DNA of 41,516 bases from Pseudomonadota bacterium (GTDB lineage: Bacteria; Pseudomonadota; Alphaproteobacteria; UBA828), in contig JAQBTG010000037.1 in NCBI GenBank assembly GCA_027624955.1, forward strand, positions 1 to 41,516, given 5' to 3'. The notes under the pieces were generated by a model. That model made no database searches, was not told the origin of the DNA, and saw nothing but the letters and a program-made list of their open reading frames with translations. Positions within the stretch are counted from its first letter, which is position 1, and each line of letters starts with the position of its first letter. Shown piece after piece: positions 1 through 41,516 of the stretch. The translations under genes and the position numbers were made by a program.

Positions 1-34
1 CCGTCGGAAACCCGGCCGCTACCGCTCGCCCCGC

Positions 35-325
35 TCAAATCCGGTGGCCGTCATGAATAATCCGGGCTAGGGCGTCGTCAGCAACGAGTTGAAGAGCATG
101 TTCAGCGTCAGCTACCGCACGAGTAAACGATTCTGGCGTTCGACTGCGGAACCAGTTTTCGATTTCCGCAGGTGTGGGTTCTCGATCCTCGGTTTTCTTT
201 AGATGAGCTATCCATTCGTATTTTTGGTCTTCAACGATGGCGTATGCCATCAGCCCTAATGTCCACGAATACACCGGCTCGGTGACCAATTGTCGGTGAG
301 TATCTTGAGAGGTGTTTACTGCCAT
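35..325 (-). CDS. Hypothetical protein, 96 aa
   Basis: A complete small reading frame starting at an ATG (complement of 323-325) and stopping just inside the window edge. The protein is acidic to neutral, with no signal peptide and no membrane segment. A central Trp/Tyr-rich stretch (YEWIAHLKK) is followed by a predicted helical C-terminal half rich in Ala and Asp. I do not recognise the family. It stands alone; the next feature is a tRNA on the same strand about 170 bases upstream. The intergenic segment 326-498 is AT-rich and could hold its promoter. Seen: an uninterrupted frame with a plausible start. Inferred: a real gene. Confidence 0.55.
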   Translation of the reverse strand: MAVNTSQDTHRQLVTEPVYSWTLGLMAYAIVEDQKYEWIAHLKKTEDREPTPAEIENWFRSRTPESFTRAVADAEHALQLVADDALARIIHDGHRI

Positions 326-498
326 AATTGTCTTGGCCTGTATTGCTCTTGCGACCGAATCGACCGATTTGTGGTTATTCTACCGTAATTCAATCCTTAG
401 GTTGTATAAATGCTCGCAGAGCCAGCGCAAAGCCTAAAGGGCCGCCTAAACTGAGCCTAAAACTTTTACCGCCAATTCCGCTAACCCATTGAAATAAT

Positions 499-575
499 TG
501 GCGCGCCCTCCAGGATTCGAACCTGGGACCTACGGCTTAGAAGGCCGTCGCTCTATCCAACTGAGCTAAGGGCGC
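499..575 (-). tRNA. tRNA-Arg (anticodon TCT)
   Basis: Read on the minus strand, the 7-bp acceptor stem gcgccct/agggcgc closes perfectly. The anticodon arm is acggc-CTTCTAA-gccgt, giving anticodon TCT, which reads AGA codons (arginine). The T arm contains the usual GGTTCGAATCC. The discriminator base is G and the 3' CCA is encoded (positions 499-501), so the mature 77-nt end needs no CCA addition. No integrase or attachment-site duplication was seen beside it. Confidence 0.95.
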
Positions 576-727
576 TCCGAGTGGCGTGCGCGCTTCTGTC
601 TATATTGCACCCTGCGGAGAACGGGGCAAGAGGGCGCGGAATGGCGAGACTGTGACGGGAATGGCTTTTATTTGACGCCACCCGGGTTAGTCTATGCGGG
701 CATTGGCGCGGGGAGCGAATAATTCTG

Positions 728-2818
728 ATGAATTACCGAGACTTGGCGGCGGCCCTTATTGTGGCAACGGGCGTTATGGCGGTCGGCGGATTGAGCCGCG
801 CGACCGCCGCAAATTCCGAGGCCGTGATGGCCTTTGAAGGGCACTGGAACGGCAGAGTCATTCTCGATTGCGCCGGGGTAACCGCGCCCATGGAGATCGT
901 GATCCAAGGCGGTGACATGACTGGCCAGGTGATTGTGCGTGGCCAAGGAGAGGGCGACGGCACCTACACCATTTCCGGTTATATCGACCGGAAGGGGCGC
1001 ATATCCGATGGGCGCCTGCGCGGGCCCGTCATCTTAAATATGCGCGGCAGCTTTTTAAATATGCGCGGCAGCTTTTCGGACCATGAGGGTAAGGGTCAAT
1101 TTCAAGGGGCGGAATGCAGCGGCAGTTGGAAAGTTGCATTAGACGAGGCTGCGGCTGCGTCAACGCAGGATGAAATTGCCGCCGCACCGGCTTCTGCACC
1201 GGCGGATCAAGTATCTCCGGTGATAGACGCGCCGGGCGATATGACCACCGAACAGCCGGTTATCGAGCTTGCAGGACGGGTCAGCGACGCCTCGGCGATC
1301 GTCGAATTTACGGTAAATGGCGCCGCCGCGCCGCTGGAAGCGAACGGCAACTTTCGTCTTCAGCGCGGTGTGGCACTAGGACAAAGCGAGCTGGTGATCG
1401 CGGCGCTCGACGAATGGGGCAACCGTGCTGAGCGCCGTATCGTAGTCACGCGGCGCGCCCAGGGAGAATCCACCAACCGCGAGGCCAGCGCGGACAAGAA
1501 CATCGTTACTGACAATGCTGCGCCAATGATATCCCTGCCCGAAAATTTGGAGACAGACGAGGCCGCGATCGACATTTGGGGCGGCGTCGTCGACGTCTCG
1601 CGCATTGTCGACCTTAGGATCGATGGACGTTCGGTGGCGATTGGTGCGGACGGCGCCTTTTCCATCCGCCGCGGCGTGCCGGTGGGGGTCAGCGAAATCC
1701 GAGTTACCGCGCTCGACGAATGGGGCAATGAAGCTGAGCAGCGCGTCCGTATCACCCGTCGCGCGCCGGTGAATATGGCGGTGGCCGACAGCCCGCCCAA
1801 AGAAAGCCAAATCGCCACGCTGGGCCAGCAGAATGATGATAAGCAAGCACCGCGTATCAATCTGCCGCCCAAGCTAGTAACGGAGGACCGGGAAATCGAT
1901 ATCGCGGGCAGTGTTTCCGACGATTCCGCGATCGTCGAAATGTTCGTCAATGAACGCCGCGTCACGCTTGGTTCGGATGGCAGTTTCCGCATCCGCGAGC
2001 GCCTCACGATCGGCATCAATAAGTTTGCGTTCAGAGCCACCGACGAATGGGGCAACAAGGCCGAGAAGCGTATCGACGTTGAGCGCAAGCAGCTTGATTT
2101 AGCGCTCGGCAGTTATCACGCCTTGGTTATCGGCAACAATGAATATCTAAACATGCCGAAATTAAAAACCGCGGTCGCCGATGCTGAAGCGGTTTCCCGC
2201 GTGCTGGAAGATCGCTACGGCTTTACGGTTACCACACTGATCAATGCCACGCGCTATGATGTGATTGGCGCCATGAGCGAACTCCGCGCCAATCTCGCTT
2301 ACGATACCAACCTGTTGATTTATTACGCCGGCCACGGTGTCATCGATCCGGTGACCGAGCGCGGCTATTGGTTGCCGGTCGAAGCGGAGCAAAGCAATTC
2401 AGCGAATTGGGTGTCGAACGACGACATCACGGACATGCTCAAGGCGATACCGGCGCGCCACATATTGGTGATTGCCGATTCCTGCTACTCGGGCACGCTG
2501 GTCCGCGCCGCTTCGATCGATCTGGAGACCTGGGAAGATCGCCGCGACTGGCTGAAACGCGTCGTCGAGAAGCGCTCCCGGACGGCGCTGGCGTCGGGCG
2601 GATTGGAGCCGGTGGCGGATGCGGGGTCGGGTGGCCATTCGGTTTTTGCGGCGGCATTGCTTGGCGCGTTGCAGGAAAATACCGAGATCATCGAAGCGAA
2701 TGAACTGTTCGCGCCGGTGCGCAAATCAGTGGTGCTGAACGCCAACCAAACCCCGATATACTCAGACATCCGCCTGGCCGGCCATGACGGCGGCGATTTC
2801 ATCTTCGCCCCCAAATAA
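728..2818 (+). CDS. Secreted caspase-like (C14) protein with three Ig-like repeats
   Basis: A 696-residue protein with an N-terminal signal peptide (about residues 1-28, Ala-rich with cleavage near ATAA). Next come a beta-rich domain (about 35-140), three homologous Ig-like repeats (about 164-243, 263-341, 372-452) that each end in a DEWGN motif, and a C-terminal caspase-like domain (about 463-696). The catalytic dyad of the peptidase C14 family is visible: His536 in YYAGHG and Cys586 in ADSCYSG. Caspase-like proteins of this kind in proteobacteria are mostly of unknown substrate. The signal peptide and adhesion-like repeats suggest the protease acts in the periplasm or outside the cell. It appears to be a single-gene unit, 24 bases before a DMT gene. 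Residues about 102-115 are a 7-residue tandem duplication (see the repeat entry). Start ATG at 728 is preceded by a weak gggagcg element. Confidence 0.88.
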   Translation: MNYRDLAAALIVATGVMAVGGLSRATAANSEAVMAFEGHWNGRVILDCAGVTAPMEIVIQGGDMTGQVIVRGQGEGDGTYTISGYIDRKGRISDGRLRGPVILNMRGSFLNMRGSFSDHEGKGQFQGAECSGSWKVALDEAAAASTQDEIAAAPASAPADQVSPVIDAPGDMTTEQPVIELAGRVSDASAIVEFTVNGAAAPLEANGNFRLQRGVALGQSELVIAALDEWGNRAERRIVVTRRAQGESTNREASADKNIVTDNAAPMISLPENLETDEAAIDIWGGVVDVSRIVDLRIDGRSVAIGADGAFSIRRGVPVGVSEIRVTALDEWGNEAEQRVRITRRAPVNMAVADSPPKESQIATLGQQNDDKQAPRINLPPKLVTEDREIDIAGSVSDDSAIVEMFVNERRVTLGSDGSFRIRERLTIGINKFAFRATDEWGNKAEKRIDVERKQLDLALGSYHALVIGNNEYLNMPKLKTAVADAEAVSRVLEDRYGFTVTTLINATRYDVIGAMSELRANLAYDTNLLIYYAGHGVIDPVTERGYWLPVEAEQSNSANWVSNDDITDMLKAIPARHILVIADSCYSGTLVRAASIDLETWEDRRDWLKRVVEKRSRTALASGGLEPVADAGSGGHSVFAAALLGALQENTEIIEANELFAPVRKSVVLNANQTPIYSDIRLAGHDGGDFIFAPK
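1034..1075 (+). repeat. 21-bp perfect tandem duplication inside the caspase gene
   Basis: Two adjacent identical 21-base copies (1034-1054 and 1055-1075) duplicate seven codons (LNMRGSF) in frame. Being a multiple of three, it leaves the protein readable. Perfect identity suggests a recent slippage event. Confidence 0.9.
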
Positions 2819-2914
2819 CCCGCCGACCTCAGTCGGGCCAAATTGGCCTATTTTTCCGGACGCGACGCGTTTGCGTTCGACAGCACCCGGCCAGGAGTGC
2901 CACATTCGCGCCCG

Positions 2915-3868
2915 ATGACTTCCACAAATTCAATGCCGCTTGGCGGCTCCCCCGTGCACGCCTCGCTTGGGTTGTCGCTGTTGATGTTGCTCGCGCTCGG
3001 GGCTCTCTGGGGCAGCATCACTGCAATGGCCAAGGTCATCACCATGGCGGGTGTGCCGGCACTGGGCTATGCGTTCTGGCAGACCTCTGGCGCGGCGGTT
3101 ATTCTGTTGGCCGTTTGCCTGGCGCGCGGCCGGCCGCCCCCTATTAGCAAGGCGCATCTCCGCCACTATGTCGTCGTCGGAGCCCTGGGGAGTGCAATTC
3201 CGACGACCAATTTGTTTTATGCGCTGTCCAATCTGCCGACCGGGATCGTCGCGCTGGTGATTACCACTGTGCCGCTGTTTACCTATTTGCTTTCGCTTGC
3301 CGCCCGGTTAGAAGGCTTTGATTGGCGCCGTGCAATGGGTATTGGCCTTGGTTTCGCAGGCGCGTTGCTGGTGCTTCTGCCGGCCGGCAGCCTACCGCGC
3401 CCGGATATGATTCCTTTCGTCATTTTGGCTTTTTTGTCGCCGTTTTTCTATTCGCTCAATTCTGTCTATGCGATGAAATTTCATCCGCCTCAAATGGATT
3501 CGATGCATGTCGCCACCGGCATGATGATGACCTCCAGCCTGATGCTGTTGCCTGCGTCGCTCGCAACCGACACCTTTCATCCGCTGTGGCGGAGTTTCGC
3601 TTTAGCCGACGGCCTGATCCTGGTGCATATGGTTTTGGCGGCGCTCACCTTTCATATGTATTTTGTCCTGTTGCGTCGCGCCGGCCCGGTCTATTTCAGC
3701 CAAGTCGCCCTCATCGTCACGCTCGTGGCAGTCGGGTGGGGCGTGGTGCTGTTCGACGAGCGGCATAGTCTGTGGATATGGGCCGCATTGGCGTTGGTGT
3801 TTGCCGGCGTGGCCATGGTCAATTTGCGCCACAAATTCCAAGCTGCCAGAAACGGCGCAAAGCCCTAA
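2915..3868 (+). CDS. DMT-superfamily (EamA) transporter
   Basis: An integral membrane protein of about 317 residues with about ten hydrophobic segments in two EamA-type halves. The family exports or exchanges small metabolites at the inner membrane; the substrate cannot be told from sequence. The frame is open upstream to a TTG at 2843. I prefer the ATG at 2915 because the extra 24 residues are polar, unlike the family N-terminus; a further ATG at 2936 is also possible. No strong Shine-Dalgarno decides the start. It is 97 bases from the caspase gene and 110 bases before the SpmA-SpmB gene, all on the plus strand. Confidence 0.82.
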   Translation: MTSTNSMPLGGSPVHASLGLSLLMLLALGALWGSITAMAKVITMAGVPALGYAFWQTSGAAVILLAVCLARGRPPPISKAHLRHYVVVGALGSAIPTTNLFYALSNLPTGIVALVITTVPLFTYLLSLAARLEGFDWRRAMGIGLGFAGALLVLLPAGSLPRPDMIPFVILAFLSPFFYSLNSVYAMKFHPPQMDSMHVATGMMMTSSLMLLPASLATDTFHPLWRSFALADGLILVHMVLAALTFHMYFVLLRRAGPVYFSQVALIVTLVAVGWGVVLFDERHSLWIWAALALVFAGVAMVNLRHKFQAARNGAKP

Positions 3869-3978
3869 AGGATTTTTGCCTGGCGCGGTGAGGCGCGGGG
3901 CTTTTCATTGCGAGCGAAAACGCCGAGCATTGCGGTGGGCGGCTCGATTCGTGCCGTCCGCTCCGGGGAGCCCGCGCT

Positions 3979-5328
3979 TTGAACGGAATTTTCTTCGCCC
4001 TCGTCCTCATTTCCTTCGCAACCGCGGCGGTGCGGCACCTGCCGTGGCTGGCCGGCGCTGAAGGCGGCGCGGTGCCGATGGACGTGTTGGGACAGGCGAT
4101 GATCGCCTCGGCCAGCGACGCCGTCACTCTCGCCATCGGCTTGGTCGGCGTGATGGCGCTATTTCTCGGCTTGATGAAGGTCGCCGAACGCGGCGGCCTG
4201 TTGGTGATCATCGCCCGCCTAGTCCGCCCGATGATGGTGCGGCTTTTTCCCGAGGTGCCGCCCGAGCATCCGGCGATGGGCGCCATGATCCTCAATATGT
4301 CGGCTAATGCGCTGGGTCTCGGCAACGCTGCAACGCCCTTCGGCATCCGCGCGATGCAGCAGTTAGATAAATTGAACCCAGTTAAGGGCACGGCGAGCAA
4401 CGCCATGATTCTCTTTCTCGCGATTAACACGTCGAGCGTAACTTTGCTGGCGACAGGAGTGATTGCGCTCCGCGCCGCCTCGGGCTCGGAAAATCCCGCC
4501 GGCATCGTGCCAACCACACTTGTCGCCACGATCTGCTCGACCGCCACAGCGATCATCGTCGCCAAGCTCTGCATCCGCTGGTTTCCGCCCGCCACAGCGG
4601 AACCGCCACAGGCGGGAAAAGCGGCCCTGGCGGAGGCTTCCACTACGGATGAATTTGATGACCTTGGTGGCGTGGCGGAGGGCCAGGAAATCGGCGACGG
4701 AGAGCAACTAGAGCGCGCCACCGCCCGCCCCTATCCTGCTTATGTCTCCTATTTGGTTCTCAGCGGGATCGCCGGCTTCATTCCGCTCACGGTTTTTTAC
4801 GGCCGTGAAATCGCGCCCTGGATTATTCCCGGCCTGATGCTGTTGCTGCTCGGCTTCGGCATGGCGCGCCGGGTGCGCATCTATGAAGTGTTTGTCGAAG
4901 GTGCGCGCGAGGGCTTTCAGGTGGCGTTCCGGATCATTCCTTATCTCGTGGCGATCCTGGTGGCGGTCGGCATGTTCCGCGCGAGCGGCGCCTTGGAATA
5001 CATCATCGCGCCGATCGGCAGAGTGACAGAGCATATCGGCATGCCTGCGGAAGCCCTTCCCATGGCGCTGTTGCGCCCGCTCTCAGGATCGGGCGCCTAC
5101 GGTATTTTGGCGTCAATCATCAACGATCCAAATACCGGTCCGGACAGCTATACCGGCTATCTGGTCTCCACCCTTCAGGGCTCGACCGAAACCACGTTTT
5201 ATGTGCTCGCGGTTTATTTTGGCGCGGTGCAAATCCGTCGCATCCGCTACGCGCTGATTCCCGCGCTATCCGCCGATTTGGTCGGCATAATCGCCGCGGT
5301 GGCTATCGTTTCACTGATGTATGGATGA
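3979..5328 (+). CDS. SpmA-SpmB fusion membrane protein (nucleoside-recognition/gate domains)
   Basis: A 449-residue multi-span protein. The N-terminal half (about 1-200) carries the SpmA hallmark NMSANALGLGNAATPFG. The C-terminal half (about 255-449) carries the SpmB hallmark RPLSGSGA followed by STLQGSTETTFY. In sporulating Firmicutes, spmA and spmB are separate adjacent genes; here both are one polypeptide joined by a charged linker (about residues 205-250). The Gate/nucleoside-recognition superfamily consists of membrane proteins linked to nucleoside or small-molecule transport; the role in a non-sporulating bacterium is not known to me. The start is a TTG at 3979 with a GGGGAG ribosome-binding site 9 bases upstream; no ATG fits better. 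Confidence 0.88.
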   Translation: MNGIFFALVLISFATAAVRHLPWLAGAEGGAVPMDVLGQAMIASASDAVTLAIGLVGVMALFLGLMKVAERGGLLVIIARLVRPMMVRLFPEVPPEHPAMGAMILNMSANALGLGNAATPFGIRAMQQLDKLNPVKGTASNAMILFLAINTSSVTLLATGVIALRAASGSENPAGIVPTTLVATICSTATAIIVAKLCIRWFPPATAEPPQAGKAALAEASTTDEFDDLGGVAEGQEIGDGEQLERATARPYPAYVSYLVLSGIAGFIPLTVFYGREIAPWIIPGLMLLLLGFGMARRVRIYEVFVEGAREGFQVAFRIIPYLVAILVAVGMFRASGALEYIIAPIGRVTEHIGMPAEALPMALLRPLSGSGAYGILASIINDPNTGPDSYTGYLVSTLQGSTETTFYVLAVYFGAVQIRRIRYALIPALSADLVGIIAAVAIVSLMYG

Positions 5329-5336
5329 ATTATTTT

Positions 5337-5534
5337 CTAGTGCGGGAGCGAATTGCGCAATTCGTGCCGGCGCTGCAAGAGGCGACGGATGCGGATTGGC
5401 AGTGCGCCCTCATCGATGATATCGCGATCCGCCAATACTCGGATCAGGTCTTCAATAACGCGCACCAGCTCAAGGTCGGTTGCCGCCAATTGTTCGAGCG
5501 TTGCCGCAGAATCTTCCGCGTCCGCCTTTGCCAT
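5337..5534 (-). CDS. Hypothetical small helical protein, 65 aa
   Basis: A short, largely helical, charged protein (start MAKADAEDSA, C-terminal RIRRLLQRRHEL). An AGAGGCG-type ribosome-binding element lies upstream of its ATG. It follows the 131-residue gene on the same strand after 35 bases, so the two are probably one operon. It converges on the SpmA-SpmB gene with an 8-base gap. Family not recognised. Confidence 0.55.
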   Translation of the reverse strand: MAKADAEDSAATLEQLAATDLELVRVIEDLIRVLADRDIIDEGALPIRIRRLLQRRHELRNSLPH

Positions 5535-5569
5535 AATGTTCGCCTCTGAACTTGATCTCGACGGCTATT

Positions 5570-5965
5570 CTAACCCGATTGCCGAGGCGAGGGCGAGTCG
5601 CGGTTAAGGGATCTGTTGAGTTCGCCCAATTCGGCCAATTCGAACTTCAAGCTGCGACGGTCCGCTGCCCCGCCGCTGGCAACACGCAACTGCCGCTTCA
5701 TGTCCTGTGTGATGCGTCTCAATACCGCGATGACCTCGCCCCGGTGTTTGTCGCTACCGAGCTCAAGAACGACCTCCTGATTCATCATGAGATCGGAATA
5801 GGCGGCATGATCGGTGCGCCCGAGTTTTGTTAATTCGGTGTCGAGCTCGCGCCAAGCCCCCTCCCACGCCGCATAGACGCTGGGGCGCGGGCGGCGGCCT
5901 TCGAGCGCTACCATGATGCGCACGAATTGCCACACAGAAATTCTCATCTCGCCTTTTTTTGCCAT
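5570..5965 (-). CDS. Hypothetical protein, 131 aa
   Basis: A soluble, basic, helical protein with no signal peptide or membrane span. Trp residues at several positions (WQF, WEGAW) sit in an N-terminal helical part, and the C-terminal tail is rich in Ser and Arg. I do not recognise the family. It is divergent from the aldehyde dehydrogenase gene (about 100 bases between the starts) and lies upstream of the 65-residue gene on the same strand. The absence of stops over its length and the ATG with a GAAGA-like element support a real gene. Confidence 0.6.
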   Translation of the reverse strand: MAKKGEMRISVWQFVRIMVALEGRRPRPSVYAAWEGAWRELDTELTKLGRTDHAAYSDLMMNQEVVLELGSDKHRGEVIAVLRRITQDMKRQLRVASGGAADRRSLKFELAELGELNRSLNRDSPSPRQSG

Positions 5966-6066
5966 GTCGTCTTCTTTGGTTATCTTGCCTGAACGGACAG
6001 GATATCGCGGTTCCGCCGTACCCGCATTCGATATAATCTGACGCCTGGTTTTAATGGAGAAACGTT

Positions 6067-7572
6067 ATGGATTTGGACAGCATATTCGCCGCCCTCGACC
6101 TACAGCCGGACTGCCGCCAAGGCGGCGATCGGGCGGTCTTTACGCCCATAGACGGCAGCGAAATCGCCCGCGTGACGAGCGATGACGCTGCCTCGGCCGC
6201 TCGCAAGGTCGCCGCCGCGGAAGCCGCCTTCGTTGCCTGGCGCGCGGTGCCGGCGCCGCGCCGCGGTGAATTAATCCGCTTGCTGGGCGAAGAATTGCGC
6301 ACTCACAAGGAGGCGCTCGGGCGACTGGTGACGCTAGAGAGCGGCAAGATCCTTCAGGAAGGCATGGGCGAAGTGCAGGAGATGATCGATATTTGCGACT
6401 TCGCGGTCGGTCTGTCGCGCCAACTATACGGCCTAACCATCGCCTCGGAACGGCCCGGTCACCGGATGATGGAAACCTGGCACCCGCTCGGCGTCTGCGC
6501 CGTGATCAGCGCATTTAATTTTCCCGTCGCGGTGTGGTCATGGAATTTTGCTCTCGCCATCGTGTGTGGCGACCCGGTGGTGTGGAAGCCCTCGGAAAAG
6601 ACGCCGCTCACCGCTCTTGCCTGCCAACGTCTGTTCGAACGCGCCGCCGGGCGCTTCGACGGCGAACTGCCAGAGAATCTGCTGCAGGTTCTGATCGGCG
6701 GCAAGGAAGTTGGCGCGGCGTTGGTGGATGACAAGCGGGTGGCCTTGGTGAGCGCTACGGGGAGCTGCGTGATGGGTCGGGAAGTAGCGCCCCGGGTCGC
6801 GGCGCGCTTCGGCCGCACGCTGTTGGAACTCGGTGGCAACAACGCCATGATCGTCGCACCAAGCGCAGATTTGGCGCTGGCCGAGCGGGCAGTCACCTTT
6901 AGTGCTGTCGGCACTGCCGGACAGCGCTGTACTTCGCTGCGCCGGCTGATCGCACAGGACAAAATCGCCGACGACTTGGTGGCGCGCTTAAAGGTGGTCT
7001 ATGCCGGCGTTCCGATCGGCTCGCCGCTCGACGATGGCGTGTTGCTTGGACCGCTCATGGATGCGCGGGCCTTTGATGCCATGCAAGTGGCGTTGACGCG
7101 TGCGCGTAACGAAGGCGGCACGGTACCCGGTGGCGAACGGGTGCTCCAGGCGGACTATCCGCAGGGTTTTTACGTCACCCCGGCGATTGCCGAAATGCCA
7201 GGGCAAACGGCAATCGTCGCCGAGGAAACCTTCGCGCCAATTCTTTACGTCATGCGCTATGGCACTTTTGAAGAAGCGATTGCCATGCATAACGGGGTGC
7301 CACAGGGGCTATCGTCCTGCATCTTCACCAATGATATGCGCGAGGCGGAGCGCTTTCTGTCTTCGGAAGGCAGCGATTGCGGCATCGCCAATGTCAATAT
7401 TGGCCCGAGCGGCGCCGAAATCGGTGGCGCCTTCGGCGGCGAGAAGGAAACGGGCGGCGGGCGCGAATCCGGTACCGAAGCCTGGAAGGGTTACATGCGC
7501 CGCGCCACCAATACCATCAACTACTCATCGGACCTACCGTTGGCGCAAGGCATCACATTCGGCAGCGGCTGA
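6067..7572 (+). CDS. Aldehyde dehydrogenase, ALDH7 (alpha-aminoadipic semialdehyde) type
   Basis: A 501-residue NAD(P)-dependent aldehyde dehydrogenase. Catalytic residues are visible: Cys288 in GTAGQRCTS and general-base Glu254 in LELGGNN. The Rossmann region FNFPVAVWSWNFALA and the KPSEKTPL motif match the superfamily. The LELGGNNAMIV motif, the NVNIGPSGAEIGGAFGGEK region and the RRATNTINYS ending are typical of the ALDH7 group, which oxidises alpha-aminoadipic semialdehyde (piperideine-6-carboxylate) in lysine breakdown; bacterial members are called AmaB or PcD. No other lysine-catabolic gene is adjacent, so the substrate is inferred from family alone. Start ATG at 6067 has a GGAGA ribosome-binding site 7 bases upstream. 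Confidence 0.9.
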   Translation: MDLDSIFAALDLQPDCRQGGDRAVFTPIDGSEIARVTSDDAASAARKVAAAEAAFVAWRAVPAPRRGELIRLLGEELRTHKEALGRLVTLESGKILQEGMGEVQEMIDICDFAVGLSRQLYGLTIASERPGHRMMETWHPLGVCAVISAFNFPVAVWSWNFALAIVCGDPVVWKPSEKTPLTALACQRLFERAAGRFDGELPENLLQVLIGGKEVGAALVDDKRVALVSATGSCVMGREVAPRVAARFGRTLLELGGNNAMIVAPSADLALAERAVTFSAVGTAGQRCTSLRRLIAQDKIADDLVARLKVVYAGVPIGSPLDDGVLLGPLMDARAFDAMQVALTRARNEGGTVPGGERVLQADYPQGFYVTPAIAEMPGQTAIVAEETFAPILYVMRYGTFEEAIAMHNGVPQGLSSCIFTNDMREAERFLSSEGSDCGIANVNIGPSGAEIGGAFGGEKETGGGRESGTEAWKGYMRRATNTINYSSDLPLAQGITFGSG

Positions 7573-7762
7573 GAAACGGCGCCGGCCGCCCGATGTCGTC
7601 TTAGCCGGGCCGGCGCGCCTGCAGGCCATAGTCAGGTCCGGTATCTTCAACTATCGAACCCCAAGGCTTGTAATCGCTGGTTGATGATTTCCAAAAACCT
7701 GACGTACTCTATCCGCGCTTTTGGAGACCGAGCCTGGGCCCACATGGGGAATTCGCCCGACG

Positions 7763-8353
7763 TTATTCGGCGACAAGCGTTCGCCGGGCAAGAAGCTTCA
7801 TCGTATCGACATAGCGCTTCTGCGGCCAGCCGCAGCCGCCCGTGAGCTGTTCCCAATTGCGCACGGAAAGCATTGTCCACAAAATGTCCGTTGCTTGGTT
7901 CGTGGAGTAGTCGGAAGTTAGCGTGCCGTCTTTCTTGAGCGCCTTTATTGCCGCTTCACAGCCCTCGCGAACAGCCTGCATACGATCGTTCCAGGCAATC
8001 GCCGCCGCATTATCAGTGTCTTGCATTGCAAGGAACGCTTTGGCGATGCCATGAATCTTCGGAATGTAGTTTCCCCACGCCTCGATAAACGCATTCAATC
8101 GCTCCACACCCGTTGACGCGGTTCGACTTGCAGCGAGCCCCTCATCGACGTTGTTGACCTCATCCAGATAGCGTGCGGTCGCGACGAGCAGCTCCGCACG
8201 CGTTGCAAAGTGCAAGTACACCGCCTGCCGGCTTATCCCTGCTTCCTTCGCAATATCACTCATGCGAACGCTTTTGCCGGGTTCAGCTTCGAGCAGCTTC
8301 CACGCGGCTTTCAAGATTTTTCCTCGGGTTTCGACATTTGAACTTGACATCAT
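7763..8353 (-). CDS. TetR/AcrR family transcriptional regulator
   Basis: A 196-residue regulator with the N-terminal TetR helix-turn-helix (about residues 10-55: ILKAAWKLLEA, then MSDIAKEAGISRQAVYLHF) and a ligand-binding C-terminal helical domain. It is transcribed divergently from the NmrA-like/DUF1772 operon. Three 15-bp palindromes lie between and over its start codons, so it very likely represses itself and the operon until a ligand binds. Two tandem ATGs (8353 and 8350) are possible starts; both lie inside the first palindrome. Confidence 0.93.
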   Translation of the reverse strand: MMSSSNVETRGKILKAAWKLLEAEPGKSVRMSDIAKEAGISRQAVYLHFATRAELLVATARYLDEVNNVDEGLAASRTASTGVERLNAFIEAWGNYIPKIHGIAKAFLAMQDTDNAAAIAWNDRMQAVREGCEAAIKALKKDGTLTSDYSTNQATDILWTMLSVRNWEQLTGGCGWPQKRYVDTMKLLARRTLVAE

Positions 8354-8400
8354 GTCAATGTAGCCCCATTTGACACGGTGTCAACTTTACACAGTGTCAA
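8344..8400. promoter_or_regulatory. Three 15-bp operator palindromes between the tetR and nmrA-like genes
   Basis: Perfect 7-1-7 palindromes TTGACATCATGTCAA (8344-8358) and TTGACACGGTGTCAA (8370-8384), and the one-mismatch copy TTTACACAGTGTCAA (8386-8400). Shared half-site TTGACAy. Centres are 26 and 16 bases apart. The first overlaps the regulator's own start codons; the third ends 15 bases before the NmrA-like ATG, next to its ribosome-binding site. TetR proteins usually bind 15-mer palindromes of this form, so these are probably the operators of the adjacent regulator. The TTGACA half-sites may also serve as -35 elements. Confidence 0.8.
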
Positions 8401-8415
8401 GCAGGAGAGAAAACA

Positions 8416-9279
8416 ATGGCCATGAATGACGATATGAACAACCCCACTCGATCTAAGTCACCCACGCTCGTTCTCGGAGGGACCGGCAAGACCGGCCGCC
8501 GCGTTGTAGAGCGGCTCACACGTCGCGGCGTGCCGACACGTATCGCGTCTCGGGCCGGCGACCCGTCCTTCGACTGGGGCAATCGGCGTAGCTGGGACGC
8601 AATGCTCGAAGGCGCGACGGCAGCGTATGTCAACTATGCCCCCGACCTCGCCATCCAAGGCGCGACGGATGACATCCGCGTCTTTGTCGAAAAAGCCGTG
8701 GCGCATGGGGTCCAACGTCTGGTTCTCCTGTCCGGCCGCGGAGAACAGGAAGCACAACTATGCGAACGCATGGTCCAGGACTCGGGCATTGAGTGGACCG
8801 TCGTACGCGCAAGTTGGTTTAACCAAAATTTCTCCGAAGGCGCGTTTCTCGACATGGTATTGGCCGGCGAGATTACGTTACCCGCCGGAGAAGTCGGGGA
8901 GCCGTTTGTCGACGTTAACGATATAGCCGATGTCGCAGTCGCCGCGTTGACCGAGGACAGTCATGTCGGCCAAATCTACGAGGTCACCGGACCCCGACTC
9001 CTGAGCTTTGCGGACGCAGTGGAAGAGATTGCCCGAGCTAGCGGACGCGAGCTCCGATATAGCCAAATTCCGCAGGAGGCCTTTGCGGCGGGTATTGCCA
9101 AATCTGGCGCGCCCGATGACATTCAGTGGCTGCTGAATTACCTGTTTTCCACCGTGCTCGATGGTCGGAACGCCTTTGTGTGCGACGGCGTCCGTAGAGC
9201 GTTGGGGCGGGAGCCGAAAGACTTCGCAGAATATGCCCGCCAGATCGCTGATTCGGGCGTTTGGAAGGTGGCGGCATGA
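8416..9279 (+). CDS. NmrA-like NAD(P)-binding protein (atypical SDR)
   Basis: A 287-residue protein with the N-terminal dinucleotide motif GGTGKTG (about residues 20-26) and no YxxxK catalytic pair in the classical place. This fits the NmrA-like/quinone-oxidoreductase-2 (YtfG-type) atypical SDR group. Such proteins bind NAD(P)H and act as redox sensors or reductases; substrate unknown. Motifs RLVLLSGRG and TVVRASWFNQN agree with the family. First gene of an operon under the divergent TetR. ATG at 8416 has an AGGAGA site 8 bases upstream. Its stop overlaps the next start (ATGA). Confidence 0.87.
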   Translation: MAMNDDMNNPTRSKSPTLVLGGTGKTGRRVVERLTRRGVPTRIASRAGDPSFDWGNRRSWDAMLEGATAAYVNYAPDLAIQGATDDIRVFVEKAVAHGVQRLVLLSGRGEQEAQLCERMVQDSGIEWTVVRASWFNQNFSEGAFLDMVLAGEITLPAGEVGEPFVDVNDIADVAVAALTEDSHVGQIYEVTGPRLLSFADAVEEIARASGRELRYSQIPQEAFAAGIAKSGAPDDIQWLLNYLFSTVLDGRNAFVCDGVRRALGREPKDFAEYARQIADSGVWKVAA

Positions 9280-9443
9280 ACGCGCTGATGCCCCTCGCCG
9301 GGACGATAGCGCTGCTCGGAGAGTACCGCCGAGTGACCGAGAGTCAGTTTTTCGACATTGGCGGGCTCGAAGCACAAATATCAACAAGTTCGGAGAATCT
9401 CGACCGACTTCAATCACCACACAAAGGAAAAACAGATGCCTGA
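9276..9443 (+). CDS. Possible 55-aa peptide, translationally coupled
   Basis: An ATG overlaps the stop of the NmrA-like gene in an ATGA arrangement and opens a 55-codon frame that ends 8 bases inside the DUF1772 gene. The N-terminal part is weakly hydrophobic (ALMPLAGTIALLG); the rest is polar. No family recognised. It could be a real coupled peptide, a decayed remnant of a gene, or simply a leader that carries ribosomes from one gene to the next. Confidence 0.3.
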   Translation: MNALMPLAGTIALLGEYRRVTESQFFDIGGLEAQISTSSENLDRLQSPHKGKTDA

Positions 9444-9924
9444 TGATTGGATTGTATATGCGTGTCTCGCTGCTGGCATCTGCAGCGGGCTTGTTGCCGG
9501 GGTCTTCCTGTCCTTTTCGGACTTTATCATGAGATCGCTTGTCGCTGCCCGCCCTGCCAGTGGCATCGAGGCAATGCAGATGATCAACAGGAAGGTAGTT
9601 CGAACGTGGTTCTTGGTGATGCTGTTGGGCATGGCCCCAGCTTCGGTCGCGCTCGCAGGCTATGCATATTTTAACCTGAGCGCCCCGACATCACTTCTGA
9701 TTATCGCAGGCGCGGCGATATACTTGGTTTTCGTTGTTCTCGTAACGATGTTCTACAACGTTCCCATGAACAACCGTCTGAGTCACATGGACCCGTTCGC
9801 CGAGGAGAGCGTTAACTATTGGAAAATATACGGCGCGGTGTGGACGCGGTGGAATCACGCCCGAACGCTCGGGTCTCTGGCGTCAGCGCTGTGCTTCCTC
9901 TTTGCCAGCATCGCGCTGTCATGA
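9436..9924 (+). CDS. DUF1772 (anthrone oxygenase-like) membrane protein
   Basis: A 162-residue membrane protein with four hydrophobic segments (about residues 7-28, 52-76, 80-100, 140-160). The conserved NVPMNNRL motif after the third segment is typical of the DUF1772/anthrone-oxygenase-like family. The start at 9436 (MPDDW) is chosen because an AAAGGA ribosome-binding site sits 8 bases upstream; the frame is open further upstream but reads as polar sequence. DUF1772 genes are commonly found beside NmrA-like or SDR genes and TetR regulators, which matches here. Function: probably redox or detoxification at the inner membrane; the reaction is unproven for bacterial members. Confidence 0.85.
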   Translation: MPDDWIVYACLAAGICSGLVAGVFLSFSDFIMRSLVAARPASGIEAMQMINRKVVRTWFLVMLLGMAPASVALAGYAYFNLSAPTSLLIIAGAAIYLVFVVLVTMFYNVPMNNRLSHMDPFAEESVNYWKIYGAVWTRWNHARTLGSLASALCFLFASIALS

Positions 9925-10118
9925 AGTGGTTCTTTTGGACGTCCGTTTCGCGCGGCGAAGCAGATCCGCATAGCCGAGATCGGCCTGGGTTGGGCATCGC
10001 CATAGCCCGGCGCCGTGCCGCCAAACTCATGGGGGTCTGAGCGCCTGCCGCTTGCCGCGGGCAGCCTCTTCGGCGCACATTATGTAATTCTGAAAACCGG
10101 CGCGGGGACGCAAACGAT

Positions 10119-11012
10119 ATGAGCAGGCGGGCGATTTCCTTCTATAGCGAAGGCGTGAAATTACAGGGCGATCTATTCTTTCCCGACGGCGCGGGCGCCG
10201 ATGATCGGCGCGCCGGCATTGTCCTTTGCCATGGCTATACCGGCGTCAAAGATCTGTTTTTACCGGACAATGCCGAGTGGTTGCGCCAAGCCGGCTACGC
10301 CGTACTTATCTTCGATTATAAGGGCTGGGGCGAGAGCGAAGGCGCGCGCCATCGCTTGGCGCCGTTCAGCCGCGTGGCCGATAGCCATGCCGCACTCAAC
10401 TTCCTGGCCGCGCAGAAAGCGGTCGACGACAACCGTCTCGGCCTGTACGGCACGAGTTATGGCGGCGCCACCGTGATTTGGGCCGCCGCCCTGGACGCCC
10501 GCGTCGGCTGCGTCGTCAGTGTGGTTGGCGTCGGGCAAGGTGAGAAATGGATGCGCAGCGTGCGCCGTCCCGACGAGTGGATCGACCTGCTGGAACGCTC
10601 GGCGGCAGACCGCACTAGGCGAGCCCTGACCGGCGAATCAGAAATAATCGAGCGCGACGAAATATTGCTGCAGGACCGCGCCTCCGCGGAACTTTCAGCC
10701 GAAGCCCGGCGCGCCAACCCGGCGGCAATCAACACCCTGCCGCTCGAATTTGTCGATGAAACCTTGAGCTTTCACGCCGATTGGGTGGTCGACAAAATCG
10801 CCCCCCGGCCGCTTCTGCTGATCACGACGGATGACGACCGGCTGGTGCCGCCGGAGCAATCAGAAAACCTCTTCGCCCTTGCCGGCGAGCCAAAAAAACT
10901 CGTGACCCTGAACGGCTACGGCCATTACGACGTCTATACCGAGCCCGCTTTCAGCGAAGTGATGGCGGAAACCGGCGCCTGGTTCGCGACGCATCTTCCG
11001 GCTCGCGGATAG
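10119..11012 (+). CDS. Alpha/beta hydrolase
   Basis: A 297-residue soluble hydrolase. The oxyanion region HGYTG (about residues 35-39), nucleophile elbow G-T-S113-Y-G, acidic residue in TTDDDRLVP (about 236-244) and catalytic His269 in GYGHYD make a complete Ser-Asp-His triad. The insertion between strand 6 and the acid (residues 130-215) forms a helical cap. The closest general type is the dienelactone hydrolase/acyl-peptidase-like group; the substrate cannot be told. No secretion signal. It stands about 195 bases after the DUF1772 gene and is probably transcribed alone. Confidence 0.87.
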   Translation: MSRRAISFYSEGVKLQGDLFFPDGAGADDRRAGIVLCHGYTGVKDLFLPDNAEWLRQAGYAVLIFDYKGWGESEGARHRLAPFSRVADSHAALNFLAAQKAVDDNRLGLYGTSYGGATVIWAAALDARVGCVVSVVGVGQGEKWMRSVRRPDEWIDLLERSAADRTRRALTGESEIIERDEILLQDRASAELSAEARRANPAAINTLPLEFVDETLSFHADWVVDKIAPRPLLLITTDDDRLVPPEQSENLFALAGEPKKLVTLNGYGHYDVYTEPAFSEVMAETGAWFATHLPARG

Positions 11013-11057
11013 GCCAGCGAAGGCTCTCAGCGATGCCAAGCGGGAAGCGCTGGCCAA

Positions 11058-11507
11058 TTAATCCCGTCGATTGCTGGCCTCTATGATCACGGTGGCGCGC
11101 GCGTCCAACTTTTGAGCGGCGCTATAATCGCCGAGCGCATCATAGATCAAGGCCAGATTGATCAAGCTGTTTACCACTTCCGGATGCTTGGGCCCGTATT
11201 TCTGAAGGCGAATATCAAGGGCACGGCGATAGAGCGGACGAGCCTCGGTGTAGTCCAATTCGGCCTCGTAGAGAGCGGCCAGATTGTCGAGCACTTCGGC
11301 ATAGGCGACATCTTCGACGCTCATTTCCCGCCCTGCGATGGCAAGTGCTTCTTTGGCGTGAGGAATGGCTTCCTGAAAACGGCCCTGCGCGTAAAGCGAG
11401 GCCGAGCTGTTTAGCGCGCTTTCGAGATTATTTGAAGCGGCAAATGCTGAGCAGGAGAAGACAAGGGTAGCGGCGGCGAAGACGGCCGCAAAACGTGATG
11501 AAATCAT
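11058..11507 (-). CDS. Secreted tetratricopeptide-repeat protein
   Basis: A 149-residue protein with a signal peptide (residues 1-23, cleavage after AFA) and tetratricopeptide/Kinesin-light-chain-like repeats (about 30-140). The 42-residue-type spacing with EARPLYRRALDI and HPEVVNSLINLALIY is the TPR_12 style. It would act as a periplasmic protein-binding scaffold. It follows the MetE-like gene on the same strand after 86 bases but has its own apparent start; partner unknown. Confidence 0.85.
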   Translation of the reverse strand: MISSRFAAVFAAATLVFSCSAFAASNNLESALNSSASLYAQGRFQEAIPHAKEALAIAGREMSVEDVAYAEVLDNLAALYEAELDYTEARPLYRRALDIRLQKYGPKHPEVVNSLINLALIYDALGDYSAAQKLDARATVIIEASNRRD

Positions 11508-11593
11508 GAAACTTTATCCCGGGCTGTTGACCCCCGCCGAGATTATCGTCCGACCAAATTAACTCCAATTGCTAAACAGTTTACTAACAGCGT

Positions 11594-12736
11594 CTACCAA
11601 AGCCGCTCCGACGCCAACGCCGCGCCTTCGGCCAACGCCTTAAGCTTGAGATCGCAAATCTTGGGATCGACTTTGCCGATGCCGGCGAAGGTGCCAAACC
11701 CGCAATCAACCCCGGCGATCACGCGTTCACGGCCGATGATTTCAGCGAACCGCTGGATGCGCTGAGCCACCAGTTCAGGATGTTCGACATAGTTCGACGT
11801 GCTGTCGATCAGTCCGGGGATAAGAATTTTGTCGTCGGGCAGACCAAACTCCTGAAGCACCGCCCACTCATGCGCGTGGCGCGGGTTGGCGGCCTCAACT
11901 GAAATCGCTGAAGGCTTGGCTTTGACGATAATATTCAAAATCTTTTCCAGCCCGATATCACAATGATGCGGACCCTCGTAATTTCCCCAGCAGATATGCA
12001 TACGCACGGATTCGGCGGGAACATCCGACAACGCCTCGTTCAGCGCCTCGATGTTCTGTTCCGCTTGTTTGACAAATTCAGCGTCGGTCATATCGCTAAA
12101 CGAGACATGGCGGCCCATGGCCAGGTCGGGGCAATCCACCTGAAGCAAAAATCCGGCGCGCACGATGGCGGTATATTCTTCTTTCATCGCGGCAGCCAAG
12201 GCGGCGAGATATTTCTCGTGGGTGGGGTAATAGTCATTGCTCTGGAATATCGCGATGACGCCTGGCGACGCGGCGTTGAGAAAGCCTTCCTGCGCTCCCG
12301 CCGCGTCCAGCGCGTCGCGGAAATTTTCCAGATCCGTTTCCAGCGCCAAAGTGTCGCCCACAGCCACCGGGCCGGTGCAGCGCGCGCGAACCACGCGGCG
12401 CACCGCTGCTGCCTGGCCCATACGCACGCGGTATTTTGGGAAACCGGCAAGATCGGCAAAATGGATCGGCGGGCTCTCCCCGGAGAAGCCGGTAAGACGG
12501 TCCTGGATATAGGTCGCATAGCCCGGCTTGCTGGCTTCGCCGTCGCTCACCACATCAATGCCGAGCGCAACCTGCTCGGCGACGACGTCGTGCACGGCAC
12601 GGCGCATGCAGGCATCGTAGGCGGCATGGTCGTAAGGTTCGCCGGCATCTTTGGTGACGAGGAAATCCATCACGTCATCGGGACGCGGCAGACTGCCTAC
12701 ATGGGTGGTTAAAATTCTTTCAGTGCTGCGTCTCAT
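11594..12736 (-). CDS. MetE C-terminal-like zinc methyltransferase
   Basis: A 380-residue protein of the cobalamin-independent methionine synthase (MetE) catalytic-domain family, standing alone without the MetE N-terminal half. The zinc ligands expected from MetE are all present: His247 and Cys249 (MHICW), Glu281 (SVEAANPRH) and Cys345 (VDCGFGT). The N-terminal THVGSLPRP substrate-binding motif is also intact. Stand-alone members of this family transfer methyl or thiol groups and can be methionine synthases of the short type or act on other thiols; the methyl donor is not evident here. I start it at the ATG whose complement is 12734-12736, with AGGTGG upstream; the frame stays open further but that part looks like noise. 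Confidence 0.85.
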   Translation of the reverse strand: MRRSTERILTTHVGSLPRPDDVMDFLVTKDAGEPYDHAAYDACMRRAVHDVVAEQVALGIDVVSDGEASKPGYATYIQDRLTGFSGESPPIHFADLAGFPKYRVRMGQAAAVRRVVRARCTGPVAVGDTLALETDLENFRDALDAAGAQEGFLNAASPGVIAIFQSNDYYPTHEKYLAALAAAMKEEYTAIVRAGFLLQVDCPDLAMGRHVSFSDMTDAEFVKQAEQNIEALNEALSDVPAESVRMHICWGNYEGPHHCDIGLEKILNIIVKAKPSAISVEAANPRHAHEWAVLQEFGLPDDKILIPGLIDSTSNYVEHPELVAQRIQRFAEIIGRERVIAGVDCGFGTFAGIGKVDPKICDLKLKALAEGAALASERLW

Positions 12737-12860
12737 ACCGTTCCACCTGTTAATTCTAATTTTGCCCAACGGGGCGCGGCCAACATAGCGCAAGGCACAA
12801 GTCGTCGCCAACTCCCTAGCTAGGCATTTGACCCGTCCGTGGAACGCGATAGGTTGCGCC

Positions 12861-13199
12861 ATGCAGGTGCGGCGTAAATTGATCGGTGGGAAAATTTGTT
12901 ACGAAATCGTCGAGGCGTTTGATTATCGCGGAGAGGTCGAATATCGCTCCGTCGTCCAGCTCGGCACGGACTCAGACCCGCAGGAGGCGCTGCGCAAACA
13001 CCAGACTTCGCTGATCGATGCCACCAGAGCCCTGAAGCGGTTGCAACCACTTCAGGACGCCGACCACGCTATCCGGCGAAAATGCGACACGTTGAAATCT
13101 CGCCTCAAGACCGAACAAGAGCGTATCGGTCTTTTGATCGACGCCATCGAACGGCTAGATGAAATCGGCGATAAGGAGCCGGAAACGGCGGAGCCCTAA
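12861..13199 (+). CDS. Hypothetical protein, 112 aa, helical
   Basis: The N-terminus has a beta-like stretch (RRKLIGGKICYEIVEAFDYRG), then a long charged helical or coiled-coil region (about residues 50-105). No signal peptide or membrane span. The ATG at 12861 is preferred over the ATG 33 bases upstream because the extra residues look like leader sequence. It is divergent from the MetE-like gene and converges on the SDR gene. Family not recognised. Confidence 0.6.
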   Translation: MQVRRKLIGGKICYEIVEAFDYRGEVEYRSVVQLGTDSDPQEALRKHQTSLIDATRALKRLQPLQDADHAIRRKCDTLKSRLKTEQERIGLLIDAIERLDEIGDKEPETAEP

Positions 13200-13228
13200 T
13201 CTCCGCTTAATCTCTGCCTAACCTCTAT

Positions 13229-13987
13229 CTAGCCTCTGCCGACAAAAGGCATCTTGGTAGCCATGACAGTGAGAAACTGAACGTTGGCGTCGAGCGGCAG
13301 GCTGGCCATATACAAAATGGCGCGCGAGACGTTATCGACATCCATTACCGGCTCGTTGGCAATTTCGCCGTTCGCCTGTGGCACGCCCTGCGACATGCGC
13401 TGGGTCATCTCCGTCGAGGCATTGCCAATGTCGATCTGACCGCAGGCGATATCGTATTTGCGCCCGTCCAACGAAGTGCATTTTGTGAGGCCGGTGATGG
13501 CGTGTTTGGTGGCCGTGTAGGGCGCTGAGTTGGGCCGAGGTGTGGTGGCTGATACCGAGCCGTTATTGATGATTCGCCCGCCCATCGGCTGTTGGCTCTT
13601 CATCATGCGGAAGGCTTCTTGAGTGCAATAAAAAGCGCCGCTGAGGTTGGCGTTGACCACGGTCTGCCATTGTTCAGGGGTCAATTCCTCGAGGCCGATG
13701 CCGGGCGCGCCGGTGCCGGCATTGTTGAACAGCAGATCAAGGCGGCCAAAGCGCTCCTTGGCGGCAGCGAACAGCGCCGCGACCGACTTTGGGTCTCCGA
13801 CATCGGTTTCCACCGCCAGTGCTCGCGCCGCATCAGCGCCGGCCGCCGCCAAAGTCTCCTCGAGGCGCGTCAGGCGGCGCCCAGCAAGCACCAGTGAATA
13901 CCCCTCGCCAAGCAGCGCTAACGCGGCGTACTTGCCGATGCCGCTACCGGCGCCGGTGACAAGAGCGACTTTAGCTCCGGAATTCAT
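13229..13987 (-). CDS. Short-chain dehydrogenase/reductase (classical SDR)
   Basis: A 252-residue classical SDR: cofactor motif TGAGSGIG (about residues 11-18), NNAG motif, catalytic Ser in NNGSVS and Tyr/Lys in YTATK. An Arg-Arg pair after the second strand (GRRLTRL) suggests preference for NADP(H). Substrate unknown. The start at 13987 has a GGGAGAGAAGG ribosome-binding region, better than the upstream ATG. It lies 61 bases after the MFS gene on the same strand, so it may be the last gene of a pxpA-MFS-SDR unit. Confidence 0.9.
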
Positions 13988-14048
13988 GGCCCTTCTCTCC
14001 CTACACGCCAACCGTGAATGCTGTCGGCCTAATTAGCATGGTTGTGAA

Positions 14049-15272
14049 TCAATCCGCCAGGGCCGCGCCGCGGCGGCGCACATGCAGCATCGTAAAGAGG
14101 GCGATCAGGACCACGCCAAGGAAAGGCAGGGCGATATAATTCATCACATGCCACCCGATCCATTCATGCAGCACACCCGATAGTAGGGCGGCGCACGCCA
14201 CCGTGCCAAAAACCAAAAAATCGTTGGCTGCCTGGGTTTTGGCTTTTTCGGCAGGGCTATAGGCTTCGGTGACAAGCGTCGTGGCGCCAACAAACAAAAA
14301 ACACCAGCCGACACCAAGCGCCATGCCGCCGACCCAAAAATAAGCGAGATCGACACCCGCCAAATTGATTACGACGCAGGCAGCGATCAGCACGGCGCCG
14401 GCGCTCATGATGCTGGTTGTGCCGAACCGCCGGATCAAATGGCCGGTGAAGAAAGCCGGCGCGAACATGGCGAAGACGTGCCACTGGATAACTTGCGCCG
14501 TGTCAAAAAATCCGTGCCCGGCGCCAAGCATGGCAAGCGGCGTGGCGGACATCAGGAGCGACATCAACATATAGCCGACCATGCCGCCCAGGGCCGCGAC
14601 GATGAATACCGGCTGGCGCATGATTATGTGAAGTGGTCGCCCACCGCTGGCGCGTTCTGCCGCGGTGGGGCGGGGAATAACGATAAAGCGCAGGGTCAGC
14701 AGGCTGGCGACATAGAGAACCGCGACCATGACATAGACTCCGGCGAAGACATCGTCAGGAAGCAAATCCTTTGAATAATTAGCCAGCAACGGGCCGACGG
14801 ATGCGATCACGCCGCCCGCCATCACAAGGGAGATGGCGCGGCTTTTGAAGGCTTCTTCCGCTGTGTCGGCGGCGGCAAACCGGTAATATTGGCCAAATCC
14901 GTTAAACGCGCCGACAAGCAAGCTCGCAGCGCAAAAAAGTACGAAATCGGAATCTCGGATGGCGATGACTGCAAGGGCGACACCCACCAGGCCAATACAT
15001 AGACCAACCGTAAAGCCGTCACGTCGTCCGATGCGCTTCATAAGAAACGAGGCCGGCGCTGTTACCACCATCACCGCGACGAATTGCATGGCGAGTGGCA
15101 AGGTCGCCAGCGCCTTATCGTCTGAAAGATTGTGGCCAATCAGCGCGGCCGAGGTCACGATCGCCGACGTCGAGGTCATAAAAAAAGCTTGGCAAAGCGC
15201 CAACAACAACACATTGCGCCGGCGCGAAGCCCGCGACAAAACGACCGTGGCGTCATCCGCCGGGACGGTCAA
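14049..15272 (-). CDS. MFS transporter
   Basis: A 407-residue integral membrane protein with about twelve hydrophobic segments in two six-helix halves. The loop 2-3 motif reads LMKRIGRRDGF, the usual major-facilitator G-x-x-x-D/R-R/K-x-G-R pattern. Substrate unknown. The only in-frame start is a TTG at 15272, 30 bases after the stop of pxpA; no ATG or GTG is available before the first span. Co-transcription with pxpA would fit an importer of an amide or cyclic amino acid, but this is inference. Confidence 0.87.
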   Translation of the reverse strand: MTVPADDATVVLSRASRRRNVLLLALCQAFFMTSTSAIVTSAALIGHNLSDDKALATLPLAMQFVAVMVVTAPASFLMKRIGRRDGFTVGLCIGLVGVALAVIAIRDSDFVLFCAASLLVGAFNGFGQYYRFAAADTAEEAFKSRAISLVMAGGVIASVGPLLANYSKDLLPDDVFAGVYVMVAVLYVASLLTLRFIVIPRPTAAERASGGRPLHIIMRQPVFIVAALGGMVGYMLMSLLMSATPLAMLGAGHGFFDTAQVIQWHVFAMFAPAFFTGHLIRRFGTTSIMSAGAVLIAACVVINLAGVDLAYFWVGGMALGVGWCFLFVGATTLVTEAYSPAEKAKTQAANDFLVFGTVACAALLSGVLHEWIGWHVMNYIALPFLGVVLIALFTMLHVRRRGAALAD

Positions 15273-15302
15273 ACGATGGCGACCTGGCTGGGCCGGTGCA
15301 CC

Positions 15303-16109
15303 CTATTGTGCCGCTTGGCCGGTCTTGGCGGGCGCCGGGACGAGCGGCGAAAGCTCAAACTTGGCTGCCGCCAGCCCGTCGGCAATGGTGCGCGCCAAAT
15401 CTACCGCGTTGGGACCATCGCCATGCAAACAAATGCTGCGCGCGGTCATCGGGACCGCGTTGCCGTTCACACTGAGGACTTCGCCGCGCTCTAGAAAACG
15501 GGCGAGACGCTTTTTTGTATCGGCCAAGTCAGCACCATCGTTGGCGCGTTTGAGGATAAGTCCGCCGTCATCGTCATAGGACAGATCGAAATAAAGCTCG
15601 GTCACCACGTCGATCCCCATGTCAGCGGCGATGCGCGTCACGGCGTGTTTCTCGGCTGGCGCGGGAAAATAAATCATCGGCTGCGGGCAAACCTCGATCA
15701 CGGCGCGAGCAAATGCTTCACTGAGCGGTTCACTGACACTTAACATCGAATACAGCGCGCCATGCGGCTTGACGTGGTGTAATTCCATGCCGTGCGCGAG
15801 CAAAATGGCCCGCAGGGCGCCCGCCTGATAGAGCGTATCAGCATAGATTTCGTCCGGCGAAAGCGCCATCGCGCGGCGCCCAAAACCGCGCAGATCCGGC
15901 AGGCCAGGATGGGCGCCAACAGCAACCCCATGTTGCCGGGCTAGGCGCACCGTCTCGACCATGATCATCGGATCACCAGCATGGAACCCGCAGGCCAGAT
16001 TGGCGGTCGTGACATAGGGCATAAGCGCTTCGTCCGCACCCATGACCCAATTGCCAAAACTCTCGCCGCAATCAATATTTATGTCGAATGTCTGAGTCAT
16101 GCTGGCCAT
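15303..16109 (-). CDS. pxpA: 5-oxoprolinase subunit A (LamB/YcsF family)
   Basis: A 268-residue protein of the LamB/YcsF family, which contains PxpA, the subunit that with PxpB and PxpC cleaves 5-oxoproline (pyroglutamate) using ATP. Hallmarks: the start INIDCGESFGNW, then NLACGFHAGDP, GAHPGLPDLRGFGRR, KPHGALY and the C-terminal LHGDGPNAV. PxpB and PxpC genes are not adjacent here, unlike the usual cluster, so it may work with subunits encoded elsewhere. The start may be 16109 or the internal ATG nine bases downstream. Confidence 0.88.
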   Translation of the reverse strand: MASMTQTFDINIDCGESFGNWVMGADEALMPYVTTANLACGFHAGDPMIMVETVRLARQHGVAVGAHPGLPDLRGFGRRAMALSPDEIYADTLYQAGALRAILLAHGMELHHVKPHGALYSMLSVSEPLSEAFARAVIEVCPQPMIYFPAPAEKHAVTRIAADMGIDVVTELYFDLSYDDDGGLILKRANDGADLADTKKRLARFLERGEVLSVNGNAVPMTARSICLHGDGPNAVDLARTIADGLAAAKFELSPLVPAPAKTGQAAQ

Positions 16110-16316
16110 TCCCGGTTAATGAAGAGCTCTGACGCCTCAAATAGCCCTTTATCCAGGCGCTGAGAAGGGCCTACCGCGAATTAATTTTGTTTTTATTGCA
16201 AAAATTTCGATTCATTGGCTGATATTTTTCTCAAGAGTCTGTATATAACCATTCCGGCCCGATTTTGATGTCCGGCCGCATGAACCACTCTCATACGATC
16301 AAATAAGAGAAAATAT

Positions 16317-16490
16317 ATGCCCCCGTCCTATCACAGGAAGCCGAAGCCGTCCCGCGAATACCAGAACAAGAAACGTAACTGTCTGAAATGCGGAGAGAAA
16401 TTCCTTAGCGAATGGACCGGCGAGCGAATCTGCCCTAAATGCAAGCAAACTACCGAATGGCGCTCAGGCGCGGGCATCTCGGCGGCCTGA
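16317..16490 (+). CDS. Small zinc-ribbon protein, 57 aa
   Basis: A short basic protein beginning MPPSYHRKPKPSREY. Two cysteine pairs (CLKC at residues 22-25 and CPKC at 39-42) form a zinc ribbon around FLSEWTGERI. Small zinc-ribbon proteins of this layout occur widely in alphaproteobacteria as uncharacterised genes; nucleic-acid or protein binding is likely. An AAGAGA ribosome-binding element lies 8 bases before the ATG. The preceding 200 bases are AT-rich and probably contain its promoter. It is a single-gene unit. Confidence 0.8.
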   Translation: MPPSYHRKPKPSREYQNKKRNCLKCGEKFLSEWTGERICPKCKQTTEWRSGAGISAA

Positions 16491-16510
16491 CGGCAGAATT
16501 TCACGCTATT

Positions 16511-16533
16511 GCCGCAGCCTCAATATCTGCGGC
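16511..16533 (+). terminator. Possible hairpin after the zinc-ribbon gene
   Basis: A perfect 7-bp inverted repeat GCCGCAG/CTGCGGC with a 9-base loop starts 20 bases after the stop. There is no T-tract behind it, so it may be an RNA 3' end stabiliser rather than an intrinsic terminator. Confidence 0.3.
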
Positions 16534-16684
16534 CTTAGATATTTAACCAGCTTAGCGGTCTTAGCTTTCCCGAACATCGAAAAGTTGAAGCTAATATCAG
16601 ACGTATTACGATCCTTTGAGTTGAGCCTTCGGCGGCTCGCGGGACTGTTCCCGCGCCTCGGCGCGCAGTTTTTCTGAAAAACCC

Positions 16685-17551
16685 ATGATAAGCGCAGCGC
16701 TTCGCGCCCTACCGCCGCCGGTCAAAGCCGCTTTGTGGATGGGCGGCACGGTGCTTTCTTTTGCCCTGATGGGCGTCTGCGGGCGCGAATTGAGCGGCGA
16801 GTTAAGCACCTTCCAAACCCTATTCTGGCGCAGCCTGTCGGCTGGCGTTGCCATCCTCCCGTTGCTATTTTTTCAGGGCTGGGGCCACGTCCGGACGAAA
16901 CGTCTGGGCGCACAAATTTGGCGCAACCTGTTCAATTTCGCCGGGCAATATGGCTGGTTTTACGCCGTTGGAGTGATTTCCCTAGCGGAAGTCTTTGCAC
17001 TCGAATTCACGACGCCGATTTGGACCGCGGTGCTCGCCTTCCTGTTCCTCAAAGAACGATTGACGGCGCCACGTCTCGTGGCTATCGCGCTCGGCTTTGG
17101 CGGCATTTTGTTGATCACTCGGCCAGGTGTCGAAGCAATCCATCCCGCCGCCTTCGCTGTGCTCGGCGCGGCCGTCGCCTACGCCGCTTCCTACACGATG
17201 GTGAAAAGCCTGACGGACACGGAATCGCCGCTCACCATCCTGGTCTATATGACCGTCGTGCAACTTCCCCTTTCCCTCGCCTTTTCCGTTGACGGGTGGA
17301 TTTGGCCAAGTTCCTCGTTGTGGCCGTGGATCGTCGCGGTAGGATTAAGCGGCCTGTGCGCGCATTACTGCATGGCGCGCGCCTTCCAACACGGCGATGC
17401 CATGCTGGTGGTGCCGCTTGATTTCCTACGCCTGCCGCTGATCGTTGCCGTCGGATTTTTCTTCTATGGCGAAGAGCTCAATCCCTGGGTACTGGGGGGC
17501 GCGGCGCTAGTATTCGCAGCAAATTTTCTCAATATCCGCTATGCTCGCTGA
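16685..17551 (+). CDS. DMT-superfamily (EamA) transporter
   Basis: A 288-residue protein with ten hydrophobic segments in two EamA halves. The end of the first half has the family-typical EFTTPIWTAVLAFLFLKERL. Inner-membrane exporter or exchanger of unknown substrate. Its 3' end overlaps the convergent TPR/cyclase-tail gene by 23 bases. No strong ribosome-binding site before the ATG. Confidence 0.87.
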   Translation: MISAALRALPPPVKAALWMGGTVLSFALMGVCGRELSGELSTFQTLFWRSLSAGVAILPLLFFQGWGHVRTKRLGAQIWRNLFNFAGQYGWFYAVGVISLAEVFALEFTTPIWTAVLAFLFLKERLTAPRLVAIALGFGGILLITRPGVEAIHPAAFAVLGAAVAYAASYTMVKSLTDTESPLTILVYMTVVQLPLSLAFSVDGWIWPSSSLWPWIVAVGLSGLCAHYCMARAFQHGDAMLVVPLDFLRLPLIVAVGFFFYGEELNPWVLGGAALVFAANFLNIRYAR

Positions 17552-18728
17552 GCCCATCGAGCGCCTGTTGAATTGCGGTCAAGGGTGCCAGAAGTCCGGC
17601 TTGCCGCGCGCCGTCTCGCAAGCGCGCGAGTTCGCGCACGATCTCCTCGCCATGCTCGCCGCGGCCATAAGCGGCCAGGGCATGACCACGCGCGCTAAGA
17701 AATTCGGACCACGGCAACGGCTCCTCAGAGGCATAAGCCATTAGAGCGTCAGCATAGCGATCCACCTCGTGCCAATCTTCGCGCCGGAGCGCGACCTCGA
17801 TGGCGCTACGGTAGAAGGCATAGTAATTGTGGCCGACACATCCTTTTGCCAATAGTGCCTCGCCGTCGCGTAGCGCGACCGCGGCTTCTTCGGCATCATT
17901 GCTGACCAAGGCCAATGTGCCGAGCACCCAAGCGGCGAGGAATCCGGCACCAGTTTGGTGCGCCAATTCCAAAGCTTGGTGCATCAAGTCAACGCTCTCA
18001 TCGGCCGGCGCGCCGCGGGCATGGCGGATGCGCGCGATATAGATCAGCTGAAACGGCTTGAACCGGCTGGCGCCGAGCGATTCAGCCAATTCCAGACCGC
18101 GCCGGATGTGTGGCTCAGCGGCGGCAACATCGCCGCTTTCCACCAGCACGCGCCCGGCCGTCAGGCGGGCCACCATTTCGGCACGTTGGTGGCCAATGCG
18201 CTCGGCAGATGCGATGGCGTCCAGGGCATCTGCCAGAGCGCCGGAGACATCATTGAGATAAAACCGACCCCAGGCCACCATGTATTGATTGCCGACGGCG
18301 ATGCGGCCATAGCCATGTTGATGGCAAAGATCGATGCAGCGGCGAAAATAATCGAGCGCGGTGATCATACGCCCACTCGAATAGAAAGCATCGCCGAGGC
18401 CGCTTAGAGCGCGCGCCTCATCCTCGGGAGAAGCCGCGAGCTGGGCGTGGGCAAGCGCCTGTTCATGCTCCTTCAAGCAGCCCTCAATCTCGCCAAGAGG
18501 AAAATACAAATTACCGCGATAGTAATGCACTTGCGAGCGTTCCAAATTCAGCGCTTCGGATTCAGCGATGGCTTGCGCTTGATCGAGCGCCTCAAATGCG
18601 CCGTCGAAATCATCGGTGACGCGCATTCCCGCCGCCAGGCCGATTAAGGCGCGGCAACGCGCCGGCCCATCCTGCGCGGCGTCTAGTGCGGCTCTGTAGA
18701 TAGCAGTAGACTCGCCGGCATGTCCCAT
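17529..18728 (-). CDS. TPR-rich C-terminal half of a split class III cyclase/ATPase protein
   Basis: 399 residues of tetratricopeptide-like helical repeats (start MGHAGESTAIYRAAL). It is in the same frame as the upstream 703-residue cyclase/ATPase gene and begins at the ATG that directly follows that gene's TAA stop (TAAATG). Proteins with a cyclase domain, an AAA/NB-ARC-like ATPase and TPRs are normally single chains of about 1,000-1,200 residues, so this reads as the C-terminal part of one gene cut by a nonsense codon. Restart at the adjacent ATG could still produce it as a separate chain. No independent ribosome-binding site is visible. Confidence 0.75.
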   Translation of the reverse strand: MGHAGESTAIYRAALDAAQDGPARCRALIGLAAGMRVTDDFDGAFEALDQAQAIAESEALNLERSQVHYYRGNLYFPLGEIEGCLKEHEQALAHAQLAASPEDEARALSGLGDAFYSSGRMITALDYFRRCIDLCHQHGYGRIAVGNQYMVAWGRFYLNDVSGALADALDAIASAERIGHQRAEMVARLTAGRVLVESGDVAAAEPHIRRGLELAESLGASRFKPFQLIYIARIRHARGAPADESVDLMHQALELAHQTGAGFLAAWVLGTLALVSNDAEEAAVALRDGEALLAKGCVGHNYYAFYRSAIEVALRREDWHEVDRYADALMAYASEEPLPWSEFLSARGHALAAYGRGEHGEEIVRELARLRDGARQAGLLAPLTAIQQALDGLSEHSGY

Positions 18729-20840
18729 TTATCGAGTGCATTCGCCCTTCAGCATCAGCAGCGCATGGCTTTCAGCCGCTGCGCCTGCTAGGGCGAGGCC
18801 GCTTTGCACCAGCTCCAAGGCACTCTCAAAATGGAAGCGCCGGCTTTTCACGCGCGCCGCTTCGAGATAAGCGGCGGGTGCGCGGTCATCTCCAGCACGG
18901 CCAAGATGCTCGGCGTGAAGACTAAGATCGCGTGCGGTAAACCATTCGGCGGCAACCAGGTGAAGTTCGCTCCGATGCGAATGGAGAAGAGATGCATAGA
19001 CGCTCTCCCAGATGAGCGCATGCGCAAAGATAAAATCCTCTCCAGCGGCACGCACCAGATGGTTTTTCACCAGTGCCGCGCAATCGTAACTCGGCATCTT
19101 GAGCAGACGGCGCAGGACATCCAGTGAAAATAGCTGGCCGAGTACCGTCGCGGCCTGGAGCGCTCGCTTGTCCTCCGGCGAGAGCAGATCGACGCGCGCC
19201 AGAACGATGCTCTGCACGGAACCGGGCACCGTCTCATGATCGCGGCCGATAGTGCTCCTGAGAAGCTGGTCGAGAAACAATGGATTGCCTTCGGCCCGGG
19301 CGACGCATTGTTTGGCGAAAGCCTCGGTGACATCTGTAAATCCCTCGGCGATCTGCATTGCCTCTTCGGTGCGAAACGGCATGAGATCGATGGTCGTAAA
19401 GGGCGATGCTCCGGCGCTGTAGCGCCATATCGAGTCCAGCGGGTCGCCCTCGATGCGCGAGCTCATCAGCAGAATAATGGGACGCTCACCAGCGAGGCGT
19501 GCCAGACTCGCGAGATGGTCGATCGTCCGGCCATGCGCCCAATGCACGTCCTCGACGATGAGCAAAAGCGGCCGCGTCCGTGCAGCACCAGCAAACAGGG
19601 CGGCAACGCATTCCTGCTTGCGGAGGTTGCGGTTCTCATTTTCCATGGCGTCAAAGATCACCCGCATTTCGGCGCTCTGCGGAATGTTCAAAAGGTCATA
19701 GAGAAAGATGCGCTCGCCAGCATCAACCAATCCTCCAGCAATTGCTTGTTCGACTGCGGCAGTTCGCGCCTCGCCGTCGGCCTCACTCGACAGATCCAAT
19801 AATTCGCTAATTAGATCGGCGATTGGCTCTCGCCCCCTGCCCACTCCAAAATCTAGAATAAGACCGCGATACCTACTGAAGCCGTGGTCCGCCGCCACGG
19901 CAGCAAACTGGTCGACCAAGCGGCTTTTACCGATGCCGCCTTCGCCACGCAGGTACACCACCTGCCCCGTGCCACTTTCGGCCAAGGATTCGAGCACGCC
20001 GTGAAATTGCCTGAGTTCCGCTCGGCGACCGACGAAGGGCAGCGCTTCGCCGGGTAAATTGTCGCCGGCCAAACTGAGGGCGCGCCACAATCGCACTGGT
20101 TGTTCAAGACCGCGCACTTCCGTTTCACCGAGATCCTCAAGCGCGGCGCCGCGCGGCAAGGCGCTTTGCACTGCTGGAGAGATCACGGTTTCGCCCTCGC
20201 CAGCGAGGCCCATCAGCCGCGACGCTAAATTTACCGAATCGCCAAGCACGGTATATTCACTGTGGCTTTGACTGCCCAGGCCGCTTGCCATGACCTGGCC
20301 GCTGGCGACGCCGGCATGAACCCTGAGCGTCAAATTCATCTCGCCGCTCAAGCCGGCCATTGCGTCATGGATGGCGAGCGCCGCGCCAACCGCCCTCTCA
20401 GGATCGTTGCCATGGGCAATCGGCGCGCCAAAAAGTGCCATGACGGAATCGCCCATATGTTTGTCAATGGAGCCGCCGAAGGAATCGACAATGCCGTCCA
20501 CGGTTTCGAAAAAGCGACTGAGAATGCGGTGGGTTTCTTCAGGATCCCGTTCGCTGCTGAATTTTGTAAAACCGGCGAGATCCGCGAACAGAACCGTCAC
20601 CTGGCGGCGCTCCCCTGCCACGGGCGCAGGGTCCGCAGCAGGCAGAGGTTCGGCGGCAGACGGCATGAAATCTGAGGCTGTGGTAGGAGCGTTTAAGGCG
20701 GCGCCGCACCCGCCGCAAAACTCGTCCGCCGCCTCGTTTGCAAAACCGCACGCAGCACAGTTGCGTTCAAGCGGCTCACCGCATTTCGCGCAAAAGCGAC
20801 GCCCGGCCTTATTCGCCGCCCCGCATTTACTGCAATCCAT
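18729..20840 (-). CDS. Zinc-ribbon, class III nucleotidyl cyclase and AAA-type ATPase protein (N-terminal part)
   Basis: 703 residues. Double zinc ribbon with Cys3/6/17/20 and Cys28/31/42/45, then a class III cyclase homology domain (about 78-255), then a P-loop ATPase. Cyclase residues are all present: metal-binding Asp87 (FADLAGFT) and Asp131 (GDSVM), purine-binding Lys127 and Asp201 (VLGDSVN), transition-state Asn204 and Arg208, so ATP cyclisation is likely. The ATPase has Walker A GEGGIGKS (299-306) and a Walker B-like LLIVEDVHW. The chain ends at a TAA immediately followed by an in-frame ATG opening the TPR half. It would be a cytosolic signal-transduction ATPase making cAMP. Divergent from the ammonium transporter. 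Confidence 0.88.
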   Translation of the reverse strand: MDCSKCGAANKAGRRFCAKCGEPLERNCAACGFANEAADEFCGGCGAALNAPTTASDFMPSAAEPLPAADPAPVAGERRQVTVLFADLAGFTKFSSERDPEETHRILSRFFETVDGIVDSFGGSIDKHMGDSVMALFGAPIAHGNDPERAVGAALAIHDAMAGLSGEMNLTLRVHAGVASGQVMASGLGSQSHSEYTVLGDSVNLASRLMGLAGEGETVISPAVQSALPRGAALEDLGETEVRGLEQPVRLWRALSLAGDNLPGEALPFVGRRAELRQFHGVLESLAESGTGQVVYLRGEGGIGKSRLVDQFAAVAADHGFSRYRGLILDFGVGRGREPIADLISELLDLSSEADGEARTAAVEQAIAGGLVDAGERIFLYDLLNIPQSAEMRVIFDAMENENRNLRKQECVAALFAGAARTRPLLLIVEDVHWAHGRTIDHLASLARLAGERPIILLMSSRIEGDPLDSIWRYSAGASPFTTIDLMPFRTEEAMQIAEGFTDVTEAFAKQCVARAEGNPLFLDQLLRSTIGRDHETVPGSVQSIVLARVDLLSPEDKRALQAATVLGQLFSLDVLRRLLKMPSYDCAALVKNHLVRAAGEDFIFAHALIWESVYASLLHSHRSELHLVAAEWFTARDLSLHAEHLGRAGDDRAPAAYLEAARVKSRRFHFESALELVQSGLALAGAAAESHALLMLKGECTR

Positions 20841-21171
20841 TTTTATTTCCTAATTCCCAGCACCATGACGTCATCATTAAAACTATGCGATCAGCCAGGC
20901 AATCGCGGCGGAGGATCGCGTATACCGGCAACTTTGAATACGTGACGGCATCACGAATAGTGCTCATGTCCTATTTGGTAGGCTGGTTAAGAAAAATATT
21001 GGTCCGGACAAATTATATTTTAGCGCCGACGCGCTCGATCACTGAGAAATAAATTCTGGACATCAAAAATAATGGAACGCACTATTCCCCCAGCGCGAAT
21101 AAGGTTTGATAAAATTATATAGCGAAAATCGCGAAGTCGTGCGCTGGGGGTTTTGACTAGGGGAGGTTCCA
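20841..21171. promoter_or_regulatory. Divergent regulatory region between the cyclase/ATPase and ammonium transporter genes
   Basis: 331 bases without a gene. A palindrome CGTGAcggcaTCACG lies at 20941-20955; its arms resemble CRP half-sites but the spacer is five, not six, bases. A long inverted repeat near the transporter start is listed separately. I looked for a sigma-54 GG-N10-GC promoter, as often found before NtrC-controlled amt genes, and did not find a convincing one. Confidence 0.5.
21087..21150 (+). promoter_or_regulatory. Structured leader upstream of the ammonium transporter
   Basis: A perfect 10-bp inverted repeat (CCCCCAGCGC at 21087-21096, GCGCTGGGGG at 21141-21150) encloses 44 bases that contain a smaller GCGA/TCGC hairpin. 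The 3' arm is followed by TTTT and then the GGGGAGG ribosome-binding site. It could act as an attenuator or a translational control element. No known riboswitch class recognised. Confidence 0.55.
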
Positions 21172-22575
21172 ATGGGCGATCCGGTAACAGCCTTAACAAC
21201 CATTTTCACCGAGACCTATTACTGGATCACGGTGGTTTTGATGTTTCTGATTCACGCTGGGTTCTGCACCTACGAGGTCGGCGCATCCCGGCGGAAGAAT
21301 GTTCTTCATACCTTGATGAAGAACACCATGTTGATACCGCTGGTAACGGTGACATTCTATCTCTTCGGCTGGTGGATCTATTTCGCTCTCCCCAATGTGC
21401 CATTCGCTTCCGGCGGGTTTTCAGACGCGCCCTGGGCTCTGCCGTGGGCCGCAGAAATGGGCCCGAACATGCAGGATCATTTATTTGGCGTGTTCTGGGC
21501 TGCCTTCCTTCTGTTCTCCTGGACCACGGCGTCAATTGTCTCCGGCGCGGTGATCGAGCGTATCAAGACCAGCGCTTTCCTCATCTTTGCCGTCCTCATC
21601 GGCTCCGTCACCTGGATTCTCGATGCCGCATGGGGCTGGCATCCGGGCGGCTGGATGGTGCAGATTTTGGGCTATCACGATGCCTATGCGTCCGGTGTCG
21701 TCCACGCGATCGCCGGCGGCTCGGCGCTCGCTATCGTCTTGGTACTCGGCCCGCGCATCGGTAAGTTTGGGCCGAACGGCGAGGTCCGCACGATCAAGCC
21801 ACATAATCCCTGGCTGGTGACAGTTGGGCTGTTCCTTATATTCACTGGGTTCTGGGGCTTCTACGCGGCCTGCAATGCCCCGATCCTGGATCTTAGCGGC
21901 GATGGTTCGTTCTTCTCAGCGACCAACATTTATCTAATGCCGACGACGTTGTCCGGCATTACCTTGAATTTCCTATTGTCCTTCTCGGGCGGCCTGATGT
22001 CTGCCTATTTGGTCAGCAAAGGCAATCCCTTCTGGACTTATTCGGGCGGCCTGGGCGGCATTATCGCGGCTTCGGCGGGCAACGACCTTTACCATCCGAT
22101 TCAGGCTTTTGTGATCGGCGGCGTCGGCGTTGTCTTCATGTACATCATTCATCATTGGGTTGAAAAGCGCTTCAAGATCGACGATGCCGTGGGCGCCATC
22201 GCGGTACATGGCTATGCCGGTTTCTTCGGCGTGGTCGCGGCCGGCTTCATGCTATGGGGTTATCCAGCAGCCGACCCGATGTACGGCGATTACAGTGCGC
22301 GCGAAGTCTCAATCGGTATGTTCAATACCGATGAAGGCAAACCGATGATCAACCCGCTCGGCAACTTCATCGGCGCAATCATCATGTTCTGGGTGCTCGG
22401 ATTTATACCCTGCTACATCCTTGCCCGCGTGCTCAAAGCATTCAATATGCTGCGCGTTCCCGAGAAAGTGGAACTGGCGGGTCTGGATACGCACGATCTG
22501 GGAGATGCCTATCCTTATAATGCACCCCAGGAAACCGAGTTCGAATCCATCGAACGCACCTACGCCAAGGACTAA
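21172..22575 (+). CDS. Ammonium transporter (Amt family)
   Basis: A 467-residue Amt/Mep/Rh-family channel with about eleven membrane segments. The twin pore histidines are conserved: His178 in GVVHAIAGG and His346 in AVHGYAG, with the DDAVGAIAVHG run typical of the second site. It differs from classical AmtB by a longer sequence between the histidines and a cytosolic C-terminal tail rich in Asp/Glu. It conducts ammonium into the cell across the inner membrane. No glnK (PII) gene follows; instead a small membrane protein gene does. ATG has a strong GGGGAGG site 7-8 bases upstream. Confidence 0.92.
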   Translation: MGDPVTALTTIFTETYYWITVVLMFLIHAGFCTYEVGASRRKNVLHTLMKNTMLIPLVTVTFYLFGWWIYFALPNVPFASGGFSDAPWALPWAAEMGPNMQDHLFGVFWAAFLLFSWTTASIVSGAVIERIKTSAFLIFAVLIGSVTWILDAAWGWHPGGWMVQILGYHDAYASGVVHAIAGGSALAIVLVLGPRIGKFGPNGEVRTIKPHNPWLVTVGLFLIFTGFWGFYAACNAPILDLSGDGSFFSATNIYLMPTTLSGITLNFLLSFSGGLMSAYLVSKGNPFWTYSGGLGGIIAASAGNDLYHPIQAFVIGGVGVVFMYIIHHWVEKRFKIDDAVGAIAVHGYAGFFGVVAAGFMLWGYPAADPMYGDYSAREVSIGMFNTDEGKPMINPLGNFIGAIIMFWVLGFIPCYILARVLKAFNMLRVPEKVELAGLDTHDLGDAYPYNAPQETEFESIERTYAKD

Positions 22576-22586
22576 GGGAGGACACA

Positions 22587-22841
22587 ATGTCTACAGGATT
22601 AAATTCTTACAGCAACCCGCAAGATATTGGGCCGTTGTATCCCGGCGTGGGCTTGGAATGGCTGATGGTGGTCGTCCTCGTGGCCCTGTGGCTACTCTGG
22701 CATATCTTCCAGATATCTTCGGAAGAAAGGGAATACCGCGAAGCGATCAAACTCTACGATCAAGTGGGTATGAAACGCGCGATGCATCACTCGACGGGTG
22801 AGATTGCCCGCGAGGATGAAATACATATCGGCGAATCATGA
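22587..22841 (+). CDS. Small single-span membrane protein downstream of amt
   Basis: 84 residues: a short polar N-terminus, one hydrophobic segment (about residues 24-42, EWLMVVVLVALWLLWHIFQI), and a charged cytosolic-looking tail (SSEEREYREAIKLYDQ) ending in acidic residues. Translation start has a strong GGGAGGA site. It begins 11 bases after the transporter stop, in the place normally taken by glnK, so it is almost surely co-transcribed. Function unknown; an Amt accessory or regulatory subunit is inferred from position only. Confidence 0.8.
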   Translation: MSTGLNSYSNPQDIGPLYPGVGLEWLMVVVLVALWLLWHIFQISSEEREYREAIKLYDQVGMKRAMHHSTGEIAREDEIHIGES

Positions 22842-22942
22842 CCCCGCCCCTACGAATGGGCAGAGTTTTCTAACCACCGTTTAATTCAAAATACGTGATC
22901 GCGGCAACGGGTTAGCGATCCGGCGACGCACTCGCCAATTGT

Positions 22943-23209
22943 TCAATCACCGAAGCCAAGGTTGCGTTCCGCCGCCAAGCGGCGATTGTCAACAAACTGC
23001 TGGTGGCACGGCCCGATATGGACCCATACTGGCTCTCCAGCACCGTTGCTCAAACCAAGCGGAATGTAGTTGGCAACCAATTCGTCGCCGCAGGCGTCAC
23101 ACATGCTCAGCCCACCGGTGTCCGGACTATATTCCGCCAGCACACGCGCCAAACCTTCTTCGCAAGCCAAGATCATTTCATTCAAACCGGGTGCTGTCAT
23201 GGTCATCAT
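22943..23209 (-). CDS. Small Cys/His-containing hypothetical protein, 88 aa
   Basis: A soluble 88-residue protein with one CDAC pair (Cys37/Cys40) and a later HIGPCH motif (His64, Cys68, His69), which together could bind one metal ion, probably zinc. A good GGAGG ribosome-binding site favours the second of two tandem ATGs (23206). It is convergent with the amt unit and divergent from the PAS-like cyclase gene. Family not recognised. Confidence 0.7.
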   Translation of the reverse strand: MMTMTAPGLNEMILACEEGLARVLAEYSPDTGGLSMCDACGDELVANYIPLGLSNGAGEPVWVHIGPCHQQFVDNRRLAAERNLGFGD

Positions 23210-23568
23210 CGTTGCCTCCGTGCGGTTCAGGAAATTTGTATAATTCAGCGTTGCACTGAGAATATATATTTTTTTAATACTGTATTAAGTGATGTCAATC
23301 ACGTGTTTATATTAAAAATAGTATTGTTGCACACGATACTATATTTTTAATTACTTAACCTTAATTACTGCAAGCGAACTTTGCGGCGCTGATTTGTTCC
23401 ATAAGCGACAACGGCATGTTGACGATGAAAACTTCATGTCGCACTTCGAAACTACTTGAATTCCTTCATTTTTTCCTTGAATAGACTTCCCAGCCCAGCC
23501 CTTTTAAACTCCTGATCCGTTACCGGATGGGGGCCTTGCCAAGGCCAAGGTAAGAAGAAGGAGAGCCG
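23210..23568. promoter_or_regulatory. AT-rich divergent regulatory region upstream of the PAS-like cyclase
   Basis: 359 bases without a gene. Within 70 bases it holds three dyads: perfect 7-1-7 palindrome TTAATACTGTATTAA (23274-23288), a CRP-like GTGA-N6-TCAC box (separate entry), and ATAGTAT-N11-ATACTAT (23318-23324/23336-23342). Their close packing suggests binding sites for more than one regulator, serving the cyclase gene, the 88-residue gene, or both. Confidence 0.55.
23288..23303. promoter_or_regulatory. CRP-like box upstream of the adenylate cyclase gene
   Basis: AGTGA-TGTCAA-TCACG: a perfect GTGA-N6-TCAC core as bound by CRP-type cAMP receptor proteins, with imperfect outer bases. 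It also fits an FNR-like TGAT-N4-ATCA reading. It lies 266 bases before the cyclase ATG and 79 bases from the divergent small gene. Confidence 0.5.
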
Positions 23569-24843
23569 ATGCAGATTGAGGAGTTTTTCGATCGTGGCAA
23601 CATGATCGATCTCAGTTTCTTCAATTTCAGCAATGCCATCACCGCGGCGTATTTCGCCGACCCGGGTTTACGCATTCTCAAAGTGAATAAGAATTTCCGG
23701 TCTTTTTTTCCGGTGCTCGGAAATGTTTCGAACGCCTATTTCCCCGACGTTCTCGAACAGCTCGGGGTGGCATCCGAGGATATCCGCTCCTTCTCGGATA
23801 AACTTGAGGTTGATGGCCGCGTCCTCATTCCGCAGATATTGCTCGTGATCGATGGCGAGGAGCGCGTTTTTTCGCTGCTTTCAACACGCACGACGGACAA
23901 TAATTTTTCCTATCTCAACGGCGTCCAGGGGCAGTTTGTCGACCGCACGGCGGAGTTCGAGCTCAGGAAAGAACGTGAGAAGCTGCTGGAAGAAAAACTT
24001 CGCGACAGCGAGATCATCGCCGAGAAAACCCGCGAGCTGGAAACCCTGGCCAATCGCTTGGCCAAATATCTCTCGCCGCAAATCTACAGCTCAATATTTG
24101 CTGATTCCTCCGGCACTAAAGAGAGTTTCGCGCGCAAAAGCCTCACCATCTTTTTCTCGGATATCGAGGGCTTTACCGCTATCAGCGACGGTATGGAACC
24201 TGAAAAACTAGCCTATCTGATCAACAGTTATCTCAGCGAAATGTCCAACATCGCCATCGAATTCGGCGGCACCATCGACAAATTTATAGGCGATGCCATC
24301 CTGATATTTTTCGGCGACCCCGAGACCGAGGGCGACCAGAAAGACGCCATCAAATGCGTTGAGATGGCGGTTCGTATGCGCGAGCGGATGGTCGAGTTGC
24401 AAAAGATCTATCAGGCTCAGGGAATTTCCAAGCCGCTCCGTGTGCGCATGGGGATCAATTCTGGCTTTTGCACGGTGGGCAATTTCGGCTCGGACCACCG
24501 GCTCGAATACACCGTTCTCGGCAGTCCGGTGAACCTAGCCGCCCGGCTGGAAGCGGCGGCTGAGCCAGACACCATTTATATTTCAGAATCCACCCGTCTG
24601 CTCATCGGCGATGTTGCGGATTGCACGTATGTCAGCGAAATCACCCCGAAAGGGTTCATTCGGCCAGTTCCGGTATATCGCCTCGACAACCTCAAGGGCG
24701 CAGACGCACCCGGCATGTCGATGAAGCATGTCGGCGAGCATGTCGAGGTCAATATTGAGGATAGTCGCAACATCCGGGAAGCGATAGAGGAACTAAAACG
24801 AATTCAGGAAGAAATCGAACGGCGGCTGCCTGAACCGGAGTAG
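23569..24843 (+). CDS. Class III adenylate cyclase with PAS-like sensor domain
   Basis: 424 residues: an N-terminal PAS-like region (about 15-130), a coiled coil (about 128-168), a class III cyclase domain (about 185-365) and a helical C-terminal tail rich in Glu/Arg. Catalytic residues: Asp198 (FFSDIEGFT), Lys238 and Asp242 (DKFIGDA), Asn322 and Arg326. The second purine contact is Ser319 (VLGSPVN) instead of Asp, as in the class IIIb-like cyclases where a Thr or Ser stands there. It probably makes cAMP in response to a signal read by the N-terminal domain; no membrane span. AAGGAGA site before the ATG. Confidence 0.9.
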   Translation: MQIEEFFDRGNMIDLSFFNFSNAITAAYFADPGLRILKVNKNFRSFFPVLGNVSNAYFPDVLEQLGVASEDIRSFSDKLEVDGRVLIPQILLVIDGEERVFSLLSTRTTDNNFSYLNGVQGQFVDRTAEFELRKEREKLLEEKLRDSEIIAEKTRELETLANRLAKYLSPQIYSSIFADSSGTKESFARKSLTIFFSDIEGFTAISDGMEPEKLAYLINSYLSEMSNIAIEFGGTIDKFIGDAILIFFGDPETEGDQKDAIKCVEMAVRMRERMVELQKIYQAQGISKPLRVRMGINSGFCTVGNFGSDHRLEYTVLGSPVNLAARLEAAAEPDTIYISESTRLLIGDVADCTYVSEITPKGFIRPVPVYRLDNLKGADAPGMSMKHVGEHVEVNIEDSRNIREAIEELKRIQEEIERRLPEPE

Positions 24844-24861
24844 CGCATCGCCGGCGCAGGC

Positions 24862-25425
24862 CTATGCCGGCAGGCGCGTCAGATAGACGTTGATCTGATC
24901 GTCATTGGTGGGCGCATGCGAGACGATATAAGAGGCGCCTTCGGCCGCGAAAAAGACCATGCCGCTATTGCCCGGCCCGTCCATGACGATGATTTCTGAC
25001 CATATCTTTTCGCCGAGAATTTGCTGCGCCATGACGACATCGTAAATTTCGAACAGTTCACGCGTCGCCGCACCGAGCTCGACAATTTTGCCGTCGCGCG
25101 CCACGCGGAATACCGGATCGGGCTTGCGGTCGGGGAAATCCGCCACGGATTCGAAACGCCGCGTCTTATAGCGCGTGGCGACAGAGGAATAGATACCGAC
25201 GCAAACCGGAAAAGCGTAAGCAAGAAAAATCGACAATATAGCCAGGCCCAAGCGGTCACTGAATTCCACCGCCAGCAAATCGAACGGGTTGCCAAGACCC
25301 CGCAGCCACGGCACCAGAAGTTGACCATAAAGATTGATCAAGGTGCCGACGACTAGGGCGACGACATATGTAGATCGGTCCCTCAGCTTCTCGCCGACGA
25401 GACGGCGAATCAGGCGAAAATCCAT
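24862..25425 (-). CDS. Two-span membrane protein with PAS-like C-terminal domain
   Basis: 187 residues. Two hydrophobic segments (about 20-42 and 57-80) are followed by a cytosolic region (about 100-187) that reads like a PAS fold (DPVFRVARDGKIVELGAATRELFEIY). No output domain (kinase, cyclase or GGDEF) follows. It converges on the cyclase gene with an 18-base gap, and a CRP-like box lies about 94 bases upstream. It may be a stand-alone membrane sensor that partners the neighbouring soluble cyclase; this is inferred from position. Confidence 0.65.
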   Translation of the reverse strand: MDFRLIRRLVGEKLRDRSTYVVALVVGTLINLYGQLLVPWLRGLGNPFDLLAVEFSDRLGLAILSIFLAYAFPVCVGIYSSVATRYKTRRFESVADFPDRKPDPVFRVARDGKIVELGAATRELFEIYDVVMAQQILGEKIWSEIIVMDGPGNSGMVFFAAEGASYIVSHAPTNDDQINVYLTRLPA

Positions 25426-25736
25426 TTGGCCAACCTCATAAGTAGCGTAGGACCCATCAAATGATGTGAGTCGAACCTACCCATATATTGGCTCAAAAAA
25501 ATTGTGAATTCAAATTCGAGTGAACCAAGTCACAGGCGGCCGTAAGCAAAATCAAGATTTTTAAAAAATCCTAATTCCTGAATATTAGCCTCGACGGATG
25601 TATCTCCCGACGTTTGGGTTGATGTACGCCCGCCCACCTCCACAACCATCCTCCCGATTTGACGATGCGCGCAGGCTGTCAGTCGGCGCGGGATTCGATG
25701 ATGTCAATATTATCACAGGGCGGCGATGGAGTTGAG
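25426..25736. promoter_or_regulatory. Intergenic region with a CRP-like box
   Basis: 311 bases without a gene. A CRP-like box (25519-25534) is listed separately. A palindrome GATTTTT-A-AAAAATC lies at 25556-25570. The rest shows nothing I can name. The acyl-CoA synthetase gene ends at the right edge, so the region carries its 3' end and the promoter of the two-span protein. Confidence 0.4.
25519..25534. promoter_or_regulatory. CRP-like box upstream of the two-span PAS-like protein
   Basis: AGTGA-ACCAAG-TCACA: a GTGA-N6-TCAC core with one perfect TCACA half. Similar to the box before the adenylate cyclase gene. Confidence 0.5.
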
Positions 25737-27299
25737 CTAGCGCTCCGCCTGCCAGATCTCGGTCAACGCGCGGCGATCCATCTTACCGCGCGCCGTCTTG
25801 GGCAGAGATTCGCGAAAGATGATCTCGCGTGGCAACTTGGCTGGAGCTAGCTTGGCGCGGCAATGATCCAATATTTCCTCGGTCGAGAGTTCGGCACCGG
25901 GGAGCCGCACGGCGAAGACGACAACGGCCTCTCCATGAATATCGTCGGGCACGCCAATTGCTGCGGCTTCAGCAATGCCCGGCATTTCCATCACGGTATT
26001 GTTAATCTCGACTGGCGAAATATTGACGCCGCCGCGGATAATGACTTCCTTGCTGCGTCCGGTGAGATAGAGATAACCATCACTATCGAGATGGCCGAGG
26101 TCGCCCGTGCGGATGCGGCCCTTGGCATGAGTCTCAATCTTGCCGCCGGGCGTGAGATAGAGATATTCCGCGTTTTCTCCGCGCCCGACCTCTACGGCGC
26201 CGGTCTCGCCCTCGAGTAGGTTGGCGCCGTTGGCATCGACGATCTTCAGATTTTGATAGGCGAGCGGCTTGCCCACACTGCCAAAACGACGGCTGTGTTC
26301 GTCGCTTCCTGCGATCCACATCATCTCGCTCGCGCCGAAGCCCTGGGCGATGGGAATGCGGTATCGCTCTTCGAAGGCGGTCCAATCCTTGCGTAGGAGC
26401 GGCGCAGAACTGGAAAAAATATAGCGTAGGTTCGGCAGATCTTTAGCCGTCACAGCATGGGGGCGGTTGTTGAGCATGTTGATAGTTGTGGGATTGCCGG
26501 CGGCGATAGTGGCGCCGTAGTCACGGAGCCAATCAAAATACCGGCTTTGTGAAAATTTGCGTGCGAGAAGAAGCGTGGCGCCTTGGCATAGCGGTCCGAG
26601 AGCGCTCAGCACCTGCGCCGACACCCAGTTATAGGAGCGGAAATCAAGTACCCGATCTTCCGCCGTCAGGCCAAACGCAGTCGCCGTGGGCACGACATTG
26701 GCGATCAGCTCCGCGTAGCTGCAAACGATGCCTTTGGGTGCGGCCTCGGTTCCGGATGTGTAGAAAATCGAAGCCACATCCGAAGGTAAGTTGACGGGCG
26801 GGATATCACCGTCACCCGAACATCCCGCGATTTCGGCGAAGAAGCCGCTACCGCCGGCCGCACGCCAATCGCCGAGCGCTTGCCATTCACCGGAATTCTG
26901 TTCGACAAGGCTGGCAATATCAAGGCCGTCTTCAAAGAGTAGCAGGCGTGCGTCGACGGCGGCGAGGATATCGCTGAAATGGGCGCGGTTCATTTCGATA
27001 TTGATGGTGCAAATGGTGGCGCCATAGGCCAGCACACCAAAATACACCGCGAGATGCTCAAGCGAATTCCCGGCTAAAAGCGCCACCCGGTCATTGGCCA
27101 TGATATTTCGCGCGGCCAGAAATTGAGCGATTTGGCGGGACACATGATACATCGCGCCATGGCTAATCGATTTTCCTTGATCGATGCTTTCAATAAATAT
27201 TTTGTCGGGAAAACGCCGATTGTTCTCTTCGAGCCAGGCAAGAAACCCCGCCCCGCTGCTATCACCGCCTGTGCCGTGCTGTGCATGCCTGATTGTCAT
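25737..27299 (-). CDS. AMP-binding acyl-CoA synthetase/ligase (ANL superfamily)
   Basis: A protein of about 520 residues that activates a carboxylic acid to its acyl-AMP and then the CoA thioester. P-loop YTSGTEAAPKG, the adenylate-contact region QGFGASE, the RTGDLGHLDSDGYLYLTGR hinge and the C-terminal catalytic Lys in KTARGKMDRR are present. Substrate unknown; it resembles the short/medium-chain and carnitine-CoA ligase-like groups in general layout. The start may be the ATG at 27299 (MTIRHAQHG) or the one at 27335; neither has a clear ribosome-binding site. Monocistronic as far as visible. Confidence 0.88.
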   Translation of the reverse strand: MTIRHAQHGTGGDSSGAGFLAWLEENNRRFPDKIFIESIDQGKSISHGAMYHVSRQIAQFLAARNIMANDRVALLAGNSLEHLAVYFGVLAYGATICTINIEMNRAHFSDILAAVDARLLLFEDGLDIASLVEQNSGEWQALGDWRAAGGSGFFAEIAGCSGDGDIPPVNLPSDVASIFYTSGTEAAPKGIVCSYAELIANVVPTATAFGLTAEDRVLDFRSYNWVSAQVLSALGPLCQGATLLLARKFSQSRYFDWLRDYGATIAAGNPTTINMLNNRPHAVTAKDLPNLRYIFSSSAPLLRKDWTAFEERYRIPIAQGFGASEMMWIAGSDEHSRRFGSVGKPLAYQNLKIVDANGANLLEGETGAVEVGRGENAEYLYLTPGGKIETHAKGRIRTGDLGHLDSDGYLYLTGRSKEVIIRGGVNISPVEINNTVMEMPGIAEAAAIGVPDDIHGEAVVVFAVRLPGAELSTEEILDHCRAKLAPAKLPREIIFRESLPKTARGKMDRRALTEIWQAER

Positions 27300-27598
27300 A
27301 CGCGCGAGATTACTACAAAGACTTCGGACTGCCATAATTTGGCGGAGTTTGGCGGATGGCGATGTTTGGAGAAACGACGGGCTAACTAATCCGGAAACGG
27401 CGTGAGCCAGTTAGATTCACCGCGAGGGGCGCGTCATCAAGTGCCCTCTTCGTATTTCTGGGCGCTTGAGATAGGTTACGTAGCTTGACTAGGTAAAATG
27501 CCAATCCATCAAAATTATTATTGGTATTTATTAATTTAATACAAAACGAACTGCTGGAGAGCGCCTTGAGGCGCTCTCCACCGCGAGGAGTGAGGCAC
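27300..27598. promoter_or_regulatory. Divergent intergenic region with leader hairpin
   Basis: About 300 bases between the acyl-CoA synthetase start and the DsrE-like gene. An AT-rich stretch (27480-27545) begins with a TTGACT element (27485-27490) that could be a -35; no convincing -10 is at the right distance. A strong hairpin near the DsrE-like start is listed separately. Confidence 0.35.
27555..27580 (+). promoter_or_regulatory. Perfect 11-bp hairpin in the leader of the DsrE-like gene
   Basis: TGGAGAGCGCC-TTGA-GGCGCTCTCCA, an uninterrupted 11-bp stem with a four-base loop, ending a few bases before the GAGGAG ribosome-binding site and 18 bases before the ATG. No T-tract follows, so it is not a terminator; it may stabilise the mRNA or modulate translation. 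Confidence 0.65.
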
Positions 27599-28114
27599 AT
27601 GAAGGACGAAGTAACGAGCGGCGATCGAATTGATAATTCGAAGAGCATGTCTCTGATCGTGACTAAGGGCACACTGGATTGGGGCTATCCGCCGCTTATC
27701 CTCGCGACCACTGCGGCCGCGATGGGACTCAACGTTTCGATGTTCTTCACCTTCTATGGCCTCAACCTGCTGCACAAGAAACTCGACCTGGGCGTCTCCA
27801 CACTCGGCAATCCGGGCATGAAAATGCCGATGATGGGCATGCATTTGGGATTGCCCAACATGATGAGCATGCTGCCCGGCGCCGACGGCGTGGTCACGGG
27901 CATGATGAAGAAATTGATCGATAAGAAAGGCGTGGCGTCGATCGAGGAATTGCGGGACGCCGCGGTCGAATCCGACGTCAAAATGATCGCCTGCCAGATG
28001 AGCATGGACCTATTCGAATACGAGCTCGACGATCTGATCGACGGGCCGGAACTGGGCGGTGCCGCAACCTATATCGAAACCGCGCTCAAATCCGATATCA
28101 ATCTATTCATTTGA
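27599..28114 (+). CDS. DsrE/DsrF/DrsH-like protein
   Basis: A 171-residue protein of the DsrE/F-like family (start MKDEVTSGDRI). Family features: a SLIVTKGTLDWGYPPLILATTAAAMG opening strand and helix with FFTFYGLNLL after it, a Met-rich loop (NPGMKMPMMGMHLG), and a conserved Cys in IACQMSMDLF. DsrE-like proteins work in sulfur transfer or persulfide handling together with TusA and rhodaneses. A tusA-type gene follows after 38 bases, supporting a sulfur-relay role. The ATG at 27599 has a GAGGAG site; the frame upstream passes through the leader hairpin and is not likely coding. Confidence 0.88.
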   Translation: MKDEVTSGDRIDNSKSMSLIVTKGTLDWGYPPLILATTAAAMGLNVSMFFTFYGLNLLHKKLDLGVSTLGNPGMKMPMMGMHLGLPNMMSMLPGADGVVTGMMKKLIDKKGVASIEELRDAAVESDVKMIACQMSMDLFEYELDDLIDGPELGGAATYIETALKSDINLFI

Positions 28115-28152
28115 GCCTGTCGGCTATTCGCCGGCATATCGGAGACCCTCCA

Positions 28153-28380
28153 ATGGCCGACCAAACCCTCAACGCCAAGGGCCTCAACTGCCCGCTACCG
28201 GTTCTCAAGGCTAAAAAAGCGCTCGGCAGCATCCCCACCGGCGGCACCCTGGAAGTCCTTGCGACTGACCCGGGCGCGGTAAAGGATTTCGCCGCCTTCT
28301 GCCGCCAAACGGGCAACCAACTGCTCGAATCGAACGAAGACGGCGGAGTCTTCTCGTTCCTGATCCGGCGCACTGCCTGA
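28153..28380 (+). CDS. TusA-family sulfurtransferase
   Basis: A 75-residue protein with the TusA signature GLNCPLPVLKAKKAL; Cys13 in the CPxP motif is the persulfide carrier. It shuttles sulfur between donors and acceptors (tRNA thiolation, molybdenum cofactor or sulfur oxidation). Its pairing with a DsrE-like gene fits a sulfur-relay operon. GGAGA site before the ATG. Confidence 0.92.
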   Translation: MADQTLNAKGLNCPLPVLKAKKALGSIPTGGTLEVLATDPGAVKDFAAFCRQTGNQLLESNEDGGVFSFLIRRTA

Positions 28381-28791
28381 CCAGGCCTGCAACATATACT
28401 GCACCAGCTTTTATTTCGCGTTGGCCGGGCGATAAAACACAGCATAGGCCTGCAAAGTTGAAATAGGTCCGAGCATCTGGCGCGCCGAATCTGGTGCGGG
28501 ACTGTTTTGCTAGATGGTGCCCCTAAGAAATGTGCAATGCTCCTCAACTAAACTCCGCAACCGACAAGGGGTGATTCCTGTAGGAGCAGCGGGTGGCGTG
28601 CTGTTGGCAGCTGAGTGTGTTATTTGCCGTACATCGCGGATGTCGACATCCAACCACGAGCCGAAGACCAAACCCTTTAGACACCAGCTCTTTTCACGCC
28701 GGCTCTCAGCGGTTATGTTGCGCCGCCTGTCCGTGCAGGGCAGGCACCGCAATCTGCGAATCACCAACTGGAAATCATACGGAGGCTCCCA
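28381..28791. other. Intergenic region, nothing identified
   Basis: 411 bases between tusA-type and parvulin genes. Frames are open on both strands but none resembles a known protein or has a convincing start. No tRNA, terminator with T-tract or strong palindrome was seen. The promoter of the parvulin gene is probably near the right end. Confidence 0.4.
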
Positions 28792-29073
28792 ATGGCTCAA
28801 GCCAGCGCACGGCACATATTGGTTGAAAGCGAAGCTCTTTGCGAAGAGCTCAAGACGAAAATCGCCGGCGGCGAGGACTTCGCCGAAGTGGCGCTCGAAC
28901 ATTCGACCTGCCCGTCCAGCAGCAAGGGCGGCGAACTCGGCGAATTTGGCCCGGGCCAGATGGTCAAGGAATTCGACACTGTCGTGTTTTCTGCGCCGGT
29001 GAATGAAGTTCAGGGGCCGGTGAAAACTCAGTTCGGCTACCACTTGCTTGAGGTCACCAGCCGCACAGATTAA
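28792..29073 (+). CDS. Parvulin-type peptidyl-prolyl isomerase
   Basis: A 93-residue stand-alone rotamase (PpiC type). Typical motifs: ARHILVES at the start, GEDFAEVALEHSTCPSSSKGGELGEFG, MVKEFDTVVFS and the ending QFGYHLLEV. It catalyses cis-trans isomerisation of prolyl bonds and, lacking a signal peptide, acts in the cytosol. CGGAGG site before the ATG. Confidence 0.93.
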   Translation: MAQASARHILVESEALCEELKTKIAGGEDFAEVALEHSTCPSSSKGGELGEFGPGQMVKEFDTVVFSAPVNEVQGPVKTQFGYHLLEVTSRTD

Positions 29074-29091
29074 GAACCCTCGGACTGGCCT

Positions 29092-29973
29092 TTAGCCGAA
29101 CGCTCCGAGGATGGCAACGCCGCCCACCGTCAACCCGACGCCAGCCCACTGCAGCGGCGACACCGGCTCGCGCAGAAAAACGCGCGCGAGCAACACGGTG
29201 ACAGCGGTATACGCGACGCTGGCGACTATGGCGTATTCGCCGTGCGCTGTATCGATGCCAAAAAACAGAAACAGGTGGCCAAGTGTATCGAGCACACCGA
29301 ATGCCACCAGCACCGGCCAGGCGCGAAACGGGAAGCGCGCCCGGTCTCGACGCCGACCAAACACCACAATCATAAGCACGAAGGCGCCCGTTAGGCGCAC
29401 CACTAAGACAGTCTGCAATGCGCCGTACATTTGAATGGCGTTGTCCGCCGCGGTGAGCGAGGCCGCAAAAATACTGGCGGCGGCAAGCGAAAAAATGATC
29501 GTTCTGCGGATGGCGGCGGGGGTATATTCTTTTGCCTCACTGTTTCCGCCGTTGGCCGAGACAGTTCGCGCCACCAGCCAGATGCCGGCCAAGGTGATAA
29601 CCATCGCGGCCCAAATTATCGGCCCCGGCCGGGCGCCGAGCGCAACGGATATCGGCACCGCCACCGCCGGATAACTCGCGACCATGGGCGCAGCGAGTGA
29701 TAGCGGCCCATGCGTGACGGCATAGAAAAACAACATCGCGCCGATCGTCGTGCCTGCGCCGATGGCCAGTAGCCAGTGCAAGCCGTCCAGCCGCCAATCT
29801 ATCGCCTCCCCCATCACAAGCATGATGGCAGCGATCAGGACGGCGCCAACTGCCATCACCGCGAATGTCGCCGCCATTGCACCAACTGAACGGCCGGCAA
29901 GACGCGCAAAGTAATCCGAGAATCCCCAAACAACCGCACAGCCCGCCCCCCAAAAGACGGCGCTCTCTAACAT
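29092..29973 (-). CDS. DMT-superfamily (EamA) transporter
   Basis: A 293-residue protein with ten hydrophobic segments in two EamA halves (for example GVGLTVGGVAILGAFG at the end). Substrate unknown. It converges on the parvulin gene with an 18-base gap and is separated from the ABC operon by about 260 bases in which I see nothing definite. Confidence 0.88.
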   Translation of the reverse strand: MLESAVFWGAGCAVVWGFSDYFARLAGRSVGAMAATFAVMAVGAVLIAAIMLVMGEAIDWRLDGLHWLLAIGAGTTIGAMLFFYAVTHGPLSLAAPMVASYPAVAVPISVALGARPGPIIWAAMVITLAGIWLVARTVSANGGNSEAKEYTPAAIRRTIIFSLAAASIFAASLTAADNAIQMYGALQTVLVVRLTGAFVLMIVVFGRRRDRARFPFRAWPVLVAFGVLDTLGHLFLFFGIDTAHGEYAIVASVAYTAVTVLLARVFLREPVSPLQWAGVGLTVGGVAILGAFG

Positions 29974-30235
29974 CGATTGGAACTCAACGCGTCATGCCGC
30001 TAAAAGCGTGCTGATTGGCGGAGCAGGAGATGGAAGGCGGATGCATGGCGCGCCGGAGTATGGTTTGCGGACCAGATGAAGTCGAGGCGAAAGGCGACAG
30101 AATTCAGCAAGTTAGGCCCCTGCCCTTGCACAACCCGCGTGCCGCAGAGCCCCTGCGCATCGCAAGCCTACTGTCAGACAAACTGAACGTGATTCAGATA
30201 AGTGTTGCCCAAATAAAACAGCCGTCTCACCGACC

Positions 30236-32116
30236 TCAGAGGGGCGTCCCACCGAAAAGCCGGGCACGCAGCTCCTTGTTTTGGCGCGCGGCCTCGACAA
30301 GTTCCTGATCGGAATCATTGGCTCTAAAACACGCACTCACGCCGCGCTTGCGGGCTTCAAGAGATGGTTCATCTTTAACGCATTGCTCCATCGCGAGCGG
30401 GCATCGCGCCATAAAACTACAGCCTGGCGGGATGCCGATCGGGCTTGGCGGCTCACCCTCAAGCAGACATTCTTCGGCGTTATAACGGCGTTCTTCAATT
30501 GTCGGCACTGCGCTCAACAAGGCGCGCGTGTAGGGATGACCAGGATCGAAGAAGACGCTGTGATTGTCGGCCAGTTCAACCACCTTGCCTAGATACATCA
30601 CGGCAATTCGCGTGCAGGCACGGCGCACCATCGCGAGATCGTGCGAGATGAAGATATAGGTAAAGCCGTGCTCCTGTTGCAGCCGCTCAAACGTCTCCAA
30701 CAAGCGCGATTGCTCCACCTGATCAAGCGCCGATAGCGTTTCGTCAAGAATCAGGAGTTGCGGCTCCAGTACCAGTGCACGGGCAAGGTTGATGCGCTGT
30801 CTTTGCCCTGCGCTCAAACCCACCAAAAGGTCGCCGTACAGCGAATCCGACAAGCCGACTTCCGCCATGACGGCACGGACCCGGTCTCGAATCTCCTTGG
30901 AGTTCAACCCACCGTGAATAATCAGGGGTTCGGCAATCGTGCGGCCCACGGCCAGATGCGGTGGCAAGGCATTATAGGGGTCTTGTAAAAGAAGCTGGAA
31001 GCGACGCCGCAGCCCAATAATATCGCGCCGCTTCATCTTAGAAAGATCTGCATCTTCGTACCAGATCGTTCCTCTTTCCGGCGCCTCCACCCAACTCAGC
31101 AGGCGCGAAAGAGTCGATTTACCGCAGCCCGATTCACCGACGATGCCAAAATTTTCGCCAGCGTGCACATCGAACGTGACGCCGCGTACGGCTTCCACAT
31201 CGTTGTATCCGAAGAATCGTTTTGGATCTTTCACGCGATAGGTCTTGTATACGTCTTCGACGCGCAGGATCACTTTCTCATCCCGCACCGCCTCTTCCGG
31301 TATAAATTTTTCCTCTGTCTCCCAAATTCGAGGTATCTGGGAAAGCAACTGCTTAGTGTAATCGACGGAAGGTGCCGAAATAATCTTGGCGGGCGTGCTG
31401 CGTTCAACAATTTCGCCATGATTTAGAACAATAATGTCGTCGGCAATTTCGCGAACAACCGCGAGAGAAGACGACACAAAAATGATCGCTGTGCCAAAAT
31501 CTTCGCGCAGTTCGTGCATGAGCCGAATGATCTGGGCAGCAATTGTCACATCAAGCGGCTGGGTTACATTGTCCGCGATGAGAAACGTAGGGTTCGTAAT
31601 CAACGCGTCTACGATCAGCGCACGCTGCATCATGCCGCCAGAGTACTGAAACGGAAACTCGTGAAACCGTTCCTCAGGTCGCGGTAAGCGCACCGCCTTC
31701 ATCATCTCGATGGTGCGGCGTTTTGCTTCTGCTTTGCTGACACCCGGCTCGACGGCTCTTAGTTTCTCGACGATCTGATGACCAACAGGAATAGTGGGAT
31801 CTAGCGCGCTGCCCGGGTTGTTGCCGATATAGCCGATTTCACGTCCACGGATCGATTCGATCTCGCTCCGGCTCTCGCCGATCAATTCCCGGCCTCGATA
31901 GATGACTTTTCCCGAAGTAAACACCAGCGGCGGATCTATTGCACCAATCACCGCACGCGAAAGTACTGTCTTGCCGGATCCGCTCTCTCCGATAATGCCA
32001 AGCGCCTGGCGTTCGATGAGGTCAAAGGAGACGTTGCGCAGCACCGGAGTTGATTTCCCACCACGCACGAGGTCGACGGAGACGTCTTCGACCCGGAGTA
32101 GGATTGGCTCGCTCAC
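30236..32116 (-). CDS. Fused double ATP-binding subunit of a peptide-type ABC transporter
   Basis: 626 residues with two ABC domains (DppD-DppF type) that energise import by the two permeases. NBD1: Walker A GESGSGKT (43-50) and signature YSGGMMQR (158-165). However the Q-loop Gln is Asn99, the Walker B catalytic Glu is Asn183 (LIADNVTQPLD) and the switch His is Ser216 (FVSSSLAVV). NBD2: Walker A GESGCGKS (327-334), Q-loop LLLQDP, Walker B LILDETLSALD and switch FISHDL are intact, but its signature is LSAGQ (434-438) instead of LSGGQ. So one composite ATP site is degenerate and the other is consensus. Last gene of the operon, 2 bases after the permease. Confidence 0.93.
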   Translation of the reverse strand: MSEPILLRVEDVSVDLVRGGKSTPVLRNVSFDLIERQALGIIGESGSGKTVLSRAVIGAIDPPLVFTSGKVIYRGRELIGESRSEIESIRGREIGYIGNNPGSALDPTIPVGHQIVEKLRAVEPGVSKAEAKRRTIEMMKAVRLPRPEERFHEFPFQYSGGMMQRALIVDALITNPTFLIADNVTQPLDVTIAAQIIRLMHELREDFGTAIIFVSSSLAVVREIADDIIVLNHGEIVERSTPAKIISAPSVDYTKQLLSQIPRIWETEEKFIPEEAVRDEKVILRVEDVYKTYRVKDPKRFFGYNDVEAVRGVTFDVHAGENFGIVGESGCGKSTLSRLLSWVEAPERGTIWYEDADLSKMKRRDIIGLRRRFQLLLQDPYNALPPHLAVGRTIAEPLIIHGGLNSKEIRDRVRAVMAEVGLSDSLYGDLLVGLSAGQRQRINLARALVLEPQLLILDETLSALDQVEQSRLLETFERLQQEHGFTYIFISHDLAMVRRACTRIAVMYLGKVVELADNHSVFFDPGHPYTRALLSAVPTIEERRYNAEECLLEGEPPSPIGIPPGCSFMARCPLAMEQCVKDEPSLEARKRGVSACFRANDSDQELVEAARQNKELRARLFGGTPL

Positions 32117-32118
32117 GA

Positions 32119-33030
32119 TTAGATTACTCCCGCGAAAATCTTATTTCGTGCCCGCTCCAGTGCAGAACCCATCACATTGATGCTGAGCAGCGCAATGATC
32201 AGCAAGAGACCCGGCATCGTCGGGATCCACCAATTGTTGATGATGTATTTGGTGCCGTCCGAGATGATGTTGCCGAAGGTTGGCGTGGGAGGCTGAATAC
32301 CGATCCCGATAAAACCGAAGAGCGCCTCAAATATCATCATGCGCGCGACATCGAGCACGGCCACAAAGGCAATCGGCGGCAGGATATTGGGCGCAATCAT
32401 AATCAACATTATTCTAATGTCGGACGCGCCCAGGATCTTTGCACCGCGCACATATTCTCGTTCTCGTTCCGCCAGTGCGACGCTGCGCACGACGCGTGCG
32501 TAGATTGGCCAGCCGGCCAGCACCAGTACAGCAATGATGGTACCCGCGCTCGGCCGCGTTACGCCCAAAATCGTGATCGCCAGCACAATGAGGGGCACCG
32601 AAAGCTGCGCATCGGTCACGCGCATGAGAATCGTGTCAACCCATTTGCCCCAATAGCCCGAGATGATGCCGAGCGTACAACCCAGAATGAACATCAAGAA
32701 CACACTGGCCACGCCAATGCCGAGGGCGTTACGCAGCCCGATTAACGACCGAAGCAGCAGATCGCGCCCGAGTTGATCGGTGCCGGCCAAATGGGCAAGC
32801 GTTCCACCCTCCATGAAAAACGGCGGGGTGAACCTCGCGCGTACATTTATCTTCGTTGCTGATAAATCGGTGGCTTCTGGCAGGATAACTGCTGCAAGGA
32901 CAAGAACAAGAAAAGTACCCAATCCGAATTGGAACCCGCGCATGCGCCAGGCGAGTTGAAACATCCGCCGTGTCGTGCCGACGCCGCGTTTTTTGCCACT
33001 AGCAACCACTGTCAAATCTTCCGTCGCCAC
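32119..33030 (-). CDS. ABC transporter permease, DppC type
   Basis: A 303-residue inner-membrane permease with one N-terminal span (about 34-53) and a five-span BPD_transp_1 core. The coupling EAA-like loop reads EREYVRGAKILGASDIRI. It pairs with the upstream DppB-type permease; the genes are 1 and 2 bases apart from their neighbours, a tight operon. Substrate is decided by the binding protein. Confidence 0.92.
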   Translation of the reverse strand: MATEDLTVVASGKKRGVGTTRRMFQLAWRMRGFQFGLGTFLVLVLAAVILPEATDLSATKINVRARFTPPFFMEGGTLAHLAGTDQLGRDLLLRSLIGLRNALGIGVASVFLMFILGCTLGIISGYWGKWVDTILMRVTDAQLSVPLIVLAITILGVTRPSAGTIIAVLVLAGWPIYARVVRSVALAEREREYVRGAKILGASDIRIMLIMIAPNILPPIAFVAVLDVARMMIFEALFGFIGIGIQPPTPTFGNIISDGTKYIINNWWIPTMPGLLLIIALLSINVMGSALERARNKIFAGVI

Positions 33031-33031
33031 G

Positions 33032-34060
33032 TCAGTACTTAAGCCTTCTATCGATATATGTCGCGATTAGATCAACAAATATGTTGACCGAAACGAGGGT
33101 TCCTGCGGCCAATATCGCGACCCCTTGGATAATTGGAAAATCGCGCTGCAGGACAGCCTGAATCGTAAGTTTACCGACACCCGGATAGTCGAAGATATAC
33201 TCGGTCACAAACACACCACCGAGCAGTAGCCCGCCGATTTGTACGCCGAAGAGATTGAGCATCGGAATTGATGAATTGCGGACAATGTGCCGCCAAACTA
33301 TTTGCCGCCATGGCAGGCCGCGCAATCGACCGCCATCGACAAAGCCTTGCTGCAGGTTTCCGGCAATGGCTACAGAGAGCCCGCGAATGATTATCGGCGC
33401 CAGCTCCACCGCGAGCACAATCGCCGGCAATATCGTGTAGCTAAAACCTTTGTAGCCAATAGCGGGGAGCAAATTTGCTCGTGTGGATACCAGCAGAATC
33501 AATACAAGCGCCAGCCAAAAATTTGGCAGAGACACAAACAGCGAACTCGTAAAGAAGGCGATCCTATCTTGCCATTTTTCGGGTTTCAGGCCGCCAGCGA
33601 TTCCGAGCGGCACCGCGACGAATAGAGTAAACAACAGACCGAGACCAGCTAGCTGCAATGTATAGGGCAAACCGTCGCCGATTAATTTGATCACATGTGC
33701 GCGCCGGGTTTTGAGGGATTCCTCGCGCTCCCGTTCACCTTCCTCGGTGACTCGCCCGCCTTGTTTCGACTGCGCCGTGGGTGCTGCACCGCCTGATTCG
33801 CCAAGCAGATAGGATTGACCGAGATCGCCATTGAATAAGTCGACGATGTAGCGGCCATACTGCTCGTGAATGGGGTCTCTGAGGCCGAGTTCCGCCGCCT
33901 TTTGCTCCAGCACGGCCTCGCTGACGTTGGCGCCCAACATCATGCGAACAGGATCTCCCGGAATGATCCGCAACAGCGTGAAGATCAAAAAAGAAACCAA
34001 GAAGACGACAACAACGCCTTGGGCGAGCCGCCGCAGCAGGAACGTGAGTATAAAGGCCAT
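33032..34060 (-). CDS. ABC transporter permease, DppB type
   Basis: A 342-residue permease with the conserved N-terminal segment (LLRRLAQGVVVVFLVSFLIFTLL read in pieces) and IPGDPVRMMLG motif of the DppB/OppB family, then the transport core. Between span 1 and the core is a longer polar region (about 75-118, Gly/Ser-rich then GEREREESLKTRR) than usual. It follows the binding-protein gene after 62 bases that contain a strong hairpin. Confidence 0.92.
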   Translation of the reverse strand: MAFILTFLLRRLAQGVVVVFLVSFLIFTLLRIIPGDPVRMMLGANVSEAVLEQKAAELGLRDPIHEQYGRYIVDLFNGDLGQSYLLGESGGAAPTAQSKQGGRVTEEGEREREESLKTRRAHVIKLIGDGLPYTLQLAGLGLLFTLFVAVPLGIAGGLKPEKWQDRIAFFTSSLFVSLPNFWLALVLILLVSTRANLLPAIGYKGFSYTILPAIVLAVELAPIIIRGLSVAIAGNLQQGFVDGGRLRGLPWRQIVWRHIVRNSSIPMLNLFGVQIGGLLLGGVFVTEYIFDYPGVGKLTIQAVLQRDFPIIQGVAILAAGTLVSVNIFVDLIATYIDRRLKY

Positions 34061-34084
34061 ATTCTATTGTCTGGAAAAGACGTG

Positions 34085-34115
34085 GGGAGCCGCACCGCAG
34101 GACGGTGCGGCTCCC
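34085..34115 (-). promoter_or_regulatory. Intercistronic 13-bp hairpin between binding-protein and permease genes
   Basis: Perfect 13-bp arms (34085-34097 and 34103-34115) with a 5-base loop, between the stop of the binding protein and the start of the first permease. No T-tract on the transcribed strand. Such hairpins protect the 3' end of the upstream message and reduce read-through, giving more binding protein than permease. Confidence 0.75.
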
Positions 34116-34122
34116 AATTGCC

Positions 34123-35688
34123 TTAGAGCGCTGACCAAGTGGCCTTGGAAAGATCCATCGGGCCGTTTGGATAAATATAAAGGTCTTTCAACCCCTTATT
34201 GTGTGCGTGGATAAGCACCGACGTAAACAATCCGAAACTCGGCATTTGCTTGGCGAGAGCCGGCATCAGCTTGGTTTGAATAGCCGCTTTACGAGCAGCT
34301 GGATCGCCGATGGATTGTTGCAAATCGATAACGCCGTCGAGTTCGTCGTTGACGCAGTTGCTCAAGATTTGGCCATCGGAGTGCCACATCGGCCGAACCA
34401 CCAGATTAGGCTCGGGCGAACCGGTCATCCAACCCGTATCAGCAAGCTGTGTACCGGTCGGACCCTTGTCGAATACTTTGTCGAGCCATGCTGCGACTTC
34501 CATCACGGTGAATGTGACGGGAAATCCCTGTTCTTGCAGCATCGCCGTCATGACTTCGCCGTATTCCTTGGTCTTGGGGTAGAAGCCAACCGAGGTCAGA
34601 TACTCGATGTCGGGCAAACCATCGCCCTTCGGATAACCTGCTTCCGCCAATAGTTCCTGACAGCGTGCGGGGTCATATTCCGGAGATCCAGGAATATCGT
34701 CGGTATAGCCGAATTTAACTGGCGACAACTGGCCATTCGACTTGTGTCCGGCCGGACCCATGATTTCAAGGATCAGTTCGCGGTCGATGGCATGGCAGGC
34801 GGCGTGACGGATCCGCACATCGTCAAATGGCGGCTTTTGACAGCGGAAATGCAGGTATTTGTTTTCCGTAGAGATCGTCCGCACGACGTCGACATCTTCA
34901 GTGAGGAGCGTTTCGTACTGTTCTGGCTCGATCCGCTCGATCAGATCGGCTTCACCGCCAAGCAGGCTCAACAAACGCGTGTTCGCGTCGCCCACAAAGG
35001 TTGAGATGTATTCCTCAATCTCTGGCTTGCCGAAGTGATATTTGTCATAGGCCTCAAGGCGAGTGGTAGGACCGTCCCGACCAACGAACTTATAGTAGCT
35101 CGTTCCGTTCGGGCGTTCGCCGATCGCATTATTTTTAATATCGTCGGCAGACATGATCGGCAGGAAGCCCGCCAGAAAATAAAACAGCGAACCAGGATAG
35201 GCGCCGTCGGCGGCGCGCAAACGGACGGTCCGAGAATCAACGACTTCGGCTTCCGCCTGACCTGGATACCATGTGCCCGCCGGACGTTCCGGGTTGGACG
35301 CGTATTCGATCGTCGCTTTCACATCTTCCGGACCGAATTTTTGGCCAGCATGGAAATATACGTCGTCACGCAGGGTGTATTCGATGGTCTTCTCATCGAT
35401 GACCCGGTGCCCGATCGCCAAATCAAATTGAATTTCTTCCGGGTCGGACTGGGTCATCGGCGTCTGAATCAGTTTTCCAAACACATGATGTTCGAAATAA
35501 ATCTGAGCCAAAATTGTGTGCGATGTAACATCCCAACTTGCCGTCAACGGTTCGGTTTGAAGATAAGTGATGTTTTTGCGCCCTTGTGCGAGGGCTTTCT
35601 TGAAATAGGGTGCCTTGCCAACAAGTGCGGTTGCGGCGCCTGCGGCGGCAGCAGTTTTGAGAAACGTCCGGCGTGTCGTTTTGGTCAT
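34123..35688 (-). CDS. ABC transporter substrate-binding protein, family 5 (DppA type)
   Basis: A 521-residue periplasmic binding protein. The N-terminus carries a twin-arginine (Tat) signal: R6-R7-T-F-L-K followed by an Ala-rich hydrophobic stretch and cleavage near ALA. Family 5 features include the EYTLRDDVYFHAG motif and the C-terminal peptide/nickel-binding fold. These proteins bind peptides, opines, sugars or other small solutes; the ligand is unknown. The start at 35688 has a GGGAGAAG site; an upstream in-frame ATG at 35748 would bury the Tat motif 20 residues in and is less likely. First ABC gene of the operon. Confidence 0.92.
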   Translation of the reverse strand: MTKTTRRTFLKTAAAAGAATALVGKAPYFKKALAQGRKNITYLQTEPLTASWDVTSHTILAQIYFEHHVFGKLIQTPMTQSDPEEIQFDLAIGHRVIDEKTIEYTLRDDVYFHAGQKFGPEDVKATIEYASNPERPAGTWYPGQAEAEVVDSRTVRLRAADGAYPGSLFYFLAGFLPIMSADDIKNNAIGERPNGTSYYKFVGRDGPTTRLEAYDKYHFGKPEIEEYISTFVGDANTRLLSLLGGEADLIERIEPEQYETLLTEDVDVVRTISTENKYLHFRCQKPPFDDVRIRHAACHAIDRELILEIMGPAGHKSNGQLSPVKFGYTDDIPGSPEYDPARCQELLAEAGYPKGDGLPDIEYLTSVGFYPKTKEYGEVMTAMLQEQGFPVTFTVMEVAAWLDKVFDKGPTGTQLADTGWMTGSPEPNLVVRPMWHSDGQILSNCVNDELDGVIDLQQSIGDPAARKAAIQTKLMPALAKQMPSFGLFTSVLIHAHNKGLKDLYIYPNGPMDLSKATWSAL

Positions 35689-36029
35689 AAATCTTCTCCC
35701 AATGACGGTCCGGGCTCTGTATTGACCCGTGACGTCGTCTGAATTCACTCGCCCAGCGGCTTACGCAGTCCAAAATCAGGAAATACTGGTCGAGTCTCCC
35801 AACGAGCAAAATAATTGATGCCGAAGCGCGGCAGACGCCACGCAAGATCAGTATCAGAGGTTAAGACAGAATATTACAAGTGACAAATGTATTATTGCGT
35901 CGCTTGACTCCCCCACAATATTTACACCTTTTTTTCGTATTATTGACCGTCTTACAATCACACTTATTCGCTGTATTAATATATCGCGACTAAAACCCCC
36001 GACTTGATGCGAAGACCAGAATTCAATCG
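35689..36029. promoter_or_regulatory. Region upstream of the ABC operon
   Basis: 341 bases between the GMC gene stop and the binding-protein start, both on the minus strand. The part 35870-36000 is very AT-rich and likely contains the operon promoter. I see no clear -35/-10 pair, operator palindrome or T-tract terminator. Confidence 0.35.
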
Positions 36030-37640
36030 TCAATCGCGCGCATCCTGCAGGATCATGTCTGACGCCTTTTCACCGATCATGATGGTTGGAGCATTGGTAT
36101 TTGCGCTCGTCACGATTGGCATGACCGAGGCATCCACAACGCGCAGGTTCTCAACTCCAATGACACGCAATCGCGGGTCGACCACAGCCATTTCGTCCGT
36201 ACCCATTTTGCACGTGCCCACAGGATGGTAGGTCGGCAGAGTGTGGCTTCGAATAAAACCCTCCATATCTGCGTCGCTCTGCATATCGACATCACTCTTG
36301 GGCAGCGCTATGCCCTCGAAATGCTTTTGGAAAGCTGGAGCGTCGACAATCCTTCGTACGATGCGGCAACCGTCGATCATGCGTCTCAGATCGTCTTCGT
36401 CCTCTAGCAGGCGAGAATTAATCTTGGGCGGCTCATTCGGATCTGAGGCGCGCAGGCAAATGTCGCTTCGACTGCTTGGCCGGCAGACGTTTACCGGAAT
36501 CGTCACTGCCGGGCGCTTCATCATCGACAACCCCTCCGGCCCAAAATCATATCCCACCGGTGTGAAATGCAGTTGGATGTCTGGCCGGGTCTCCGTTTCG
36601 GGGCGGGTGCGCAGGAATGCCACGGCATGCGAAATTGAATTTGCCGCCGCGCCCTTGCCGCGCAACAGCCAATTGGAGAGGTGCTTAACGTAATAATAGG
36701 GCGTGAGTTCCATGTTGTAGGTGGAGATATTTACATAGGCCGCAACCCAGACCACAGGATGCTCCTGGAGGTTTTGCCCGACGCCCGCGCTGTGGTGAAC
36801 AATTTCGATGCCCATCTCGCGTAAATGGGCCTCTGGGCCAATACCCGAACGCAGCAAGACCGTGGGCGACGCGATAGCGCCACAGGCGACAATCACTTCA
36901 CCCGCGGTGCGTTCTTCTTGAACCTGGCCGTCCCGCAGGAAGCGGATACCGACGGCCCTCTTGCCTTCGAATATAACTTTGTCTGCTTTCGCACCCGTGA
37001 CAACCGTCAGGTTTGCACGCGCGCGCGCCGGTTTTAGATAAGCCTGTGCGGTGCTATTTCGCCGGCCGAAACGGATCGTGCCCTGACTGGGGCCAACGCC
37101 CTCTTGCGTTTCACCGTTTACGTCGGCGTTGAACGGAATGCCGGCCTGCTGTGCCGCTTCCAGAAATACAGCCGTGAGCGGATGTGGTGAAGGCGTATCG
37201 GTAACTTCGAGCGGGCCGTCGGCACCATGATATTCGCTCGGGCCGAGCGGGTTTTTTTCCATTCGAATGAAGTAAGGCAGCACATCGCGGTAACTCCAGT
37301 CCGTACGATTGCCCATCAGCCGGGCCCACTCGTCATAATCTTCGTGCTGGCCACGCAGATAGACCATGCCGTTGATCGAGCTACTGCCGCCCAACACTTT
37401 GCCGCCGGGCCACATGTCGATTCTTCCGTTCAGCGAGGGGTCGGGTTCGCACATGTACTGCCAATTAAATTTCGGATTGTTGATCGCCTTGACCTCGCCG
37501 CCAGGCACTCGAATCTGCGGCGAATTGTCTTTGCCACCGGCTTCCAAAAGCAGCACATTGTTCTTCGGATCCGCTGAAAGACGGTAGGCTAGAACGCAAC
37601 CAGCTGATCCGGCGCCAACGATGATGTAGTCCCACGCCAT
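36030..37640 (-). CDS. GMC-family FAD oxidoreductase (choline dehydrogenase-like)
   Basis: A 536-residue flavoprotein. FAD motif YIIVGAGSAGCVLAYRL at residues 4-20, GMC signature GGKVLGGSSSINGMVYLRG (about 79-97), and the C-terminal catalytic region with His in THPVGTCKMG-like YHPVGTCKMG and Asn in SANTNAPT. Oxidises an alcohol, often to the aldehyde; choline is only one option. It lies upstream of the ABC operon on the same strand (341-base gap), so imported solute may be its substrate (inference). AGGAGG site before the ATG at 37640; the longer frame upstream is unlikely. Confidence 0.9.
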   Translation of the reverse strand: MAWDYIIVGAGSAGCVLAYRLSADPKNNVLLLEAGGKDNSPQIRVPGGEVKAINNPKFNWQYMCEPDPSLNGRIDMWPGGKVLGGSSSINGMVYLRGQHEDYDEWARLMGNRTDWSYRDVLPYFIRMEKNPLGPSEYHGADGPLEVTDTPSPHPLTAVFLEAAQQAGIPFNADVNGETQEGVGPSQGTIRFGRRNSTAQAYLKPARARANLTVVTGAKADKVIFEGKRAVGIRFLRDGQVQEERTAGEVIVACGAIASPTVLLRSGIGPEAHLREMGIEIVHHSAGVGQNLQEHPVVWVAAYVNISTYNMELTPYYYVKHLSNWLLRGKGAAANSISHAVAFLRTRPETETRPDIQLHFTPVGYDFGPEGLSMMKRPAVTIPVNVCRPSSRSDICLRASDPNEPPKINSRLLEDEDDLRRMIDGCRIVRRIVDAPAFQKHFEGIALPKSDVDMQSDADMEGFIRSHTLPTYHPVGTCKMGTDEMAVVDPRLRVIGVENLRVVDASVMPIVTSANTNAPTIMIGEKASDMILQDARD

Positions 37641-37816
37641 GCATTCCTCCTGGTTTGGTGGCAGAAATTTTTTGCAGTGACAGCATCGTACCAATTCTGC
37701 ATCGCATCAATTACCTGTGGAACGATTCGTGACGGCCAGTGTACAGACAAGCGACCGAATCATGCTCATCGCGGACTGAACGGCTATAGTGCAGCCATTG
37801 AAAAACTGGAGATGTC

Positions 37817-38788
37817 ATGAAACTTCCTAATTTAGGTGAGCTCGAACAAGCAGCGGAACTAGTCCACCAAACCCTAACGCCAACGGCGCAAATAAGCTGG
37901 CCATTGCTAAGCCTGCGTGCCGGTGCGGAAGTCTGGGTCAAACATGAGAATCACACGCCGATTGGTGCCTTCAAGGTGCGTGGTGGCCTGGTATATATTG
38001 ACGCACTCAAGCGCCAAGGACATACCAACCGGGTGGTTGCTGCGACACGCGGCAACCATGGTCAAAGCATCGCTTTTGCTGCAGCGCGCGCCGGACTGAG
38101 TTCAACGGTTGTTGTCCCGAAGGGCAATGCTGTTGGTAAGAATGCGGCGATGCAGGCATTTGGTGCGGAATTGATCGAACACGGCGTCGATTTCCAGGAA
38201 GCCTACGAACACGCCCTGACTCTCGCCGACGGCGAAGGCGTGACATTCATCCCCTCCTTCGACATGGGTTTGGTGAAAGGTGTCGGGAGCTATGCACTGG
38301 AGTTTTTTCACGCCGTGCCCGACCTGCACACAATCTATGTGCCAATCGGTCTTGGCTCAGGCGCTTGCGGCACGATTGCGGCGCGTGAGGCGCTTGGCCT
38401 GAAAACCCAAATCGTCGGTGTCGTCAGTGAAAACGCCGCGGCCTACGCGCTGTCGTTCGAGGCCGGCAAACTGATCAGCACCAACAGCTCCTTTTCAATT
38501 GCCGACGGTCTGGATTGCCGGGTCCCGGCTGCCGACGCGCTGGAGATTATTCGCACAGGGGTTGAGCGAATTGTCACCGTCAGCGACGATGAAATCTTGG
38601 CGGCTATGGCGCATTATTTAACCGACACACACAATCTTGCCGAAGGTGCTGGCGCCGCACCCCTGGCCGCGTTGCTACAAGAGCAAGCACAAATGGCAAG
38701 AAAAAAAGTCGGCCTCATTCTCTCTGGTGGCAATGCCGACCCTGCCCTGATAGAGCGCTCTCTGCATCACGCCGCTTTGAAAGGCTGA
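37817..38788 (+). CDS. PLP-dependent serine/threonine dehydratase-like protein
   Basis: A 323-residue fold-type II PLP enzyme. The PLP Lys is K53 in GAFKVRGG; the phosphate-binding Gly loop reads GLGSGACG; the substrate loop reads ATRGNHGQS; the end has SGGNAD. The family removes water and ammonia from Ser or Thr to give a 2-oxo acid; the hydroxyectoine-utilisation dehydratase EutB is a close alternative of the same length. Divergent from the GMC gene (176 bases). GGAG site before the ATG. Confidence 0.88.
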   Translation: MKLPNLGELEQAAELVHQTLTPTAQISWPLLSLRAGAEVWVKHENHTPIGAFKVRGGLVYIDALKRQGHTNRVVAATRGNHGQSIAFAAARAGLSSTVVVPKGNAVGKNAAMQAFGAELIEHGVDFQEAYEHALTLADGEGVTFIPSFDMGLVKGVGSYALEFFHAVPDLHTIYVPIGLGSGACGTIAAREALGLKTQIVGVVSENAAAYALSFEAGKLISTNSSFSIADGLDCRVPAADALEIIRTGVERIVTVSDDEILAAMAHYLTDTHNLAEGAGAAPLAALLQEQAQMARKKVGLILSGGNADPALIERSLHHAALKG

Positions 38789-38991
38789 ACCAAGTTGAGG
38801 CGGACAGAGGCCATAAGTAGACGTGGCAGCTGCACAATCCGATTTCGCTATTTCATCGGTTGTATTGCAACATCTCACCGCAGTTCAGGTGACGCCTGAG
38901 ATTGAAATGATTGTGAATCGAGGCGTTGGCTGAAGCGAAGTTTTTGTGGATCTTGTCGTCTTTTATTTTCGCCATCAAGCGGGTTTGGTCT

Positions 38992-39023
38992 GCCGGACCC
39001 TTCCGGCGTGCCTTATTTTTTTT
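38992..39023 (+). terminator. Probable intrinsic terminator of the dehydratase gene
   Basis: GCCGG-ACCCTT-CCGGC hairpin (38992-39007) followed after 8 bases by eight T (39016-39023). It is about 200 bases after the dehydratase stop, and the spacer between stem and T-tract is longer than ideal. Confidence 0.45.
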
Positions 39024-39054
39024 AGCGCGGACGGCTTTTAAATGATCTCGACGT

Positions 39055-39573
39055 TCACATACTGTCGAACATTTTATCGACGTCGTCCTGGCTGATGCCT
39101 TCGCCTTCTAGGGCGGGGCCGGCGAGTAGATCGGCATCTCCTTCGGGCGTTGCATTTGCTTCGGGATCGTCAAACTCGGCGCCGAGCAACCCCTGCAGTG
39201 TCTCCAAATGCTCTTCGATCAAACGCAATGTCAACATTACCTTGCTGATGCGTTGTCCCGTTAAATCTTGAAATGCGCAGGATTCGAAGATGCGTTGGCA
39301 GGATTTTTGAACGATCTCGCGAAACTCTTCATCGATTTGTTCGGGCATCGCGTCGGTAATCGCTTCGGCCGATTCCATGATGGCGTTCGACGCGACTTCC
39401 GTGGTTTTGACAATTTCGTGCATTTCCTCGATGGCGCGTGGCAAGTTGTCGCGTTTCAAGGCTCCCGGCCGCAGTTCGGCGATTTGCGCGCGCGCCTGCA
39501 CGATGTCACGCGCCAGGCCCCATACCTCTTGATAGAGTGAATCAACTTTGCCGCGCAATTTTTCGGGAACCAT
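39055..39573 (-). CDS. cheZ: Chemotaxis protein CheZ (CheY-P phosphatase)
   Basis: A 172-residue helical protein. The active motif CAFQDLTGQRISKV contains Asp103 and Gln107, matching the catalytic pair of CheZ (D-L-T-G-Q). The C-terminal QDDVDKMFDSM matches the CheY-binding tail. It removes phosphate from CheY-P to stop the tumble or reversal signal. Its start overlaps the cheY stop by one base (TAATG), showing translational coupling. Confidence 0.93.
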   Translation of the reverse strand: MVPEKLRGKVDSLYQEVWGLARDIVQARAQIAELRPGALKRDNLPRAIEEMHEIVKTTEVASNAIMESAEAITDAMPEQIDEEFREIVQKSCQRIFESCAFQDLTGQRISKVMLTLRLIEEHLETLQGLLGAEFDDPEANATPEGDADLLAGPALEGEGISQDDVDKMFDSM

Positions 39574-39962
39574 TAGAACTCTCCGATAACGGCTGCAACC
39601 TTCGAACGCAATGTGACGGCGTTGAAAGGTTTGACGATGTAGTTATTCACGCCGGCCTTCTTCGCCGCAATTACGTTTTCGGTCTTGGATTCGGCAGTGA
39701 TCATTATGAATGGCAATGGCTTGAGGTGCTCGTCGGCTCGCACTTCGCGCAGGAGTTCGAAACCAGTCATCGGCTCCATGTTCCAGTCGGAAATCACCAA
39801 ATCGTACTTTTTCTCGCGCAACGCCTTCAGCGCCTGGCTACCGTCGGAAGCCTCGTCAATATTCTTAAAGCCGATCTCCACGAGCAAATTCTTGATGATT
39901 CTGAGCATCGTCTTGTAATCGTCGACGATGAGAATCTCCATCGTTTCCTTATTTACGGCCAT
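39573..39962 (-). CDS. cheY: Chemotaxis response regulator CheY
   Basis: A 129-residue single receiver domain. Acidic pair Asp14/Asp15, phosphorylation site Asp59 (ISDWNM), Thr89, Tyr108 and Lys111 (VKPF) are all present. When phosphorylated it binds the flagellar switch. The ATG at 39962 is preferred; the frame upstream is not coding-like. cheZ follows with a one-base overlap. Confidence 0.95.
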   Translation of the reverse strand: MAVNKETMEILIVDDYKTMLRIIKNLLVEIGFKNIDEASDGSQALKALREKKYDLVISDWNMEPMTGFELLREVRADEHLKPLPFIMITAESKTENVIAAKKAGVNNYIVKPFNAVTLRSKVAAVIGEF

Positions 39963-40281
39963 AGGTTTAGTCCTCACTTTTCGAAAGCGCGTATTAATCT
40001 CCAAACGTGCGCTGCACGCTCGACCGCAGGGCATATACCAAACTACGCAGAGCACGAGACATCAGAGATACGCCAGGCGGGTAAACGAACGCTTAATTTT
40101 GGAATTTGAATTCCTATCGCTATTGCGGTGGGTTGCCGACATCCACAGATTTTGACTTCGGCTGCAGAATGTGCCGCAAATTTTAGAGAACTATTAATCT
40201 GTTTCGCTCATTGTGTGCGCGACATTGATGCTGCGCTGGCATCCCACCCGGAACCCATCACACGCAACAGAGACACACCTC
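39963..40281. promoter_or_regulatory. Divergent region between cheY and cheA
   Basis: 319 bases without a gene. Contains a perfect palindrome GGAATT-TG-AATTCC (40101-40114). No convincing sigma-54 or sigma-28 promoter was recognised. Holds the start signals of both units. Confidence 0.35.
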
Positions 40282-41516
40282 ATGGATGATTTGCTAGGCG
40301 AATTTCTCGCGGAAGCCCTTGAAGGGATCGAGGTTCTCGATGCCGAACTGGTAACCCTCGAACAGAACCCCAATGACCCTGCCCTACTGGGCAGCATCTT
40401 TCGGGTGCTTCATACGTTAAAGGGGACATCGGGTTTCTTGGATCTACCGCGCCTCGAATCGGTGGCCCATGCCGGTGAGAACATTCTCGGCAAATTTCGT
40501 GACGGCGAACTGGAAGTGACGCCAGCCGCAGTAACGCTAATTCTTGAATCCATCGACGCCATTAAGGTGTTGGTCACGGCGATTGGCGAATTCGGCACTG
40601 AGCCGCAAGGCGACGATGCCGTGCTGATCGCCAAGCTAAACGCCTGGGCTGAAGGAAGTGGTGAAATTGCGGCACCGGGCGACGACGACGCGCAGGCCAT
40701 AGGGAAGCCCGCCGCCGACGAAGCCGAAGTCAACGCGGCGTTGGCACTACCGATTGAGGACGACGCTGATATTTATAAAAGCATCGGCGGCCTTTCGACG
40801 ATGGACGCCATATTCGATTGCCTTTATCGCAAAGTAATGGCTGACGAGCGGCTGCAGCCGATTTACAGCAAGGGCGATATAGACGTTCTGCAACTAGTGC
40901 ATTGCGCTTATGCGTGCGAAGCGATCGGTGGCCCGAAGGCAGACACAAACTATAACTTGGCCACGGTTCACGCCGATTTGGTTAACGCCGGCCTGGATGA
41001 TGAGCACTTCGATGCCGTGTCTGCCTATTTGACCATTGCCCTGCAAGAACTGGAATTGCCGGCCAACGCGTCCGCGAGAATTACCGAGATTTTCGCCGCG
41101 AGCAGCGAGATTGTCTTACGCGGGAGCACTGCTCTACCGGCTACAGATAAAAGCGAAAGAGCCCCGATGGGTATGCCGGCAGCAGACGAAAACGCAGAAG
41201 ACGAGGCACCGCAAAATAGCGGGCAGGCTGCGACGAAAGCCGCAGCTTCCGTTGCCGTGCAGACCATCCGTGTGAATGTGGATGTGCTCGAAAGTCTGAT
41301 GACCGTGGTTAGCGAGCTTGTCCTTACGCGTAACCAGCTGATGCAAATTCTGCGCGACCAGCGAAAGAGCGAGTTCGACGGCCCGCTGCTACGGCTCAAT
41401 CAGGTAACTTCGGAGCTGCAGGAAAGTGTTATGCAAACGCGCATGCAGCCGATCGGAAACGCATGGGGCAAGCTGCCGCGCATCGTTCGCGACCTCTCTC
41501 AAGAACTCCACAAAAA
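40282..41516 (+). CDS. cheA: CheA histidine kinase with an inserted truncated-haemoglobin domain (partial, runs off the window)
   Basis: The first 411 codons are in the window. HPt/P1 domain about 1-120 with phospho-acceptor His44 in VLHTLKGTSGFL. A linker (about 121-162) is followed by a group I truncated-globin-like domain (about 164-281) where P2 is normally found. After an Ala/Glu/Asp-rich linker comes the dimerisation (P3) region from about 328 (TIRVNVDVLESLMTVVSELVLTRNQL in pieces). The kinase core and CheW-like domain lie beyond the edge. CheA passes phosphate to CheY in response to receptors; with a globin domain it may sense gas directly. ATG at 40282; weak GAGA site. Divergent from cheY-cheZ. 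The frame has no stop to the window end. Confidence 0.93.
   Translation, partial: MDDLLGEFLAEALEGIEVLDAELVTLEQNPNDPALLGSIFRVLHTLKGTSGFLDLPRLESVAHAGENILGKFRDGELEVTPAAVTLILESIDAIKVLVTAIGEFGTEPQGDDAVLIAKLNAWAEGSGEIAAPGDDDAQAIGKPAADEAEVNAALALPIEDDADIYKSIGGLSTMDAIFDCLYRKVMADERLQPIYSKGDIDVLQLVHCAYACEAIGGPKADTNYNLATVHADLVNAGLDDEHFDAVSAYLTIALQELELPANASARITEIFAASSEIVLRGSTALPATDKSERAPMGMPAADENAEDEAPQNSGQAATKAAASVAVQTIRVNVDVLESLMTVVSELVLTRNQLMQILRDQRKSEFDGPLLRLNQVTSELQESVMQTRMQPIGNAWGKLPRIVRDLSQELHK
40771..41124 (+). other. Truncated haemoglobin (group I) domain inside CheA
   Basis: Codons 164-281 of the CheA gene. It opens IYKSIGG, then CLYRKVMADERLQPIY, then the EAIGGP motif, then VHADL and DEHFDAV. 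These align with Mycobacterium GlbN (trHbN) from YDKIGG through DFYVRVLADDQL and AALGGP to VHQG and HHF. Tyr182 is at B10; His230 is the candidate F8 proximal haem ligand; E11, Gln in GlbN, is His207. The stretch between His230 and HF is three residues longer than in GlbN. Haem binding is inferred from these residues. Confidence 0.82.

Follow-up and report, generated by a model that had tools for sequence, protein, structure and literature searches.

The window analysed here, a stretch of 41,516 nucleotides, encodes a fused ATPase that belongs to an Opp/Dpp-type importer and has two ATP sites, one of them degenerate; this degeneracy is shared by the whole subfamily to which the protein belongs. 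The gene lies at 30236..32116 on the minus strand, begins with a GTG start and codes for 626 amino acids with two NBDs. Throughout, site 1 denotes the composite site formed by the Walker motifs of NBD1 and the signature of NBD2, and site 2 the one formed by the Walker motifs of NBD2 and the signature of NBD1; the degenerate site is site 1. We think it rather likely that the importer is permanently asymmetric, with site 2 hydrolysing ATP and a non-hydrolysing site 1 that probably holds ATP as a brace.

Two unequal ATP sites in a fused ATPase

The product of 30236-32116 is a fused DppD-DppF-type ATPase and serves an importer of the peptide/opine/nickel kind with a family-5 binding protein. Above its cut-offs, Pfam assigns two ABC_tran stretches and one oligo_HPY region to the protein, the combination of NBDs and C-terminal region that marks Opp/Dpp importers, and the operon supplies the SBP_bac_5 protein and the two BPD_transp_1 permeases that also belong to such systems. 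Against the NCBIfam equivalogs for the fused ATPases of E. coli, the protein stays below the cut-offs, scoring 390 bits for GsiA (cut-off 1077) and 397 bits for YejF (cut-off 834). The oligo_HPY region contains a stretch of four cysteines (Cys566, Cys572, Cys579 and Cys596; 30329..30421, minus strand), which are putative ligands of the 4Fe-4S cluster expected in the C-terminal domain of Opp/Dpp ATPases, and their spacing is like that given for the 4Fe-4S domain of DppF in excerpts of PMC12136057. All four are present in 89 of 89 subfamily rows (duplicates included), and they are located after NBD2 only.

The original prediction was that NBD1 has lost its Q-loop Gln, its Walker B catalytic Glu and its switch His, and that the only altered signature is that of NBD2. 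A scripted position check confirmed the replacements in NBD1, where Asn99 (31820..31822) stands for the Gln, Asn183 (31568..31570) for the Glu and Ser216 (31469..31471) for the His, the switch triplet being wholly altered from THD to SSS. The claim about the signatures held as well. That of NBD2, which faces the Walker motifs of NBD1, reads LSAGQ (residues 434-438; 30803..30817), with its first Gly replaced, and that of NBD1, YSGGM (residues 158-162; 31631..31645), which serves site 2, keeps its Ser-Gly-Gly. Walker A of NBD1, GESGSGKT (residues 43-50; 31967..31990), is intact. So are all the motifs of NBD2, with GESGCGKS at 327, LLQDP at 376, LILDE at 455 and ISHD at 490, including the catalytic Glu459 (30740..30742) and the switch His492 (30641..30643); all of these features lie on the minus strand.

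The NBDs of an ABC dimer are arranged head to tail, with the Walker motifs of NBD1 paired with the signature of NBD2 in one composite site. Because of this arrangement, Asn99, Asn183, Ser216 and LSAGQ all fall in site 1, as had been proposed. The protein departs from the canonical two-site DppDF/OppDF arrangement, in which Gln, Glu, His and the signature Gly-Gly are present in both NBDs, and agrees with the pattern of ABC proteins with one degenerate site, where the catalytic Glu is gone from one NBD and the signature of the other is altered.

An AlphaFold model of the ATPase (79 sequences; pLDDT 93.6, pTM 0.92) superposes across both NBDs on the solved fused DppD and OppD of Mycobacterium tuberculosis, its nearest solved full-length relatives, over 512-537 residues with an rmsd of 2.2-3.6. 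For OppD, 536-537 residues are matched with an rmsd of 2.2 (the pre-catalytic structure, which fits best of all), 3.3 and 3.5; for DppD, 512-521 residues are matched with an rmsd of 2.8 to 3.6. Foldseek comparison of full-length chains, with the tail counted in, yields values of 6.4-6.8 (OppD) and 3.2-3.7 (DppD). We claim no particular conformational state for the model, because apo DppD (2.8) fits it better than one ATP-bound DppD (3.6).

Conservation of the degenerate site and its likely state

The subfamily alignment consists of 91 distinct sequences with >50% identity, window included, after 10 identical rows had been dropped from 101. Positions 99, 183, 216 and 436 are all changed in 91/91 members. 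The Q-loop position 99 is Ala in 57, Ser in 18, Gly in 14 and Asn in two; the catalytic position 183 is Asn in every member; the switch position 216 is Ser in 86, Ala in three and Thr in two; and position 436, the first Gly of the NBD2 signature, is Ala in 90 and Thr in one. The opposite composite site has 14 contact positions without any deviation in the 91 members. S159, G160 and G161 of the NBD1 signature, the NBD2 Walker A Lys (K333) and Glu459 and His492 of NBD2 are each found in 91/91. In NBD1, the Walker A K49 is kept in 90/91 members and the Walker B Asp in 91/91.

When the closest relatives were checked for an intact NBD1, none was found to have one, as every member with >50% identity shares the degenerate site. 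Relatives with <50% identity in the same alignment are canonical at all four positions in 56 of 65 cases, and the other nine form a second altered group; the altered motifs were themselves the criterion for separating these nine rows, so that a count of 56 of 56 canonical would be partly by construction and 56/65 is the fair one. Position 16, which we take to lie in the A-loop region of NBD1, is never aromatic in the 91 members versus Phe in 44 of the 56 canonical relatives; 12 of the 56 are likewise without Phe. Sporadic extra losses occur in site 1, with K49M plus LSASQ in L085, LGAGD in L082, LSTGE in L141 and GASASGKT in L114.

The named-genome scan covered the best 80 of 192 loci encoding a relative, and these cannot prove that N183 is invariant, because one of the two scan patterns includes the DN found in the changed Walker B. 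A motif-free set comprises 18 members, window included, obtained from a whole-protein or profile search, the profile having been built from degenerate members. In this set, Asn183 and Ser216 are found in 18/18, Gln is found at position 99 in none, and position 436 is Ala in 17 and Thr in one.

Because the catalytic Glu, the Q-loop Gln, the switch His and the signature Gly are gone, site 1 has probably lost hydrolysis, at least at any useful rate, and ATP hydrolysis would be the work of site 2. The Walker A Lys and the Walker B Asp are kept, and for this reason site 1 most likely still holds ATP, which it would retain over several cycles as a brace. One ATP would be hydrolysed per substrate. 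Since the relatives share the same loss, importers of this kind probably run on one working site, with the other as a fixed part. In yeast Pdr5, site 1 has Asn for the catalytic Glu and is described as binding ATP with no hydrolysis, and converting this degenerate site into an active one is reported to abolish transport as well as ATPase activity (PMC8421411). A review argues that degenerate sites which are conserved have acquired another function, in which ATP may serve as a lasting glue (excerpts of PMC7756269). In E. coli DppBCDF without DppA, DppD is reported to bind no ATP analogue despite its intact motifs, and to bind it with DppA (excerpts of PMC12136057); the motifs therefore do not settle occupancy.

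The chief rival to the brace reading is that site 1 is empty, NBD1 binding no nucleotide in the cell and being kept for dimerisation and permease docking. The non-aromatic A-loop position in 91/91 members may mean weak ATP binding or none, four other contact residues are changed, and the absence of the Walker A Lys from L085 could likewise point away from occupancy. From its sequence, the degenerate site of RbsA/NupO has been proposed to be incompetent for ATP binding or hydrolysis (excerpts of PMC11466899). Yet it is difficult to account for a Walker A Lys kept in 90/91 members and a Walker B Asp kept in 91/91 if no nucleotide is bound, and we judge an empty site to be unlikely, though far from negligible. 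Residual ATP hydrolysis in site 1, whether slow or with the help of another base, is improbable: the retained Walker A and Walker B Asp would be in keeping with it, but all three of Glu, Gln and His are missing, the signature is altered, and Pdr5, whose equivalent residue is also Asn, supports no hydrolysis there (PMC8421411). The reading that we prefer is still a site 1 that holds ATP without hydrolysing it.

The operon, its permeases and its spread

Two bases upstream of the ATPase gene, on the same strand, lies permC (32119..33030, minus strand), which encodes a DppC-type permease with an ordinary coupling helix. The gene permB (33032..34060, minus strand), for a DppB-type permease, lies 1 base further upstream, and beyond it in the same direction is the gene for a family-5 substrate-binding protein (SBP) with a Tat signal (34123..35748, minus strand; SBP_bac_5, TAT_signal). 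The operon is conserved: of 81 loci, 79 have permC, 77 have permB and 74 have the SBP.

In the E. coli transporter, coupling helices attach DppB to DppD and DppC to DppF (excerpts of PMC12136057), and by analogy permB would be expected to dock on NBD1. In the window, the coupling-helix region of permB reads GFVDGGRLRGL (33314..33346, minus strand) in place of the ordinary YVRTARAKGL. The coupling motif A[RH]AKG is found in 0/75 subfamily permB sequences versus 11/11 ordinary ones, and [GA]x[VIL]RG[LI] replaces it in 75/75 (permB was obtained from 75 of 77 subfamily loci and 11 of 15 ordinary loci). The usual coupling helix is kept in permC (76 subfamily and 8 ordinary sequences). Between the first and second membrane segments, permB has 27-30 residues in 75/75 subfamily sequences versus 10-20 in the 11 ordinary ones. 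The same stretch is 43 residues long in the permB of the window. In the asymmetric importer that we propose, the half formed by NBD1 and permB, with its rebuilt coupling helix, would be the stiffer one, and movement would fall to NBD2 and permC.

The original prediction saw in these motifs the pattern of asymmetric exporters, here in an importer ATPase, and the SBP and two BPD_transp_1 permeases that adjoin the gene support this description. That the ATPase serves export or regulation instead is very improbable: pairs with one dead site are typical of exporters (excerpts of PMC7756269), but the neighbouring permeases and Tat-signal binding protein are conserved in most loci, and catabolic genes stand beside many copies of the operon.

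The neighbours within 8 kb of the operon (81 loci) fall into two sets. The first comprises DeoR (53), allantoate-amidohydrolase-like M20 (50), kinase-like (49), HisN-like (33), EutB (16) and EutC (15) genes, and the second another M20 amidohydrolase (18) with SDR, ALDH or GMC. The kinase-like gene is presumably that, judged by a motif, and gave no Pfam match at 1e-10. DeoR, M20 amidase and kinase-like genes follow many operon copies (L084, L089, L095, L101, L103, L105, L111-L113 and others), and the ethanolamine ammonia-lyase genes EutB/EutC follow 15 to 16 of the 81. Neighbouring EutB/EutC, M20, DeoR and kinase-like genes hint at an ethanolamine-yielding amide as a candidate substrate. The matches of the SBP in the PDB are weak and mixed, and nothing relevant to the substrate of the subfamily was found in open-access papers. 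Just upstream of the operon in the window is a GMC oxidoreductase gene (choline-dehydrogenase-like; 36030-37694, minus strand), relatives of which lie near 11 of the 81 loci, window included; a DsrE/DsrF-like protein (DrsE_2) is encoded near the transporter at 27521-28114 on the plus strand.

The operon is rare and patchy, occurring in about 1-4% of the genomes searched. Among 60 related genomes there are four close relatives of the ATPase, with 72-77% identity and at least 940 bits, the next match scoring 389 bits; further relatives in other families show 70, 56 and 55% identity. Members were found in 5/22 genomes of the window's order, its own included, and in 5/385 genomes of its class, 6/398 of its phylum and 7/199 of one other family, where scoring was confined to the 3 to 6 top candidates of each genome; the counts include the window's own genome where it was searched. 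Among the 77 distinct loci of the named-genome scan (best 80 of 192) are 73 from Alphaproteobacteria, two from Gammaproteobacteria, one from Betaproteobacteria and one unassigned. According to their record titles, two loci, L070 and L091, are plasmid-borne.

A tree was built with the trait columns removed, from 24 of 89 subfamily rows, 5 of 8 second-group rows and 39 canonical rows, by a quick search with SH-aLRT support only. The 24 degenerate rows are separated from all the others by a branch of length 1.54 (SH-aLRT 100). Together with the 18/18 result of the motif-free set, this upholds the proposal that the changes define a subfamily. Five genome searches, three of which scored the 3 to 6 top candidates of each genome and listed strong matches, showed no intermediates with an intact NBD1 within the subfamily, and the score gap is wide. 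Among the matches listed, members score at least 843 bits versus at most 517 for others in the phylum profile search, and at least 964 bits versus at most 512 in the profile search of the other family.

In 11 pairs, dN/dS is 0-0.12 for NBD1 and 0.03-0.11 for NBD2. NBD1 has the higher dN in 8 of the 11; the pair of the window with L002 counts little, because its dS is saturated (2.6 and 1.7). Mean pairwise identity within the subfamily is 0.578 for NBD1 versus 0.633 for NBD2, and among the canonical relatives it is 0.519 and 0.520, respectively. NBD1 is under purifying selection, somewhat less strict than on NBD2, and with such dN/dS values it has been kept; they give no support to a relaxed decay of NBD1. 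A private mutation or an artefact is rejected as the source of the four changes, which recur in all 91 members and in the motif-free set too. To a private mutation or a decaying gene we give almost no credence: NBD1 evolves slightly faster than NBD2 and the operon is patchy even in the window's order, but the changes are the same throughout the subfamily, the frames are intact and dN/dS in NBD1 is low.

Comparison with known systems

The second altered group of fused Opp/Dpp ATPases is asymmetric too and comprises L006, L007, L009-L012, L027, L054 and L143, and also L186-L190. In 9/9 of its aligned rows the NBD1 switch His is replaced by Gln and the first Gly of the NBD2 signature by Ala. The NBD2 D-loop Asp is Ser, Thr or Ala in 9/9, and the NBD1 signature Gly is Ser or Thr in 8/9, so that both sites are touched. 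In contrast to the subfamily of the window, the catalytic Glu and the Gln are kept. The coupling helix of permB is altered in this group as well (5/5). It sits on a separate branch with an SH-aLRT of 100 and has strong matches in 5/385 genomes of the class; when the group's pattern was sought as plain text in four further loci, L187 and L188 matched it and L190 matched it in part. This second branch would have changed its NBD1 switch and NBD2 signature independently, so that the asymmetry of this site may have two or more origins within the Opp/Dpp family.

We put forward, tentatively, the wider possibility that a subfamily of binding-protein-dependent importers independently reached the solution of the exporters, with a lasting ATP brace, one ATP hydrolysed per cycle and the permease helix of the silent half rebuilt. 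In importers whose two sites are equal, it is hard to settle how many ATP are hydrolysed per substrate and whether both sites are needed. In the present subfamily, every member seen has one site silenced, along with a change in the permease that would be expected to dock on that half. With a purified member, the question of one ATP per substrate could be put to a direct test in an importer, and it would become clear whether the brace proposed for exporters applies more broadly. Degenerate sites are already known from exporters and from RbsA-type sugar importers and are not new as such in importers; in open-access PMC papers, which cover the field only in part, we found no account of a degenerate-site subfamily in Opp/Dpp-type importers.

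The DppABCD and OppABCD systems of M. tuberculosis (8wd9, 8wda, 8wdb, 8xfc, 8j5q, 8j5r, 8j5s and 8j5t) likewise have two NBDs per chain, an SBP and two permeases. Unlike the protein of the window, wild-type DppD and OppD keep the Gln, Glu, His and signature Gly in both NBDs, as their alignments show. E. coli DppABCDF has subunits of the same kind, and the window ATPase shares the DppF-like NBD2 with the four-Cys stretch. In the E. coli system, however, the ATPases are two distinct proteins; the motifs of both are functional, and each carries a 4Fe-4S cluster (excerpts of PMC12136057).

The sugar and nucleoside importers of the RbsA/NupO type resemble the present system in that their importer ATPase has fused NBDs with one degenerate site. 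In RbsA/NupO (PMC11466899), the second NBD is without its Walker A Lys, whereas in the subfamily of the window both Lys are kept (K333 in 91/91, K49 in 90/91) and it is the first NBD that would have lost catalysis. The likeness to Pdr5 extends to a dead site 1, Asn for Glu in NBD1 and an altered NBD2 signature, with the NBD1 signature and the rest of NBD2 intact (PMC8421411). Pdr5 is an exporter with its membrane domains in the same chain, whereas the ATPase of the window works with separate BPD_transp_1 permeases of the importer type and has a binding protein alongside.
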